From: an uncultured delta proteobacterium | GTDB taxonomy: Bacteria; Myxococcota_A; Polyangia; Polyangiales; Polyangiaceae | Direction: 5' to 3' | Assembly (NCBI GenBank): GCA_903906315.1 | Contig: CAIVJW010000449.1 | Location: 1-64,000, forward strand | Length of the DNA stretch: 64,000 nucleotides | Shown here: positions 1-64,000 of the stretch, one piece after another | How the letters are laid out: the number at the start of each line of letters is the position of its first letter | Numbering within the stretch: position 1 is the first letter of the stretch | Notes under the pieces: generated by a model | What the model was told of the DNA's origin: nothing | Databases searched by the model: none | What the model saw: only the letters and a program-made list of their open reading frames with translations | Translations under genes and position numbers: made by a program

Positions 1-245
1 ACTGAGTGTTCGAGGTGATCTCGTCCAGCACGGAGGCCACCGACCGCGGCAAGAAGATGCGCATCTACCGGCGCGAGGGCGTCCGGCACCTGTGGCTGCT
101 CTGCCCGTCGCCGCGCACGCTCGAGGTCTATCGCCTCGAGGCCGGGCGCTACTCGCTTCTCGACACGTTCGAGGGCGACGACGTCGTGCGCGCCGAGCCG
201 TTCGACGCGATCGAGCTCGCGCTCGCGGTGCTCTGGCAGGGCTAG
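1..245 (+). pseudogene. Uma2-family (DUF820) nuclease-like gene, broken C-terminal part
   Basis: The readable part from 6 to 245 matches the C-terminal half of Uma2/DUF820 proteins, a PD-(D/E)XK-like family: EVISSSTEATDRGKKM, then RHLWLL and RTLEVYRLE. The family normally reads PDWVCEVLSPST here. The codon just before the GTG at 6 is TGA (3-5), exactly where the family has Trp, so a single TGG-to-TGA change would explain the break. The catalytic Asp lies upstream, outside the window. The remaining frame could start at GTG 6, but that product would lack half the fold. An unrelated transposase remnant begins in another frame right after the stop at 245. Confidence 0.6.
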
Positions 246-425
246 GCACCGAGGTGCCAGGGGCGCATGCGCCTCTGCGCGATGGTCACCGAGCGCGCGA
301 TCATCCGGCGCTTCCTCGCCGGGGTCGGGGAGTTGGTCGAGATGCCGGAGCGGTCGCCGAGCCGCCGGCTGCCGTATTGGAAGTCCGTGGTGATGCGCCG
401 CAAGGCCACGGGCGACGCGCAGTAG
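246..425 (+). pseudogene. C-terminal remnant of an IS91-type transposase
   Basis: The frame from 246 to the TAG at 423-425 reads CQGRMRLCAMVTERAIIRRF and later RSPSRRLPYWKS. This is the tail typical of IS91-type (Y2, HUH) transposases of Deltaproteobacteria, where a CPxCxGRMRL zinc-like knuckle precedes the C-terminal helix. The first Cys of the knuckle is replaced by Ala, and everything upstream is missing: the preceding in-frame codon is the stop of the Uma2 remnant. A 52-residue ORF could start at ATG 267 but is very unlikely to be a functional gene. It is a different copy, on the opposite strand, from the longer transposase pseudogene further right. Confidence 0.6.
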
Positions 426-430
426 CCTGA

Positions 431-712
431 TCACCCGTGGGGCGGCGGATCGCCCGCAAAACAAGATACATGCCGCCACTTCGAAGTCGTAACACCAGCG
501 TCGCAGGAATACGCATTCGCCTCGACGCACCCTTTGCCGGCCGCGTAGTCGTCACACGGTACCGCTTCTGGGCGTCGGTCGCGGCGCTGAGGACGAGGGT
601 CGAGGAGAGCCCCGACTCGCCCGTCCGGGCTTGCGTGCTGCCGCTGTTGTTGCTGTTGCTGCATGCCGCGAGGGGCAGCAGCAGGGCCCCGACACCAGAC
701 GCTCGTAGTCAT
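431..712 (-). pseudogene. decayed lipoprotein gene with frameshifts
   Basis: From an ATG at 712 the minus strand reads MTTSVW. After a frame change it reads GALLLPLAACSNSNNSGST, a clean lipoprotein signal with lipobox LAAC and a Ser/Asn linker. After a second frame change near 545-555 it reads a Cys-containing tail (CDDYAAGKGCVEANAYSCD) ending at TGA 431-433. No single frame holds all parts. The apparent glutamine run in one frame is only the out-of-frame reading of the SNSNNS linker. The frame joins are my inference. The protein family is not recognised. Confidence 0.4.
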
Positions 713-759
713 CGCCCTGGCTCCTTGCTGCTTCACCCTGTCCACCCGGCGCATCGAGC

Positions 760-2047
760 TCATGGGCTTCGATGAGGCCTACCGTCGGATGCGCTTCGTC
801 GGGTCGGATTCGAGCGGGCACACCGCGGCCTTCGCGGGCCCGGGTGGGACCCCACGTCTGCGGCGCCGGCGCCGTCGACCCCGGGGCGGCCGCGTCCTCC
901 GCTACGGCGACAGCTCGCCGGGGTTGGCGCGGGGCGGGGACCGCGCGCCGGTGGGCGCTGGCTTTCCGGTGCACCGCCGCGCTCGATGCCGAGGGGGTGG
1001 AGGATGCGCCGGATCTCGGCCGGGTCGGTGATGGCGGCGAGCGGCCGGAGGCGGCCGTGGCACGCAGGACTGGCGAGGACGTCGACGTCGCAGGTGCGTC
1101 GGAGCAGGCGCCCAGTCGAGCCTCGGTGAGGTCGCGGTCAGCAGGCCGTCGAGGAGGCGCGTCGCAGGCCGGACCGTGATCGGGTTCACGCCGAGGACGT
1201 CGACGTCGACGGGCACGTTCCTCGGTGCGGGCGCGGGCCCCGGCGGTGCAATCGCGCGCGGCGCGGGGGAAGCCGCAAACGCGGACGACGGCCCCAGGGA
1301 CGACAGCGCCTGCTGCTGCGGGCTTGGGAGTTTCGGTGCCGGGCGCGGGTCCGACTCGGCCGGTGCGGGCGCGCTCGAGACCGGGAGGGCTCGAGCCGGC
1401 ACGCCCGGCGGGCACGTCGGCGTGACCGAGAGCGACGGCCTGCGCGGCACCACCGCGGCGCGGCGCTTCGAGTGGGGCGCGAGGACGCCGTGGTAGCGAG
1501 CGAGCGGGTAGCGGGGCGGCGGTACCAGGGCCGCGAGCCGCGCGAGGAGCTCGACGGGGGTCATGATCCGGTGCGTGGCGCGCCGGGTCGGGACCTTCAG
1601 CCGGTACGTGACGCAGCCGTCGGCGAGGAGCTCGAGGCGCTCGTGCGCGAAGGCCGGGCGCGCGCAGTACCGCAACAGGCGCTCGCGGGCTGCGTCCTCA
1701 TCGGCGGCGATGCGCACGGCGGCCTGCACGTTGAACCCCGCGTGCTCGGCGGTGAATGGGCCCGGGCGGCGCGCGAACCGCGCTTCATCTGGTGAGCGCT
1801 CGGTGCCGGCGTCCGTTCGACCCGCGCCCCGGTGCTCGAAGGTGCCGCCTCGAAGCGCGACGGCCGCGCACGCGTCGATGGCCGTCTGTGGCGCCGGCTC
1901 GGTGCTGCCGAAGCGGTGGTCGATCACCTCCTGGGCGGAGGCCGCCGCGCCGTCGGCGCAGGCCCGCGCGACGTGGGGCCTGAGCGGTGCGGTCAGCCCT
2001 CGCAGAAGGACCGGACCTCGGGGTCCATCGACCCCTTCGGCGAGCGT
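760..2047 (-). pseudogene. IS91-type (Y2/HUH) transposase, frameshifted
   Basis: The 5' part starts after a stop at 2048-2050 and includes EHAGFNVQAAVRIAADE, LLRYCARPAFAHERLELL and LARYHGVLAPHSKRR, blocks characteristic of IS91-type transposases. After a Pro/Ala-rich stretch, LDW near 1115 should continue into LLRRTCDVDVLA. The DNA shifts frame at about 1108-1114, consistent with a 2-bp loss or 1-bp gain. The rest (SPACHGRLRPLAAI, EIRRILHPLGIE) is in a second frame that ends at TGA 760-762. The first Cys of the CPxC knuckle is Ser. The N-terminal zinc-finger region and a start are not recognisable. The element is therefore dead; I did not find its termini. Confidence 0.7.
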
Positions 2048-2302
2048 CTAGCTACCGCCGACCGCCCCGTCCAGCGCGACCTCGCGGCCCTGCACCTCGA
2101 GGCGGTAGCGCGAGTTGACCGTCTCGATGTAGAAGACCTCGCGGCCCGCGAGCCGCAGCACCCGCTTCACCGGCGTGGTCACGTACTCGTGCATCCCGTC
2201 CGAGAACTCGATGACGACGACCGAGCCTTTTCGCGGTGCACGGACGAGTCGACCCACGACGGCGCGCGACCCTCGTCCGAGCTTGCGGAGCACGACCTGC
2301 AC
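2048..2302 (-). CDS. small conserved-looking hypothetical protein
   Basis: 84 residues from a GTG at 2302 (TAG at 2048-2050). The sequence alternates basic and hydrophobic beta-strand-like segments (RAVVGRLVRAPRKGSVVVIE, REVFYIETVNSRYRLEV), suggesting a small all-beta, possibly SH3-like fold. No motif identifies a function. The frame stays open further upstream, but that part looks like compositional read-through, so the GTG is a judgement call; no strong ribosome-binding site is visible. It is divergent from thymidine kinase and abuts the transposase remnant. Confidence 0.45.
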   Translation of the reverse strand: MQVVLRKLGRGSRAVVGRLVRAPRKGSVVVIEFSDGMHEYVTTPVKRVLRLAGREVFYIETVNSRYRLEVQGREVALDGAVGGS

Positions 2303-2645
2303 CCCACGATGGTAGCACGCAGGTCGAGAGCGAGCACAAGCTCGCGCGGGAGTCCATGTCTCGCGGCGCCGCCCGCGCGCTGACCCGCCGCGACCTCGCC
2401 TCCGAGGTCGCCCGCCCTCGGCGCGTAACGGTCCGGAGTCACGAGGTTCTTCCCCGCGCGGAGGCCTCACGCTCCCCGCTCGCGCTGAGGTCGCCTCCGG
2501 CCCGACTCCGCACCCTCCGCGGCCTTCGTAGCGTTTTTCGTTGCGCCCTGCCGGCGACGAGGGCTGATTGCGGCCCGTGTCCGCCGAGGGTGTCCGCGCT
2601 GAGCAGGCCGTCTCCGCCCCGTGCGCCGCGACGAGCTCGGAGCCG
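2303..2645. other. intergenic region between divergent genes
   Basis: About 340 bp between the small minus-strand gene and thymidine kinase. Overlapping open frames here have the Arg/Ala/Pro-rich look of high-GC shadows, and no conserved domain is visible. It presumably holds divergent promoters, but I cannot point to convincing -35/-10 pairs. If thymidine kinase starts at an upstream TTG (2568) or GTG (2577), part of this stretch is coding. Confidence 0.4.
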
Positions 2646-3299
2646 GTGCGCCCTCCGCACCCCGAGGCCTCGCCGTGGCGCCCGCGCTTGCACGGCAGCG
2701 TCGAGGTCATCACCGGCTCGATGTTCAGCGGCAAGACCGAGGAGCTGATCCGCCGCCTCAAGCGCGCCCTCTACGCGCGCCAGAAGGTGCAGGCCTTCAA
2801 GCCGCGCGTCGACGTCCGCTACGACGCCACCCGCATCGTGAGCCACCAGGCGCTCGCGGTGGACGCGGTCGCCGTCGCGACCAGCCAGAGCCTCGAGGCG
2901 CGCGTCGAGGACGGCACCCAGGTCGTCGCCATCGACGAGGCGCAGTTCTTCGACCGCGGCATCGTCGATGTCTGCGAGCGCCTCGCGAACCGGGGCATTC
3001 GCGTCATCGCCGCCGGTCTCGACCAGGACTACCTGGGCCGCCCCTTCCCGCCGATGCCCGAGCTCATGGCCATCGCCGAGGAGGTCACGAAGGTGCACGC
3101 CGTGTGCACCGTGTGCGGCGCGCCGGCGAGCCGCTCGCAACGCCTCATCGCGGAGACGTCGACCGTCCTCGTCGGTGGCGCCGAGGCGTACGAGGCGCGC
3201 TGCCGCATCTGCTTCGTTCCGCGCGACGACCAGCGCACCGTCCACGAGGGCGACGACGACCCGACGCTGGTCGAGCGCCGCCCCCTCCCGGCCGAGTGA
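2646..3299 (+). CDS. tdk: thymidine kinase (type II, TK1-like)
   Basis: Phosphorylates thymidine to dTMP in the pyrimidine salvage pathway, in the cytosol. With the GTG at 2646 the protein has 217 residues: P-loop GSMFSGKT (24-31), DEAQFF with the likely catalytic Glu98, the GLDQDYLGRPF segment of the lasso region, and a structural zinc site from CTVCG and CRIC. These are diagnostic for TK1-type enzymes rather than herpes-type ones. The start is uncertain: GTG 2646 has a weak GAG upstream, TTG 2688 sits just before the conserved core, and earlier starts at 2568 and 2577 would add a non-conserved leader. It converges with the penicillin-binding protein gene. Confidence 0.9.
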   Translation: MRPPHPEASPWRPRLHGSVEVITGSMFSGKTEELIRRLKRALYARQKVQAFKPRVDVRYDATRIVSHQALAVDAVAVATSQSLEARVEDGTQVVAIDEAQFFDRGIVDVCERLANRGIRVIAAGLDQDYLGRPFPPMPELMAIAEEVTKVHAVCTVCGAPASRSQRLIAETSTVLVGGAEAYEARCRICFVPRDDQRTVHEGDDDPTLVERRPLPAE

Positions 3300-3338
3300 C
3301 GCGGCGGATTCGCGCGGCGTGGCCGGCCTCGGTCCCGA

Positions 3339-4616
3339 TCAGCGCCGCGCCGTCGACCCGGCGGGCTCGCTCGGGTCGCGCACGCCGGGCGCGTTCTTGT
3401 CGGCGAAGTACACGCGCAGCATGTCGGACGCGAGGTTCGTCGCCTTCACGCGCCACTTCAGGTGGTTCGCGGCGAGCACCGAGATCGCGACCTCGGGCTT
3501 GCGGCTGGGCGCGAAGCCGACGAACCACGTGTAGAACGGCCCGTCGACCGCCCCCTTCGTGAGCGTGCCCGTCTTGCCCGCGATGCGGACGTCCGGCAGG
3601 TACGGCTTGCCCGCGCGATCGTGGAACGACTTGTAGCTCGTGCCCCCGTCGACCGTCGCTTCCATCATGGTCGTGATCGAGGCCGCGGTGCTCTCATCCA
3701 TCACGCGCCGCACGACCTGTCGGGCCGTCGGGCCGTGGTAGACCTCGCCCTCCGAGTCCTTCACCGTCTGCACGATCGAGAGGCGGATCATCTCGCCCGC
3801 GTTGGCGATCGTCGTCACGAGGTTCAGCGCCTGGAACGGCGACATCGTCGAGTTCCAGAACCCCGCGGCCGTGCGCGCGAAGCCGAGCTCGTCGTCCGGG
3901 AACGTCAGCGAGCTCGGCGCGATCTTCACGTCGAACGGCAGATCCTGGCCCCAGCCGAGCCGCGCGGCGACGCTTCCGAGCTTGTCGCGGTCGAGGTTGC
4001 GATCCGCGAGCCTCGCGAACACCGTGTTCAGGCTGCGCCCCATCGCCTGCGCGAGCGTGGCGCACCACTTGTCGCGGCGCTGGTTGTCCACGAGGTCGGC
4101 GGCCTTCAGCGCGTGCTCGCCGCCGGAGTAGCACTGCCGCGTGTTCGGCGTGGCGCCGGCGTGCTCGACGAGCGCCGTCGCGGTGACGATCTTGAAGACG
4201 CTCGCGGTCGGCGCGTTCGCTTCGGTCGCGACGTCGTGGAACGGACCGTCCTCGACGTAGCTCGCCCACGCGAGGATGCGCCCCGTCTTCACGTCCGAGA
4301 GCAGGATCGCGCCCTCGGGCACGTGGCCCGCCCGCAGCAGCGCCAGCGCCGCGCGCTGGTACTTCGTCACGAGCGTGAGCTCGGCCTTCCGGTCGCCGTA
4401 GGCGGGCGCGGTGGCGAGGCTCCCGCGGTCGTCGATCTTGCCCAGATCGAGCTCGGTCAAGGGTGGCGGTGTCACCTGTCGCGTGATGGCCGGCACGCCC
4501 GCAGCCTGCTTCGGCTTCGCGAGCATGTCGGCGAGCTTCGAGTCCTGCTGGCGCAGGAAGGGAAGCGACGCGGCGACCAGGACGACGGCCACGCCGATGG
4601 CGATCCACTGACGCAT
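3339..4616 (-). CDS. penicillin-binding protein, transpeptidase domain
   Basis: 425 residues with one N-terminal membrane anchor (about 5-21), then a periplasmic transpeptidase domain. The active-site triad motifs are all present: SVFK with nucleophile Ser139 and Lys142, SLN at 195-197, and KTGT at 348-351. It would cross-link peptidoglycan. The protein lacks a glycosyltransferase domain and has only a short N-terminal pedestal, so it is closer to a minimal class B or PbpA-like enzyme than to full PBP2/PBP3. It is divergent from the porin gene across about 220 bp. Confidence 0.88.
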   Translation of the reverse strand: MRQWIAIGVAVVLVAASLPFLRQQDSKLADMLAKPKQAAGVPAITRQVTPPPLTELDLGKIDDRGSLATAPAYGDRKAELTLVTKYQRAALALLRAGHVPEGAILLSDVKTGRILAWASYVEDGPFHDVATEANAPTASVFKIVTATALVEHAGATPNTRQCYSGGEHALKAADLVDNQRRDKWCATLAQAMGRSLNTVFARLADRNLDRDKLGSVAARLGWGQDLPFDVKIAPSSLTFPDDELGFARTAAGFWNSTMSPFQALNLVTTIANAGEMIRLSIVQTVKDSEGEVYHGPTARQVVRRVMDESTAASITTMMEATVDGGTSYKSFHDRAGKPYLPDVRIAGKTGTLTKGAVDGPFYTWFVGFAPSRKPEVAISVLAANHLKWRVKATNLASDMLRVYFADKNAPGVRDPSEPAGSTARR

Positions 4617-4839
4617 CGAGGCTCGGGTTAACCTCTACGCTGCCCTCGGGCCAAGAATGCGTGGCCCGATCGTGGTCGGTTCCCGGGCTGGACGGACGCG
4701 GCCTGGCTTGACCCACTTCGCGGACGCATGCGAGCGTGCGCGCGCGCGACGCCGAGTCGTCGCCGTCCCGTCACCATCCGCGCGTACGGGCAGGGCAGAT
4801 CGCCCTCCAACGGCCACGGGGCCTCGGAAGGACACGACC

Positions 4840-6645
4840 ATGAGACTCACCGACAGGACGTTCCTGGGCTTCACCGTCACGCTCGCGTTTGCCGCTCTCG
4901 CGTCGAGCGCCCACGCCCAGCCGGTGCCACCGCCCGTCGCGCCGCCCCCTGCGGCGGTCGCGCCCCCCGCGACGCCGCCCGCAGCGGCTCCGGCCCCCCC
5001 GCCTCCACCCGAAGCGGCCCCGCCGCCTGCTCCGCCCCCGCCCGCGCCGCCGCCCCCTCCGGCGCCTCCGCTCACCGTCGCGGGTCCGCCGCTGCCCCTT
5101 CCGCTTGCGGCGCCCGGCGTCGCGCCGCCGCCGCCTCCGCCTCCCCCCGTGCTCTTCAGCCACGCGCCTCCCGCGGGCCTCGGCGTCGGCCGGGACGGCA
5201 ACCCGCTCGCGGGGTACCACAACGGCCTCTTCTACCTCCGCGACACCGACGACAACTTCCGCCTCTATCTCGGGGGGCGCGCGCAGGTCGACGCGCTCAT
5301 CCCGATGGGCCCCGGCGTCTCCGACACCGCCCTCAAGCCGACGCTCATGATCCGGCGCATCCGCCCGGAGATCTCCGGCGAGATCCTCAAGCGCTGGTCG
5401 TTCATGTTCGCCGGCGACTTCGGCCAGACGGGCATCGACAACGCGCGCGGCACGAACGAGATCCAGGCGGCTCGCCCCGGCGTGGCCCCGAGCGCGACGA
5501 CCGCGCGCTTCGCCTCCGCGCAGGGCACCGCCGTCCGCGCCGCCGTCACCGACGTGTTCCTGAACTACCGCGCGGTCCCCCTCTTCAACTTCCAGATCGG
5601 CCAGTTCGACGCGCCGTTCTCGATGGAGAACCGGACCAGCGACAAGTACCTGCCCTTCATGGAGCGGTCGCTCGCCGTCCGCGCGTTCGGCGTCCCCACC
5701 AACAAGGAGCTCGGCGCGATGCTCTGGGGCGAGGACGAGGGTCGGCACGTCGCCTACGCCGCCGGCGTCTTCGGCGGTGACGGGCAGAACCGCCTCGACG
5801 TCGACAACCGCGCGGACTTCTTCGGCCGCGTGTTCGTCCACCCGCTGTCGACGTTCGGCGGCCCGCTGAAGGACCTGCGCCTCGGCGGCAGCGTCCGCTA
5901 CGGCGAGCGTCAGCAGAGCTTCGTCCAGTACGACTACACCCCGATGACGACCCAGGGGGGCTACGCGTTCTGGAGCCCCATCTACAACGGGTCGAAGGGC
6001 TTCACCCACGTCCTGCCGTCCGGTGGCCAGCTCGGCGCCGCGGGCGAGATCCGCATTCCGGTCGGCGATTTCGACGTCACGAGCGAGCTCATCTACATCA
6101 ACAACCGCACGCGCGAGGCCGTCGAGGGCTTCCAGGCGACGAACACCGAGCGCCTCGGCGCGATGAAGGGCACGGCGTACTACGTCACGCTCGGCTACTG
6201 GCCCTTCGGCCACCGCGACGTCAACGGCATCCCCGGCTACGAGAACCCGGCGCACCTCGACTTCAAGAAGGTCGCGCCGCGCCGGCCGCTCCAGGCGCTG
6301 CAGCTGCTCGTGAAGTGGGAGCAGCTCCACGCGAAGTACGAGAGCGCGAGCCGCGAGGGCACCCCCGACGCCAAGAACGTCGACGGGTCGGTCAAGGTGA
6401 ACGTCCTCGAGCTCGGCGCGAACTACTGGGCCACGAAGCACCTGCGCCTGAGCGTGAACTACGGCCTCAACATGTTCCCCGGCGCAGCGCCCTCGAGCGC
6501 CTCGAAGGCGGGCGATCCGACCTGGAGCTCGGACCAGCGCGCGGTCGCCCCCGGCAACACGATCGACAAGGGCGTGAACGACGACGCGCGCAACACCGCC
6601 TCGGTGCTGCACGAGCTCATGTTCCGGTTCGCCGTGGCGCTGTAG
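4840..6645 (+). CDS. OprP/OprO-type phosphate-selective porin family protein
   Basis: 601 residues. A signal peptide (about 1-26, ending AHA) is followed by some 80 residues almost wholly Pro/Ala, then a barrel domain with [24 protein letters not shown] and [18 protein letters not shown], typical of the porin O/P family. It should form an outer-membrane channel; the ligand cannot be read from sequence. The Pro-rich segment may span the periplasm or bind peptidoglycan (inference). ATG 4840 is preceded by GGAAGGA at a good distance, which decides the start over earlier open codons. A perfect GC-rich inverted repeat (6684-6700) lies just downstream. Confidence 0.8.
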
Positions 6646-6683
6646 CCGCGGGACGGATCCTCCGGGCCGCGGCCCGCAAACGA

Positions 6684-6700
6684 GCCCTGCCCGGCAGGGC
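6684..6700. repeat. perfect GC-rich inverted repeat after the porin gene
   Basis: GCCCTGCCCGGCAGGGC is an 8-bp perfect inverted repeat around one central base. It lies 38 bp past the porin stop and 49 bp before phoH. There is no T-run after it, so it is at best a Rho-assisted or processing hairpin. Confidence 0.4.
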
Positions 6701-6748
6701 GGAAGCGACTATCCTCTGCCGGCCGGGCGCGGGAGGCGCCGAGCACGC

Positions 6749-7836
<1,088 letters not shown>

Positions 7837-7840
<4 letters not shown>

Positions 7841-9804
7841 CCACCTCGGTCGCGCCGAGCTCCGCGGAAAGCCCGCTCACGGCCCTCGGTCGCGTCTTCG
7901 ATCGCCTCGCCGCCGATCCTCGCCTCGCCGCCGACGTCGTCGTGCGACCGCACCCGCTGCTCGCCGTCGTGCGCCGCGGCGTTCACTCCGTGCTCGTCGC
8001 GCCCGCCGTCGCGTGGGACGCGGGCCGCGACGCGCTCCGCCCGTTCGCCCACCAGCTCGCCTCCTCCGAGGCGCTGCTCTTGTTGCTCGGGCGGCCCGCC
8101 GAGCTCGACCTCGCGCAGGCGCTGAACCGCGGCCTCGGCTCCCTGCTCACCGCGTCGCCGACCGCCGACGAGCTCTTCGTGGCGCTCCATGGCGCCTTCG
8201 AGCTGCTCGAGGCGAAGGCCCGCTCCGAGAGCCGCGGCAAGTGGCTGAGTCGCTACCGCTACGAGCTCGGCGAGCTCATCGAGATCGCCAAGGCCATCAC
8301 GACCGAGCGCGAGCTCGACAAGCTCCTCGGCCTGATCCTCGAGAAGAGCCGCTTCATCACCGGCGCCGACGCCGGCAGCATCTACGTCGTCGAGGGCGAC
8401 GACCCGGATCCCGGCCGGCGCCTGCTGCGCTTCAAGCTCTCGCAGAACGCCTCGGTCGTCTTCGATTCGCGCGAGTTCACCGTGCCGGTCAGCGCGCGAT
8501 CGATGTCGGGCTACGTCGCGCTGCACAAGAAGCCGCTCGCGATCGCCGACGTCTACGACCTGCCGGCGCAGGCGCCCTACGGCTTCGACCGCTCGTTCGA
8601 CGCGAAGACCAGCTACCGCACCAAGTCCATGCTCTGCGCGCCGCTGCTCTCGCGCGTCGGCGACGTCGTGGGCGTCCTGCAGCTCATCAACAAGAAGCGC
8701 GATCCCGAGCGCCGCCTGCTGACGCCCGAGGACGTCGACGAGCAGGTCATCCCGTTCGACGAGCGCAGCGCGGAGCTGCTCGGCACGCTCGCGTCGCAGG
8801 CCGGAATCTCCCTCGAGAACGCGATCCTCTACGACGAGATCCGCCGCATGCTCGAGGGCTTCGTGCGCGCCAGCGTCGAGGCCATCGAGCAGCGCGATCC
8901 GACGACCAGCGGCCACTCGCGCCGCGTCGCCGACCTCACGCTCGCGCTCGCCCGCGCGGTCGCGGAGACGGACTCGGGCCCCTACCGCGGCATCACCTGG
9001 ACCCGCGACGATCTCCTGGAGCTCGAGTACGCCTCGCTCTTGCACGACTTCGGCAAGATCGGAGTCCGCGAGCAGGTGCTGCTCAAGGCGAAGAAGCTCT
9101 TCCCCGAGGAGCTCGCGACGATCCGCGCCCGCTTCGAGCTCGCCATCCGCGCGCTCGAGGTCGACGTGCTCACCCGCAAGGTCCGGGTGTTCGAGCGCGG
9201 CGCCCCCGCCACGGAGCTCGGGGCGCTCGACCTCGAGCTCGCCGGGCGCCGCGCCGAGCTCGACGCCGGCTTCGAGGCCATCCTCGCCGCCAACGAGCCC
9301 ACCGTCCTGCGCAGCGGCGACTTCGCGCGCATCGAGGCCATCGCGCGCGAGCGCTTCACCGACCTCTCGGGCGCCGTCCGCTTGCTGCTCGAGCCGGCGG
9401 AGCTCGCGAGCCTATCGGTCACGCGCGGATCGCTGACCGACCGCGAGATGGACGAGATCCGCAGCCACGTCACGCACACCTGCCAGTTTCTCTCGCAGAT
9501 CCCCTGGGGCAAGCAGTTTCGCCACGTCGCGCTCATCGCCGGCGCCCACCACGAGCGCCTGAACGGCACCGGCTACCCGAACCGCCTGCGCGCCGAGGAG
9601 ATCCCGCTGCAGTCGAAGCTCATGAGCGTGAGCGACATCTTCGACGCGCTGACCGCCCACGATCGCCCCTACAAGAAGGCCGTACCGATCGACCGCGCGA
9701 TCGACATCTTGCACCTCGAGGTCAAGGACCAGCACATCGACCCCGAGCTCGTGCGCATCTTCGTCGAGGCGCGCGTCTGGATCGCCGCCGGCATCGGGAG
9801 CTGA
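7837..9804 (+). CDS. GAF / HD-GYP-type phosphohydrolase
   Basis: 655 residues. After an uncharacterised N-terminal region, residues about 145-340 form a GAF domain ([19 protein letters not shown], then GSIYVVEG and [12 protein letters not shown]). The HD-GYP-type domain follows: [18 protein letters not shown] (His403-Asp404), [11 protein letters not shown] near 570 and [18 protein letters not shown]. About 165 residues separate the HD and HHE motifs, against some 65 in compact HD-GYP domains, and the motif has Asn where the canonical form has Asp; related GAF-HD proteins show similar features. Likely a cytosolic cyclic-dinucleotide phosphodiesterase, substrate unproven. It overlaps phoH by 4 bp. 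Confidence 0.82.
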
Positions 9805-9816
9805 CGCTCCGAGCGG

Positions 9817-10413
9817 CTACTTCTTGGCGAGCGAGATGGCGGCCTCGCGCACGAGGAGCGCGTCCGGTCCGGCCGCGCGCAGCTCGCCCTCGAGCTTGCC
9901 TTCGACGATGCGCGCAACGACGACGCCCGTCATCGCGCTCGCCGCGGACGGGTCGTCGGGCATCAGCGTCACGCGCACCCACGCGCCGTCCACCTTGCCG
10001 ACGAGCGCCCCGTCGCCGAGCGCGCCCTTGCAGCGCCCGCGCGCCTCGCCCGTGGGCGCGACCGTCAGCGAGATCGTGCCCGCGCCGACCGCGACCTTCC
10101 CTCCGTCCGCGGTGCGCGCCTTGTCCTTGATCTTGGGCGGCAGCGCGAGCGTCGCCTTCTTCGCCTCGTACTTGCCCTCCCAGCTACCCGTGAGCGTGGT
10201 CGCGTTCGCGCCGGCCACGCCCGCCGACGCGGACGCCGAGGGCGTCGCAGCGGCGGAGGCGGCCGCCGCGAGGGCCGCGTCGAGGTCGAGCCCCGTCGGG
10301 CCCGGGCTCGTCACCGGGGGCAGCTCGGTCGGGCGGCGAGGGGGGTCGCCCTCGTCGCACGCGGCCAGCGCGGCGAGCCCGCACGCGAAGACGATCGCCG
10401 CGGCGCTCTTCAT
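9817..10413 (-). CDS. putative lipoprotein
   Basis: 198 residues beginning with a lipoprotein signal (CGLAALAAC, Cys19), then a Pro/Ala/Ser-rich linker to about residue 70 and a compact beta-rich domain (TLTGSWEGKYEAKKATLALP, GEARGRCKGALGDG). The pattern suggests a small beta-barrel or sandwich exposed at an envelope face; no family was recognised. Its ATG overlaps the stop of the upstream methyltransferase by 4 bp, so the two are co-transcribed. It converges with the HD-GYP gene with only 12 bp between the stops. Confidence 0.65.
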   Translation of the reverse strand: MKSAAAIVFACGLAALAACDEGDPPRRPTELPPVTSPGPTGLDLDAALAAAASAAATPSASASAGVAGANATTLTGSWEGKYEAKKATLALPPKIKDKARTADGGKVAVGAGTISLTVAPTGEARGRCKGALGDGALVGKVDGAWVRVTLMPDDPSAASAMTGVVVARIVEGKLEGELRAAGPDALLVREAAISLAKK

Positions 10414-11087
10414 GCTCGCCCCGGTGCGGGCTTGCGCCAGGCGAGCGTCCAGTGCCGGTCGCTCGTGACGCGGACCGCCGCCGCTTCGACGCCGTGCGGC
10501 TGCACGCGCACGACGACCTCGTCGACGGTGAGCGCGGCCCGGAGTGACGCCTCGAGCAGCGCGCGCTGCGCCGGGGTGTCGTCGGCCGCGTGCGACGCGA
10601 CGATCGCGGCGACCGCGGCTTCGTCCTCGGGGCGCGCCAGATCGCGCACGAAGAGCACCCCGCCCGGGCGCAGCACGCGCACCATTTCGGCGAGCGCCGT
10701 CTCCGGCTCCGGCACATGGTGGATGATGCTGTTCGACATCACGGCGGAGAACGTCGCGTCGTCGAAGGGCAGTCGCTTGGCGTCGATCCGCTGCAGCCGG
10801 ATGGCGTCGCCGAGGCCCTCGCGCTCCACGTTCTCGGCGGCGACCGCCAGCATCGACGGCGCGAGGTCGACGGCCGTCACGCGGGCGTCCGCGCGGCGCG
10901 CGCAGAGCGCCACCGGGATCCGCGCCGTCCCCGTGCCCACGTCGAGCACCGCGCCGAGGTCGGGGGCGAGCGCCGTGAGGTCGTCGCAGAAGGCCGCGTT
11001 CACGCCCGCGTGGTCCATCGCGTCGTAGTCGCGGGCCTCCTCGTCGGAGTCCATCACCTCGGGCTCGAGCACGCGCCGGAGCGGCAT
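10410..11087 (-). CDS. class I SAM-dependent methyltransferase
   Basis: 225 residues with a Rossmann methyltransferase core: motif I VLDVGTGTARIPVAL, motif II acidic VTAVDLAPSML, motif III region IDAKRLPFDDATFSAVMSN, and MVRVLRPGGVLFVRDL before the fifth strand. This is the Methyltransf_11/25 type, which acts on small molecules or lipids; the substrate cannot be inferred. The HVPEPETAL segment resembles UbiE-like enzymes, but the sequence is too general to call ubiE. It is the first gene of a two-gene unit with the lipoprotein. Confidence 0.8.
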   Translation of the reverse strand: MPLRRVLEPEVMDSDEEARDYDAMDHAGVNAAFCDDLTALAPDLGAVLDVGTGTARIPVALCARRADARVTAVDLAPSMLAVAAENVEREGLGDAIRLQRIDAKRLPFDDATFSAVMSNSIIHHVPEPETALAEMVRVLRPGGVLFVRDLARPEDEAAVAAIVASHAADDTPAQRALLEASLRAALTVDEVVVRVQPHGVEAAAVRVTSDRHWTLAWRKPAPGRA

Positions 11088-11241
11088 GGCCGCGCATCCT
11101 TCGCGCTCCGCTCGTCTTCGTCAAGCGCGCGAGCGCGGCGCGTCGTCGGGGTCGCGCGTCGGCGCCGAGTGGCGCGCTCCGCGCCGGGCGATTCGAGGCT
11201 CCGAGGCGGATTTCGCTCATTTCTGTGGCGATCGCGGCTTC

Positions 11242-11300
11242 GCGAACCCCCTACCCCCCGCCCCTTTCCCCGATTTCCGGGGGAAGGGGAGGAGACGGCG
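11242..11300. repeat. palindromic intergenic repeat, copy 1
   Basis: Imperfect palindrome: a run of C with CCCTTTCCCCGA, a short centre, then CCGGGGGAAGGGG. Flanked by GCGAACCC on the left and GGCG on the right, as in copy 2 that follows 7 bp later. It is non-coding and REP-like. Confidence 0.6.
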
Positions 11301-11307
11301 CTTCGAC

Positions 11308-11365
11308 GCGAACCCTCCCCCTTTCCCCCGAGATCGGGGGTTAAGGGGTGTCTCCCAGAACGGCG
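11308..11365. repeat. palindromic intergenic repeat, copy 2
   Basis: Same layout as copy 1: GCGAACCC, CCCCCTTTCCCCCGA, the two-base centre GA, TCGGGGGTTAAGGGG and a closing GGCG. The inner arms CCCCCGA/TCGGGGG pair perfectly. The rest of the 470-bp gap (11088-11557) around both copies shows no gene. Confidence 0.6.
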
Positions 11366-11557
11366 AAACTCGAGTCCGAGGCGGCGCCTGGCGCGGCTTT
11401 CGAGGAGCTCGTTTGGTTTCCGTGAATGGTACTACATTCTCCTTATTCGCTTGCGCCGATGGGCCGTTATCGGCATATTCGCACCTGCCGGGCGAGGCAG
11501 GCCGGCACTGACATCTTCGCAAAGGCGCGCCGGACCCGCTCCGGCGCCGGAGTCGCA

Positions 11558-12043
11558 ATGGCTACCAACCGCGAATTCGCCGCCCAGATCATTGACCTCG
11601 TCCTGTCCCGGCTGCCCGACCACGTCATTCTCGAGGTCGTCGGCCGCCGTCTCGGCCAGCCCAGCTCGGGGTTCCGCGAGCCGCGTCGCGGCCCCGCGAA
11701 GCCCGCGCCGAAGCGTGGGGAGCCGCCCGCACGCGCGCCGCGCGGGTCCTCCGTCGAGCGGCAGGAGCTGCTGGCCACGGTCGAGCGCATCGTCCGGGCG
11801 GGCACCGGCCTCAGCGCCAGCGACGTCGCTCGCGCCGCCCGGCTCCCGCAGTCTCGCGCCGCCGCCGCGTTGAAGGAGCTGAAGCTGGGAGGCCGCATCT
11901 TCCAGGGCGGCGATCGGCGCTTCGCGCGCTACGCCGGCGACGCCAAGCTCGCCACGCAGGCCAGCGCCACCGCCCGCCAGACGGCACCCGGCCCGATCGT
12001 CGGCGCGAAGGCGTCGAGCACCGTCGGCCGCGGGAACGGCTAG
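11558..12043 (+). CDS. putative winged-helix-like DNA-binding protein
   Basis: 161 residues. Residues 1-30 (REFAAQIIDLVLSRLPDHVI) form an amphipathic helix that could dimerise. A basic Pro/Arg linker follows. Residues about 68-125 look like a helix-turn-helix/winged domain: LLATVERIV, LSASDVARAARLPQSRAAAA, then a GGRIFQGGDRRFARYA wing. The tail is Ala/Thr-rich. A transcriptional or nucleoid role is inferred from fold only. ATG 11558 was chosen because the protein pattern begins there; the frame is open further upstream. Confidence 0.6.
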   Translation: MATNREFAAQIIDLVLSRLPDHVILEVVGRRLGQPSSGFREPRRGPAKPAPKRGEPPARAPRGSSVERQELLATVERIVRAGTGLSASDVARAARLPQSRAAAALKELKLGGRIFQGGDRRFARYAGDAKLATQASATARQTAPGPIVGAKASSTVGRGNG

Positions 12044-12056
12044 CCCGGCGCGCGGG

Positions 12057-13445
12057 CTACGGCGGGCCCCAGGTCGTGCCGCCGTCGTCCGTCGCCATGG
12101 CGTAGAAGCCGCGGCGGCTCGTGCCCGCGAGGTCGCCGACGAGCAGCAGCAGCACGCGCTTGCCGAAGTCGACCAGCGCCGCAACCTCGAGCTTGCCGCG
12201 GTCGCCGACGCCCTCGCCGAGCACGCGGGCGAGCTCGAAGGTCTTCCCGCCGTCGATCGACTGGGTCACGTAGACGCCCCACCGGGCGGCGTCGCGCTCG
12301 ATCAGCACGGCGACCACCCCCTTGTCCGTCGGCGCGACGAGGACCTCCTGATCGTGCGGCTCGGCCCACGGCCGGAACGGCGAGTTCACCGGCGTCACGC
12401 ACGCGCTGCCGAGGTCGCACGTCACGATCTGTAGCCCCCGGGTCTTCGGGTCGACGGCCTCCACGGCGACCCGGTCGCGCGTGCAGCCGAGGCGAGCGTC
12501 CTTCGCGATCGGCAGCGGCACCGGCACGGTCACGCTGCGCCCGGCCGAGATGCCGACGACCGATCCGCGCGGCGCCCCCGCGCCCACGCGCTGAAACGTC
12601 CACTCGTCACTGTCGCAGGGCGTCGCCGCCGCGAGCTCGGCGTACGCGCCCCCGAACGGCCCCACCGTCTTCGGCGCGTCGAAGCTCTCGCCGGTCGGGC
12701 TCCACGGCCTCGCGAGGAGCGCGCCGCCCTTGACCGTGACGAGCACGGGGGGGCGCCCGAACGGTGTCGGCAACGCGCGCTCCCCCTTCGGCAGCGCGAG
12801 CGGGGCCGGCGCCGAACCGCCCGGCGGCGTCGCGTACACCGACGAGGCGGCGCCGCCCTTGCCCGTGTCCACCGCGAATGCCGCGAGATCCTTCGAGAAA
12901 ATCGCGGGGGTCACGACCTCCGCCCGGACGCGGGCCGTCGCGAGCTTGCCCTCGAGCGGCAGCGCGCCCGACGGCTCGCCGAGGGACTGTCCGTCGAACG
13001 CCGAGAACCGCAGGTCGACCGCGTCGATCGGCCGATCGGCGGGGCCCTTGGCCTTCCCGTGCTCGCGCGTCCCCGTCGCGAGCACGATCGCGCCGTCGGC
13101 GGCGACCGACCAGCCGACCCAGTCGCGCTTGTCGCCGCGCAGCGTGCGGAAGCTCTTGCCCGCGTCGTCGGTGACCAGCGCGTCGGCCTCGGCGGGCGAC
13201 TCCCCGGCGAGGACCGCGCGTCGCTCGTCGAGCACGAAGATCCGCTGCCAGTGCGTCGAGGTGGGTGCCGCGAGCCCGTCGAGCTGCCGCGCGGAGCCGA
13301 GGCCGGTCGGGAGGTAGTTCTGCGTGGAGCCGACGATCGCCGCCGCGCCCGCGTCGGTCTTGGCCGAAGCCGAGTCCTTCTTGCCACAGGCCGCAGCGGC
13401 GAACACGCCGACGAGGGCGGCGGCGAGGCGAACCGAAGGGTGCAT
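12057..13445 (-). CDS. putative lipoprotein with sialidase/BNR-like repeats
   Basis: 462 residues with a lipoprotein signal (VFAAAAC, Cys20). The body shows spaced motifs of the type D-x-G-K-S/T-F or D-G-G-x-T (DDAGKSFRTL, SIDGGKTFEL, DDGGTTWGPP), which are Asp-box-like and typical of beta-propeller exo-sialidase/BNR proteins. Such proteins often bind glycans without being enzymes, so I do not assign catalysis. It is 11 bp downstream of the SUMF1-like lipoprotein on the same strand, likely one unit. Confidence 0.65.
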   Translation of the reverse strand: MHPSVRLAAALVGVFAAAACGKKDSASAKTDAGAAAIVGSTQNYLPTGLGSARQLDGLAAPTSTHWQRIFVLDERRAVLAGESPAEADALVTDDAGKSFRTLRGDKRDWVGWSVAADGAIVLATGTREHGKAKGPADRPIDAVDLRFSAFDGQSLGEPSGALPLEGKLATARVRAEVVTPAIFSKDLAAFAVDTGKGGAASSVYATPPGGSAPAPLALPKGERALPTPFGRPPVLVTVKGGALLARPWSPTGESFDAPKTVGPFGGAYAELAAATPCDSDEWTFQRVGAGAPRGSVVGISAGRSVTVPVPLPIAKDARLGCTRDRVAVEAVDPKTRGLQIVTCDLGSACVTPVNSPFRPWAEPHDQEVLVAPTDKGVVAVLIERDAARWGVYVTQSIDGGKTFELARVLGEGVGDRGKLEVAALVDFGKRVLLLLVGDLAGTSRRGFYAMATDDGGTTWGPP

Positions 13446-13456
13446 GCGGCGAGAGC

Positions 13457-14446
13457 CTACTCGACGTGCTCGGGATCCATGCAGCAGCGGAAGCCGGTCG
13501 AGTAGTCGTGGTAGTCGAAGCTGTGCGCGGTCGTGCGGTACGAGCAACCGTCGCCGTTCTTGCTCGTGTCCATGTAGTAGCCGCCGCGGAACGTCCCGTC
13601 GCGGTCGTCGACCCACTCGTGCAGGTTGCCGACCATGTCGTGCACGCCGTACGCGTTCGTGCACTCGCTGCGCGCGCCCGTCGGCAGCAGGGAATCGGGC
13701 AGCTGATTGATGATGGACAGGTTCATGCCATCGCTCCACCAGCGGTCCGCCGTGATGCCGGCCGCCGCGGCAGCCTGCGGCACGGGGTGCGTCGCGCGCA
13801 CGTCGTCGTTGCACACGCCCGCGCGTCGCTCGCTCCCATAGGGGAACGTCGTCACCTGCGGCCCGCGGCACGCGCGCTCCCATTCCTCGGGCTGGCACAG
13901 GCGCTTGCCGGAGGCGTTGCACGCGAGCATCGCCTGGTAGCCGCTGATGTAGCCTTGGGGGACGACCCCCGGCCGCGACACCGCGCGCACGCGCGCCTCC
14001 CGGCCGTCGACCGGGAGGTACGGCGACCAGGGCCGGTCGCCTCCGGGGACGTGCTCCACGAGGCTCGCTTCCCAGCGGTCGACGCAGACCGCGTCGTCGA
14101 CGAGCGCCATCTCCGCGGGACAGCGCGCCATCGACGCGCTCACGCGGCCGGAGTGGTCGCGCGGCTCGGCTGCCGCGCGGTCCAGCTCGCGATCGGCGCG
14201 ATCGAGGACGAGCGCGCCCGCCGCCTCGCCCACGTTCTCGACGGGCCCGGACGCGGTCGGGTCGACGATCGGCGTCACGAACGCCCCCAGCGGCGCCACG
14301 ACGCGGGTGCGCGGCGAGCTCGACTGGCAGCCCGCGAGCGCGGGGAGGAAGACCAGCACGGCGACCACTGCGCCGACCGTCTTCGCGGCCACGCCCCAAG
14401 CAAAGGGGTCGGTGTCCGCGGCGCTCTTCGTGGCGTGACCGAGCAC
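13457..14446 (-). CDS. SUMF1/FGE-fold lipoprotein
   Basis: 329 residues. The N-terminal hydrophobic segment ends in LAGC (Cys40), so it should be exported and lipidated. The C-terminal two thirds carry the formylglycine-generating-enzyme fold: CPAEMALVDDAVCVDRWEAS, GKRLCQPEEWERACRG, YGVHDMVGNLHEWVDDRDG and STGFRCC. True FGE oxidises sulfatase Cys; this Cys-rich variant is common in myxobacteria and its activity is unknown. ATG 14446 is used; a GTG at 14392 would give a more compact signal peptide. Confidence 0.75.
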   Translation of the reverse strand: MLGHATKSAADTDPFAWGVAAKTVGAVVAVLVFLPALAGCQSSSPRTRVVAPLGAFVTPIVDPTASGPVENVGEAAGALVLDRADRELDRAAAEPRDHSGRVSASMARCPAEMALVDDAVCVDRWEASLVEHVPGGDRPWSPYLPVDGREARVRAVSRPGVVPQGYISGYQAMLACNASGKRLCQPEEWERACRGPQVTTFPYGSERRAGVCNDDVRATHPVPQAAAAAGITADRWWSDGMNLSIINQLPDSLLPTGARSECTNAYGVHDMVGNLHEWVDDRDGTFRGGYYMDTSKNGDGCSYRTTAHSFDYHDYSTGFRCCMDPEHVE

Positions 14447-14633
14447 GGACGTCGAGGCTGCCTGCCCGGAGCGCCGAAATCAACCCGCCTCGCCCCCGAT
14501 GACGCTTTTGTGATTCGTTCCCGCTGGAATTTTGCGCCCCGGGTGAGCTTTCTCCCGCGCGTCGCTGTGTCCGACCCTCGAACGCCCGCTCTCGCGGTTG
14601 CCATTCCCGGGAGCGAGTCGGCGTCGGACGACG

Positions 14634-16139
14634 TTACTTGTGGGTCCCGACCGTCGAGGGCGTGATGTTCCAGCGGAACTTGTCGAGCAGCACGAGCGAG
14701 TCGACGTTGTGGTCGCCCGCGTCCCACGTGACGAACTCGATCTCGATCGTCTCCCCCGGCACGACGGGCGCGTCGTTCGTCAGCCACACGGTGCCGCCGC
14801 CGTCGGTGAGGTCCGCGTCCCAGCCGCCCATGCCCGTGCCGACGAGCTCGAGCGTGCCGCCCGGGCAGCTCGCGGGCTGCCCCGCGACGGGGAAGCAGAT
14901 CTGGAAGAAGGCGTTGTTGACGCTGACCGGGTTCTTGTTCGCGTCGAACGCGATGTTCTTGTCGGTCGGCAGCGGCTCCTGGGGCGGGTTCGCGTTCGGG
15001 TCCGGCAGCCACGACGAGGTCAGCAACGTGACGAAGAAGTCGTTGTACTGGCGGCAGAGGAACTCGGGGTACTCGGCCGAGTAGAACTTGAAGCGGTACG
15101 ACAACGACTTCGCGTTCGTCGGCACGCGGATCCGCGCCTTCAGGTTCACCGAGTCGTACGAGGTGTTGCACGCCTGGCCCTGGCACTGCGACGAGCAGTT
15201 CGCCGGCGAGGGGAACAGCCCGCCGTGGGCGGCGACGTAGTCCGGGGGGCCGGCCGACTGCGTGCCCGCGCTGTAGTTGCCGAGCTGCCCCGCTTTCTTC
15301 CCGTTCTGCGGGTGCACGTAGCCCGCATCGCCCGGCGCGCGCGCGGTCCCGCTCGACAGCGCAGCCATCGTCGTCCCCGCGAGCGGCTTGACGGACGCGC
15401 CGTAGCCCGCGAGCACGCCGACCTGCAGATCGGTCGGCGGCGGAGCCTTCGAGCCGTCCGCGAGCGAGAGCTCCGCGCTGATGATGCCCCACTTCTTCTT
15501 CGCGAGCGCCGGCGCCTCGGTCGTCTCCTGGCAGAGATCCATCGCGTTGATCAGCGCGAGCGCCGTCGTCGGCGTCGCGAGCGCCTTGCCGCTGCAGTCG
15601 GGGAAGGGGAGGTCGTCCTTCGTCGTCGGGTCGCAATCGTCGTCGACCCCGTTGCCCGGGTACTCGAACGCGCCCGGGTTCACGAGCGCCGGGTCGCCGC
15701 AGTTGCCCCCAGCGAGCGTGTCGCAGCAGTCGCCCTGGTTCGGCGTCCAGCCGTCTCCGTCGAGGTCCGAGTCGGCCGGGTTGCCGCCCTGGCCCGTCGC
15801 GCCGCCGACGCCCCCGGCACCGCCCTGGCCCGTGGCCCCGCCACTGCCGCCGCCGCCCTGCGCGGTCGCGCCGCCGCTGCCACCTTGTCCGGTCGCCCCG
15901 CCGTGGCCCGCGGCGCCGCCGCCGTGGCCCGCCGCGCCCCCGCTGCCGCCGTGCCCGCCGAGCCCCGTCGTCGTGACGGTCTTCGTGTCGGTTCCGGTCG
16001 TCGTCTTCGTCGTGGTCGTCGTTCCGTCTCCCCCTGTCGTCGCGGAGCTCGCGTTGCTGGTTGGAGCGCAGGCGGAGGCCCCGAGCGCGAGGCCGAGGAG
16101 GGCGAGCCGTGCGGGGCGAGACGTGCGCGAGCGGAGCAT
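14634..16139 (-). CDS. choice-of-anchor-L lipoprotein with Asp-rich metal-binding motif
   Basis: 501 residues. Lipoprotein signal to Cys24, then a Thr run and about 75 residues of Gly/Ala repeats (GGxGG type). Next is an Asp-rich, Cys-containing block (DSDLDGDGWTPNQGDCCDT and GNGVDDDCD) like MopE-type putative metal-binding motifs. From about 190 a choice-of-anchor-L domain follows (KKWGIISAELSLADG, AKSLSYRFKFYSAEYPEF, YNDFFVTLL, ending VDSLVLLDKFRWN). It is predicted to be surface exposed and possibly calcium binding. The next gene encodes a longer paralogue. Confidence 0.78.
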   Translation of the reverse strand: MLRSRTSRPARLALLGLALGASACAPTSNASSATTGGDGTTTTTKTTTGTDTKTVTTTGLGGHGGSGGAAGHGGGAAGHGGATGQGGSGGATAQGGGGSGGATGQGGAGGVGGATGQGGNPADSDLDGDGWTPNQGDCCDTLAGGNCGDPALVNPGAFEYPGNGVDDDCDPTTKDDLPFPDCSGKALATPTTALALINAMDLCQETTEAPALAKKKWGIISAELSLADGSKAPPPTDLQVGVLAGYGASVKPLAGTTMAALSSGTARAPGDAGYVHPQNGKKAGQLGNYSAGTQSAGPPDYVAAHGGLFPSPANCSSQCQGQACNTSYDSVNLKARIRVPTNAKSLSYRFKFYSAEYPEFLCRQYNDFFVTLLTSSWLPDPNANPPQEPLPTDKNIAFDANKNPVSVNNAFFQICFPVAGQPASCPGGTLELVGTGMGGWDADLTDGGGTVWLTNDAPVVPGETIEIEFVTWDAGDHNVDSLVLLDKFRWNITPSTVGTHK

Positions 16140-16168
16140 GCGAGACCTCGTGGCGAGTGCGGGGGCGT

Positions 16169-18373
16169 TCACTGGTGCGTGCCGGGTTGGGTCGCCTGGA
16201 GCGACCACTGGAAGGCGTCGAGGAGCACGACCGAGTCGTACCAGGGGTCGTTCGTGTCCCACACGGCGAAGCGCAGCTCCATCGTCTCGCCCGGCTTCAC
16301 GTTCCCGGTCGTGACGAGCCAGCCGGTGCCGCCGCCGAGCTGGTTGTTGGAGCCGCAGTAGCCGACGTCGTTGACGAACGTCGGCGCGGGGTTCACAAGC
16401 TCGAAGCCGGTGCCTGCGAGCTCGGCGTTGCTCACGCACTTCGACGTCGCGCCGAGCGTGGCGCCGTTCGCGCAGCCCGTCTGCCCGTTCTTGCAGACCG
16501 AGAACAGCCCCGTGTCACCGAACGCGAGGTTCACGCCGACCGGGTAGACCTTGTTTTGCGGCGACGCGTAGCTCGCGAGGTTCTTGTCGTTCGGGTTCGG
16601 CTGCTCGCCTGGCGCGGGCGCGAACGCGGAGTCGATCAGCGCGACGAAGAAGTCGTTGTACGGGCTGCAAACCCACTCGGGATACTCCGCCGAGAGGAAG
16701 TAGGTCGCGACGCTGAACGACTTGGCGTTCGTCGGCACGCGCACGCGCACCTTGAGCATCATCGGGTTCTTCGCGGGGTTCGCAGGGTCGTCGTCGTTCA
16801 GCGGGTCGGGATCCGGGCAGCCCGGTGCGTTCGGCAAGTTGCCGCCGTTCGCCTGCAGCCAGTCGGCGGGGTACTTGCTCTTCGTGCCCGTGTCGTTCGG
16901 GCACGTGCCCGAGAGCAGGCACGAGTTCGTCACCTGCGCCTGGAAGCTCACGTAGGCCGGGCTCTTGTCGGCCACGTCCGCCGCGGCGCCCGTCGACAGG
17001 ACGGCGATCTGCGCCCCCTTCTTCGGCACGATGCTCGAGCCGAAGCCCGGCCGGATCGCGTGCGAGGCCGGGGCCGGGTTCGCCGATCCGTCGGCCTTCA
17101 GCAGCCCCGCGCTGATGACGCCCCACTTCTTGTCCTTGAGCGGAGGGATCTCGACGGTCATCTGGCAGAGATCGATCGCCTTCGCGAAGTCGATCGCGCT
17201 CGCCGAGTTGCTCGCCAGCCCCTGGTCGCACGCGGCCGCCACGTCGTCGGCCACGCCGTTGCAGTCGTTGTCGACCGCGTCGCCCGTCACGTCGAACGCG
17301 CCCGGGTTCACCTGCGCGGGGTTTCCGCACTGCTGCAGCGTCTCGCAGCAGTCGCCGTCGCACACCGTCCAGCCGTCGCCGTCGAGGTCGGCGACGAGGT
17401 CAATCGTGCCGTCGCAGTCGTCGTCGACCTTGTTCCCGCACGCCTCCGGCTGCGGAAGCACCTCGCCGTCGCACCCGCCCCAGGACATGCCGTCGGGGTC
17501 GCACGTCCGGGTGCCGCCCTTGCACGGGCCCACGTTCTCCGTGCCCGGCGCGCCGTCGTAGCAGGGCTCCGTCGTCCCGGGCGCGCAGAAGCAAGCGCCG
17601 TCCGCGAGCGTGTTGTGCTCGCAGCCCGTCGCCGGGTCGCGATCGCAGTCCTCGAAATTCGGCTTGCACGCTCCCATGCCGCACTGTCCGCCGGCGCACG
17701 CGGCCTCCGCGTTGGCCGGCGCTTCGCACGCATTGCCGCAGACCCCGCAATGCGCGACCTCCGCGAGCACGTCGTGGCACTTCGCATCCTGGCAGCACGA
17801 GTCCCCCGGCAGGCAGTCGTGCGTCGGCGAGCACCCCGGGACGCAGTTGCCCGCGTTGCAGACCGTGCCCGCGCCGCACTTCGAGTCGTCCACGCAGCCG
17901 ACGCACTGGTGCACCATCACGTCGCAAACGAGCGGCGCGCCGCAGTCCTTCTCCTCCTTGCAGCCCGCCTTGCACGACAGCGCCACCGGGTCGCAGAACT
18001 GGCCCGCGCCGCACGTGTCGCTCGCCGGCAGGCACTCCACGCACGCTCCCGTCGCGACGTCGCAGACCTCGCCGCCCGGCTTGCCCTTGCAGTCGGCGCT
18101 CGTCGCGCACCCCGTGACCGTGGCGCCGCCCGCACCGCCCAGCCCGGCCCCTCCCGCCCCCGTGGAGCCCCCCGCCCCAGTCGTCGGAGCCCCGCCTGCG
18201 GCCCCCCCCGCGCCGCCCCCGCCCGTCGCGCTCGCGCCGCCCAGCCCGACGGCGGTCGACGACGTCTCCGTCGAGGACGAGCCGCCGGGCGAGCACGAGG
18301 CGAGGAGGTGCCCCGCGGCGAAGGCGAGCGCAATCACGACCAGTGCGGACCGAATACGTAGGCGGGCGTGCAT
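16169..18373 (-). CDS. large Cys-rich choice-of-anchor-L lipoprotein
   Basis: 734 residues: lipoprotein signal (HLLASC, Cys27), Gly/Ala-rich linker, then some 230 residues with regularly spaced Cys (CATSADCKGKPGGEVCDV, CKEEKDCGAPLVCD, CSPTHDCLPGDSCCQ) like disulfide-knotted adhesins. The Asp-rich block (DLDGDGWTVCDGDCCET, DNDCNG) and the choice-of-anchor-L domain (KKWGVISAGLLKADG to SVVLLDAFQWSLQ) match the neighbouring gene, so the two are tandem paralogues. Likely a surface adhesion or matrix protein (inference). ATG 18373 directly precedes the signal peptide; the frame is open upstream without a signal. Confidence 0.78.
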   Translation of the reverse strand: MHARLRIRSALVVIALAFAAGHLLASCSPGGSSSTETSSTAVGLGGASATGGGGAGGAAGGAPTTGAGGSTGAGGAGLGGAGGATVTGCATSADCKGKPGGEVCDVATGACVECLPASDTCGAGQFCDPVALSCKAGCKEEKDCGAPLVCDVMVHQCVGCVDDSKCGAGTVCNAGNCVPGCSPTHDCLPGDSCCQDAKCHDVLAEVAHCGVCGNACEAPANAEAACAGGQCGMGACKPNFEDCDRDPATGCEHNTLADGACFCAPGTTEPCYDGAPGTENVGPCKGGTRTCDPDGMSWGGCDGEVLPQPEACGNKVDDDCDGTIDLVADLDGDGWTVCDGDCCETLQQCGNPAQVNPGAFDVTGDAVDNDCNGVADDVAAACDQGLASNSASAIDFAKAIDLCQMTVEIPPLKDKKWGVISAGLLKADGSANPAPASHAIRPGFGSSIVPKKGAQIAVLSTGAAADVADKSPAYVSFQAQVTNSCLLSGTCPNDTGTKSKYPADWLQANGGNLPNAPGCPDPDPLNDDDPANPAKNPMMLKVRVRVPTNAKSFSVATYFLSAEYPEWVCSPYNDFFVALIDSAFAPAPGEQPNPNDKNLASYASPQNKVYPVGVNLAFGDTGLFSVCKNGQTGCANGATLGATSKCVSNAELAGTGFELVNPAPTFVNDVGYCGSNNQLGGGTGWLVTTGNVKPGETMELRFAVWDTNDPWYDSVVLLDAFQWSLQATQPGTHQ

Positions 18374-18540
18374 GCGGGCTCCCCTGGGTTCATGCCTCCG
18401 GCGTCGCCGGCGCGACCGCACGAATCCGAAGAGTGTACCGCCCCGCACGCGCACCGATCGAGAGCGAACTCCGCCGCTCGAAGGCACGACGCCGGAGCGG
18501 CTCGTGGCCACCCCGGCGTCGACGCCGACCTAGCGCTGGA

Positions 18541-19257
18541 TCAGTTGCCGGTGATCTGGTCGAAGCACGCGACGTACGCCTCCTGGCACGTCGGGGCAGG
18601 GACCGCCGCGAGCGCCGTCGTCATGCAGTCGCCTAGGTCCACCATGGGCTGGTCCTGCCACGGCGCGATGTCGACGACGCACGAGGGCTCGTCGAACGTC
18701 GCGTCGCCCTGCGGGCAGTACGCCTTGAGCTGCCCGCAGACGCTCGAGGACGCGTCGGTGCACGACAGCGCCGACACCTTGCCGACGCAGTTCGAAACCT
18801 GCTCGAGGTCGCACGCGTTTGCCGGCTCGACGCCGATCTGCGCCAGGCAGTACCAGAGCTCCTCCGCCGCCCCGGCGACCCACAGCCGGAACCCACCGTG
18901 GCACGCGCCGATCCCGGGCGGCGGGTTGCTGCCGCTCACACCGCCCTGGTCGTCGCAGACGGCGGTCGCCGCCGCGATCGGCGTCTTCGTCGAGTCGTCA
19001 CAGACAGCCTCTGTCTGTCCGCTGCCTTGCGTGCCGAGGCACTCCGGCTGCCCGCCGGCGCCCATCCCGCCGGCGCCCATCCCGCCCGCCCCCGAGCTGG
19101 TGGTCGTGGTCGTGGTCGTCGAGGTGGTCGTCGTGTAGCCCCCGCCCGCGCCGCCTCCGACGGTGTTGCTGGTCTCCGTCGCCTTGATGGTGCAACCGGA
19201 GGCGAGCAGCGCGGTGCCAAAGGCGACCGAAGCGAAGATCGAGCGGTGCGAAAGCAT
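18541..19257 (-). CDS. small Cys-rich lipoprotein
   Basis: 238 residues with lipoprotein signal LLASGC (Cys22), a Gly and Thr-rich low-complexity linker (about 35-70), then a domain with some 14 Cys (ECLG, AVCDD, YCLAQ, ACDLEQVSNC, SLSCTDASSSVC, AYCPQG, SCVVD, DCMTT, TCQEAYVACFDQ). The helical, Cys-paired pattern resembles myxobacterial secreted Cys-rich proteins of unknown function. A GGGAGGAAC ribosome-binding site precedes ATG 19257. Same strand as the two choice-of-anchor-L genes, 167 bp upstream of them. Confidence 0.65.
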   Translation of the reverse strand: MLSHRSIFASVAFGTALLASGCTIKATETSNTVGGGAGGGYTTTTSTTTTTTTSSGAGGMGAGGMGAGGQPECLGTQGSGQTEAVCDDSTKTPIAAATAVCDDQGGVSGSNPPPGIGACHGGFRLWVAGAAEELWYCLAQIGVEPANACDLEQVSNCVGKVSALSCTDASSSVCGQLKAYCPQGDATFDEPSCVVDIAPWQDQPMVDLGDCMTTALAAVPAPTCQEAYVACFDQITGN

Positions 19258-19819
19258 ATTTCAGTTCCTCCCATGGCCCCCGATCGCGGGGGCCGAGCCA
19301 AACTCAGGTGGACAGCCGCAGCGAAGTCTACTACGTCACCCCGTGTCGGGCGCTTCCTTTCCCGGTCCGCGAGGCGGAGCGGGAAGCGGAACGTTCGACC
19401 GGAGCGGGCTCGCTCCGAAGACGTCGCCCTCGGTGGTCGCGCCAAAACGCCTCCAAGGTCGATTTCTCAAAAGAGCCTTGCGCGATCCTTCTCGCCTTGC
19501 TAGAAACCGCGCTCTGTTTCAGACGGAAGCCGTAACGGCGTCTCGTTCGCAACGTGCCTGCCCGGCCACCGTGGGCCTCCCCCCGGTGACGCGTGCAGGA
19601 ACCTCAGTCTTCGGGCTGTCGCGTTTCGACCCCGACTCGTACGACGGTAGGTCCTGAGGACGCTCCTCGGGCCAGGCGGGACCCCGGTCCCAATCCCGTA
19701 GCAGGCTGGCCCCGCTTCGGACTCCGACGAGAGGGCCTTGATGGCCCCAGCCGAGCGAACGCTCGGACGAACACGTACCGCAGCGCCGGCTCGACGGCGC
19801 GCGGTGAGAGGTGACTCGA
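19258..19819 (+). other. leader region of the ribosomal-protein cluster
   Basis: 562 bp between the divergent Cys-rich lipoprotein gene and rplV. I see no trace of rpsS or other S10-operon genes. The left half holds a candidate promoter (19478-19506). The right half has a series of hairpins: GTCCTGAGGAC (19651-19661), GGGACCCCGGTCCC (19678-19691), GGGCC-TTGAT-GGCCC (19733-19747) and CCGAGCG-AA-CGCTCGG (19751-19766). That density fits a structured 5' untranslated region. Confidence 0.5.
19478..19506 (+). promoter_or_regulatory. candidate promoter of the ribosomal-protein cluster
   Basis: TTGCGC, 17 bp, TAGAAA. The hexamers match the sigma-70 consensus 3/6 and 4/6 with ideal spacing, in one of the least GC-rich stretches of the leader. 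Transcription would start near 19513, giving an untranslated leader of about 300 nt before rplV. Confidence 0.3.
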
Positions 19820-20158
19820 ATGGTTAGCAACGCCAGCGCGAGGTTCTCGCGGATCGCCCCGCGAAAGGCCCGGATGATCGCCGATCTGGTTCGCGGTCGC
19901 GACGCGGCCGAGGCCATCCAGCTCCTTCAGTTCACCATGAAGAGCGGCGCGCCCGTCCTGAAGAAGCTCCTCGAGAGCGCCGTCGCGAACGCCCGTCAGG
20001 CGGGCGCCGACGTCGACGCGCTCTTTGTCAGCAAGGCGATGGTGGACAAGGCGCCGAACAAGTTCTTCCGCCGTTGGCGCCCGCGTGCCATGGGCCGCGC
20101 GACCCGTATCGCCAAGGGCGTTTCGCACATCGTCATCGAGCTCGACGAGCGCAAGTAA
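19820..20158 (+). CDS. rplV: 50S ribosomal protein L22
   Basis: 112 residues with the L22 core: FSRIAPRKARMIADLVRGRD, KKLLESAVANARQAGAD, KAMVDKAPNKFFRRWRPRAMGRA (the exit-tunnel hairpin region) and VIELDERK at the end. ATG 19820 is preceded by GAGAGG with 8 nt spacing, preferred over the in-frame GTG at 19811, which overlaps that site. It is the first gene of the cluster here; in most bacteria rpsS and the rest of the S10 operon lie directly upstream, but they are absent. rpsC follows after 18 bp. Confidence 0.95.
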   Translation: MVSNASARFSRIAPRKARMIADLVRGRDAAEAIQLLQFTMKSGAPVLKKLLESAVANARQAGADVDALFVSKAMVDKAPNKFFRRWRPRAMGRATRIAKGVSHIVIELDERK

Positions 20159-20176
20159 GGTTCAGGTAGAGGATCC

Positions 20177-20869
20177 ATGGGACAAAAGACCCATCCGTAT
20201 GGCTTCCGTCTTGGCGTCATCAAGACGTGGAGCAGCAAGTGGTACGAGGACGGCGCCGCCTACCAGAAGTGGCTCCACCAGGACATCCGCATCAAGCGTG
20301 CGATCAAGCAGTACCTCTACAACGCCAACATCGCGAGCGTTGAGATCGAGCGTGCCGCCAATCGCGCCAAGGTGATCGTGTTCACCGCCCGGCCGGGGAT
20401 GGTCATCGGCAAGGGTGGCAAGGGCATCGAGATCCTGAAGAGCGGCAACGTCGGTACCGCCGCCAAGGGCGAGACCGTCTTCCCGGGTGTCTCCTCGTTC
20501 ACGGATAACGAGGTCTTCATCGACGTTCAGGAGGTCCGGAAGGCCGAGACCAACGCGCAGCTGGTCGCCGAGAACATCGCGACCCAGCTCGAGCGCCGCA
20601 TCGCCTTCCGTCGCGCCATGAAGAAGGCCGTCGCAACCGCGATGAAGTTCGGCTCCAAGGGCATTCGTGTCCGTTGCGCTGGTCGCCTCGGCGGCAGCGA
20701 AATGAGCCGCGTCGAGACGTACCGTGAGGGTCGCGTCCCGCTGCACACCCTTCGTGCCGACATCGAGTTCGGTCTCGCCGAAGCGAAGACCAAGGTCGGC
20801 ATCATCGGCGTGAAGGTCTGGATGTTCAAGGGCGAGGTCCTGCAGCGCAAGTCGCGCCGGATCCAGTAA
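20177..20869 (+). CDS. rpsC: 30S ribosomal protein S3
   Basis: 230 residues: N-terminal [15 protein letters not shown] domain with [13 protein letters not shown] (the GxxG RNA-binding loop), and C-terminal domain with [19 protein letters not shown] and [17 protein letters not shown]3 sits at the mRNA entry channel of the 30S subunit. The KH region holds a small extra loop ([20 protein letters not shown]) compared with E. coli. AGAGGA lies just upstream of the ATG. A 90-bp gap with a hairpin repeat separates it from rplP. Confidence 0.96.
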
Positions 20870-20891
20870 GCCCGTCCCTGCTGGTCACGAT

Positions 20892-20933
20892 GGGGTCGCG
20901 AGCGACCCCAAACCCCCGCCGGTCAGGCCGGCG
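20892..20933 (+). repeat. operon hairpin repeat, copy A (rpsC-rplP gap)
   Basis: GGGGTCGC-GA-GCGACCCC (20892-20909) is a perfect 8-bp stem, preceded by GAT and followed by CAAACCCC. A second stem CGCCGG-TCAGG-CCGGCG (20917-20933) follows. No T-run, so not an intrinsic terminator. The same layout recurs in the rplX-rplE and rpsM-rpsK gaps. Confidence 0.7.
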
Positions 20934-20959
20934 AAGGTAAGTCGAGAGGCGCAAGAGCC

Positions 20960-21373
20960 ATGCTGTCCCCCAAGCGAACCAAGTTCCGCAAGATGCAGAA
21001 GGGCCGTGTCCGCGGTATCGCGTACACGGGCAGCGACGTCTCCTTCGGTGACTTCGCCCTCCAGGCGCTCGAGCCTGCTCGCATCACGTCGCGCCAGATC
21101 GAGGCCGCTCGTATGGCGATTCAGCGTCACTGCAAGCGTGCCGGCAAGCTCTGGATCCGGATCTTCCCCGATCGTCCGGTCACCAAGAAGCCGCTCGAAG
21201 TCCGCATGGGTGGCGGCAAGGGCGCGCCGGAGGAATGGGCCGCGGCGGTTCGTCCCGGGCGCGTGATGTACGAGCTTGCCGGTGTCCCCGAGGAGATGGC
21301 CCGCGAGGCCTTCCGACTCGCAGGCCACAAGCTCCCGATGCAATGCAAGTTCCTCGCGCGCGGCGCGATCTGA
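20960..21373 (+). CDS. rplP: 50S ribosomal protein L16
   Basis: 137 residues, standard length. [19 protein letters not shown] at the start, [42 protein letters not shown] and [12 protein letters not shown] at the end are the L16 signature blocks. L16 organises the A-site region and the peptidyl-transferase centre of the 50S subunit. Thirteen base pairs separate it from rpmC. Confidence 0.96.
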
Positions 21374-21386
21374 GGCGGAGGCAGCG

Positions 21387-21611
21387 ATGAAGTCCAAGGA
21401 GCTGCACGAGCGGAGCACCGAGAACCTCCTCGAACTCGAGAAGACGCTCGGCATCGACCTCTTCCAGGCGAAGTTCAAGAACTACACGAACCGCCTGAAC
21501 GACACGTCGACCATCAGGAAGACGCGGCGCGACCTCGCCCGCGTCAAGACTCTCCTCACGCAGCGCGCGGCCCAGCCCGCCGTCGCGGGTGAGTCCGGAG
21601 GCACGGAGTAG
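21387..21611 (+). CDS. rpmC: 50S ribosomal protein L29
   Basis: 74 residues: a two-helix protein with MKSKELHERSTENLLELEKT and the RLNDTSTIRKTRRDLARVKT signature. L29 lies near the tunnel exit beside L23. ATG 21387 has GCGGAGGCAG upstream; the open frame extends into rplP, which rules out earlier starts. The C-terminal tail (AAQPAVAGESGGTE) is slightly longer than average. Two base pairs separate it from rpsQ. Confidence 0.94.
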   Translation: MKSKELHERSTENLLELEKTLGIDLFQAKFKNYTNRLNDTSTIRKTRRDLARVKTLLTQRAAQPAVAGESGGTE

Positions 21612-21613
21612 CC

Positions 21614-21925
21614 ATGGCCACGCAAAGCCCCGACACCGCGCAGGCGAGCGCGGCCAAGCCCGAGCGCCAGCACGGGTTCCGCCGCACCCTCGTCGGTCGC
21701 GTCGTCAGCGACAAGATGGACAAGACGGTCACGGTCGAGGTGATCCTCAACACCCCCGACCCCATGTACCGCAAGTACACGAAGCAGCGCGCGCGCTACA
21801 AAGCGCACGATGAGACGAATCACTACAAGACGGGCGATCGCGTCGAGATCACGGAGCACCGCCCGATCTCTCGCGACAAGCGCTGGCTGGTGACGAAGCT
21901 CGTGTCCCGTCCGGTCTCGGAGTAG
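21614..21925 (+). CDS. rpsQ: 30S ribosomal protein S17
   Basis: 103 residues with the OB-fold S17 core: [59 protein letters not shown]. The N-terminus has about 20 extra residues ([19 protein letters not shown]) compared with E. coli S17. Binds 16S rRNA early in assembly. It begins 2 bp after the rpmC stop, so the genes are tightly coupled. Confidence 0.95.
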
Positions 21926-21930
21926 GCGCC

Positions 21931-22299
21931 ATGATCCAGGTCTCTACCCACCTCGAGGTCGCCGACAACTCCGGCGCGCGGGTCGTGAAGTGCATCAAGG
22001 TTCTCGGAGGCTCGCGCCGCCGTTACGCCGCACTTGGCGACATCATCGTCGTCTCCATCAAGGAGGCGATGCCGGGTGCCAAGGTCAAGAAGGGTGACAC
22101 CGCCCGCGCCGTCGTGGTCCGCACCGCGCGCGAGTACCTTCGCACCGACGGCAGCTACATCAAGTTTGACACGAACAGCGCGGTCCTCATCAACAAGGAC
22201 AAGGAGCCGATCGGAACCCGAATCTTCGGGCCGGTCGCTCGCGAGCTCCGCGCAAAGAAGTTCATGAAGATCATTTCGCTCGCGCCGGAGGTGCTCTGA
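21931..22299 (+). CDS. rplN: 50S ribosomal protein L14
   Basis: 122 residues, canonical length. [20 protein letters not shown] at the N-terminus, [20 protein letters not shown] and the L14 signature around [20 protein letters not shown] are clear. L14 contributes to the 30S-50S bridge and binds 23S rRNA. The stop shares one base with the rplX start (TGATG at 22297-22301). Confidence 0.97.
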
Positions 22300-22607
22300 T
22301 GGAACGCCTCAAGGTCGGCGACCTGGTGCAGGTCATCGCCGGTAAGGACAAGGGCAAGCAGGGTCAAGTGAAGAAGATTCTCGTCGACGAGGGCCGTGTG
22401 CTCGTCGAAGGCGTGAATCTCGTCACCCGTCACCAGAAGCCCACGCCGCGCAACCAACAGGGCGGCCGCATCACCAAGGAGGCGCCGTTGGCGAGCTCAA
22501 ACGTGATGCCGATCGACCCGACGTCCGGCAAGCCCACCCGCGTCAAAGTGAAGGTGGCGGAGGACGGGAAGAAGATGCGCGTCGCGAAGAGCGGAGCGGC
22601 GATCTGA
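22299..22607 (+). CDS. rplX: 50S ribosomal protein L24
   Basis: 102 residues with the KOW motif near the N-terminus ([20 protein letters not shown]) followed by [20 protein letters not shown] and [20 protein letters not shown]24 is an assembly initiator of the 50S subunit and lies by the tunnel exit. The start overlaps the rplN stop by one base. A 149-bp gap with a repeat hairpin follows before rplE. Confidence 0.96.
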
Positions 22608-22695
22608 CTCGGTCGGGGCCGCTCTGGGCCTCGAACACCAGTTTTGAGGGGGCCATTCGCGGCTCCACCCCGTCGGCGGAGCCGGCGCAAGTTTC

Positions 22696-22737
22696 GATGG
22701 GGCCGCGTCGCCCCAAACCGGGGTCGGCGTAGCCGGC
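22696..22737 (+). repeat. operon hairpin repeat, copy B (rplX-rplE gap)
   Basis: GATGGGGCCGCGTCGCCCCAA is a diverged version of copy A, with GATGGGG and CCCCAAAC kept. It is followed by a stem GGTCGGC-GTA-GCCGGCC with one mismatch. A similar stem (GTCGGC-GGA-GCCGGC) precedes it at about 22672. Confidence 0.55.
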
Positions 22738-22756
22738 CGAGTGATTGAAGGCAGCC

Positions 22757-23482
22757 ATGGCGGACGACAAGAAGGACAAGGCCAAGGACAAGGCCGCCAA
22801 AGACGGCAAGGGCGGCGGCGCCCCCAAGGACAAGGGTGCCCCCAAGGAGGCGAAGGCCCCCGGCAAGGGCAAGGGCACTAAGGGCAAGGCCGACAAGGCA
22901 GCTGCGGCGCCGGCCGAGGCACGCCCGCGTGACCCGAACTACGTCCCCCGTCTTCGCACGCACTACCACAAGCTGGTGGCTGCGGCCCTGACCAAGCGCT
23001 TCGGTTACAAGAACCCGATGATGGTGCCCCGCCTCCAGAAGGTGGTCATCAACATGGGCCTCGGCGCCGCGGTGCTAAACCCGAAGATCATCGACTCCGC
23101 GGTCGCCGATATGACGGCGCTCGCAGGGCAGAAGCCGGTCGTGACGCGCGCCCGAAAGTCCATTGCGACCTTCAAGCTGCGTGAAAACCTCCCCATCGGC
23201 GTGATGGTCACGCTGCGCGCTGAGCGCATGTGGGAGTTCGTCGACCGCCTGATCAGCTTCTCGCTACCCCGCGTCCGCGACTTCAAGGGCGTGTCGCCCA
23301 AGGGATTCGACGGCAAGGGTAACTTCACCATGGGTCTGCGTGAGCAGATCATCTTCCCCGAGATCGACTACGACAAGATCGACGTCGTTAAGGGGATGAA
23401 CATCTCGTTCGTGACGACCGCGCGCACGGACGAAGAGGGGCGAGCCCTGCTCGCCGAGCTCGGCATGCCGTTCCGGCATTAG
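22757..23482 (+). CDS. rplE: 50S ribosomal protein L5 with long basic N-terminal extension
   Basis: 241 residues against about 180 usually. The L5 core starts near residue 62 ([73 protein letters not shown]) and is complete. Residues 1-60 are a low-complexity Lys/Ala/Gly/Asp extension ([16 protein letters not shown]) that is probably disordered. L5 binds 5S rRNA in the central protuberance. ATG 22757 has GAAGG upstream; the in-frame TTG at 22745 overlaps that site. Confidence 0.93.
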
Positions 23483-23499
23483 GATTCGAGGGACGTTCG

Positions 23500-23685
23500 A
23501 TGGCCCGTGCGAAAGAATTTGCCAAGCTGAATCGGCCGCCGAAGTTCGCCGTGCGGCACCGGAACCGCTGCAAGGTGTGCGGCCGGGGCCGCGCGTACTA
23601 CCGCGACTTCGAGCTCTGCCGTATCTGCCTCCGTCTCTTCGCCCTCCGTGGCGAGCTGCCCGGTGTGATCAAAGCGAGCTGGTGA
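23500..23685 (+). CDS. rpsN: 30S ribosomal protein S14, zinc-binding type
   Basis: 61 residues, the short type (also called rpsZ) with a zinc ribbon: Cys24, Cys27, Cys40 and Cys43 in [36 protein letters not shown] and KASW at the end are typical. It needs zinc, unlike the longer Cys-free paralogue that many genomes keep elsewhere. Located between rplE and rpsH, as expected. Confidence 0.96.
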
Positions 23686-23689
23686 CGCC

Positions 23690-24088
23690 ATGATGACCGA
23701 CCCGATCGCAGACATGCTGACCCGCATCCGGAACGCCGCCCTCGCGCGGCACGACCGGACGGAGATCCCCGCCAGCAAGCTCAAGGCGGCGGTCGCGGAG
23801 ATCCTCAAGTCCGAGGGTTACATCGCCGACGTCCGCCCCTCCGAGAATGACGCTGGCCCGAAGAAGCTCACGATAGTGCTCAAATATGGGCGCGATCGAC
23901 AGAGCTCCATCGACGGTGTGCGCCGCATCTCGCGGCCCGGCCGCCGCATCTACGTGCACCATGACGAGATTCCGAAGGTCTTCTCCGGCCTTGGAATCTC
24001 CATCCTGAGCACGTCGCGCGGCATCATGAGTGACCGCGACGCGCGCCGGCTTAAGATCGGTGGCGAGCTGATCTGCGAGGTGTGGTGA
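23690..24088 (+). CDS. rpsH: 30S ribosomal protein S8
   Basis: 132 residues: MMTDPIADMLTRIRNAALAR at the start, EIPASKLKAAVAEILKSEGY, GVRRISRPGRRIYV and the C-terminal signature GISILSTSRGIMSDRDARR. S8 binds the central domain of 16S rRNA and in E. coli represses the spc operon by binding its mRNA. The stop overlaps the rplF start (TGATG). Confidence 0.97.
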   Translation: MMTDPIADMLTRIRNAALARHDRTEIPASKLKAAVAEILKSEGYIADVRPSENDAGPKKLTIVLKYGRDRQSSIDGVRRISRPGRRIYVHHDEIPKVFSGLGISILSTSRGIMSDRDARRLKIGGELICEVW

Positions 24089-24684
24089 TGCAACCGCAGG
24101 TTGAGACCAGCGCTTCCTCGTCCAAGACCAGCCGAATCGGCAAGCGACCGGTGGAGGTGCCCAAGACGGTCACCATCACCCTCGCGAACCGGATCATCGA
24201 CATCAAGGGCCCGAAGGGCCAGCTGTCGCGTCCGCTCGTCGACACGGTCGACGTAGCGATCGAGAACGGGATCCTTCGCGTCTCGTCCACAGCGCCGGGT
24301 CGCGACGCGTCGCGCCTCCAGGGGCTGATGCGAGCGCTCATCGCCTGCATGGTGAAGGGCGTCGCCGAAGGCTACGAGCGGATCCTCGAGCTCAAAGGTA
24401 CCGGTTACCGCGTCGAGCTGAAGGGCACCACCCTGCACTTCGCACTCGGCTTCTCGCACCCCGTCGCCTTCGTGCTGCCGAAGGGCATCACGGCGGCCAT
24501 CCCTGGCGACTCCAAGGGCACCGTCCTCGTGCTCAATGGAGCCGACAAGGAGGTCATCGGGCAGACGGCCGCGAAGATCCGTGGGTTCCGTCCTCCCGAG
24601 CCGTACGGCGGCAAGGGCGTCCGGTACCGCGGCGAGCGCGTCCGCGAGAAGGCTGGCAAGGCCGGCAAGGGCGGCAAGAAGTAG
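24088..24684 (+). CDS. rplF: 50S ribosomal protein L6
   Basis: 198 residues with the duplicated L6 fold. Blocks include SRIGKRPVEVPKTVTITLAN, IIDIKGPKGQLSRPL, LMRALIACMVKGVAEGYERI, LELKGTGYRVELKG and FRPPEPYGGKGVRYRGE. ATG 24088 is used because it overlaps the rpsH stop by one base; two earlier GTG codons lie inside rpsH. The extreme C-terminus is Lys/Gly-rich (KAGKAGKGGKK). L6 supports the factor-binding site of the 50S subunit. Confidence 0.95.
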   Translation: MQPQVETSASSSKTSRIGKRPVEVPKTVTITLANRIIDIKGPKGQLSRPLVDTVDVAIENGILRVSSTAPGRDASRLQGLMRALIACMVKGVAEGYERILELKGTGYRVELKGTTLHFALGFSHPVAFVLPKGITAAIPGDSKGTVLVLNGADKEVIGQTAAKIRGFRPPEPYGGKGVRYRGERVREKAGKAGKGGKK

Positions 24685-24702
24685 TCAGGGAGCTAGACGA
24701 CC

Positions 24703-25062
24703 ATGGGCATGAAGATCGTTGGTCGGGAGCGCCGCAAGCTCCGTATTCGCAAGAAGGTCGACGGGACGCCCGAGCGCCCGCGCCTGAGCGTGTTTCGCAG
24801 CGCGAAGCACATCTATGCCCAGGTCATCGACGACGTGACCGGCAAGACGCTCGCGCACGCCTCCACGCTGTCGAAGGACCTCAAGGGGGCCCTCGAGGGC
24901 GACAAGAAGACGGGTGCAGCCAAGAAGGTTGGCGCGCTCATCGCGAAGGCTTGCAAGTCGAAGGGCATCGTCAAGGTGGTCTTCGATCGCAACGGCTACC
25001 TCTACCACGGGCGCGTGAGCGCGCTCGCCGAGGCCGCGCGCGAGGCCGGGCTCGAGTTCTGA
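24703..25062 (+). CDS. rplR: 50S ribosomal protein L18
   Basis: 119 residues: basic N-terminus [60 protein letters not shown] and [20 protein letters not shown], all L18 hallmarks. It binds 5S rRNA with L5. Sixteen base pairs separate it from rpsE, whose start has AGAGAGAAGG upstream. Confidence 0.96.
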
Positions 25063-25078
25063 GAAGAGAGAAGGAATC

Positions 25079-25684
25079 ATGGCGTTCGAACAGCTCGACG
25101 AGGAAAAGCTCAAAGAGCGCGTCATCCACATCAACCGCGTCGCAAAGGTTGTGAAGGGTGGCCGGCGCTTCTCTTTCTCGGCGCTCGTGGTCGTCGGGGA
25201 CGAGGCGGGGCACGTGGGGGTCGGCTTGGGCAAGGCCAACGAGGTCCCCGAGGCAATCCGCAAGGGCAACGATCAGGCGCGGAAGAACATCTTCCGCGTC
25301 CCGCTCGACGGCGTGACGATCCCGCACGAGTCGTTTGGTCATGAGGGCGCCGGCAAGGTGCTCCTCAAGCCGGCGAGCCCCGGGACCGGCGTCATTGCGG
25401 GCGGCGCGGTTCGCGCGGTCGTCGAGTCGGCCGGAATCCACGACGTGCTCTCAAAGTCGCTCGGGACCAGCAACCCTCACAACGTCGTGCACGCGACGGT
25501 GAAGGCGCTGAAGAACCTGAAGAGCCCCGAGCAGGTGGCCAGCAAGCGCTCGATGCAGGTCGATGACCTCGGCTACGAGCGGCGCGGCGCCAGCAACACC
25601 GGCGGAGCGCGGCGCGCAAGCGTCGCTCCGGCGGCGCCCGCCGCTCTCGTCGCGGCCACCAAGCCCGAAGGAGTCGCGTCGTGA
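25079..25684 (+). CDS. rpsE: 30S ribosomal protein S5 with C-terminal extension
   Basis: 201 residues against about 166 in E. coli. The double-stranded-RNA-binding-like N-domain ([35 protein letters not shown]) and the C-domain ([36 protein letters not shown]) are complete. The last 35 or so residues are an Ala-rich tail ([20 protein letters not shown]). S5 shapes the mRNA entry channel and affects decoding accuracy. The stop overlaps the rpmD start. Confidence 0.95.
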
Positions 25685-25884
25685 AGCCGTACCTCCACGT
25701 CCGTCAGACGGGCAGCACCATCGGCGAGGTCGAGGAAATCCGCAAGGTCATCAAGGGTCTGGGCCTCCGTCGCCCGGGCAAGCAGGTGGTCGTTGCGAAC
25801 ACGCCCTCCTTCCGCGGGATGATCAAGAAGGTGATGCACCTGGTCGCGGTCGAGGAGATCGCGACCCGACCCGAGGCCAAGTAG
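25681..25884 (+). CDS. rpmD: 50S ribosomal protein L30
   Basis: 67 residues starting at GTG 25681, whose GTGA overlaps the rpsE stop by 4 bp. [20 protein letters not shown] and [20 protein letters not shown] match L30, though the first strand is shorter than in E. coli. L30 is a small 23S-binding protein not present in all bacteria. Confidence 0.92.
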
Positions 25885-25922
25885 GCCTAGCTCGACGCCG
25901 AGCAGGGTAAGGAAGACTCGCA

Positions 25923-26408
25923 ATGGACATCCTCTCGAAGCTCCAGGCCCCCGAGGGCGCCGTGACGAAGAAGCTGCGCGTCGGGCGCGGCGTCGGCTCG
26001 GGTCTCGGCAAGACCGCCGGTCGCGGCCAGAAGGGCCAGAAGGCCCGGTCGAAGGGCAACATCAACAAGAAGCACTTCCAGGGCGGCCAGACCCCGATCC
26101 AGCGCCGGCTCCCGAAGCGAGGCTTCCGAAATCCGCTCGCGGACGTCGTCGTCGCGGTCAATGTGGGAGATCTCGAGATCTTCGATAGTGGTGCCGCCGT
26201 CGACGCTCTGGCGCTGCGCGCGACGCGACTGGTCCTCGGTCGGTTCGACCAGATCAAGATCCTGGGCGACGGCGAGCTCACGAAGAAGCTCACGGTTACG
26301 GCCAACCGCTTCTCCAAGTCGGCCGTCGAGAAGATCGAAAAGGCCGGCGGAACGGTTGTCGTGGTCCCCCGCCCGGAGCCGCGCGCGGCTCGTGGCGCCA
26401 AGAAGTAG
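25923..26408 (+). CDS. rplO: 50S ribosomal protein L15
   Basis: 161 residues: glycine-rich RNA-binding N-terminus [37 protein letters not shown], then the globular domain with [12 protein letters not shown] and [20 protein letters not shown]. The C-terminal tail is basic. Assembles late in the 50S subunit. The spacing to secY is 19 bp, in the canonical order. Confidence 0.95.
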
Positions 26409-26427
26409 TCCGGGGTAGCGAGTCCGT

Positions 26428-27756
26428 ATGGCGAGCTTGGCTGGCATCTCCAACTTTCACCGGATCCCCGAGCTTCGGCGTCGGGTGATCTTCACGTTGG
26501 TGATGCTTGCGGTCTACCGCATCGGCGTGTTTGTCACGACGCCGGGCGTAGACCGCAACGCGATGCGACACTTCGTCGCGAAGCAGTCCGGTAGCCTACT
26601 CACCTTCTTCAACATGTTCTCGGGCGGCGCGCTCGAGAACCTGTCGATCTTCGCCCTCGGCATCATGCCGTACATCTCGGCGTCGATCATCCTGCAGCTC
26701 ATGGGCATGGTCTACAAGCCCATCGACGAGCTCAGGAAGGAGGGCGAGCAGGGCCGGCGGCGGCTCGATCAATACACGCGCTACGGCACCGTCGCGCTCA
26801 GCATGTTTCAGGCATTCGGTATCGCCAAGATGCTCGAGGGCATCTCGAGCAGCGAAACGGGAGCCGGCATCGTCAATCATCCCGGCATCGGCTTCCAGCT
26901 GATGACCATCATCACGCTGACGACCGGCACCGCCTTCCTCATGTGGATCGGCGAGCAGATCACCGAGCGAGGGGTGTCGAACGGCATCTCGCTGTTGATC
27001 TTCGCGAGCATCGTCACGCGAATCCCCGAATCGATCGGCAACTTCTTCGCCCAGAAGGCCGGAGATATCCAGCCGCTGACCCTCGCGGCGATCGCGGCCT
27101 TCACAGTCGCAGCGATCGCGACCATCGCCTTCTTCGAGAATGGCCGTCGGCAGATTCCGATCGTCTACTCCAGGCGGCAGGTGGGGCGTAAGATCTACGG
27201 CGGGCAAGCGGCACACCTTCCGCTGAAAGTGAATACCGCTGGCACGATTCCCCCGATCTTCGCGTCCTCTCTGCTCATGTTCCCCGCCACGCTGGCGAAC
27301 ATGAACATCCCGGGAATGGATCGGATCCAGGGGATAATCAATCGCGGTGACTGGGTCTTCAACACCGGCTACGCCGTACTGATTGTCTTCTTCTGCTACT
27401 TCTACACGAACGTCACGTTCCAGCCGGTCGACGTCGCGGAGAACCTCAAGAAGCAGCAGGCGAACATCCCGGGCATTCGCCCCGGGAAGCAGACGGCCGA
27501 TTACATCCACCGCGTGATTCAGCGAATCACATTCGGCGGCGCGATGTACGTCGCTCTCATCTGTATCCTGCCCTCGATCCTCGGCGACCTGATCCACATG
27601 CCGTTTCGCTTCGGCGGAACTTCGCTGATGATTGTCGTCGGCGTGGCGCTCGATACGGCCAACCAGATCGAGGCGCACCTCATCACCCGCAACTACGAGG
27701 GGCTCACCGGGCCCGGTGCGGGACGCATTCGTGCGCGGCGCTTGCCCGAGAGCTAG
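26428..27756 (+). CDS. secY: preprotein translocase subunit SecY
   Basis: 442 residues with ten predicted transmembrane helices. RRRVIFTLVMLAVYRIGVFV is the first helix, GGALENLSIFALGIMPYIS the plug region, and PLKVNTAGTIPPIFASSLLM the SecY signature. ENLKKQQANIPGIRPGKQTA is the cytosolic loop before the last helices. It forms the protein-conducting channel in the inner membrane. It has the usual position after rplO; the next gene is adk. Confidence 0.97.
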   Translation: MASLAGISNFHRIPELRRRVIFTLVMLAVYRIGVFVTTPGVDRNAMRHFVAKQSGSLLTFFNMFSGGALENLSIFALGIMPYISASIILQLMGMVYKPIDELRKEGEQGRRRLDQYTRYGTVALSMFQAFGIAKMLEGISSSETGAGIVNHPGIGFQLMTIITLTTGTAFLMWIGEQITERGVSNGISLLIFASIVTRIPESIGNFFAQKAGDIQPLTLAAIAAFTVAAIATIAFFENGRRQIPIVYSRRQVGRKIYGGQAAHLPLKVNTAGTIPPIFASSLLMFPATLANMNIPGMDRIQGIINRGDWVFNTGYAVLIVFFCYFYTNVTFQPVDVAENLKKQQANIPGIRPGKQTADYIHRVIQRITFGGAMYVALICILPSILGDLIHMPFRFGGTSLMIVVGVALDTANQIEAHLITRNYEGLTGPGAGRIRARRLPES

Positions 27757-27774
27757 CAGGGGAAGGAGCCGACG

Positions 27775-28404
27775 ATGATCGTAATTCTCGTGGGCCCTCC
27801 GGGGTCGGGCAAAGGAACGCAAGCCCAAGTGGTCTGCGCGAAGTGGGGCATCCCACAGATTTCGACGGGCGACATGCTGCGCGCAGCGAAGCGGAGCGGT
27901 AGGCTCGAGAAGCGTTACCTAGACGTCATGGACGCCGGTGGGCTCCTGCCCGACGAGGCAGTCATCGGCCTCATCGACCAGCGGATCGATGCGGAGGACT
28001 GCGGGTCTGGTTTCCTCCTGGACGGCTTCCCCCGGACGGTAGCGCAAGCGGACGCGCTGGTGGAGCTCCTTGCAAAGCGAGGGCGACTGACCGACGCTGT
28101 CGTCCAACTGGACGTCGCGCGCGATTTGCTCGAAGAGCGTCTCGTTCACCGTCGTACCGACAAAAAGACTGGACAGATCTACCATCTCCTCTACAATCCC
28201 CCGCCCCCCAGCGTGGGTAGTGAGGAGCTCGAGCACCGCGCCGATGATCGGCCCGAGTCGGTGGGCAAACGTCTCGACGCATACGAGGCGATGACCGCGG
28301 CGCTCCTGCCGTATTACGAGAATAAGGGTCTTCTGCGGCGAGTCGACGGTGTCGGCAAGCCAGAAGACGTCACCGCGAGAGTGCTCAGCGCTCTCGGACG
28401 ATAG
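27775..28404 (+). CDS. adk: adenylate kinase
   Basis: 209 residues. P-loop GPPGSGKGTQAQVV near the N-terminus, ISTGDMLRAA, GFLLDGFPRTVAQADAL and a long LID (HRRTDKKTGQIYHLLYNPPP) lacking the four Cys of zinc-type enzymes. Interconverts AMP, ADP and ATP in the cytosol. In many genomes map lies between adk and infA; here infA follows after 14 bp and map is missing from the window. Confidence 0.96.
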   Translation: MIVILVGPPGSGKGTQAQVVCAKWGIPQISTGDMLRAAKRSGRLEKRYLDVMDAGGLLPDEAVIGLIDQRIDAEDCGSGFLLDGFPRTVAQADALVELLAKRGRLTDAVVQLDVARDLLEERLVHRRTDKKTGQIYHLLYNPPPPSVGSEELEHRADDRPESVGKRLDAYEAMTAALLPYYENKGLLRRVDGVGKPEDVTARVLSALGR

Positions 28405-28418
28405 GAAACTGACCCCTC

Positions 28419-28673
28419 ATGCGGCGTTCGCGAAATCAGAGCACCGGCCCCAAAGAACCTAAGGGCGACAAGCTCGAGTTCGACGGGGTCGTCCAGGAGG
28501 CGCTGCCCAACGCGATGTTCCGCGTGAAGGCGGACAACGGCCTCCAGGTCCTGGCGACGATCAGCGGACGAATGCGTCAGTATTACATCAAGATTCTCCC
28601 GGGCGACCGGGTGACGGTCGAGGTTTCCCCCTACGACCCGAGCCGCGGCCGGATCACGTACCGTCATAAGTAG
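28419..28673 (+). CDS. infA: translation initiation factor IF-1
   Basis: 84 residues, about 12 more than the usual 72. An N-terminal stretch ([18 protein letters not shown]) precedes the OB fold: [60 protein letters not shown]-1 binds the 30S A site during initiation. Internal alternatives to the ATG at 28419 are lacking, so the extension appears genuine. Confidence 0.94.
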
Positions 28674-28703
28674 AGTAGAGAGCAGCGTCGGAGCGCCAGT
28701 GCC

Positions 28704-28820
28704 ATGAAGGTGCGACCTAGCGTCAAGAAGATTTGCGACAAGTGCAAAGTGGTGCGGCGGCGTGGCGTCGTCCGCGTCATCTGCGAGAACCCGCGTCACA
28801 AGCAGCGTCAAGGAAACTGA
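28704..28820 (+). CDS. rpmJ: 50S ribosomal protein L36
   Basis: 38 residues, [19 protein letters not shown] and so on to the TGA at 28818-28820. The zinc ligands Cys11, Cys14, Cys27 and His32 are all present, so this is the zinc-binding type. Follows infA by 30 bp and precedes rpsM by 3 bp, the conserved order. Confidence 0.96.
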
Positions 28821-28823
28821 GCC

Positions 28824-29213
<390 letters not shown>

Positions 29214-29222
29214 TCCTCGACC

Positions 29223-29299
29223 GGGTCGCCAGCGACCCCAAACCGTGATGCTCGATGGGGTCGTTAGCGACCCCAAACCCCGAGGCCGCGAGGCGGCTT
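29223..29299 (+). repeat. operon hairpin repeat, copies C and D (rpsM-rpsK gap)
   Basis: Copy C is GGGTCGC-CA-GCGACCC (29223-29238) followed by CAAAC. Copy D is GATGGGGTCGTTAGCGACCC (stem 29257-29274) followed by CAAACCCC and a GAGGCCGC/GCGGCTTC stem. Copy D repeats the copy A layout almost exactly; no T-run follows either. Confidence 0.7.
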
Positions 29300-29323
29300 C
29301 GTACCGAAGAGCGGAAGGCGCCC

Positions 29324-29725
29324 ATGGCAGCAGCGAAGACGGCCGGCAAGGCCAAACAGAAGAAGAAGGTCAAGAAGAACGTCGCGGCGGGGATTGCACA
29401 CATTCAATCCACGTTCAACAACACCGTCGTGACGATCACGGACATCAACGGCAACGCGATCTCGTGGTCGTCTGCCGGCGCGCGCGGCTTCAAGGGCTCG
29501 CGCAAGTCCACTCCGTTCGCTGCCCAGCTCGCCGCCGAAGAGGCCGCTCGCAAGGCGCAGGAACACGGGATGCGCTCGGTCGCCGTGTTCGTGAAGGGCC
29601 CCGGCGCCGGCCGCGAGAGCGCGCTCCGCGCCCTCCAGACGGCGGGCTTCAAGGTCACGCTCATCCGTGACGTGACGCCGATTCCGCACAACGGTTGCCG
29701 TCCGCCCAAGCGGCGCCGGGTCTGA
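29324..29725 (+). CDS. rpsK: 30S ribosomal protein S11
   Basis: 133 residues. Basic N-terminus ([20 protein letters not shown]), then [57 protein letters not shown] and the [16 protein letters not shown] tail. S11 lies in the platform near the E site and Shine-Dalgarno helix. ATG 29324 follows GGAAGG; earlier open codons lie within the repeat-bearing gap and are rejected. Confidence 0.96.
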
Positions 29726-29741
29726 TTCAGAGGTTATCGAC

Positions 29742-30371
29742 ATGGCTCGCTACGTTGGTCCCGTCTGCAAGCTCTGCCGCCGTGAGGGGATGAAGCTCTA
29801 CCTCAAGGGCGAGCGCTGCTACTCCGAGAAGTGCGCGTACACCCGGCGCCCGTATCCGCCCGGCCAGCACGGCCAGGGGCGTATCAAGCTGAGCGAGTAC
29901 GCGGTCCGGCTTCGTGAGAAGCAGAAGGTCCGCCGCGTTTACGGTGTGCTCGAGCGGCAGTTCCACGGCTACTTCCAGGAAGCCAGCCGTCGCAAGGGCC
30001 GCACCGGCGAGGAGATGCTCGCGCTGCTCGAGCGTCGCCTCGACAACGCCATCTACCGTCTCGGGCTCACGGCTTCCCGCTCGGAGGCACGACAGCTCGT
30101 TCGTCACGGCCATGTGCTCGTGAACGGCAAGCGCCTCGATATTCCGAGCTACGTCGTGCGCGTGGGCGACAAGCTCGAGCTCGAGGAGAAGGCGCGGAAG
30201 TTCAAGCTGGTCGCGGCTGCGATCGCCGGGGCTGAGAAGCGCCCGCCGACGAGCTGGCTCGACGCAGACCGTGCGAACTTCACGGGGACGGTCAAGAGCG
30301 GTCCGGTCCGTGAGGACCTGAACGAGCCCGAGATTCGCGAGCAGCTGGTCGTCGAGTACTACTCGCGCTAG
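29742..30371 (+). CDS. rpsD: 30S ribosomal protein S4, zinc-binding type
   Basis: 209 residues. The N-terminus has Cys9, Cys12, Cys26 and Cys31 ([17 protein letters not shown]), so it is the C+ zinc form. [11 protein letters not shown], then the S4 RNA-binding domain ([40 protein letters not shown]) follow. S4 nucleates 30S assembly and in E. coli represses the alpha operon. It is followed by a 276-bp structured gap before rpoA. Confidence 0.97.
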
Positions 30372-30381
30372 TCGTCCGCAG

Positions 30382-30474
30382 CCCGCCGGTGGGGCTTTCC
30401 CGAAAGGGCGAGCCCTCGATCCCTCCCGGCGGGTTTCGCATGTTTCCAGATCGGAGGTCGCTCCGATGCTGGAA
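30382..30474 (+). promoter_or_regulatory. structured RNA element between rpsD and rpoA
   Basis: Two strong folds follow the rpsD stop by 10 bp. First, CCCGCCGG (30382-30389) pairs perfectly with CCGGCGGG (30426-30433), enclosing GGGCT/AGCCC and a CCC-GAAA-GGG hairpin with a GNRA tetraloop. Second, TTCCAGATCGGAG (30444-30456) pairs with CTCCGATGCTGGAA (30461-30474) with one bulged base and a GTCG loop. The rest of the gap to rpoA has further short palindromes (TCCGATCGGA). It could be an attenuator, processing site or autoregulatory element; which is unknown. Confidence 0.5.
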
Positions 30475-30647
30475 GGGGATATCAGTACCTTCGCCCGAGG
30501 TGGCCATCGCTCTTCCGATCGGAGGGCGAGGGATGCCGCGGGCGTTGGCGTCCGCGCGGCGATGCGGGCAGGAGGCGGTGTGCGGAGTGCCGAGTGCGGT
30601 GCCGTCACGTGACCTCCGCGCGAAACCACCCTCCGAGAGGCACAGCG

Positions 30648-31682
30648 ATGACGACCGGCACCATGACGATGATCGCACGCAACTGGCGCGACCTGATTCG
30701 GCCGAAGGGAATCTCGATCGACACGGAGTCGTCGACCGAATTCTACGCGAAGTTCACCTGTGAGCCGCTCGAGCGCGGGTTCGGCATCACGATCGGTAAC
30801 TCGCTGCGTCGCGTGCTGCTCTCGTCGCTGCAGGGTGCGGCGATCACGGCTGTCCGGGTGGACGGCGCCCTTCACGAGTTCACGAGCGTTCCGGACGTCG
30901 TCGAGGACGTCAGCGACATCATCCTGAACCTCAAGGAGGTCGTCTTCAAAGCGGCGACCCCGAAGACGTACACGATCCGCATCGAGAAGGAGGGGCCCGG
31001 CCCCGTCTTCGCGAAGGACATCGAGCTCACTGAGGGGTTGACGGTTCTGAATCCGGACCATCTCGTGGCCTTCCTCGACAAGAAGGGCCCGCTGTCGATG
31101 GAGCTCACGGTGAACGTGGGCCGCGGCTACGTCCCTGCAGAGCGGAACAAGACGCCCACGATGCCCATCGGGACGATCCCGATCGACTCCCTCTTCTCGC
31201 CCATTCGCAAGGTGAACTACACCGTGCAGAACGCGCGCGTTGGGCAGGTCACCGACTACGACAAGCTCACCATCGAGGTTTGGACCAACGGTTCGGTGGT
31301 GCCTTCGGACGCGGTGGCGTTCTCGGCGAAGATCCTCAAGGAGCAGCTCAGCATCTGGGTGAACTTCGAGGAGACCGAGGAGACGAGCTACCAGGCGACG
31401 TCGGGCGAGGAGGAGCCTCTCAACGAGAACCTCTTCCGCTCGGTCGAGGAGCTCGAGCTCTCGGTTCGATCGGCGAATTGCCTGCAGAACGCGAACATCA
31501 CGCTCATCGGCGAGCTGGTGCAGCGGACCGAGCAGGATATGCTCAAGACGAAGAACTTCGGCCGCAAGTCGCTGAAGGAGATCAAAGAGATCCTCGCGAA
31601 TATGGGCCTTTCGCTGGGGATGAAGATCGACAACTGGCCGCAGCTCCTCGAGCGCTGGAAGGCGCAGCAGGCGCAGGCCTAG
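30648..31682 (+). CDS. rpoA: RNA polymerase subunit alpha
   Basis: 344 residues. Alpha-[75 protein letters not shown], used for dimerisation and beta/beta-prime binding. After an acidic linker the alpha-CTD holds [20 protein letters not shown] and [20 protein letters not shown], which binds UP elements and activators. ATG 30648 follows GAGAGGCAC; the open frame upstream has no similarity. The long gap to rpsD suggests separate control. Confidence 0.97.
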
Positions 31683-31716
31683 GCGACGTCCGCACGATCA
31701 CGAGAAGGATTCAGCC

Positions 31717-32235
31717 ATGCGTCACAAGAAGAGCGGGAGGCAGTTCGGTCGGGACACGTCGTCGAGGCGCGCGATGCTGCGCAACCTCGCCGCGAACCTG
31801 ATCACCCACGAGCGCATCGAGACGACCGACGCCAAGGCGAAGGAGCTCCGGCGCATCGCGGATCGGCTCATCACCAAGGCGGCGCGTCTCGGCAAGGCCG
31901 CGCACACGCCGCAGGCCGAGCTCACGGCGGCCGAAAAGGCGAAGCGGCTCCACGTCGAGCGCATGCTTTCGGCGTACGTGCCGCGCTGGGGCGTGAAGAC
32001 CGACGGCACCAAGATCGACGTCGTCGAGAAGGTGCTCGTGGAGCTCACGAAGCGCTTCGAGGGGCGTCCGGGCGGCTACACCCGCGCGACGAAGCTCGGA
32101 CCGCGTCGCGGTGACGGCGCGCCCATGGTCGTGATCGAGTTCGTCGACGCCGCTGCGCCGATGGATAAGTCCCTGCCGGAGGCGCCGGAGGCCATCACTG
32201 CCGCCGAGCCGGCCGAGGCCGCTTCGGCGTCCTGA
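31717..32235 (+). CDS. rplQ: 50S ribosomal protein L17 with acidic C-terminal tail
   Basis: 172 residues. The core is standard: MRHKKSGRQFGRDTSSRRAM, NLAANLITHERIETTDAKAK, ELRRIADRLITKAARLG, and VEKVLVELTKRFEGRPGGYT ending VIEFVDA. An insertion around SAYVPRWGVKTDGTKID and a final acidic/Ala tail of some 25 residues make it longer than the 127 residues of E. coli L17. It is the last gene of the cluster, followed by an intrinsic terminator. Confidence 0.95.
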   Translation: MRHKKSGRQFGRDTSSRRAMLRNLAANLITHERIETTDAKAKELRRIADRLITKAARLGKAAHTPQAELTAAEKAKRLHVERMLSAYVPRWGVKTDGTKIDVVEKVLVELTKRFEGRPGGYTRATKLGPRRGDGAPMVVIEFVDAAAPMDKSLPEAPEAITAAEPAEAASAS

Positions 32236-32269
32236 ACCGACGGGGCTTCGGCCCGGCGGGGGTGCGATG

Positions 32270-32307
32270 AGGGCGACGTGCCGCGAGGTGCGTCGCCCTT
32301 TCGCGTT
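32270..32307 (+). terminator. intrinsic terminator of the ribosomal-protein/rpoA cluster
   Basis: AGGGCGACG (32270-32278) pairs with CGTCGCCCT (32291-32299) as a 9-bp stem with a 12-nt loop, followed by TTCGCGTTT. It lies 34 bp after the rplQ stop and ahead of a convergent gene. Confidence 0.65.
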
Positions 32308-32355
32308 TGGCCGAAGGCTTGAGACCCAGGGGCGCGGCGAGAGACCGAGGGCGCG

Positions 32356-34053
32356 CTACTCGTGCGGTCGGCGGTCGGCGTCGTCCGCGGCTGCGTCGGC
32401 CGGAGCAGTCGATGCGGGCCCCACTGGCCCGGGTGCCGGCGCGCCGCTCGGAGGCGGAGGCACGGGCTCCTTCCTTCGGCGCGCCAGCAGGACCATCGCG
32501 ATGAGCGCGACGAGCGCGATCGACGTCGCGGCGGCGTAGCGTCGCAGGTCGGTTTGCCGTGGAATCGCCTTGGGGTCGAGGGAGGCGAGGCCGGCGCGAG
32601 CGAGCTCGTTGGATGGGTCGAGCTCGAGCGCGCGCGCGAGCAGGTGCCGGTCGGGCGTGCCGCGGTCGGCCAGGAGCCCCGCCTCGAGCGCGTCGATCTG
32701 CGCCTCCGTCTTCTTGGCGGAGGGCGACTTCGGGTCGAGCCGGAGGGCCTTGCGCAGCATGGCGAGCGCCGACTCGGCGTCGGGCGCCTCGAGTGCCTTC
32801 GCGCGCTCGACGTACGCGGGAACCATGTCCTTGCGTCGGTCGAAGAGCGGAGCGTGGGCGAGCACCCGATCAAAGAGGTCCGTCGCCTCCTTCCACTTGG
32901 CGTCTTTCGCCGCCGCGGTGCCGTCCTCCATCAGCTTGTGGACCTCCGCCTGGCGAGCGCGGTCATAGAGGCCGAACAGCTCGCGCGCGAGGCGGTCCCA
33001 GGTCCAGTCGCGCGGCGGCTTGCCGCCGGTCATGCCGAGGTAGACGTCGCGCAGCTGCCACATGCCCGGGTCGCCGATGGCCGCGACCGCCTCGCGGGCG
33101 GCCTCGCGCAGGGTGACGTGCTCGCTGTTGCAGAAGGACAAGATGACGCGCACGGCGTCGACGTCGCGAACCCGGCCGTAGGCTCGGAGGACGTCAGCGA
33201 GCACCTGCGTGTCGCTCGTGGCGACGGCCTCGCCGGGGATGGCTCGGCCGAGGAGGTCGAGCTGCTTCGCGGCCCAACGCTGGACGTTCTTGGCGTCGTG
33301 CTGTCGGGCCTCGATGAGCGCGGGGACCGCCCGATCGCGCACCTTGGCGACGAGGCGCTGCAGGTCGACGCGGACGAGCTCGCCGAAGTACGCATAGTGC
33401 GCGACGAGCTGCCGCATCGCGGGCGTCGTCCCGATGGCGGCGAGCATCCGGTTCATCGCGGTCAGCGTGACCAGGTCGCGCCAGGTCTTGTCCTTGGGCT
33501 TCGCCTTGGCGAGCAGGAAGTCGAGCCAGTCGCCGTCATCCTCGTCGCGGTCTCGGTCCTTGTCTTTCGCGCGACGGGGCTTGTCGCCTTTGCCGTCGGA
33601 CTTGTCGCCTTTGGCGTCACTCTTGGCGTCCGGCCGATCCGTCTTCGAGTCGCCCTTCTTGAGGCTCTTGCGGCCGGCCTTGCGCGTTTCCTCGAGCAGG
33701 CGCGACGCCGCCTCGCGGTCGAGCGACGCGCGCACGTCCTGGATTCGGTGGGAGATCGCGGCGACCAGTGCCGGCTCGACCTCGGAGACGGCCGCGCGCG
33801 CGTTCGTTCGCGAGCGCTCGTCCTCCGAGGTGAGGCGCTCGATCAGGCGGTCGAGGTCCTTCAGCGCTTGGGGCTCGGGCTCGGGGCGGGCGATGAGCGG
33901 AAGCTTGGGCAGCTCGGCGAGCGCCGCTCCCGGGGCGCCCGAGGCCGCGGTGGTCGCGACGTCGCGTCCGTCGCCGCGCGCCGTTCCCGGTAGGGCGATC
34001 CCCAGCGCCACGAGGGATGCGATGGTGACGAACGTTGCTGCTGCCTTGCGCAC
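32356..34053 (-). CDS. exported protein with HEAT- and TPR-like repeats, C-terminal membrane anchor
   Basis: 565 residues from a GTG. Signal peptide at the start (about 1-26), helical region 60-125, then a charged Lys/Asp-rich linker (126-175, DAKSDAKGDKSDGKGDKPRR). Residues about 190-350 suggest HEAT-like helical pairs (VPALIEARQHDAKNVQRWAA, VTLREAAREAVAAIGDPG) and 370-500 TPR-like repeats (AAKDAKWKEATDLFDRVLAH, RALELDPSNELARAGLA). One transmembrane helix near 518-538 (SIALVALIAMVLLARRR) is followed by a Pro-rich tail. Likely a scaffold in the envelope; no family name fits. It converges with the ribosomal cluster. Confidence 0.6.
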   Translation of the reverse strand: MRKAAATFVTIASLVALGIALPGTARGDGRDVATTAASGAPGAALAELPKLPLIARPEPEPQALKDLDRLIERLTSEDERSRTNARAAVSEVEPALVAAISHRIQDVRASLDREAASRLLEETRKAGRKSLKKGDSKTDRPDAKSDAKGDKSDGKGDKPRRAKDKDRDRDEDDGDWLDFLLAKAKPKDKTWRDLVTLTAMNRMLAAIGTTPAMRQLVAHYAYFGELVRVDLQRLVAKVRDRAVPALIEARQHDAKNVQRWAAKQLDLLGRAIPGEAVATSDTQVLADVLRAYGRVRDVDAVRVILSFCNSEHVTLREAAREAVAAIGDPGMWQLRDVYLGMTGGKPPRDWTWDRLARELFGLYDRARQAEVHKLMEDGTAAAKDAKWKEATDLFDRVLAHAPLFDRRKDMVPAYVERAKALEAPDAESALAMLRKALRLDPKSPSAKKTEAQIDALEAGLLADRGTPDRHLLARALELDPSNELARAGLASLDPKAIPRQTDLRRYAAATSIALVALIAMVLLARRRKEPVPPPPSGAPAPGPVGPASTAPADAAADDADRRPHE

Positions 34054-34248
34054 GCGATCCTGTCCGCCGGCTGCCGGCTCGCTGGGGCGCGCGGAGAATC
34101 TGCGCGTCGCCGGACGAAACGTCCCGCGCGCCCGGTTGCTTCCACGCCGGCTCCCGCCCCCGGAGCCGGCCGGGTTGGGGCCAGGCGCAGGCCCATCGAG
34201 GCGCGCCCTGCGCCGAGGGGCCCAGGGCCGCTCGCGGCGCCTTCGTAG

Positions 34249-34527
34249 CTACTCGACGATGCGAAAGTCCGCGTAATCGCCCGAAAAACCGCGCCAGCGG
34301 ACCTCCACGCGCTCGACGCGTGCCGCACTCGGGCCCTTGTTCGCCCACGCGATGAGGTCCTTGAGGCCCTCCTCCTCGCCTTCGGCGAGCACCTCGACGT
34401 TGCCGTCGGGGCGGTTCTTCACCCAGCCCGTGAGGCCGAGGCGCTTGGCCTCGCGTTGCGTGGAAGCTCGGAAGTACACGCCCTGGACGCGCCCCCGAAC
34501 GACGACCTGCACCTGCTTCAGACCCAT
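34249..34527 (-). CDS. acyP: acylphosphatase
   Basis: 92 residues, the whole of a standard acylphosphatase. [20 protein letters not shown] carries the substrate-binding loop with catalytic Arg20, and [20 protein letters not shown] contains catalytic Asn38. [14 protein letters not shown] and DFRIVE complete the fold. Hydrolyses acyl phosphates such as 1,3-bisphosphoglycerate; the cellular role is unclear. ATG at 34527; it is divergent from rho. Confidence 0.93.
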
Positions 34528-34999
34528 GAGCGAAAGACCCTGCTCGTCCCTGTCGCCGCGCCGCCGGGCACCGTGGACGCCCTGGCCATTCCTAGCCGTC
34601 GGGCGGACGCGAGGCAACTTCGGCAACGATGGGGGAGGGCTTCTTGCCCCTGCGGGCGCGCGGCGACGGCGTTGACAGGGAAGGGCGGCTTGGTAGAGTC
34701 CGCGCCGATTCCGCCGTCCGACGCGCGGGATACGACGAGCGCGGGGGCGCCGCACCGGCGCGATTCCCGCCGCCCGTCGATCGCGCGCTGCCCACCTCGC
34801 GGGTGATGCGCGGGGTGACGCGCCAGCGCCGCCTGCCTCCGCAGCCGAACTGCGGCTCGATCCGAGTCGCAGCGCCTCTTCCTGACACCCAAGCGAAGTC
34901 CAACGTCCCTCGAGGTCCGTGCCTTCGAGCCGCGCCGCCCGCGCGGCGGCGATTGCGTCGAGCCCCCGGGGATAACCCGAGCGTGGAGCTTTCGATCCG
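34528..34999 (+). other. intergenic region and rho leader
   Basis: About 470 bp between acylphosphatase and rho. It contains the rho promoter candidate (34672-34699) and a leader of some 295 nt. The short frames seen here are Arg/Ala/Pro-rich shadows. A long leader before rho fits the known autoregulation of rho in E. coli, but I see no specific element. Confidence 0.45.
34672..34699 (+). promoter_or_regulatory. promoter for rho
   Basis: TTGACA, 16 bp, TAGAGT. The -35 hexamer is a perfect sigma-70 match and the -10 matches 4 of 6. This is the best housekeeping promoter found in the window, 300 bp upstream of the rho ATG. Confidence 0.55.
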
Positions 35000-36247
35000 A
35001 TGCACCTCCGTGAGTTGAAGCAGAAGCCGATGGCCGAGCTCGTCCAGATGGCGAAGGGGCTCAACGTCGAGAACGCCGCCGGCCTCCGCAAGCAGGACCT
35101 CATCTTCGCGCTCTTGCAGGCGAACGCCGCCAACGACCAGGCCGTGTGGGGCGACGGCGTCCTCGAGTGCCTCGGCGACGGCTACGGCTTCCTGCGCGCG
35201 CCGGACTACAACTACCTGCCGGGTCAGGATGACATCTACGTCTCGCCGTCGCAGATCCGTCGCTTCGGGCTGCGCACCGGGGACCTCGTCAGCGGCCCGA
35301 TCCGGCCGCCGAAGGAGCGCGAGGCGTACTTCGCGCTGCTCAAGGTCGACAAGATCAACGGCGGCGCGCCCGAGGACGCTCGCGACAAGATCCTCTTCGA
35401 CAACCTCACGCCGCTCTACCCGCACCAGAAGTTCAACCTGGAGACGGGGCCGAAGGGGTTCTCGACGCGCATCATCGACCTGCTTTGTCCGATCGGGAAG
35501 GGCCAGCGCTGCCTCATCGTGTCGCCGCCGCGCGCCGGCAAGACGGTGCTCCTGCAGCAGCTCGCCAACTCGATCAGCACGAACCACCCGGACGCGCACC
35601 TCATCGTGCTGCTCATCGACGAGCGGCCCGAGGAGGTCACCGACATGCAGCGGACGGTGAAGGGCGAGGTCGTGAGCTCGACGTTCGACGAGCCGGCCTC
35701 GCGCCACGTGCAGGTGGCCGAGATGGTGATCGAGAAGGCCAAGCGCCTCGTCGAGAACAAGCAGGACGTCATCATCCTGCTCGACTCGATCACGCGCCTC
35801 GCGCGCGCCTACAACACGGTGGTCCCGGCGAGCGGCAAGATCCTCTCGGGCGGCGTCGACTCGAACGCGCTGCACAAGCCGAAGCGCTTCTTCGGCGCTG
35901 CGCGCAACATCGAGGAGGGCGGGTCGCTCACCATCGTCGCGACGGCCCTCGTCGACACGGGATCGCGCATGGACGAGGTGATCTTCGAGGAGTTCAAGGG
36001 GACGGGTAACAGCGAGATCCACCTCGATCGCAAGCTGATGGAGAAGCGCATCTTCCCCTGCCTCGACATCAACAAGAGCGCGACTCGCAAGGAGGAGCTG
36101 CTCATGCCGGACTGGGCGCTGTCGCGCGTCTGGCTGCTGCGCAGCCTGCTGCACCCGCTCAACGTCATCGACTCGATGGAGTTCCTGCTCGACAAGGTGA
36201 GCCGCACCGAGTCGAACCTCGAGTTCCTCGAGAGCATGAACCAGTAG
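35000..36247 (+). CDS. rho: transcription termination factor Rho
   Basis: 415 residues, close to E. coli Rho (419). N-terminal Rho_N ([20 protein letters not shown]), cold-shock-like RNA-binding domain ([40 protein letters not shown]), then the hexameric ATPase: Walker A PRAGKT with Lys181, [38 protein letters not shown] and the Q-/R-loop [20 protein letters not shown]. It has no long insertion like that of actinobacterial Rho. Confidence 0.97.
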
Positions 36248-36289
36248 GCCGCATCGACACCGCCCTCCCGGGGGTGGTAGCGTCGGGGC

Positions 36290-38338
36290 GTGGCGGCCAA
36301 GTCGGAGCGCGAAATGGCCCTCCGGGCGCGCGTGGCCGAGCTCGAGGCGGGGCTCTCGCGCGCCGAGCGCACCGTTCAGGCCCTGCGCGAGGTCGGCCTC
36401 GCTCTCGGGAGCACGCTCGACCTGGACCAGCTGCTCGAGCTGATCCTGAAGCAAATCACCGAGCTGCTCGAGGCCGATCGGGCGACCCTCTACCTGCTCG
36501 ACGAGCAGCGGGGGCGCCTGCTGTCGCGGATCATCATCGGCGAGGAGGTGCGATCGATCGAGCTGCCGCTCGGCGAGGGCATCGCCGGCTACGTGGCCAA
36601 GGTCGGGCGCACGCTGCGGATCAAGGATGCGTACCGCGATCGGCGCTTCCGGCGCGAGTGGGACGACGAGACGGGCTACCGGACGCGATCGATCCTGGCG
36701 GCGCCGATGAAGAACCACGTCGGCCGCACGATCGGCGTCATCCAGGTCCTCAACAAGGCGGGCGCCGACGCGGAGTTCTCGCAGCACGACGAGGAGCTGC
36801 TCGAGGCGCTCGCGACCCAGGCGGCCATCTCGATCGATAACTCGAGGCTGTTCCTCTCGGTCATCCAGAAGAACATGCAGCTCGTCGAGACGAAGGAGCA
36901 GCTCGAGCGGCGGGTGGCCGACCTCAAGCTGCTGTTCGAGCTGGAGCGGGCGATGGGGCGCGCGGCGACGCTGGAGGACCTCGCGCGGGCGGTGGTCGTG
37001 GAGGCCGCGCGCGCGTGCCAGGCGCAGGCCGGCGGGCTGGTCGTCGACGAGGGGGAGGGCGGGGTCTGGCTCTACTTCGTGGACGTGGGGCGCGCGACGG
37101 CCGCACCGCTGGGGCCGTTCGCCGCGTTCGACGCGCCGTTCTTGCGCGGCTTGCCGGCGGACGCGGCGCCGAGCTCGACGCCGATCGGGGCGGCCATCGC
37201 GGGCGAGCGGCGTGACTCGTCGTTGCCGCCGGTCATGCTCGCCGCTCCGGTCGTACGCCGCGTCACCGTGAAGCGCGGCGAGGGCGTCATCGGGCGCGCG
37301 ATGCAGAACAACGAGGCCGTCTGCGTGCCGAACCGCGACGATGGCGACCGGTCGGAGCTCGAGGGGCCGGTCTCGGCTCGGCTCGGGCAGCTGTTCGACC
37401 TCGCGGTGGTCTCGGCCATCGCCGTGCCGCTCGAGGGCGAGGCGGGCGACGCGATCGGGGCGATGGCGCTCTACAACTCGGCGGCGATGTCCGGATTCTC
37501 GCAGGACGATCGGGCGCTCCTCCGGCTCGTCTCGGCGAACGCTTCGACGGCGGTGCGGCTCTTCCGCTCGCGCACGGAGCGTGAGCGGAGCGAGCGGCTC
37601 GCCTCGATCGGCGGCGTGGTATCGGGCATCATCCACGACCTGCGCACCCCGCTCGCGGTCATCAGCGGCAACGCGCAGCTGATGGCGACGGCGACCGACC
37701 CCGCGGCGCGCGCCGAGCACCTGAAGGCTGCGCTCAAGCAGTTCGACGTCATCGACGGCATGCAGCGCGAGGTGCTCGCGTTTGCCCGCGGCGAGAGCGG
37801 GATTCTGCCGCGCCGGGTGCACCTCGCGCGGTACTTCGACGACCTGGCGAAGCAGATCCAGCACGAGCTCGAGGGGACCGACGTCGTGCTCGCGATGCAG
37901 GTCGAGGACCGCGGCGTGGCGCGCTTCGACGAGGCCAAGATCACGCGCGCGCTTCACAATCTGGTGCGAAACGCGATCGAGGCGATGGAGCCGGAGGGCG
38001 GCACCATCGGCATTCGCGTGGTGCGCGAGGGCGGCGACGTCGTCGTCACCGTGTCGGACACGGGCCGCGGCATCCCCAAGGAGGTCGAGGGGCGCCTGTT
38101 CCAGTCGTTCGTGACGGCCGGCAAGAGCGGTCGCGGTACGGGCCTCGGGCTCGCGATCGTCAAGAAGATCGTCGACGAGCACCTGGGCTCGATCAGCGTC
38201 GAGTCGTCCCCGAAAGGCGCGGCGTTCACCGTGCGCATCCCGCACGAGCCACCCGGGCCTGCGAAGGCCAAGGTGCGCGAGCCCGCCGCGCCCGCGCCGG
38301 CCGGTCGCGGGAGGCCGAGCCCGGCGGGGCAGGCCTGA
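36290..38338 (+). CDS. soluble histidine kinase with GAF domains
   Basis: 682 residues from a GTG, without membrane segments. A coiled coil (2-30), GAF domain 1 (about 30-190; DRATLYLLDEQRGRLLSRII, GYRTRSILAAPMKNHVGRTI) and a degenerate second GAF domain (about 220-425; GEGVIGRAMQNNEAVCVPNR). HisKA has phosphoacceptor His449 in IIHDLRTPLAVISGNAQL. The ATPase has N-box NLVRNAIEAM, G1 DTGRGIP and G2 GTGLGLAIV. No receiver domain and no response regulator nearby, so it is an orphan kinase. It begins 42 bp after rho; its ligand is unknown. Confidence 0.88.
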   Translation: MAAKSEREMALRARVAELEAGLSRAERTVQALREVGLALGSTLDLDQLLELILKQITELLEADRATLYLLDEQRGRLLSRIIIGEEVRSIELPLGEGIAGYVAKVGRTLRIKDAYRDRRFRREWDDETGYRTRSILAAPMKNHVGRTIGVIQVLNKAGADAEFSQHDEELLEALATQAAISIDNSRLFLSVIQKNMQLVETKEQLERRVADLKLLFELERAMGRAATLEDLARAVVVEAARACQAQAGGLVVDEGEGGVWLYFVDVGRATAAPLGPFAAFDAPFLRGLPADAAPSSTPIGAAIAGERRDSSLPPVMLAAPVVRRVTVKRGEGVIGRAMQNNEAVCVPNRDDGDRSELEGPVSARLGQLFDLAVVSAIAVPLEGEAGDAIGAMALYNSAAMSGFSQDDRALLRLVSANASTAVRLFRSRTERERSERLASIGGVVSGIIHDLRTPLAVISGNAQLMATATDPAARAEHLKAALKQFDVIDGMQREVLAFARGESGILPRRVHLARYFDDLAKQIQHELEGTDVVLAMQVEDRGVARFDEAKITRALHNLVRNAIEAMEPEGGTIGIRVVREGGDVVVTVSDTGRGIPKEVEGRLFQSFVTAGKSGRGTGLGLAIVKKIVDEHLGSISVESSPKGAAFTVRIPHEPPGPAKAKVREPAAPAPAGRGRPSPAGQA

Positions 38339-38418
38339 CGGGTCGGCGGCCGCGCCTTCTACCCGACTTCGCTCCTTCGCGCGGCGATCGCGCGGCCCGC
38401 AGGCGCTATCCTCCGCGC

Positions 38419-39582
38419 GTGACCTCGCCCGCCCTTCGCCTGCCGCTCCTCGCCCCGCACAAGGACGCGCTCGAGACGTGCGTCTTCTGCCCGAAGCTCT
38501 GCCGCGCCGCGTGCCCGGTGGCGAACGCCGAGGCCAGCGAGACGCTGACGCCGTGGGGCAAGATGTCGATCGCGTACTTCCTCGGCCGGGGGGACGTGCC
38601 GGCCGACGCGGTCCACGCGGACCCGGCGTGGGCGTGCACGTCCTGCTACGCCTGCCGCGACCGCTGCGAGCACAAGAACGAGGTGGCCACGGTGCTCTCC
38701 GACGCGCGCGCGGAGCTCTTCGCGCGCGCTGTCGCCCCCGAGGCGGCGCGGACCGTCGCGGCGCGCTTCGCCGAGCGCAGCGCCGAGGCCGCGCGCGCGA
38801 TCGACGCGATCGGCGCGGGCCTCGAGGTGGTCCGCCCGGGCGCGGAGGGCGCGACTGCCGTGCTCGTCGGCTGCGATTACGCGCGGCACGCGCCGGAGGT
38901 CGCGCGCGACGCGCTCGCCGCCGTCGCGGCCCTCGTCGGCGGTCCGGTGCGCCCCGTGCGGGCGTGTTGCGGCCTGCCGCTCCTGCACGCGGGCGATCGC
39001 GCAGGGTTCCTGGCCGCCGCGCGCGCGCTCGCGGACGAGGTCCGGTCGGCGCCGCGGCTGGTGGTGGTCGACCCGGGCTGCGCGCGCACCCTCGAGGTCG
39101 AGTACCCGCGCCTCGGCGTCGAGGTCCGCCCGGCCGAGCTCTTCGTCGACCTCGCGTACGCGTCCATCGATCGGCTGCGTCCCGGGCCGGATCCGTCGCT
39201 TCCCGGCGGCGGCGGCGCGGTGCGCTGGCACGACCCATGTCAGCTCGGGCGTGGCCTCGGTCGCTACGACGAGCCGCGCACGCTGCTCGCGCGCATCACC
39301 GGGCGCACGCCGACGACGTTCCTGCGCGATCGCGCCGACGCCGAGTGCAGCGGTGGCGGTGGCCTCCTGCCGGTCACGCGCCCGGACGCCTCGCGCGCCC
39401 TCGCCGACCAGCGCGTCGCCGAACACCGCGCGCGGGGGGGCGGCGTGCTCGTCACCGGCTGCGCGGGCAGCCTCCGGCGCTTTCGCAGCCGGGGCGAGCC
39501 GGCCGAAGATCTCGTCACGTTCGTCGCGCGCGCGATCGGGGCGTCGTCGCCGATCGCGCCGCCCGCGGCCGGCGAGCCATGA
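38419..39582 (+). CDS. Fe-S oxidoreductase with CCG domains (HdrD/GlpC-like)
   Basis: 387 residues from a GTG. Two ferredoxin-like cluster motifs at the N-terminus: CVFCPKLCRAACP (CxxCxxxCxxxCP) and CTSCYACRDRCEH (CxxCxxCxxxC). Two CCG-type halves follow: RACCGLPLL, and HDPCQLGR with CSGGGGLLPVTRP, as in heterodisulfide-reductase subunit D and glycolate or glycerol-3-phosphate dehydrogenase Fe-S subunits. Likely a membrane-associated electron-transfer component; the partner dehydrogenase is not in the window. It overlaps the next histidine kinase gene by 4 bp (ATGA). Confidence 0.82.
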   Translation: MTSPALRLPLLAPHKDALETCVFCPKLCRAACPVANAEASETLTPWGKMSIAYFLGRGDVPADAVHADPAWACTSCYACRDRCEHKNEVATVLSDARAELFARAVAPEAARTVAARFAERSAEAARAIDAIGAGLEVVRPGAEGATAVLVGCDYARHAPEVARDALAAVAALVGGPVRPVRACCGLPLLHAGDRAGFLAAARALADEVRSAPRLVVVDPGCARTLEVEYPRLGVEVRPAELFVDLAYASIDRLRPGPDPSLPGGGGAVRWHDPCQLGRGLGRYDEPRTLLARITGRTPTTFLRDRADAECSGGGGLLPVTRPDASRALADQRVAEHRARGGGVLVTGCAGSLRRFRSRGEPAEDLVTFVARAIGASSPIAPPAAGEP

Positions 39583-41144
39583 CGCGGAGGCGCCGCACGG
39601 TCGCCGGCCGGCTGCTCGCGAGCTTCCTCCTGGTGCTCGGGGCGTTCGCCGTCACCGTCGGCTGGAGCGTGCTCTCGCTGCGGGCGGCCGCGCGGGACTC
39701 CGAGCTGCTTCGCGGAGGCTACGCGCCGCTGCTCTTGCGCATCGGCGAGGCGCTCGCCGAGCAGAACGTCATCAACGCGCAGCTGAACCACATCACCGCG
39801 GCGAAGAACCCGCGTGACGCCCGCGAGTGGATCGACACGGCGCGACGCACGCGTCCGGTGACGTTCGCCCACGTGCGCGAGGCGGCCGACCGCGGCCTCT
39901 CCGACGCGGTCGATCCCGAGGTCGGGGGGTTCCGCGTCGAGGTCGTGGGCGAGGTGATCGCCATCGAGCGGTCGCTCGTGGCCGACTCGGAGCGCTTCGG
40001 CGCGCTGTTCCAGGCGCTCGCCGTCGGCGACGCGGACGCCGCGGAGCGGGCGCGCGACGAGCTCGTGAAGCGCGAGACCGAGGCCGCTCAGCGGCTGCGT
40101 GGCGTGCGTGGCCGGGTCGAGGATCGCATGGAGAGCCTCACGCTGGGCGCACAGCGCCGCGAGCGCGACTCGATGCGCGCCCTCGCCGGGCTCGCGATCG
40201 TGACGGCGATCGTGGGCATCGTCACCTCGATCTACGCGCGCCGCGTGCTCGCGCCGCTCTCGGCGGTCACCCGGCGCGCGGAGGCCGTCGCCGAGGGCGA
40301 TCTCACGCCGCGCGAGATCGCGCCTTCGAGCGACGAGATCGGCGATCTCGCCGCGACGTTCGAGGGAATGGTCGCGGCCATCCAGCGCGCCCGGCAGGAG
40401 CTCGTTCACGCCGAGCGGCTCGCGACGATCGGCAAGATGGCTGCCCACGTCACGCACGAGATCAGGAACCCGCTGTCGTCGATCGGCCTGAACCTCGAGC
40501 TACTCGAGGAGGAGCTCGTCGCGGACGACGCCGGCGCGGAGGCCAAGCAGCTGCTCGCGGCGATCAAGGGCGAGGTCGATCGCCTGAGCCGCATCGCCGA
40601 GCAGTACCTCTCGGTCGCGCGGCGGCCGGCGCCACGCCTCGAGCGCGAGCGCGTCGACGACCTCGTGCGCGAGCTCGTCGCCTTCGTCCGGCCGGAGGTC
40701 GAGCGGGCGGGCGCCACGGTGCGCCTCGCGGTCGACGAGGGGCTACCGGACGTGGCGCTCGACGAGGCGCAGATCCGGCAGGCGCTGCTCAACCTCGTGC
40801 GCAATGCGCGCGAGGCCATGCCGAGGGGCGGCGCCGTGTGGATCTCCGTGCGGTCGGCGGCCGGGGGCGGCGTCGACGTGCTCGTCGACGACGAGGGGGC
40901 CGGCATTCCGGACGACGTCCGCGCGTCGATCTTCGACCCATTCTTCACGACCAAGCAGCGCGGCACCGGGCTCGGGCTCGCGGTGACCCGCGAGATCGTC
41001 GAGGCCCACCGCGGCGCGATCGCCTGCGAGGCGCGCGAGGGCGGCGGGACGCGGTTCCGCATCCACCTGCCCGCCTTCGATGGCGCGAGCGCGGACGACA
41101 CCCGTACGCCCGCGGCGCCGCCGGTCGCCGCGCCGCGCGCGTGA
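39579..41144 (+). CDS. membrane histidine kinase with HAMP domain
   Basis: 521 residues. Transmembrane helix 1 (about 13-32), a helical periplasmic sensor (35-200, four-helix-bundle-like), helix 2 (LAGLAIVTAIVGIVTSIYA), HAMP (RRVLAPLSAVTRRAEAVAEG), then HisKA with His293 in VTHEIRNPLSSIGLNLELLE. The ATPase has NLVRNAREAM, DEGAGIP and GTGLGLAVT. The H-box layout resembles NtrB/AtoS-type kinases. No response regulator adjoins. The ATG overlaps the Fe-S oxidoreductase stop, so the sensor is translationally coupled to a redox protein. Confidence 0.88.
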   Translation: MTRRRRTVAGRLLASFLLVLGAFAVTVGWSVLSLRAAARDSELLRGGYAPLLLRIGEALAEQNVINAQLNHITAAKNPRDAREWIDTARRTRPVTFAHVREAADRGLSDAVDPEVGGFRVEVVGEVIAIERSLVADSERFGALFQALAVGDADAAERARDELVKRETEAAQRLRGVRGRVEDRMESLTLGAQRRERDSMRALAGLAIVTAIVGIVTSIYARRVLAPLSAVTRRAEAVAEGDLTPREIAPSSDEIGDLAATFEGMVAAIQRARQELVHAERLATIGKMAAHVTHEIRNPLSSIGLNLELLEEELVADDAGAEAKQLLAAIKGEVDRLSRIAEQYLSVARRPAPRLERERVDDLVRELVAFVRPEVERAGATVRLAVDEGLPDVALDEAQIRQALLNLVRNAREAMPRGGAVWISVRSAAGGGVDVLVDDEGAGIPDDVRASIFDPFFTTKQRGTGLGLAVTREIVEAHRGAIACEAREGGGTRFRIHLPAFDGASADDTRTPAAPPVAAPRA

Positions 41145-41159
41145 AGCGCCGGCGCTCGG

Positions 41160-42920
41160 CTACAGGTTGAAGTAGCGCAGCGCGAGCGCGACCAGGCCGA
41201 AGCCCACGAGAGCGAACACGATCGCGCCGAGCACGAGCGGCGCGAGGCTGCGGCTCGGCGCTGCGCGACGCACGTCCTGAGCGGGGAACGGCGGCTGCGG
41301 CGCGCTGTACGCGAGCGCCTGCTGCTGCTGTTGCTGCTGCCGGGCGCGCTCCTGCTCCTCGTAGTACTGCTGCTGCCGCGCGGCGTCGGCCGCGATCGGC
41401 TGCGGGTAGCTCGGTGGCGACGCGAGCGGTCGGTTCGGGCTCTTCGTGTATGCGGCGCCCGCGAGGCCGGTGCGCGGGTCGTACTCCATCACGAGCGTGC
41501 CGTTGCCGGCTCGCTGCGAGGTCGGCTCGATCGACGCGACCGGAAGCTGGATCGAGGGCGCGCCGACCGCCGCCTGGGCTTGTCGAGGCGCGGTCGGCGG
41601 CTCGTGCGACCCGCGGTCGCCGCCAGCGAGGCGGTGGAGGCGTGCGCCGTACGGGATCGCGATCGTCTGGATGCCGTCGGAGGTGTCCGGATCGACGATG
41701 ACCGGCGCGATCATGCTCGGCACGGTGGTGCTCTCGCGCGGCCCGGAGTCCGCAGGCGGCTCGGCCGGCCGAGGCGAGGGGCTCTCGATCAACGTCGGCC
41801 GCGTGCCGATGGGCGGGCCCGGGCGCAGCTGCGCGGCCGCCGCGGGGTTGGCCTGGCGGAGCGCTTGCTGCGCGGCGGCGGCCTGTTGAGCCGTGGCGAT
41901 CTGCTCGCGCGCCGCCATCGCTTGCGCCGGGCCCATCGGCATCGTCGCTGGCCAGCCGGCGGGGCCGGCGGGCGGCGCCCCCGACGGCGTCTGCGGTGCG
42001 GGGGTCGCCTCGATCGGCGCTGGCGGGCCCCACCCCCGGTCCTGGGTCGGCCGGCTCTGCGCGGCCGTCGGCGCGAGATCGCGCCACGCGGTGAGCGCCT
42101 CGTTCGCGCTCTGGAAGCGCTGCCCCGGATCGCGGGCGAGCCCCTTGGCGAGGAACGCTTCGAGCGCGGGATCCACGGCGCCGTCCATCGCGGCGGCGAG
42201 CGCGCGCGGCTCCTGCTTGGACTTCAGCTCGACCATCAAGAGGATGTTGCGAGCCTCGTACGGGAGCTGGCCGGAGAGCGCCTGGTAGATGAGCGTCGCC
42301 GTCGCGTAGATGTCGGCGCGGTGGTCGACCGTCTTCGCCTTGCCGATCTGCTCGGGCGGCATGAACGAGAACGTGCCGAGGCTCTGGCCCATCTCGGTCA
42401 GCGTGTCGCCCGTCAGCTCCTTCGGCAGCTTCGAGATGCCGAAGTCGAGGATCTTCACGCGCGTCACGCCGTCGGGGCGCCGCTCGAGGAACACGTTGGA
42501 CGGCTTGAGATCGCGGTGGATGATGCCTGCGCGGTGCGCGTCGGCGAGGCCGAGCCACACCTGCTCGATGACCGGGTGGAGCTCCTCGAAGCTCATCGGC
42601 CCCGTGCGCTTGAGGCGCTCGATCAGCGACTCGCCCTCGAGCAGCTCGAAGACGATCGCGATGCCGTGCTCGGGGTCCTCGTCGATGTCGAGGACCTGCG
42701 TCACGTGGTCGCTGTTGATGGACCCGGCGGCGCGCGCCTCGCGGCGGAAGCGCTCGATCGCCGAGCTCTTCGCCTTCGACTCCGAGCGGAGCAGCTTGAT
42801 CGCGACGACGCGGCCCGTGCGGATGTTCTCGGCCGCCCAGACCTCGCCCATCCCGCCCCGACCCAGCGGGCGCAGGATGCGGTAGCGGGTCGCGACGACG
42901 GTTCCGGCTGCGGGCTCCAC
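41160..42920 (-). CDS. Hanks-type serine/threonine protein kinase, membrane anchored
   Basis: 586 residues. Kinase domain 10-280 with all key residues: Gly loop GRGGMGEV (20-27), Lys42, HRDLKPSN with catalytic Asp137 and Lys139, DFG, and the GTFSFMPPEQ activation-loop end. Residues 290-540 are Pro/Ala/Gln-rich linker with a Gln run (CAG repeats) near 530. One C-terminal transmembrane helix (LAPLVLGAIVFALVGFGLVA) ends 6 residues before the C-terminus. The kinase is thus cytosolic and tail anchored, without a periplasmic sensor. It converges with the histidine kinase gene. Confidence 0.9.
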   Translation of the reverse strand: MEPAAGTVVATRYRILRPLGRGGMGEVWAAENIRTGRVVAIKLLRSESKAKSSAIERFRREARAAGSINSDHVTQVLDIDEDPEHGIAIVFELLEGESLIERLKRTGPMSFEELHPVIEQVWLGLADAHRAGIIHRDLKPSNVFLERRPDGVTRVKILDFGISKLPKELTGDTLTEMGQSLGTFSFMPPEQIGKAKTVDHRADIYATATLIYQALSGQLPYEARNILLMVELKSKQEPRALAAAMDGAVDPALEAFLAKGLARDPGQRFQSANEALTAWRDLAPTAAQSRPTQDRGWGPPAPIEATPAPQTPSGAPPAGPAGWPATMPMGPAQAMAAREQIATAQQAAAAQQALRQANPAAAAQLRPGPPIGTRPTLIESPSPRPAEPPADSGPRESTTVPSMIAPVIVDPDTSDGIQTIAIPYGARLHRLAGGDRGSHEPPTAPRQAQAAVGAPSIQLPVASIEPTSQRAGNGTLVMEYDPRTGLAGAAYTKSPNRPLASPPSYPQPIAADAARQQQYYEEQERARQQQQQQQALAYSAPQPPFPAQDVRRAAPSRSLAPLVLGAIVFALVGFGLVALALRYFNL

Positions 42921-42988
42921 GATGATCCGACCGATTATCCCTTTCGACCAGGCGCGGAGCTACCCCGAGCCCGGAAGACCACCGAGGA

Positions 42989-44059
42989 TCAGAACGTGCC
43001 GAACGCCGCCGCTCCGCCGCCTTGCGGCGCGAACGAGGGCGCGACGGTGAACGTGCTGCCGACCTTCTCGCGCGTCTTCGTCGGCCGCGCGAGGTAGATG
43101 ATGCCCGTCGTCACGAGGCTCGCCGCCGTCGCGCCGAGGAAGATGTCCGCCAGCAGATTGGCCGACTTGACGTCCGACCGCATCGCCTCGAGGTCCGCGG
43201 CCCCCATCGTGCCGTTGGCCGTCTTGTAGTCGGAGTTCACGCCCTTGGCGCGGACCATCAGGATCGCCGTGGGGACGGCGAGCGCGACCGTCAGGCCGGT
43301 GAAGACCCACGTCGCGGTGGGCGTGGGGCGGTACTTCTCGAGCGCCTTGGGCTCGTCGGCGGGCTTGGCCCCGTCGGCGGGCTTCGTCTCGGCGGGCTTG
43401 TCCGGCACCGGCACCGGCGCCGGCGTCACGTGCTTGGCGGCGAACGTGAAGCTGTGCGAGTAGGTCGCGCCGTTCGCGATGTCGACCTTCCACACCTGCT
43501 CGGGCTCGCCCTCGACGCTCGCCGTCAGGATGTGGACGCCGGGGTGAATCCCGAGCTTGGTCGCGCCGCTCTGGGCGGCGTAGCGGTTCGTGACAGGGAA
43601 GCCCTTCGAGGGCGTGCGGACGTCGATGACCTTCACGTTCGGGCGGTCCGAGAGGACCGTCACCCACGCGACGGCCGCCTTCAGCGCCTTCAGGTCGTTC
43701 TCGATCTGCGTGCGATCGCCCGCCGAGATGTTCGTGCCCTTCTCGAGGAAGCGCTCGTAGTGCTCGATCGCGTCGCCGTCGCGCTCGAGCTCGAGCGCGC
43801 ACACGCCCATGCCCTTGAGCGCGTTCTGCGAGCCCGATAGCTCGTAGGCCTGGCGGAACTCGCGATAGGCCTCCTCGCATTTGTGGCCGCTTGGGTCGTT
43901 GTAGAACGCAGCCCCCGCCTGCATGTGCGTCTTGGCCTCGGTGAGCTGGACCGGCGTCGGGGCCGCGGGCGGCTCTTGCGCGAGGGCGGGCAGCGCCACG
44001 GTCGAGAGGACGAGGGCGGCGAGCGAGGCCCACGAGCGTGGGGAGCGGAGGCTCTGCAT
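42989..44059 (-). CDS. exported TPR-like protein with two C-terminal membrane helices
   Basis: 356 residues. Signal peptide (cleavage near ALA27), TPR-like region 38-125 (AFYNDPSGHKCEEAYREFRQ, GMGVCALELERDGDAIEHYE), then a PEGA-like beta domain about 130-210 (VTVLSDRPNVKVIDVRTPSK, KLGIHPGVHILTASVEGE). A Pro/Lys/Ala linker follows, and hydrophobic helices near 252-271 and 303-323. This TPR-PEGA-2TM architecture is frequent in Polyangia, often near Ser/Thr kinases, as here (68 bp upstream of the kinase gene, same strand). Function unknown. Confidence 0.65.
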   Translation of the reverse strand: MQSLRSPRSWASLAALVLSTVALPALAQEPPAAPTPVQLTEAKTHMQAGAAFYNDPSGHKCEEAYREFRQAYELSGSQNALKGMGVCALELERDGDAIEHYERFLEKGTNISAGDRTQIENDLKALKAAVAWVTVLSDRPNVKVIDVRTPSKGFPVTNRYAAQSGATKLGIHPGVHILTASVEGEPEQVWKVDIANGATYSHSFTFAAKHVTPAPVPVPDKPAETKPADGAKPADEPKALEKYRPTPTATWVFTGLTVALAVPTAILMVRAKGVNSDYKTANGTMGAADLEAMRSDVKSANLLADIFLGATAASLVTTGIIYLARPTKTREKVGSTFTVAPSFAPQGGGAAAFGTF

Positions 44060-44184
44060 GGGGGCAGCCTATCGCGTCCGGCCCCGAAGGGTGAAGCCGA
44101 CGGGGAAAGAGGCGTCGTTCGGTCGGACCGTGGGGGGGCCGCTGGCCTCTTGTCGCCCGCCGGTGGACAGGGCACCCACACGCC

Positions 44185-44967
44185 ATGTCCGATCCCGTCC
44201 TGCTCGAGCGCCGCGGCGCGGTCGGCGTGCTCACCCTCGACCGCCCGGACCGTCGCAACGCGCTCTCTCGCGACACGATCTTCGCGCTCGGGCGCCTCGG
44301 GCGCGAGCTCGTGGGAGACCCCGAGGTCCGCGCGATCGTGATCACCGGCGCGGGCGACAAGGCGTTCTGCGCCGGCGCGGACCTGAAGGAGCGCCAGGGC
44401 ATGACGCTCGACGACGTGCGGCGGCAGGTCGGGCTCTACCGGAGCGAGCTCGGCGTCCTCGACACCAGCCCGAAGCCGGTCATCGCGGCCCTGAACGGCC
44501 TCGCGTTCGGGGGCGGGCTCGAGCTCGCGCTGATCGCCGACCTGCGCGTGGCCGCGCCGCACGTGGAGCTCGCGCTTCCCGAGACGACGCTCGGCATCAT
44601 CCCCGGCGCGGGCGGCACGCAGCGGCTGCCCCGGGTGGTCGGCGAGGCGCGGGCCAAGGAGCTGATCCTCCTCGGCCGCAAGATCGGCGCGGCCGAGGCG
44701 CTCGCGTGGGGGCTCGTCAACCGCGTGTCGCCCGAGGGCGTGCCGGTGCTCGAGGACACCCTCGCGTGGATCGATCCCATCGCGAAGGGCGCGCCGATCG
44801 CGCAGGCGGCGGCGCTCGCGGCGATCGCGGACTCGTACGAGGTCCCGATCGCGCTCGGGCTCGAGATCGAGCGCGTCCGGTACGACGAGACCTTGCGGAG
44901 CGAGGACCGGCTGGAGGCGCTGGCCGCGTTCGCGGCGAAGCGGCGCCCGGAGTTCCGCGGCAAGTAG
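44185..44967 (+). CDS. enoyl-CoA hydratase/isomerase family protein
   Basis: 260 residues of the crotonase fold. Oxyanion-hole segments FCAGADLKERQGM and NGLAFGGGLELALIADLRVA, and LPETTLGIIPGAGGTQRLPR with the catalytic Glu region. The ADLKER and IIPGAGGTQRLPR blocks resemble AUH/LiuC-type methylglutaconyl-CoA hydratases (leucine degradation), though short-chain enoyl-CoA hydratases share them. No other leucine or fatty-acid degradation genes are nearby, so the substrate is open. The mug-like gene follows after 2 bp. Confidence 0.85.
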   Translation: MSDPVLLERRGAVGVLTLDRPDRRNALSRDTIFALGRLGRELVGDPEVRAIVITGAGDKAFCAGADLKERQGMTLDDVRRQVGLYRSELGVLDTSPKPVIAALNGLAFGGGLELALIADLRVAAPHVELALPETTLGIIPGAGGTQRLPRVVGEARAKELILLGRKIGAAEALAWGLVNRVSPEGVPVLEDTLAWIDPIAKGAPIAQAAALAAIADSYEVPIALGLEIERVRYDETLRSEDRLEALAAFAAKRRPEFRGK

Positions 44968-44969
44968 GC

Positions 44970-45524
44970 GTGGCCGCGCCGCGCACACGCGGGGCTGGCG
45001 CGAGCACCGATCGGCCCGGCACGGCGGTGCCGGACGTGGTCGCGCCCGGGCTCGACGCGATCTTCGTGGGGGTCAACCCGGGGATCGTTTCGGCGCGCGC
45101 CGCGCACAACTTCGCGAATCCGTCGAACGGCTTCTGGCGGCTGATGCACGAGAGCGGCCTCGTGCCGCGCAGGCTCGCGCCCCACGAGGAGGGCGAGCTG
45201 ATCGCGCACGGCCTCGGCCTGACCAACCTCGTCGACCGGGTCACGCGCGGCGTCTCGGACCTCACGCCGGCCGACCTCGAGCGGGGGCGCGTGAGCCTCG
45301 CGGCTCGGCTCGCGGTGCTGCGGCCGCGGGCGGTCGTGTTCGTCGGCGTGACGGCCTACCGGGCGTTCGCCGGCGTGAAGGGCGTGGTCGTGTGCGGCGA
45401 GCAGGAGGCGATCGACGCCGCGCGCGTGTTCGTGGTGCCGAGCCCGAGCGGGCGCAACGCGCACTACCGGTACGAGGACATGCTCGGCTTCTTCCGCGGG
45501 GTGGCGCGCGCCCTCGGCCGTTGA
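44970..45524 (+). CDS. mug: mismatch-specific (G:T/U) DNA glycosylase, Mug family
   Basis: 184 residues from a GTG two bases after the hydratase stop. Family 2 uracil-DNA-glycosylase signatures: active-site loop IFVGVNPGIVSA, NFANPSNGFWRLMHESGL, GLTNLVDRVTRGVSDLT, FVGVTAYRAF, and the minor-groove wedge region VPSPSGRNAHYRYEDML. Removes uracil or thymine from G mismatches. Coupling to a hydratase gene probably has no functional meaning. Confidence 0.88.
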   Translation: MAAPRTRGAGASTDRPGTAVPDVVAPGLDAIFVGVNPGIVSARAAHNFANPSNGFWRLMHESGLVPRRLAPHEEGELIAHGLGLTNLVDRVTRGVSDLTPADLERGRVSLAARLAVLRPRAVVFVGVTAYRAFAGVKGVVVCGEQEAIDAARVFVVPSPSGRNAHYRYEDMLGFFRGVARALGR

Positions 45525-45550
45525 GCGGGCCTTTCGCGGCCGCCTCGGGG

Positions 45551-46063
45551 CTACGGCCGGACGGCCTTCTGGTAGCGGGTCGCCCGCGCGAGCTTGACGA
45601 CCCCGCCCTCGCTTGGCGCGGTGATCGTGAAGCCGTCGCCGACGTAGATCGCGACGTGCCCGGGGCGCCAGAGGATGTCGCCGGGCTCCACGCGATCGAG
45701 CGGCACCTCGGGCAGCAGGCTCGCCTGCGCGGCGCTCGTTCGCGGGATCGCCTTGCCCGCGGCCCACCACGCGGCCTGCGTCAGCCCGGAGCAGTCGTAG
45801 CAGCTCGGCCCGGTGCCGCCCCAGCAGTACGGCGTGCCGAGCCGCGACCGGGCGAACGCGATCGCGGCCGCCGCGCCGGGCGAGGCGGGCGGGGGGCCTG
45901 GCCAGGCGCCCGCGGGCGCGCCCGGAGCGTAGGGCGAGGGCGCGTACCGAGCGCCGCCTCCGCCGGGGGCCTCGGCCGCGCAGCCGGTCGCGAAGCCCGA
46001 GGCGAGCAGCGCGGCCGCCAGCGCGATCGTGGCGGCCGTTCGGCTCGGATCGCTGGTGCGCAC
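45551..46063 (-). CDS. NlpC/P60-family cell-wall hydrolase, lipoprotein-like
   Basis: 170 residues from a GTG. Signal with Cys28 (ASGFATGC, a weak lipobox), Pro/Ala-rich linker, then the NlpC/P60 domain: RLGTPYCWGGTGPSCYDCSG with nucleophile Cys91, RTSAAQASLL, EPGDILWRPGHVAIYVGDG with His136. The third catalytic position, 12 residues after His136, is Thr148 rather than the usual His, Asn, Gln or Glu. Expected to cut peptidoglycan stem peptides. Confidence 0.83.
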   Translation of the reverse strand: MRTSDPSRTAATIALAAALLASGFATGCAAEAPGGGGARYAPSPYAPGAPAGAWPGPPPASPGAAAAIAFARSRLGTPYCWGGTGPSCYDCSGLTQAAWWAAGKAIPRTSAAQASLLPEVPLDRVEPGDILWRPGHVAIYVGDGFTITAPSEGGVVKLARATRYQKAVRP

Positions 46064-46128
46064 GGGAGGTTTGTCGCGCTCGCGCGCGCGCCCGGCAACT
46101 TCTCTGCCGTTGAGGTACGCTCCGCCCG

Positions 46129-46545
46129 ATGTCGAAACAGGCCCTCGTGCAGAAGGTCAAGCAGATCGTCGCGCTCGGGCGGGCGGGCAAGCTCGAGGAG
46201 TCGTACCTCGGCTACCGCGATCTCTTCTCGAGCCCCGAGTTCGTGCAGAACCGCCCCGAGGACCAGCGCCAGGCGCTGCGGCTGATGGTGCTCGCCAAGA
46301 ACGTCCCGAACCCGCGCACGCCGGCGATGCTCGATGCCATGCGGTCCGCGCTCGTGCCGCTCACCGAGCTCGTGTCGACGCTCGGCGAGCCGGCGGACCA
46401 CGAGATGCTCGGCCTGTGTCATCTGGCGCTCGGGCACGAGCAGGCCGCGTCGGCGATCTTCAAGGCCGGCCTCGCGACCGAGCGCCTGCGCAGCCCCGGG
46501 TCGGACCTCTGCGGCGAGCTCATGAAGCGCATCTCGATGATCTAG
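46129..46545 (+). CDS. small helical hypothetical protein
   Basis: 138 residues, all-helical by composition and without a signal peptide. Segments such as GRAGKLEESYLGYRDLFSSP and GLCHLALGHEQAASAIFKAG look like degenerate TPR helices. No family recognised. Divergent from the NlpC/P60 gene across 65 bp. An AT-rich inverted repeat lies between it and the big kinase gene downstream. Confidence 0.6.
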   Translation: MSKQALVQKVKQIVALGRAGKLEESYLGYRDLFSSPEFVQNRPEDQRQALRLMVLAKNVPNPRTPAMLDAMRSALVPLTELVSTLGEPADHEMLGLCHLALGHEQAASAIFKAGLATERLRSPGSDLCGELMKRISMI

Positions 46546-46604
46546 GGCGCGCCGACGGGGGCGTTTGGCGATCTTCGGGTAATGCCGGAGTGCGTCGCGG
46601 TCGG

Positions 46605-46624
46605 AAAGAATGGGAGGATTCTTT
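46605..46624. promoter_or_regulatory. AT-rich inverted repeat upstream of the large kinase gene
   Basis: AAAGAAT-GGGAGG-ATTCTTT is a perfect 7-bp inverted repeat, strikingly AT-rich for this DNA. It is 91 bp before the kinase-ATPase ATG and 59 bp after the previous gene. It could be an operator or a weak terminator (only three T follow in the arm). Confidence 0.3.
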
Positions 46625-46715
46625 CGGGCCATCGCGATAACGTGAGAGGGCTCGCTCGGGGGCAATGGGGCCTCGAGCCGGCGGTCGCTCACCGCGGACT
46701 TCCAGGCGACCCGAC

Positions 46716-49700
46716 ATGACGCAAGCTGTACCGAGCGCCGGAGCCATCCTGGACGGACGCTACCGGGTCGATAGCGTCCTCGGCGAGGGCGCTCACGGCG
46801 TCGTGCTCGCCGTCACGCGCCTGTCGGACGGCGTGCGCTTCGCCCTGAAGCGGCTGGACTCCGTCGCCGGGGACGCCCAACGGCTCGATCGCGAGGCGAG
46901 GGTCCTCGAGCGGCTCGACCACCCCGGAATCGTGCGCTTTCACGATGCGGGTCGGCTCCCGGGAGGCGACCGCTACGTGGTGATCGAGCTCATCGTGGGG
47001 CCGACGCTCGCTCGCGCCCTCGCCGACGGGGGGCCGCTCGCGCCCGCCGAGGCGAAGTCCGTCATGCTCGACGTCGCGCGCGCGCTCGCCTGCGCGCACG
47101 ACGCCGGCGTGGTGCACCGCGACCTCCACCCGGGCAACGTGATGCTCGTCGGCGACGCGCCCGATCGCGCGGCCAAGGTGCTCGACTTCGGCGTCGCCGC
47201 GTTCGCGGAGGACGCCCGCCTCACGCCCTCCGGCGCCGCGCCCGGCACGGTCGCGTACATGGCGCCGGAGCAGCTCGCTGGCCAGACGGTGCCGCAGAGC
47301 GACCTCTACGCCTGGGGGCTCCTGTTTCTCGAGTGCCTGCTCGGCCGCCCGGTCGTGACCGGCAAGAGCTTCTACGAGGTCGCGTTCAAGCAGCTCCGCG
47401 ACGACGCCGTCGCCATCCCCTCCGCGCTGCTCGCGCACCCGCTCGGGCGGCTGATCGCACGCGCGCTCGCCAAGCGCCTCGCCGATCGCGTCGCCAGCGC
47501 GGCCGAGCTTGCGGCCGAGCTCGCGGGGATCGACGTCGCGGGGCTGTCGCTCAGCTCGGACTCGGCCGTCACGCTGCGGGGGCCCGACCTCGCGCCCTCG
47601 TCGGCGCCGCTGTCGCCGCTCGGGTCGGGGCTCGAGAGGCGGCACGTCACCCTCCTCGTCGTCGCGCCCGATGACGCGCCGCCGGTCGTGCTGCACGACT
47701 GGGTGCGCGACGTGCTTCGTCCGAGAGGCGGCCTCGCCGAGGTCGATCCGGACGGCTCGGTGGTGGCGCTGTTCGGCGTGCCGATCGCGCACGAGGACGA
47801 CGCGGCGCGCGCGGCGCACGTCGCCCTCGTGCTCGCCGCTTCGTCCGTGCCCGGTGGGTCCGCCCCCCGTGCGGGCCTCGCGAGCGGCGTCCTGGTGGCC
47901 GATCCGCGCGCGGGGGTCTCCACGCTCGCCTCGGCGCGCGCGACGCCGATCCACCTGCGCGCCTCCCGGCTCGCGCGCGCGGCTGCGATCGGCGCCGTGC
48001 TCGCCGACGACAGCACCGAGCGCCTGATCCGCGGGCGGTTCGTGTGCGAGCCCGCGTCCCGCGCCGAGGGCGACGGCGCGAGCCTCGCCGCGCACCGAGT
48101 GATCCGCCCGCACGCCGTGCCGGCGCGGCTCGCCACGGGCGCCATCGTGGGTCGAGAGCGCGAGATCGCGGCCCTGCTCCGCCTCTGGGGCGACGCGCGC
48201 GCCGGCCGCTCGAAGGCCGCGATCGTGGTCGGCGAGGCGGGCATCGGCAAGTCGCGCCTGCTCCAGGCGCTCGGTGAGGCGTGCCGGGCGGGCGGTGGCC
48301 GCTGGGTGGACTGCGGCTGTTCGCCGCATGCCTCGAACACGCCCCTCTTCCCCCTGCTCGAGCGCGCCCGCGCGCAGGCCGGCCTCGCGTTCGGCGACGA
48401 CCCCGAGGAGGCTCGACGCAAGCTCGTCGCGAGCGGGGTCGCGGCCGCGCTCGGGGGCCCAGGGGAGGTCGCCCTGCTCGCCGAGCTCCTCGTGGACCGT
48501 TCGCCGGGCCCGACCGACGCCCTCGAGGCGCGCGTCGACGCGCTCGTCTCGCTGCTCACGACGCGCACGGGCGCGCCGCCCATGCTCATCACGATCGAAG
48601 ACGCCTCGTGGTGCGATCCCACGACGCTCGAGCTCCTCGGCGCGGCCGTCGAGCGGCCGGGGGCGCGCCTGCTCGTCGTGCTCGCCGCGCGCGCGGAGAT
48701 CGCGCTGCCCGCGGGGCTGCGAGGCGCCGACGAGATCGCCGTCGGCCGGCTGTCGCCCGCGCAGGGCGCGGAGCTGGCGCGCGCGGCCTCGCTCCCGGGC
48801 TCGATTTCGGACGACGCGGTCGACCGGGTGGTCGCGGCCGCGGACGGCGTGCCGCTCTTCGTGGAGGAGCTGACGCGCGCGCTGCGACCGCCCGGGGCCG
48901 AGCCGGCGCTCGCCTCGATCCCGTCGACGGTCCGGGGCCTGCTCTGTGCCCGCCTCGACGCGCTCGGCGGCGCCAAGCGCACCGCGCAGCTCGCCGCGAT
49001 CGCGGGCCACGAGGTGCGCCTCGACCTGCTCGTCGCGGTCGCCCCGTGGGGCGAGGAAGCGCTCGGCCGCGACCTCGACGCGATGATCCGGCTCGGGCTC
49101 GTCTATCAGCGCGGCGTGCCGCCGTCGTCGTCCTACCAGTTCGCGCACCACCTGCTGCGCGAGGTCGCGCTCGACTCGATGCTGCCCGAGGTGCGGAGCG
49201 CCTGGCACGGCACGCTCGCCGACGCGCTCGTCGCGCGCTTCGGCGCGCAGGCCGAGGCGCACCCCGAGAGCCTGGCCCGACACTACGCCGAGGCCGGTCG
49301 CCCGCTCGAGGCCGCGACCTGGGCCGAACGGGCAAGCCGCCAGGCGTTCGCGCGTTCCGCCCCCGTCGAGGCCGTCCGTCTCCTCCGGTTCGCGTCCGGC
49401 GAGCTCTCCGGCGTCCCGGCGTCGGATCGGAGGGGCGATCTCGAGATCGGCGTGCAGCGCGGGCTCGTCTCGGCGCTGGTCGCCACGCGGGGGATGGCCT
49501 CGCCGGACACCGAGGCCGCCCTGTCGCGCATGCACGCGCTGCACGTGGCGCGCGGCGAGGCGGCGCACGCCTTCCTCGTCGCGCGCATGATCGGGACGCA
49601 GGCGGCGAGCCGCGCCGAGTACGGTCGCGCCCTCGCCGATGCCGATCGCGCCCTCGCCGATCCGATCTGCGCCACGAGCCCCAGGCTGGAGGCCCTGGCG

Positions 49701-50603
49701 CGGGCTCAGCGCGGCATGGCCCTCTTCGCCGGTGCCCGCTTCGTCGAGGCGCGGGCGGACCTCGATCGCTCGATCGCGCTCTTCGACTGGTTGCCGCCCG
49801 CGGGGCCCGACGCGCCCGTGGCGGTCGACCCTCGCCTGTTCGCCGGCGGCTTCGCGGCCCGGGTGCTCTGGCACCTCGGGATGCCCGACCGCGCCGTCGC
49901 GCGCGCCGACGACGGCCTTCGGATCGCTCGAGCGATGGGCTTCGCGCACGCCGAGATCCTCGCGCAGTCCGCCCTCGCGTTCGTTCACTACGAGCGTCGG
50001 GACCCGTGCGCGACCGAGCGGGCGCTCGAGGGCCTCGAGGCCCGCGCCGGCGCGCGCGCGCTGCCGTCGCTGGTCGGCCTCGTCGCGGTCGGCCGGGCGT
50101 GGGTCGAGGCGCAGCGCGGCGAGGACCGCACCGCCTCGACGAGCGAGGCGATCGCCCGCTACTGCGACAACGGCATCCGCTTCGAGCTGTCGCAGCTCCA
50201 CGCCATCGCGGCCGACGCGTGCCTCGCGGTCGGCCAGGTCGATCGCGGCCTCTCCTTCGTGGCCGACGGGCTCGCCTTCGCCGCCCAGAGCGGCGAGCTG
50301 CACGCCGAGCCCGAGCTCTACCGCCTGCGGGCGGCCCTCGTCGACCAGGCCCGCGGCGTGGGGAGCGAGGAGGCGCGCGACGCGCTCGAGATCGCGGCCT
50401 CCCTCGCGGCCGTCTCGGGGGCCCGCTCGCTCGCGCTGCGCATCGCGTGCGATCTCGCGCGCTGGCACCTCGCCCAGGGCGACGGCGCCGCGGCGCGCGA
50501 CGCCCTCGCGCCCGAGCTCGCCCTGATCGTCGAGGGCGAGGGCACGATCGACGTCCTCGACGCGCGCTCGCTCGCGGGGCTGCTCGCGGCCGACGTCGCC
50601 TGA
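46716..50603 (+). CDS. Ser/Thr-kinase / cyclase-like / AAA ATPase / TPR signalling protein
   Basis: 1,295 residues, no membrane segments. Kinase domain 14-285: GEGAHGVV loop, Lys45, DFG Asp157, but the catalytic loop reads HRDLHPGN (134-141), so the Lys two after catalytic Asp136 is His138. Residues about 306-455 resemble a degenerate class III nucleotide-cyclase domain (LERRHVTLLVVAPDD start). An AAA/STAND-like ATPase follows (IVGREREIAALLRLW, Walker A GEAGIGKS 506-513, MLITIEDASW Walker B), then TPR-like repeats to the end. This kinase-COG3899-TPR layout is known in myxobacteria. ATG 46716 is preferred to an upstream open codon at 46665. Confidence 0.85.
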   Translation: MTQAVPSAGAILDGRYRVDSVLGEGAHGVVLAVTRLSDGVRFALKRLDSVAGDAQRLDREARVLERLDHPGIVRFHDAGRLPGGDRYVVIELIVGPTLARALADGGPLAPAEAKSVMLDVARALACAHDAGVVHRDLHPGNVMLVGDAPDRAAKVLDFGVAAFAEDARLTPSGAAPGTVAYMAPEQLAGQTVPQSDLYAWGLLFLECLLGRPVVTGKSFYEVAFKQLRDDAVAIPSALLAHPLGRLIARALAKRLADRVASAAELAAELAGIDVAGLSLSSDSAVTLRGPDLAPSSAPLSPLGSGLERRHVTLLVVAPDDAPPVVLHDWVRDVLRPRGGLAEVDPDGSVVALFGVPIAHEDDAARAAHVALVLAASSVPGGSAPRAGLASGVLVADPRAGVSTLASARATPIHLRASRLARAAAIGAVLADDSTERLIRGRFVCEPASRAEGDGASLAAHRVIRPHAVPARLATGAIVGREREIAALLRLWGDARAGRSKAAIVVGEAGIGKSRLLQALGEACRAGGGRWVDCGCSPHASNTPLFPLLERARAQAGLAFGDDPEEARRKLVASGVAAALGGPGEVALLAELLVDRSPGPTDALEARVDALVSLLTTRTGAPPMLITIEDASWCDPTTLELLGAAVERPGARLLVVLAARAEIALPAGLRGADEIAVGRLSPAQGAELARAASLPGSISDDAVDRVVAAADGVPLFVEELTRALRPPGAEPALASIPSTVRGLLCARLDALGGAKRTAQLAAIAGHEVRLDLLVAVAPWGEEALGRDLDAMIRLGLVYQRGVPPSSSYQFAHHLLREVALDSMLPEVRSAWHGTLADALVARFGAQAEAHPESLARHYAEAGRPLEAATWAERASRQAFARSAPVEAVRLLRFASGELSGVPASDRRGDLEIGVQRGLVSALVATRGMASPDTEAALSRMHALHVARGEAAHAFLVARMIGTQAASRAEYGRALADADRALADPICATSPRLEALARAQRGMALFAGARFVEARADLDRSIALFDWLPPAGPDAPVAVDPRLFAGGFAARVLWHLGMPDRAVARADDGLRIARAMGFAHAEILAQSALAFVHYERRDPCATERALEGLEARAGARALPSLVGLVAVGRAWVEAQRGEDRTASTSEAIARYCDNGIRFELSQLHAIAADACLAVGQVDRGLSFVADGLAFAAQSGELHAEPELYRLRAALVDQARGVGSEEARDALEIAASLAAVSGARSLALRIACDLARWHLAQGDGAAARDALAPELALIVEGEGTIDVLDARSLAGLLAADVA

Positions 50604-50611
50604 CCCCTCGG

Positions 50612-50642
50612 CGCGGGGCGATCGCGGCGCCGACGCCCCGCG
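50612..50642. terminator. hairpin between convergent genes
   Basis: CGCGGGGCG pairs with CGCCCCGCG over a 13-nt loop. It sits between the convergent stops of the kinase-ATPase and SUMF1-like genes. Without T-runs it is only a candidate bidirectional terminator. Confidence 0.35.
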
Positions 50643-50667
50643 ATCGTCGCCGGCGCCTCGACCGCGG

Positions 50668-51792
50668 CTACTTCACCGTTCGGCAGCAGCGGAAGCCGAG
50701 GTGGTAGTTCACGTGCCAGGCGTTCTCGATCGGCTCGACGTGCCAGCGTGCGTCGTAGGCGCAGTGGTCGGGGTACGTCTCGCGCCCCTCCTTCTGCCGC
50801 TCCTCCGGCCTGCGCGCGACGTCGGCGTAGAAGAAGGCGCTGCCCTTGAGCTGGCTGTACGTGTGCCCGTCCGGGTCGAGCCGCGTCATGATCTCGGCGA
50901 CGTTGCCGTGCTGGTCGTAGACGCCGAAGCGCGATCGGCACTGCGGGAACGCGCCGGCGGGCTCGGTGTTCGACTGGCAGGTCTTCCACGCCGTCTTCGA
51001 CGAGTCGTCGTCGCACCCTGGCTTCTGCCCCTTCGCCGACTTGTTCGTGTTGCACGCGGCGAGGTCCAGGTCGTCGCCGTACGCGTACTTGCGATCGGCG
51101 CCGCCGTCCGGATCGCCGCGGCACGCGAGCGTCCACTCCTCCTGCGAGCAGAGGCGCTTACCCTGCAGCTCGCACACGCGGCGCGCCTGCGTCGGCGCGA
51201 TCCACACCATGGGCAGCTCGCACGGCTCGTTCGGGAATTCGAAGACGTCGATGCACGCCTTCGGCTTCTTTCCGGGCTTGTAGATGGGGACCATGTTGGG
51301 CAGCCCGCCGCACGCGGCCCTCTGATCCTCGGTCTGGAAGACGATCCCGGCGAGCCCCTCGACGCACCTCGCGCGCGAGACCGCGTGGTGGGAGAGGTCC
51401 CGGTTGCCCTGGTTCGACTTCCACGGCCCGCCGTAGCCGAACGTCTTTTGCAGGAACATGTCGGCGTTCGCGCCGGGCTTCGGCGGACGCTTGATCGAGA
51501 AGAGGCCGAGGATCGCGTCCAGGTCCTCGAAGTGCCGCGCCATCGGATCGTCACCCGCGGCCTCGCCGGCGTCGCCCGCGTCCGCGATCGCCTGCGCGAT
51601 CGCGGTCGCCGCGGGCACGGGCGCGCTGGACGCCGAGGCGATCGGCGGCGCCGCGTCCGCGATCGCCTGCGCGCTGCCCGACGACGTCGCGGGCCCGCCC
51701 GGGCCCGGGTCGCGCGGGTCGGAGCAGGCGGTCGCGATCGCCACCAGGTGCGCGGCGGCGAGGGCGCGGGCGGCCGATCGAGGCGGAGGCAC
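50668..51792 (-). CDS. SUMF1/FGE-fold lipoprotein (second copy)
   Basis: 374 residues from a GTG. Lipoprotein signal ending at Cys23 (VAIATAC), Ala/Ser/Pro linker to about 85, then a Cys-rich SUMF1-like domain: ACIDVFEFPNEPCELPMVWI, GKRLCSQEEWTLACRG, RFGVYDQHGNVAEIMTRLDP and HLGFRCCRTVK. It shares the LCxxEEWxxACRG and GFRCC signatures with the protein at 13457-14446 but is otherwise divergent. Role unknown; possibly a structural C-type-lectin-like fold rather than an enzyme. Confidence 0.75.
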   Translation of the reverse strand: MPPPRSAARALAAAHLVAIATACSDPRDPGPGGPATSSGSAQAIADAAPPIASASSAPVPAATAIAQAIADAGDAGEAAGDDPMARHFEDLDAILGLFSIKRPPKPGANADMFLQKTFGYGGPWKSNQGNRDLSHHAVSRARCVEGLAGIVFQTEDQRAACGGLPNMVPIYKPGKKPKACIDVFEFPNEPCELPMVWIAPTQARRVCELQGKRLCSQEEWTLACRGDPDGGADRKYAYGDDLDLAACNTNKSAKGQKPGCDDDSSKTAWKTCQSNTEPAGAFPQCRSRFGVYDQHGNVAEIMTRLDPDGHTYSQLKGSAFFYADVARRPEERQKEGRETYPDHCAYDARWHVEPIENAWHVNYHLGFRCCRTVK

Positions 51793-51853
51793 GGGCGCGA
51801 TCTAGCACGACCGCGCGCGCCCGGACCCCCGCGGGTGCGCCGCCGCGACCTCG

Positions 51854-52375
51854 CTAGCTGCGGCGCCGCACCGGGATCCGGGGCTTGCGCGGGGCGCGCG
51901 CCGGCCGATCGGCCTCGGCAGCGTGCGGGTGGGGGTGCGCGTGAGCGCCGGCGCGCGGGTCGAGCCCGGCGCCGACGAGCGACGTACCCGTGACCGACCC
52001 GTTGATCACCCCCTTCGCGCTCGTCAGCCGGTCGGCGAGGCGCTTGAGCACGTGCGCCGGGCCCCGGGTGATCACGACCTCGAGGCAGTGATCGGCGTCG
52101 AGGTGCACGTGCGTCGTGCAGAGGACGTAGTCGTGGTGCGAGTGCTGCAGCTCGTTTAGCGCCTCGGTGAGCTCGGCGACGTGGTGGTCGTACACGAGCG
52201 AGATCGTCGCGATGGTCTCGTCGCCGCGGTCCCAGGCGTCCCGCACGAGGTCGGCGCGCATGAGGTCGCGCAGCGCCTCCGATCGGGTCGCGTAGCCGCG
52301 CCGCGCGATGTGATCGTCGAAGCGCGTGATGAGGTCCTGATCCACGGCGATCCCGAAGCGGACGAGGTCGGTCAC
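51854..52375 (-). CDS. nikR: NikR-family nickel-responsive regulator
   Basis: 173 residues from a GTG. Ribbon-helix-helix domain at the N-terminus (LVRFGIAVDQDLITRFDDHI, YATRSEALRDLMRADLV) and an ACT-like nickel-binding domain. The four high-affinity ligands of E. coli NikR (His76, His87, His89, Cys95) align with His78, His89, His91 and Cys97 (QHSHHD, THVHLDADHC). The last 35 residues form a His- then Arg-rich tail (AHAHPHPHAAEADR) absent from E. coli NikR. Usually represses nickel uptake genes; none are present here. Confidence 0.88.
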   Translation of the reverse strand: MTDLVRFGIAVDQDLITRFDDHIARRGYATRSEALRDLMRADLVRDAWDRGDETIATISLVYDHHVAELTEALNELQHSHHDYVLCTTHVHLDADHCLEVVITRGPAHVLKRLADRLTSAKGVINGSVTGTSLVGAGLDPRAGAHAHPHPHAAEADRPARAPRKPRIPVRRRS

Positions 52376-52403
52376 GGGCCGATTATGCGCGCGCCCCGGG
52401 CCG

Positions 52404-52442
52404 GCACGAGCCCGTGCTACCCAATGGTCGATTCGTGCTACC
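52404..52442. promoter_or_regulatory. candidate operator in the nikR divergent region
   Basis: CGTGCTACC occurs twice as a direct repeat (52413-52421 and 52434-52442), start-to-start 21 bp, about two helical turns. The first copy also forms an inverted repeat, GCACG-AGCC-CGTGC (52404-52417). It lies in the 157 bp between nikR and the FixH-like gene. Confidence 0.35.
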
Positions 52443-52532
52443 TGTCGGCCGGGGGCCCGCGACCAGGTGACGCACGTCAGCGCGCGGCGCCGCGCGATCG
52501 GGTAGACCCATCCTCCCAGCCGGCAGGTGTCC

Positions 52533-53000
52533 ATGATCTCGCGCGCGCCGATCCCCCTCGCCACTCCCCTCCGCGGCCTCGTCGCCGCGCTGCTGCTCGC
52601 GCCCCTCGCGATCGGCTGCTCGTCTTTCGACCCGGCCGCCGAGACGGCGATCGGCGAGTTCCCGGCCGACCCGCTCATGACCGTGTCGACGGAGGCCCGG
52701 GCGCTCTCGCTCGAGGTCCGCACGTCGCCGACGCAGCCGCCGTCGCGAGGATCCGTGGCGGTCGAGTACCGGGCGTCGGACGCGAAGGGCGCGCCGGTGA
52801 CCGGGCTCGTCGTCGAGCTGGTGGCGTGGATGCCGGCGATGGGGCACGGGGCGTCGGGGACGCCCACGGTGTCGGAGACCGGCGAAGGGCGGTACGTCGC
52901 GCGCGGGATCGACCTCTCCATGGCGGGGCGGTGGGAGCTGCGCACGACCTTCACCGGGCCCGCGAGCGATCATGCGACCGTCGTCTTCGACGTGCCGTAG
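52533..53000 (+). CDS. FixH/YtkA-like lipoprotein
   Basis: 155 residues with a strong lipoprotein signal (LLLAPLAIGC, Cys29). The domain resembles FixH/YtkA-type immunoglobulin-like folds, with VELVAWMPAMGHG, SETGEGRYVARGIDLSMAGR and WELRTTF; the MPxMGHG motif suggests metal, perhaps copper, contact. It is divergent from nikR and overlaps the next gene by 29 bp. ATG 52533 was chosen over GTG 52527, which lies in the probable ribosome-binding site. Confidence 0.7.
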   Translation: MISRAPIPLATPLRGLVAALLLAPLAIGCSSFDPAAETAIGEFPADPLMTVSTEARALSLEVRTSPTQPPSRGSVAVEYRASDAKGAPVTGLVVELVAWMPAMGHGASGTPTVSETGEGRYVARGIDLSMAGRWELRTTFTGPASDHATVVFDVP

Positions 53001-53904
53001 CGCGATCGGCGCGGTCGTCGCCGCGTGCGCGGTGATCGCGTGGGCGGGCTCCGCGCGCGCGCAGCCGTGCTGCGGCGGCGCGAGCGCCTTCGCGCCGGCG
53101 CGGCTCACGCTGCACGAGGACGCGCTCGTCGGCGTCTCCGCGCGCGCCGCCGGGGTCGTGCGGTCCTTCGACGCGCGGGGCGCGGTCGTCGCGCCGCCGC
53201 GGGGCACGCGGGAGGTCGAGCTCGAGCAGGACGTCGTCGCCGCGCTGCGCGTGCTCACCCGCGGGCAGGTGTCGCTGCTCGTCCCGCTCGTCGAGACCCT
53301 CCGGCAGGTGCCGGGCCGGAGCGAGGCCTCCGGCGGCTACGGCGACGTGCAGCTCGGCGCGCGCTGGGATTTCACCCTCGCCGGCCAGGCGGGGCGCTGG
53401 CCGGGGCTCGCCGCCCTCGCGGCCGTCACGCTGCCGACCGGCGTTCCGCCCGAATCTGCCCGCAAGCCGCTCGCGACCGACGCGACCGGCGCCGGGGCCA
53501 CGGAGGTCTCGCTCGGCGCGGCCGTCGAGCGAGCCTTCGGTCCGGTGCTCGTCCACGCGACCGGCACGGGCGCCTGGCGATCGCCCCGTGACGTCGGGCC
53601 GCTGCGCGTGCAGCCGGGCCTGTCGCTCGCGGCCCTGGCGGGCGCCGGCGTCTACCTGCCTCGCGAGTCGATGGTCGCGATCTCCGCCTCGTACGCGGTC
53701 GACCTCGCGACGCGCGAGGGGGGCGATCCGGTGGCCGACAGCCAGCGATCGCGCACGCGCCTCGTGCTGGCCGGCGGGCTGCTCCTCGCCGGACCCTGGC
53801 GCGCCCAGGCGAGCCTGTTCTGGGACGTTCCCCTCGCCCATTTCGGGCAAAATCGTCCCGCCATGATCGGGGGCGCGCTGCTGTTCGTGCGCGGCTTCTC
53901 GTGA
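52972..53904 (+). CDS. putative outer-membrane beta-barrel protein
   Basis: 310 residues with a signal peptide (about 1-31, ending ARA) and QPCCGG directly after it. The rest alternates amphipathic strands (GYGDVQLGARWDFTLAGQAG, GLAALAAVTLPTGVPPESA, YLPRESMVAISASYAVDLAT), as in transporter-type barrels, ending in a FVRGFS-like terminal strand. The start overlaps the FixH-like gene, so the two form one unit. Substrate unknown; the link to nikR makes a metal role worth testing. Confidence 0.65.
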   Translation: MRPSSSTCRSAIGAVVAACAVIAWAGSARAQPCCGGASAFAPARLTLHEDALVGVSARAAGVVRSFDARGAVVAPPRGTREVELEQDVVAALRVLTRGQVSLLVPLVETLRQVPGRSEASGGYGDVQLGARWDFTLAGQAGRWPGLAALAAVTLPTGVPPESARKPLATDATGAGATEVSLGAAVERAFGPVLVHATGTGAWRSPRDVGPLRVQPGLSLAALAGAGVYLPRESMVAISASYAVDLATREGGDPVADSQRSRTRLVLAGGLLLAGPWRAQASLFWDVPLAHFGQNRPAMIGGALLFVRGFS

Positions 53905-54016
53905 CCCGCGGCCGCGCACCGGCGCCCGCGCGCAGCCGACCCCGACGGCGGCCCCCGCGAGGCTACCGGGCGCCGCGGACCGCCTCGGCGGCGCGCGCCG
54001 GGGTATCCTCGCGTCG

Positions 54017-55147
54017 TTGACCCCCTCCGCCGCCGCCCTCCCGCCCGGTCACCGCGTCGTCGTCTCCGCGCTCGCCGAGAGCCCGCCCGAGGCGCTCGAC
54101 TCCGCGACGTCGATCGCGATCGAGCCCATGGCCGCCCCCGATCGCGCGTCGATCGGCCCGCGCGACGTCATCGTCGCCGTGCGCGCGGCGGCCGTTGGCT
54201 GGGTCGACCTGCTCATGACGAGCGGGCAGTACCAGCACCAGCCCGCGCTGCCCTACACGCCGGGCCTCGAGTCCGCGGGCGTGGTGGCGTGGAAGGGCCC
54301 CGAGGCCGGCGACGCGGTCGGCCTCGGCGATCGCGTGATCGTCGACGGCCTGCTCGTCGGCCCGCGCTCGCTCGGCGACCACCAGCGCTGGGGCGGCTTC
54401 GCGTCGTACGTCGTCGCGCCCGCGGAGGCGCTGCACCCGATCCCGGCGGCGCTGTCGTTCGACCAGGCCGCGGGCCTGCTCGGCGCCTACGAGACCGCGT
54501 ACCACGCGCTCGTCGCCCGCGGGCGCGTGCAGCCGGGCGAGGTCGTGCTCGTGCACGGCGCCTCGGGCGCGACCGGCCTCGCCGCCGTCGAGGTCGCCAA
54601 GCTCGCGGGCGCGCGCGTCCTGGCGACCGGCCGATCCGAGGCGAAGCTCGCGGTCGTGAAGGACCACGGCGCCGACCACGTGATCCTCGTCGGCGACGGC
54701 GCGGGCGGCGTGCGCCGCTTCCGCGACGACGTGAAGGCCCTGACGGGCGGGCGGGGCGTCGACGTCGTCTACGACCCCGTGGGCGGCGCGGTCTCGCTCG
54801 AGAGCCTGCGGTGCGTGCGCTTCGGCGCCCGCTTCCTCGTCGTCGGCTGGGCCTCGACGCCCTACGTGGCGCGCGGCCTCGGCCTGCGCGGCGCCCCGAA
54901 CGCGAACGCGATCCCGACGAACCTGGTCATGATGAAGGGCCTCGACGTGCTCGGCTGCCCCGCCGTCATTTCGACGCTCTTCGACCCCGCGCTGCGTCCG
55001 CCGCGCCTCGCCGCCGTGCTCCGCTGGGCCGCCGAGGGCGCGATCCGCCCGCACGTCTCGCACGGGTTTCCGCTCGCCGACTTCCGCGCCGCCCTGCGCG
55101 CGCGCTGGTCGGGCGACGTCGTGGGCGGCTGCGTCGTTCGACCCTGA
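54017..55147 (+). CDS. NADPH:quinone oxidoreductase-like zinc-independent MDR protein
   Basis: 376 residues, apparently from a TTG at 54017. Medium-chain dehydrogenase/reductase fold: GWVDLLMTSGQYQHQPALPY, TPGLESAGVVAWKG, GLLGAYETAYHALVARGRVQ, nucleotide-binding VLVHGASGATGLAAVEVAKL, and GRGVDVVYDPVGG. It lacks the catalytic and structural zinc Cys sets, so it is of the quinone-reductase (QOR) class. No neighbour suggests a pathway. Confidence 0.82.
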   Translation: MTPSAAALPPGHRVVVSALAESPPEALDSATSIAIEPMAAPDRASIGPRDVIVAVRAAAVGWVDLLMTSGQYQHQPALPYTPGLESAGVVAWKGPEAGDAVGLGDRVIVDGLLVGPRSLGDHQRWGGFASYVVAPAEALHPIPAALSFDQAAGLLGAYETAYHALVARGRVQPGEVVLVHGASGATGLAAVEVAKLAGARVLATGRSEAKLAVVKDHGADHVILVGDGAGGVRRFRDDVKALTGGRGVDVVYDPVGGAVSLESLRCVRFGARFLVVGWASTPYVARGLGLRGAPNANAIPTNLVMMKGLDVLGCPAVISTLFDPALRPPRLAAVLRWAAEGAIRPHVSHGFPLADFRAALRARWSGDVVGGCVVRP

Positions 55148-55415
55148 GGGAGGGCGGAGGTCCCGATGCCGTGCGACGCCGTCGCCGTGCGCCGCGACGC
55201 GCTGGGAAGCCCCCGCTTCCGCGGGGCCGACACCCCTCCGCCCGAGCTGTGCAGGAACCCGCATAGCGGGCTGCGCGCGGGCTGCACGCACGGGTGCTGC
55301 GAGGCCGTCCACGCGGCCGGCGGCGGGGAGTGACGCCGCGACGCGCGCACGCGGCGGCGTCGTCCGACGCTGAGAGCGGGCAGATCGAACGCCCGCGCGC
55401 GCCGCCGCGAGGCCG
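55148..55415. other. intergenic region with GC-rich hairpins
   Basis: About 270 bp. It includes CCCCGC-TTCC-GCGGGG (55211-55226), which has the alternative pairing GGAAG/CTTCC, and CCCGC-ATA-GCGGG (55258-55270). I see no gene on either strand; the region may be an interspersed repeat or serve termination of the converging genes. Confidence 0.4.
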
Positions 55416-56198
55416 TCAGCGCGGCTCGAGGAAGCCGTGCCGCGCCAGGATCGCGCGCCCCTCGGGGGACGCGACGAAGCTCGCGAAGGCCCGCGCCCCG
55501 GCCTCGCCCGCCGCGTCCGGCCCGGATCCCTTGCACACCACGATCGCCTGATCGATCGGCGCGTGCAGGGCCGTGTCGATCGGCGCGAACGTGCCGGGGC
55601 TCGTGCCCTCGAGCGACCGCGCGACGATCGCGACGTCGGCGTTGCCGGTCGCGGCGAACTGCAACGCCTGCCGCACGTTCTCGCCGTGGACGAGCTTCGG
55701 GCGCACGGCGTCGAGGACGCCCGCGCGCCGGAGCGCGTCGACGGCCGCGGCGCCGTACGGGGCGTGCTCCGGGTTCGCGATCGCGATCCGCGCGACCCCG
55801 GGGTCGACGAGGTCGGCGAGGCGAACGGGCCGCGCGCGCGCGCCTTCCGCGCTGTAGATCGCCAGGGCCCCGCGGGCGTAGAGGGCCCTCGTGTCCTCGA
55901 GGCACGCGCCCTGCCGCACCACGCGGTCGACGAACGCGACGCTCGCCGCCGCGAACACGCGGAACGGCGCGCCCTCCTCGATTTGCTTGGCGAGCAGGCC
56001 CGTCGACCCGAACGAGAACGTGACGCGCCGGCCGGTCGTGCGCTCGAAGGCGGCGCCGATCTCGCCGAACGCGAGGGTCAGGTCGGCGGCCGCGGCGACG
56101 GCGATCGCGGGCTCCTCGGCGGGCTTGCGGCAGCTCGCGGAGGCTGCGGCGATCGCGAGCGGGACCAGCAGCGCGGCGCCGCGGAGCGGGACGTTCAC
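55416..56198 (-). CDS. ModA-like periplasmic substrate-binding lipoprotein
   Basis: 260 residues from a GTG. A signal sequence ends at Cys23 (AAASASC). The mature part matches the molybdate/sulfate-type solute-binding family: VAAAADLTLAFGEIGAAFER, VTFSFGSTGLLAKQIEEGAP, ARIAIANPEHAPYGAAAVDA, NADVAIVARSLEG and IVVCKGSGP. The ATG at 56267 would add a leader and overlap the upstream gene. No modB or modC permease genes are adjacent, so the protein is an orphan and its ligand is uncertain. Confidence 0.78.
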   Translation of the reverse strand: MNVPLRGAALLVPLAIAAASASCRKPAEEPAIAVAAAADLTLAFGEIGAAFERTTGRRVTFSFGSTGLLAKQIEEGAPFRVFAAASVAFVDRVVRQGACLEDTRALYARGALAIYSAEGARARPVRLADLVDPGVARIAIANPEHAPYGAAAVDALRRAGVLDAVRPKLVHGENVRQALQFAATGNADVAIVARSLEGTSPGTFAPIDTALHAPIDQAIVVCKGSGPDAAGEAGARAFASFVASPEGRAILARHGFLEPR

Positions 56199-56229
56199 GG
56201 CGCCCCCGCGGCGCGCCCCGGCGCCCGGG

Positions 56230-57720
56230 TCACGGGCGGGTGAGCGCCGCGAAGCGCGCGTGCTCACGGTCGCTGATGCGGTGCGCGTCGGCGCCGCCGC
56301 CGCTGACGAACAGGTGCGACGAGGTGCCCTGCAGCTCGGCCTCGAGGACGACGCGGCCCGCGGGCGTCACGGCCTCGAAGTCCTGGTCGGCCGGGGCGCC
56401 GAGATCCGTGCCGTCGGCGTCGCGCGCGACCGAGCCGACCGGGCGCAGGTCCGTGCCGTCGAGCTTGACGCTGTAGAGCAGGCCGCCGTCGGGCCGCCCC
56501 GCGAGCGCGCGGTAGAAGATCGCGCGCCCGTCGGCGGTCACCGTCCCGAAGAACGGGAGCCATAGCGGCTGGTTGCAGAGCTCGGTCGTGGCCGACCCGT
56601 CGAGCTTCGAGGCGCGGAGCAGCCCGCCGGTCGGCCCGCTGCCGATCGTGAACGCGCGGTCGCCGACGATCTTCGCGACGTGGGCATCGGCGCCCGGCGC
56701 GGGATCGATCACGCGCATCGCCCCGCCCGCGAGGGGCGCTACCGCGAGCGCCCCGTCGGCGCGGGTGAACAGCACGTCGCCGCTCGGCGCGACGGCCGCC
56801 GGCGAAGCGTCCACGTCGGCCGGCGTCAGCGCTCGCTCGCCCTTGCCGTCGATCCCGACGGCCACGAGCTGCCGCTTGCCCCCCGCGGTGCGCGTGAGGA
56901 TCAGGTGGCCTTCGCCCGCGAAGCCGACCGCGCGATCGTCGACGCCGGCCGCGCCGACGTCCACGTGCGCCCCCGCGAGGTCCGTGAGCCGCACGTCCCC
57001 CGCGCCGCTGCCGTGCAGGGTCATCAGCACGCGCGCGCCGCGGGCCTCGACCACGCGGTCCTGCCCGTCCTCGCCGCCGAGCGCGCGCACGTCGCCGCCG
57101 TCCATCCGCGCGCTCTGCAGGCCGCCGCGCGCGACGAAGCCCACGCGCCCGTCGGCCACGGCCACGAGCCGCGCGGACTCGCCCACCGTCACCGGGCCCG
57201 CGCCCGCGCCGATCGCGACCACGTCCACCACGGTCGGCGCGTCGGCCCGCGCGAGCTCGACGACCGTCGCGCCGCCGTCCGTCTCGGCGCGCAGCACCTT
57301 CGCGTACCGGCCCTTCGGCAGCGCCGCGATCTCGCGCCGGCCCGACCCGTCCGCGCTCACCTGATCGATCGCCGTGATCGCCCCGTCCGGGCCGTGCGCC
57401 GCGACGAGCACGCGGTGGCCGGCGAGCACGCCCGCGAATGTCGAGTCGACGCCCGGCCGCGACAGCCGCGCCATCGGCCGCGTGCCGTCCTCGAGGATGG
57501 CCGCGACCTCGCGCGGCTGCTTCGCCACGATGCGCGCGTACACGACCCACACCGGCGCTGCCGGGGCGGTGACCGTCGCGCCCTGCGCCGGAGGCGCGAT
57601 CGCGCCCGCGGGCGCCGCGGTCGGCGCGGCGACCGGCGACGGGGCCGGCGCGCTCTCCCGCGCGTTGCAGCCGGCGGCGAGCGTGATCGTGAGGGTCAGG
57701 GCGAGCGACGTCGAGCGCAT
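56230..57720 (-). CDS. beta-propeller-like (TolB/WD40-type) lipoprotein
   Basis: 496 residues with a lipoprotein signal (LTITLAAGC, Cys18) and a Pro/Ala linker to about 48. The rest is a series of four-stranded repeats with Asp-Gly turns, such as ITAIDQVSADGSGRREIAAL, GHLILTRTAGGKRQLVAVGI, DGKGERALTPADVDASPAAV and LLRASKLDGSATTEL. This is the pattern of TolB-like or six-bladed propellers. Its stop lies 31 bp before the ModA-like start, so both may be in one transcript. Function unknown. Confidence 0.65.
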   Translation of the reverse strand: MRSTSLALTLTITLAAGCNARESAPAPSPVAAPTAAPAGAIAPPAQGATVTAPAAPVWVVYARIVAKQPREVAAILEDGTRPMARLSRPGVDSTFAGVLAGHRVLVAAHGPDGAITAIDQVSADGSGRREIAALPKGRYAKVLRAETDGGATVVELARADAPTVVDVVAIGAGAGPVTVGESARLVAVADGRVGFVARGGLQSARMDGGDVRALGGEDGQDRVVEARGARVLMTLHGSGAGDVRLTDLAGAHVDVGAAGVDDRAVGFAGEGHLILTRTAGGKRQLVAVGIDGKGERALTPADVDASPAAVAPSGDVLFTRADGALAVAPLAGGAMRVIDPAPGADAHVAKIVGDRAFTIGSGPTGGLLRASKLDGSATTELCNQPLWLPFFGTVTADGRAIFYRALAGRPDGGLLYSVKLDGTDLRPVGSVARDADGTDLGAPADQDFEAVTPAGRVVLEAELQGTSSHLFVSGGGADAHRISDREHARFAALTRP

Positions 57721-57789
57721 GCGGGCCTCCGGGAAAGCGGCCGCGAGCCTAGCAGCCGGATCGCGTGGCGGGCTAGCTCGCGCGCGACG

Positions 57790-60765
57790 TCAGCGCGCCT
57801 TGACCTCGAACCCGTACTCGAGCAGCGGCCGCACGCAGCGCCGGTCGTCCGGCAGCGAGAAATCGGCCGGATCGTCGGGGATTCGGTCGAGATCGCCGAC
57901 CGAGCAGGCCTGCACGTGCCACACGCCGGCCGGCGCGTCCGCCGCGAGCGCGAGCCGGAGCTTCGGCGTCGGGCCGCCGCTGACGGCGCTCTCCACCGCG
58001 ACGCGCCGGCCGCTCGGGTCGAACCAGCACATCCGCAGGCCGTGCCGGACCTCGCCCGCGCGCTTGTCGGGCCGGCTGCCGTCCCAGCGGAAGCGCTCGA
58101 ACCAGTCGAAGTGGGCGTGCACGGTGTCGCCCGGCCAGAACACGCGCGTCGCGTCGTCGTCGCCGCCCTTCGCCTGGCGCAGCAGGTAGCTGCCCGACAC
58201 GAGCGTCGGCCAGTCGCTCGGCTTGTACGGCCGCCGCCGATCGGCCGCGACGCTCCGCGGCTGGCGCGGCTTGTGCGGGCGCAGCTTGATCGGCGCGTAC
58301 GTGTCGGACGCGCACGGGTCCTGCCCCTTCACGTCGTCGGCGTACACGATCTGGTTCGCGCGCCCGCGGTTCACGAGCGCGTAGTCGGCCGACGGCCGCT
58401 GGTAGGACGGCCCGGCCCAGCCGCGCGGGTTCTGCTTCACGTCGTTCTCGAGGTTCGTCAGCGTGTTGCGCTCGTAGACGGGCCGCTCGTCGAGGTGGTC
58501 CTCGATGACCCGCTGCGCGTGGATCTCGATCGGGGCGCGCGGGACGATGCCGCCTTCCTCGATCGACTCCACGCACTCCTCGTCGATCGCGTATGCGTTC
58601 TTGCGCACGAGCGAGCACTTGCACTCGTCGGTGTGGGTGCTCGAGAACTCGAGGTCGTCGCAGCGCGGGTCGCCGCCGCGCGCGATCGTGCCGGTGAACG
58701 GCGCCTGCCGCACGCTCTCCTTGCCGCTGTGGACGCCGTGGAGCGCGATCTTCGCCCACGGCTGCTTGCCGCGCAGGTCGATGCGCTTGCGGAACGTGTC
58801 GCACTTCGCGGCGTACGCGGCCGCCGAGCCGAGCTCGGGCGCCAGCGGATCGCACTCGGCGGGGAAGTGTTCGCGCAGGTATCGCTGGTACCAGGGCGTG
58901 CCGAGGTTGCCCATGTCGAGCGTGATGAAGTCCTTGCCGCGATCGAGGACGTGCGCCTCGTACCAGAGCGTGAAGAGGAAGCCGTCGCCCTGGGTCATGT
59001 AGACGGCGCCCGGGGGCACCGCGGCCGCGACCTCGGCGCCGAAGCTCTCGCCGATGACCGGCTCGCGCGCGAAGTCCTGTCCGCGCGAGACCGCGGCCAG
59101 CCCGAAGATCGACAGGACGACGATCGGCAGCGCCGAGGCCAGCTGCCGCGCGCGCGGCTTGCCGAGGGCGTCGCCGGGCCGACCGGCGCGGACGCGCAGC
59201 GCGACGACGGCCGCCGCGGCCGCGGCCAGGAGCAGCGGGATCGCGAGCGGCGCGCCGCCGTGCGTGCCCAGGAACCACGGGACGCGCTTGAGCGCGCGCG
59301 CGTAGTAGACGGTGAGCCCGGCGGCGAACGCGAGCACCGCCGCGAGCGCGGCGAAGGCCATCCACACCTTGCGCGCGTGCTCCTCGGCGCGCGCGTGCTG
59401 CGCCACCCACCACGACCCGAGCCCGATGAAGATCGCGCAGGCCCACAGGCCCGGGAGGAAGTACGTGCCGAAGTCGCCGACCGAATAGGTGACGGCGTGC
59501 CCGACGTTGAAGAGCATGTACGATCCGAGCAGCAGCAGGTACGGCCACGCGCGCTTCGCGGTCGCGGCCACGCCCGGGACGAAGAGCGCCGTGCCGATCG
59601 GCAGGTACTGGATGTCGAAGATCGCCGAGACCTGCAAGAGCCGCCCGCGCAGGCCGGCGAGGTCGATGCCGCCCATGAACCGGCGGTACTGCTTGCCCGT
59701 CATGTGCGCGTACAGCGTCGGCCAGTCGTGCGTGTCGCCCCAGGGGAGGCCGGTCGAGTGGCTCGCGGCCCACACGAGGTAGCCGTAGCTCGCGAGCGGG
59801 ATCAGGCCGAGCACGCACGCGAGCACGAAGCCCCCCGTCGGCTCCCAGCGCGTGTCGTCGAGGAAGCCCGGGCGGAAACGGCGGCCGACGCGGGCGATCG
59901 GGTCCGCGGCCCAGCCGAAGAGGAAGTACGGCTTGCGCACGCAGAGATAGAGGAACGACGCCGGCAGGAAGTAGACCATCGTGACGTGGTGGGCGAGCCC
60001 GATGCCCATCGCGAGCGCGGCGACGTAGACGTAGCCGTTCTTTCGCGAGATCTCGAAGCGCGTCCACGCCCAGCCGGCCCACGCCACGAGCACGATGTGG
60101 AACGGGTAGACCTCGGGGATGCGCACCTGCGACCAGAGCAGCGGCCCGACGCCGAGGAGCGCGCCCGCGACCAGGCCCGCGAGGTCCGCGTCGTAGGTCT
60201 TCTTCGCCGAGGGCCGCGGCGGCGCGGGCGGCGGCGCGTCGAGCTCGTCCGACCAGCGGGGCCAGGGCTGCGCGTCGATCGGGTCGGGATCGGCGATCGC
60301 GCCCTGGAGGCGCAGCGCGACGAGCCGCGTCGCGTACGCGGTGAACAGCGCGGCGCCCACGCCGCAGAGCGCGTTGAAGAGCTCGACCTTCACGCACTGC
60401 ATGATCGCGTCGGGCAGGAGCCGCGCGAAGAAGTGCGCCAGGACCGTGTAGACCGGGTAGCCCGTCGGGTGCGCGACCCCGAGCGCGGTGATCGCCGACA
60501 GGATCTCGCCGCCGTCCGAGAAGGTGATCCCGCGCGCGGCCGTCGCGGCGTACGCGGCGAAGAGCGCGATGCCGAGCAGCGGGTAGCCCCACTGGACGAG
60601 CCTGGGCTGCGTGGGCCAGGGGTAGGGGACGGGCGCGCGCAGCGGCGGCGCCTCGGCCTCCACGTCGGCGATCGCCGGTTCGGACGGAGCCGCGACGGGC
60701 GCGAGCTCCTCTGCTTGGTCCTGCGACGGCCTGTCGTCGCTGGCCGCGCTGGCGGCTCGGCTCAT
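57790..60765 (-). CDS. DUF2723-family polytopic membrane protein (GT-C-like)
   Basis: 991 residues. After a cytosolic Pro/Glu-rich leader (about 1-60) come some 11 to 13 hydrophobic helices to about residue 520, beginning GYPLLGIALFAAYAATAARG. The hallmark TFSDGGEILSAITALGVAHP follows the first helix, as in DUF2723 proteins, which resemble GT-C mannosyltransferases. A large soluble C-terminal part (about 520-991) is periplasmic by topology. ATG 60765 has GGGAGG upstream. It is the last gene of the acyl carrier protein / FAAL / DUF2723 unit, 23 bp after the ligase. Confidence 0.78.
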   Translation of the reverse strand: MSRAASAASDDRPSQDQAEELAPVAAPSEPAIADVEAEAPPLRAPVPYPWPTQPRLVQWGYPLLGIALFAAYAATAARGITFSDGGEILSAITALGVAHPTGYPVYTVLAHFFARLLPDAIMQCVKVELFNALCGVGAALFTAYATRLVALRLQGAIADPDPIDAQPWPRWSDELDAPPPAPPRPSAKKTYDADLAGLVAGALLGVGPLLWSQVRIPEVYPFHIVLVAWAGWAWTRFEISRKNGYVYVAALAMGIGLAHHVTMVYFLPASFLYLCVRKPYFLFGWAADPIARVGRRFRPGFLDDTRWEPTGGFVLACVLGLIPLASYGYLVWAASHSTGLPWGDTHDWPTLYAHMTGKQYRRFMGGIDLAGLRGRLLQVSAIFDIQYLPIGTALFVPGVAATAKRAWPYLLLLGSYMLFNVGHAVTYSVGDFGTYFLPGLWACAIFIGLGSWWVAQHARAEEHARKVWMAFAALAAVLAFAAGLTVYYARALKRVPWFLGTHGGAPLAIPLLLAAAAAAVVALRVRAGRPGDALGKPRARQLASALPIVVLSIFGLAAVSRGQDFAREPVIGESFGAEVAAAVPPGAVYMTQGDGFLFTLWYEAHVLDRGKDFITLDMGNLGTPWYQRYLREHFPAECDPLAPELGSAAAYAAKCDTFRKRIDLRGKQPWAKIALHGVHSGKESVRQAPFTGTIARGGDPRCDDLEFSSTHTDECKCSLVRKNAYAIDEECVESIEEGGIVPRAPIEIHAQRVIEDHLDERPVYERNTLTNLENDVKQNPRGWAGPSYQRPSADYALVNRGRANQIVYADDVKGQDPCASDTYAPIKLRPHKPRQPRSVAADRRRPYKPSDWPTLVSGSYLLRQAKGGDDDATRVFWPGDTVHAHFDWFERFRWDGSRPDKRAGEVRHGLRMCWFDPSGRRVAVESAVSGGPTPKLRLALAADAPAGVWHVQACSVGDLDRIPDDPADFSLPDDRRCVRPLLEYGFEVKAR

Positions 60766-60788
60766 GTCGTTGCCTCCCGCGGCCGGGC

Positions 60789-62732
60789 TTATTCTTCGTC
60801 GCGGCTGCCCACGAGAGCGTGCCGGAAGTAGCCGATCTGGCTCTTTGCCAGCTCCTTCAGCACCTCGAGCCGGTCGACCTCGCGCGCCGAGGAGCGACCG
60901 AGCAGGATGCCGTTCTCGTAGGCCTCGCGCGTCTTGGCGCGCTGGAGCTTGCCGCTCGAGGTCTTCGGCAGGACGCCCGAGGCGACCGCGACGACGTCGT
61001 CGACCGTCAGGCCGACCGACTGCTGCACGGCCTTGCGCACCTCGCCCTTGAGCCGGATGTGCTCGGCCGGATCGACCACCGCCGTCTCGAAGACGAGGAC
61101 GACGCGCTCGCGATCGTTGTGCGGCTTCATCGTGCCGAAGGCGATGACGTTGCCCCGGCGCACGCCCGGCACCGTGCCCGCCTCCCACTCGAGGTCCTGC
61201 GGGTAGTAGTTGCGCCCGTTGACGATGATGACCTCCTTCGATCGGCCGCAGATGTGCACGTTGCCGTCGGCGAGGTAGCCGAGGTCGCCCGTGCGCAGCC
61301 AGCCGCCGGGGAAGGCCAGCCGCGTGAGCTCGTCGTCGTCGAAGTAGCCGCGCATCACGCTCGGCCCGCGCAGCCGCAGCTCGCCCACCTGCCGGTCGCC
61401 GAGCGGGTGCGCGCTGTCGTCGTCGTCGACCGCGAACGCGCGGACCTCGTGGCCGTCGAAGGCCGGGCCGCACTGCACGATCTCGATCGTGCTCGGCCGC
61501 TCCGGCGGGCCCTCGGTCGTGTTGTTCGGGTCCCGGCCCCCGACGACCGCCCCGCGCTCGCCCTTGCCCTCGTCCACGGCCGGTACGGAAGGCGCCGCGG
61601 AGGCCGACGGCGTGGCCGGCGGGATGGCGGGACGCGGCGTGACGGCCGGGGGCGGCGCCGCCTCCGCGAGGCCCTTCGACCACAGCGACTCGCCGAGGAC
61701 GACGTCGGTCTTCACGCCCGCGCCGGCGCGGCTGAAGGCGATCGCGAGCGTCGACTCGGCCATGCCGTAGCACGAGACGAAGGCGCGATCGCTGAAGCCC
61801 ACGGACCGGAACTTGTCGGCGAACGCGCGCAGGTTCTCGGCGCGGATCGGCTCGGCGCCGCAGCCGGCGATGCGCCAGCTGGAGAGGTCGAGCCCCTCCA
61901 TCTCGCTCTCGCGGATGCGCTTGACGCACAGGGCGTAGGCGAAGTTCGGCCCGAAGGAGATCGACCCGCGGTGGCGCGTCAGCGTCTCGAGCCAGCGCAC
62001 CGGCCGCTTGAGGAAGAGGAGCGGCGGCAGGAACGTGACCGTGTTGCGGTGGTAGAGCGGCGCGATCACGAAGCCGATGAGCCCCATGTCGTGGTAGAGC
62101 GGCAGCCACGAGACGCCGCTGTCGACGCCGTCGCGGGCCGCGAGGCCTTGCTCCATGATGGCGCGCACGTTGGCGGCGAGGTTGCCGTGCGTGAGCACCA
62201 CGCCCTTCGGCCGCGAGGTCGACCCGCTCGTGAACTGAAGGAAGGCGACGTCGTCGAGATCGACCTTCACGGGCCGGAGCTCCTCGCGCGCGGCGCGCAG
62301 CGTCTCGACCGCGACGACCTTCTCGAGGCGCGGCGCCTTGGCCTGCACCGACCCGAGCATGCGCTTGATCTCGGTCGACGTGAGGCAGAGCTTCGCCCCG
62401 CTCTTGTCGACGATGTGGAGCGTGTTCTCGAGGTAGCCCGCGAGCTTGCCGAGGCCCGTCGGCGGGTAGATCGGCACGGGCACGATGCCCGCGCGGATCG
62501 CGCCGAGGAACGCGAACACGAAGTCCGTGTTGTCGGGCAGGATCAGCGCGACGCGGTCGCCCTTCTTGGCGCCGAGGGCCTGGAGCGCGCCGCCGAAGCG
62601 CGCGCTCTGCCGCTCGACGCCGGCGTGCGTGAAGAAGGGCTCGGCGTCGTTCGTCTCGTCGACGAAGCGATAGCCGGTCTTGGTGCTGGCGGCGGCGTCC
62701 TCGATCGCCTGAACGACGGTGCGGAGGCTCAT
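60789..62732 (-). CDS. fatty acyl-AMP ligase (FAAL-type adenylate-forming enzyme)
   Basis: 647 residues. Adenylation motifs: FLQFTSGSTSRPKGVVLTHG, SWLPLYHDMGLIGFVIAPLY (FAAL-type), GPNFAYALC, SCYGMAESTLAIAFS, GWLRTGDLGYLADG and C-terminal KTSSGKLQR. The SWLPLYHDMGLIG block and overall spacing point to fatty acyl-AMP ligases, which load acyl groups on carrier proteins, rather than acyl-CoA synthetases. An unusual Pro/Ala-rich insertion (about 365-420) sits between YGMAE and the GPAF region. It starts 2 bp after the acyl carrier protein stop, its presumed acceptor. Confidence 0.88.
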   Translation of the reverse strand: MSLRTVVQAIEDAAASTKTGYRFVDETNDAEPFFTHAGVERQSARFGGALQALGAKKGDRVALILPDNTDFVFAFLGAIRAGIVPVPIYPPTGLGKLAGYLENTLHIVDKSGAKLCLTSTEIKRMLGSVQAKAPRLEKVVAVETLRAAREELRPVKVDLDDVAFLQFTSGSTSRPKGVVLTHGNLAANVRAIMEQGLAARDGVDSGVSWLPLYHDMGLIGFVIAPLYHRNTVTFLPPLLFLKRPVRWLETLTRHRGSISFGPNFAYALCVKRIRESEMEGLDLSSWRIAGCGAEPIRAENLRAFADKFRSVGFSDRAFVSCYGMAESTLAIAFSRAGAGVKTDVVLGESLWSKGLAEAAPPPAVTPRPAIPPATPSASAAPSVPAVDEGKGERGAVVGGRDPNNTTEGPPERPSTIEIVQCGPAFDGHEVRAFAVDDDDSAHPLGDRQVGELRLRGPSVMRGYFDDDELTRLAFPGGWLRTGDLGYLADGNVHICGRSKEVIIVNGRNYYPQDLEWEAGTVPGVRRGNVIAFGTMKPHNDRERVVLVFETAVVDPAEHIRLKGEVRKAVQQSVGLTVDDVVAVASGVLPKTSSGKLQRAKTREAYENGILLGRSSAREVDRLEVLKELAKSQIGYFRHALVGSRDEE

Positions 62733-62734
62733 GG

Positions 62735-63001
62735 TCAACCCTCGAGCCTTCCGTCGTTCTGGAGCCGAGACTCGACGGCCGTGGCCACGTCCCGGATGGT
62801 GTCGACCTCGCGCAGGGCCTCGTCGGGGATGTGCAAGTGGAACTTGTCCTCGAGGTCTGCGATGACCTCCATCACGCCGAGCGAGTCGATCCCGAGGTCG
62901 GCCACGAGGCGGCTGCCCTCGGTCACGTCGGCTCCGTCCTCCGCGTGCCGCCGGAAGACCTTCAAGAGCTCGGTCCGCACCGAATCTCGCGTCCACGTCA
63001 T
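62735..63001 (-). CDS. acyl carrier protein
   Basis: 88 residues. The four-helix carrier fold with the phosphopantetheine site LVADLGIDSLGVMEVIADLE (Ser in GIDSLG) and KFHLHIPDEALREVDTIRDV. It lies directly before the fatty acyl-AMP ligase on the same strand, so it is probably dedicated to that enzyme rather than the fatty-acid-synthase carrier. No polyketide or peptide synthase gene is seen in the window. Confidence 0.9.
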   Translation of the reverse strand: MTWTRDSVRTELLKVFRRHAEDGADVTEGSRLVADLGIDSLGVMEVIADLEDKFHLHIPDEALREVDTIRDVATAVESRLQNDGRLEG

Positions 63002-63151
63002 GGCCAAGGTACCTATCAAAATCCGGGCGAGGGGAACACTGATCGGATCGGGTCGAATCGCTCCGGCCCCGGCCCCGACCGCGGCTCGGAGCGCGCCCGC
63101 GCCCGTGCAGAGCGGTTGCGCGGGCGTCCGTGCAGAGGGAGCATCGCCGCG

Positions 63152-64000
63152 ATGAACGCGCTGCACGACCCGGCGGATCCGAGGCGGGGCACGACCCCGA
63201 GGTGGCTTCGGACGACCCTGCCGCTGGCGATCGCCGCGCTGCTCGTGGCCCCAGCGGCCCGCGCGCAGACGCCGCCACGCACCTGCGACGCGCGGGGCGA
63301 CCGGAGGCTCGTGCGCACGCTCTCCGATGAGACCGAGCGCGCGCGGCTCTGGATCGCGCGCGGCGGTCGCGACGCCGAGGCCGAGGCCGCGCTCCGGGAC
63401 GTGATCCGCCGCGCCGGCGGGGCCGCGACGGTCCGGTGCCTCCCGCCCGCCGAGGTCGTGCTCGCGCGGGCCCTCGAGAAGCAGGCCGCGGGCAAGCCCG
63501 AGGCGCTCCGCGACGCCATCGCGCTCCTGGTCGGCGTGCGCGATCTCGACGCGACCGGGTTCCCGCCCGAGTGGAGGGGCGCCGTCGCGGACGCCGGCAC
63601 CAAGCTCGACGACCTCGTGCGCCGCAGCCTCGACGCGGGCCGCGCGCGCCTCGACGCGCAGGACGCGCCCGGCGCGGAGGCCGTCGCCCGCGGGCTGCGG
63701 CAGCTCTTCGGCGACGTGAAGGGCGGCGCCGGCCCGTTCGCCGCCGCGACCGCGCTCCTCTCGCGCGCGCTCTGGCGCGGCGGCAAGCGCGTCGAGGCCC
63801 GGTCCGTGGGCCGCGAGCTCGAGAGCGTGAAGCTCGACGCGCTCGACAAGGCCTCCGCCGAGGACGTCACCGAGGCGCTCGACGAGCTGCGGGCGCTGCC
63901 CACGCTGACGGTGCGCCTGCACGGCCCCCCTGGCGTCGCCCTGCCGCTCACCGTCGACGGCGACGCGGTCGACCCCGGCGCTCCCGTGCGCGTCGCCCCC
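63152..64000 (+). CDS. exported protein, runs off the right edge
   Basis: 283 codons without a stop up to the window end. ATG 63152 follows AGAGGGAGC. A signal peptide ends at ARA near residue 40 (LPLAIAALLVAPAARA), followed by a helical region rich in Ala/Arg/Asp (ERARLWIARGGRDAEAEAAL). Near the end a beta segment starts (LTVRLHGPPGVALPLTVDGD) that looks like a PEGA-type domain. Divergent from the acyl carrier protein gene across 150 bp. The function is unknown. Confidence 0.7.
   Translation, partial: MNALHDPADPRRGTTPRWLRTTLPLAIAALLVAPAARAQTPPRTCDARGDRRLVRTLSDETERARLWIARGGRDAEAEAALRDVIRRAGGAATVRCLPPAEVVLARALEKQAAGKPEALRDAIALLVGVRDLDATGFPPEWRGAVADAGTKLDDLVRRSLDAGRARLDAQDAPGAEAVARGLRQLFGDVKGGAGPFAAATALLSRALWRGGKRVEARSVGRELESVKLDALDKASAEDVTEALDELRALPTLTVRLHGPPGVALPLTVDGDAVDPGAPVRVAP

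Follow-up and report, generated by a model that had tools for sequence, protein, structure and literature searches.

How can a ribosomal-protein cluster be regulated once it has become detached from the S10 operon? The question is raised by a 64,000-nucleotide stretch of DNA (the window, whose first letter is position 1 below) on contig C449 of an 8.8-Mb draft genome made up of 455 contigs; within the window, rplV heads an operon. The gene that usually stands before rplV in the S10 order, rpsS, sits on contig C374 of the same genome, so that the rplV cluster is separated from the S10 side, as the original prediction for this locus had supposed; cut away in this manner, it is also removed from uL4 control. 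The same prediction had placed a regulatory leader in an array of four hairpins just upstream of rplV (19651-19766), and it had the right kind of element and the wrong bases. A conserved and covarying leader RNA does precede rplV, but it lies almost wholly upstream of those hairpins, which it overlaps only at its end, and the hairpins themselves are not conserved.

The operon and its surroundings

NCBIfam named nine of the ten proteins submitted, the cluster members being, besides rplV, rpsC, rplP, rpmC, rpsQ, rplN, rplE, rpsH and secY. From their open reading frames, we take further members to be rplX, rplF, rplR, rpsE, rplO and adk, and presumably rpsN and rpmD. At its N-terminus the L5 protein (22754-23482) carries about 60 additional residues in which Lys, Ala and Pro abound, and the match to its family starts at residue 64. 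On the other contig (L146, G000 C374) the S10-side cluster seems, by eye, to stop after rpsS with a long GC-rich hairpin. Upstream of the leader, three minus-strand ORFs (14634-16439, 16169-18511 and 18541-19257, together 14634-19257) looked by eye to encode secreted or surface-like, low-complexity Gly/Thr/Ser proteins, two of them with similar C-terminal parts; ORF 18541-19257 had no NCBIfam match.

Table 1. Coordinates of the leader, its signals and the operon in the window
Feature	Position	Strand	Details or basis
Promoter-like site TTGCGC-N17-TAGAAA	19478..19506	+	sequence
Conserved three-way-junction leader RNA	19521..19656	+	leave-window-out model R3; covariation on A2
P2 5' strand and core	19529..19537	+	GCCGU 19529-19533, AA 19534-19535 (bulged in the model), CG of core UAACGG
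Arm P4	19557..19599	+	stem 19557-19564 / 19592-19599; conserved internal loop GCC opposite GACG
Arm P5 of the three-way junction, small hairpin CAGUC-UUCG-GGCUG	19605..19618	+	A2; window fold
Core 3' strand ACGA and P2 3' strand ACGGU (19644-19648)	19641..19648	+	A2, pairing counts
Hairpin 1	19656-19668	+	arm 5, loop 3
Hairpin 2	19678-19691	+	arm 6, loop 2
Hairpin 3	19733-19747	+	arm 5, loop 5
Hairpin 4	19751-19766	+	arm 7, loop 2
Likely Shine-Dalgarno stretch GAGAGGTG	19806..19813	+	sequence, by eye
rplV (50S ribosomal protein L22), first operon gene	19820..20158	+	NCBIfam TIGR01044, E 2.3e-33, above cut-off
Rest of cluster, rpsC to adk	20177..28404	+	NCBIfam in part, ORFs

A conserved RNA in rplV leaders

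The window's leader was set among 119 rplV leaders, its own included, which came from 30 and then 11 further rplV loci and from 78 stretches fetched by place. They comprised 101 leaders from 100 genomes (108 searched) of the Polyangiaceae, a family of soil myxobacteria; a single sister family supplied three more, and the remaining 15 belonged to further families of the order. At one locus (G215 C1:12950056-12950390) rplV was split into two search matches, perhaps by a frameshift or a sequencing error. With the truncated 141-nt leader L107 excluded, as it was from the P2 pairing counts below, 69 of 118 leaders contained the motif TAACGG..ACGA, compared with 2 when the reverse strand was read; over 20 shuffled sets the mean was 2.5 and the maximum 5. 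Close variants included (the script's count plus L011), the motif was found in about 70 of the 101 Polyangiaceae leaders and in all three sister-family leaders examined, and it was not found in the 15 leaders from other families of the order. Its absence from about 30 of the 101 family leaders indicates that it is dispensable for rplV control in general.

Read from its 5' end, the motif consists of one strand of the base stem P2, then UAACGG, a stem that varies, and ACGA, after which P2 is closed. Within P2 lies an invariant core made of the UAACGG (5') and ACGA (3') strands. Two forms of the motif were distinguished, a short type (42 leaders) and a long type (29 leaders, the window's clade), and in the latter the long stem bears a three-way junction with two arms. 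In the long-type alignment the 5' strand of P2, the AA that follows it and the core were invariant or nearly so. UAACG and ACGA can be joined by a C-G and a G-C pair (columns 16-17 with 174-175, all invariant), which would leave AA bulged on one strand and one more A on the other; this pairing detail is a model, because invariant pairs yield no covariation. Arm P4 has a conserved asymmetric internal loop of its own, GCC opposite GACG, found in the window's clade, and it may be a second, putative, protein contact. The single-sequence folding energy of 19521-19656 was ordinary (z 0.01). The possibility that the long stem pairs with the start codon in a conserved way was inspected by eye and dropped.

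Covariation

The secondary structure is supported by covariation, as is expected of ribosomal-protein leaders. In A1, an alignment of 13 short-type sequences, 92.7% of cells were paired vs 77.4% in shuffled alignments, double changes occurred in 9 of 13 pairs, and the covariation score was 0.415 vs 0.148. In A2, an alignment of 29 hand-picked long-type sequences (L008 being a doubtful member), paired cells made up 91.8% vs 80.9% after shuffling, both sides had changed in 24 of 37 pairs vs 15.4, and the covariation score was 0.365 vs 0.184, with slid versions of the structure at 0.122 or less; none of 500 shuffles attained any of the five measures. Sequences were placed in A2 by a score that drew on P2 and on some of P3, which means that pairing in both stems was partly selected for, but arms P4 and P5 played no role in the choice of sequences, and they showed changes on both sides in 5 of 8 outer plus 3 of 6 inner pairs of P4 (8/14) and in all four pairs of P5.

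The pairing of P2 was counted separately in 72 leaders for whose selection only the two anchors plus the inner stem (P3) had been used, P2 playing no part; the window's own leader is outside this set because its P3 has two mismatches. Pairs 1-3 of P2, beside the invariant U-A, form in 71, 70 and 65 of the 72 leaders, and 1000 permutations of the partners gave maxima of 68, 66 and 57. Across genera the stem takes the forms CCGU/ACGG, UCGU/ACGA, UCCU/AGGA, GUGU/ACAC, CUGU/ACAG and UUGU/ACAA, a list pre-filtered for pairing, whereas the 72-leader counts were unfiltered.

Model searches and specificity

Three models were searched: R1, built on the short type; R2, built on the long type; and R3, built without the window. 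In the window, R3 placed the element at 19521-19656 with 92.8 bits (E 2.3e-21), the runner-up having only 12.5 bits, and over 69 sources it gave 24 matches at E <= 1, at least 21 of them at the motif and many of these short-type leaders; this recovery of short-type leaders in place ties the two types together. R1 alone did not find the window's element genome-wide, and locally it scored it at 14.7 bits, lower than a chance site at 10455.

Over the 289 genomes of the class, R1 gave 29 matches in 28 genomes at E <= 0.1. All 20 matches at E <= 5.1e-6 stood directly before rplV, 11 of them in genomes outside R1's building set; the nine others (E 1.4e-4 to 0.05) lay elsewhere, with L22 not encoded nearby. 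For R2, all 23 matches at E <= 1.1e-14 were the rplV leader of their own genome, and since all came from R2's building genomes they speak for uniqueness, not discovery; nine more (E 0.0014 to 0.095) were at other places. The nine weak matches of each model were treated as chance. Extended to the 377 genomes of the phylum, R1 gave eight strong matches, all already known, and two weaker ones (E 0.0029 and 0.0084). No second strong-scoring site turned up in any genome in the genome-wide R1 and R2 searches: there was one strong copy per genome, always before rplV. A consistent position upstream of ribosomal-protein genes is also a feature of ribosomal-protein leaders.

Signals for transcription and translation

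The promoter-like site would put a putative transcript start about 20 nt before the conserved core of the RNA. A TTG-N16-18-TA pattern lies upstream of the motif in 29/29 long-type and 36/42 short-type leaders (65/71), a count made by a lax rule and with no shuffled baseline, and these sites repeatedly show TTGC and a 16- or 17-nt spacing; a stricter consensus promoter scan reported no site. Six relatives share a similar stretch of 26 nt that surrounds the window's -10 and continues past it. No T-tailed intrinsic terminator or attenuator was found in 19200-19900, which favours translational control over attenuation.

Stretches resembling GAGG precede the ATG in most long-type leaders. In 21 of the 42 short-type leaders no more than 31 nt separate the end of the motif from the coding match. 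This puts the motif beside the ribosome site, which a bound protein would therefore cover, and translational repression would be the simplest route. Long-type motifs stand about 45-173 nt upstream, the window's own at 173 nt, and coupling to the start codon is less clear in the window's clade.

A second type of rplV leader

Many leaders of the family that are without the UAACGG/ACGA motif have in common a second type, found in other genera, with CAGCCGCC..GGCGG parts and a CGAC..GUCG hairpin that stands directly before the AUG and encloses the ribosome site, GAGGAAACU. In the alignment of 14 such leaders (L009, L026, L027, L070, L072, L081, L082, L083, L087, L105, L113, L114, L118 and L119) GAAACUGUCG was invariant throughout, and both sides had changed in 2 of 18 predicted pairs. 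With covariation this slight, the structure is only suggested; the leaders of this second type may carry one and the same element. The presence of two leader types at one gene in one family offers a system for the study of regulator turnover.

Proposed mechanism and ligand

The place of the RNA, its covariation and its invariant internal loop argue that it behaves like a ribosomal-protein leader. In the reading that we consider probable, 19521-19656 would belong to the 5' UTR of the rplV-rpsC-rplP... mRNA and would fold into the base stem P2, the asymmetric core, a long stem and, in this clade, the three-way junction. When present in excess over rRNA, one of the operon's ribosomal proteins (probably uL22, the first product) would bind the invariant core and repress translation of the operon. 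In the ribosome, uL22 lines the peptide exit tunnel. It is preferred as the ligand, at somewhat better than an even chance, because its gene comes first and because it is one of those proteins that 50S assembly requires for its first step (PMC10931766). Within the present analysis uL22 is favoured only by position, and S8, which the original prediction had offered beside L22, gained no support.

It is less likely, though a serious alternative, that the same leader and the same mechanism serve another rRNA-binding protein of the operon, namely uS17, uL24, uS8 or uL29. The motif always adjoins rplV, but the remaining gene order is constant too, as far as seen, so that its position cannot separate these candidates. 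E. coli 16S helix 11, which we take to be the S17 region, carries GUAACGGC..CGACGA; the covariance model gives this place no score, and in the accepted drawing of the helix the GUAACGGC and CGACGA stretches are paired otherwise, making the likeness to the core one of letters only. Precedent is on the side of such a ligand, in that regulators of E. coli operons are not always the first product, as with S8 for spc and L4 for S10 (PMC10931766). Neither reading E. coli rrnB nor scoring it with R1 brought up a convincing match to the core in 16S or 23S rRNA, the best matches (12.4 and 10.0 bits) being at sites that fit no operon protein, and so mimicry of rRNA does not name the ligand. At the level of letters there is a likeness to E. 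coli 16S 260-282 and 23S 2271-2287; the organism's own rRNA was not found.

Long conserved stems near a 5' end can also protect an mRNA or be cleaved, and the RNA might then be an element for mRNA stability or RNase processing, or the site of a non-ribosomal factor. This is improbable, since what is invariant is not a plain stem but an asymmetric internal loop of the sort that proteins typically recognise, and the element is confined to a ribosomal-protein operon.

Weakest of all is the idea from which the locus was approached, that the four hairpins are themselves a regulatory array. The inverted repeats are real, perfect and non-overlapping, as had been described, and the rplV ATG (19820) is 54 nt past the last one. 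Four or more such hairpins occurred in 1.15% of 2000 dinucleotide shuffles of the segment and in 2.3% of 2203 windows of 116 nt along the same GC-rich 64 kb, so an array picked from 64 kb is within chance; it is only mildly unusual for this sequence and by itself weak. Its folding energy was likewise unexceptional (z -1.4, with 8.7% of 300 shuffles as stable or more). The comparison with homologous leaders that had been proposed for the hairpins gave strong covariation for 19521-19656 and no conservation of the hairpins: by blastn (E <= 0.05) the stretch 19657-19766 matched none of the 118 other rplV leaders, in contrast to 19521-19656, which matched 19 of them. The array was accordingly rejected as a regulatory element, a role that we regard as very improbable, and the uL22-type autoregulatory leader at 19521-19656 is the reading retained.

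Comparison with known systems

The original prediction had recognised no known leader family, and none matched here. In Rfam 15, searched with 19200-20200 on both strands at E <= 5, the only matches were VA, CRISPR-DR24 and mir-1420, all far under their gathering scores, and the S10, L20, S15 and other Rfam 15 leaders were rejected for want of a covariance-model match. No description of an rplV/L22 leader or of uL22 autoregulation was found in the open-access full text searched. The list of 20 leaders in the available part of Eckert and Weinberg 2020 (PMC7247131) has none for L22, rplV and L22 go unmentioned in the main text of a 50-genome survey (PMC11109978), and in the available part of a 2024 review (PMC10931766) uL22 appears only for assembly and in a reference. 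We infer that the element is a new ribosomal-protein leader family, most likely bound by uL22 and repressing translation. That it is the first uL22 autoregulatory leader, and that two unrelated rplV leaders have been swapped within one family with the operon unchanged, is a tentative proposal, somewhat short of probable. The element illustrates how a ribosomal cluster cut from the S10 operon can be regulated, and as a compact RNA with an invariant core it is ready for a binding test.

The E. coli S10 operon includes rplV. Its leader, which responds to uL4, is also a long structured 5' UTR, and it serves ribosomal-protein autoregulation (PMC10931766). Unlike the E. coli operon's regulator, uL4 has no gene in the window's operon, and the Rfam search gave no match here; the E. 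coli leader also acts partly via an intrinsic leader terminator, of which none was found in the window's leader. At the E. coli spc operator the uS8 site is at rplE, inside the operon, and its sequence differs from the core described here; uS8 is also encoded in the window's operon. In E. coli the mRNA site of this protein closely resembles its site on rRNA (PMC10931766).

In PMC7247131, the L2 leader of Alphaproteobacteria (rplB, rpsS, rplV, rpsC) likewise covaries and stands before part of the S10 cluster, its ligand likewise being assigned by the nearest gene only; it belongs to another lineage and has rplB as its first gene. The L20 leader of Deltaproteobacteria, which differs in its gene (rpsT) and in resembling the L20 rRNA site, is likewise a leader RNA of a neighbouring lineage that holds a conserved core in a scaffold (PMC7247131).
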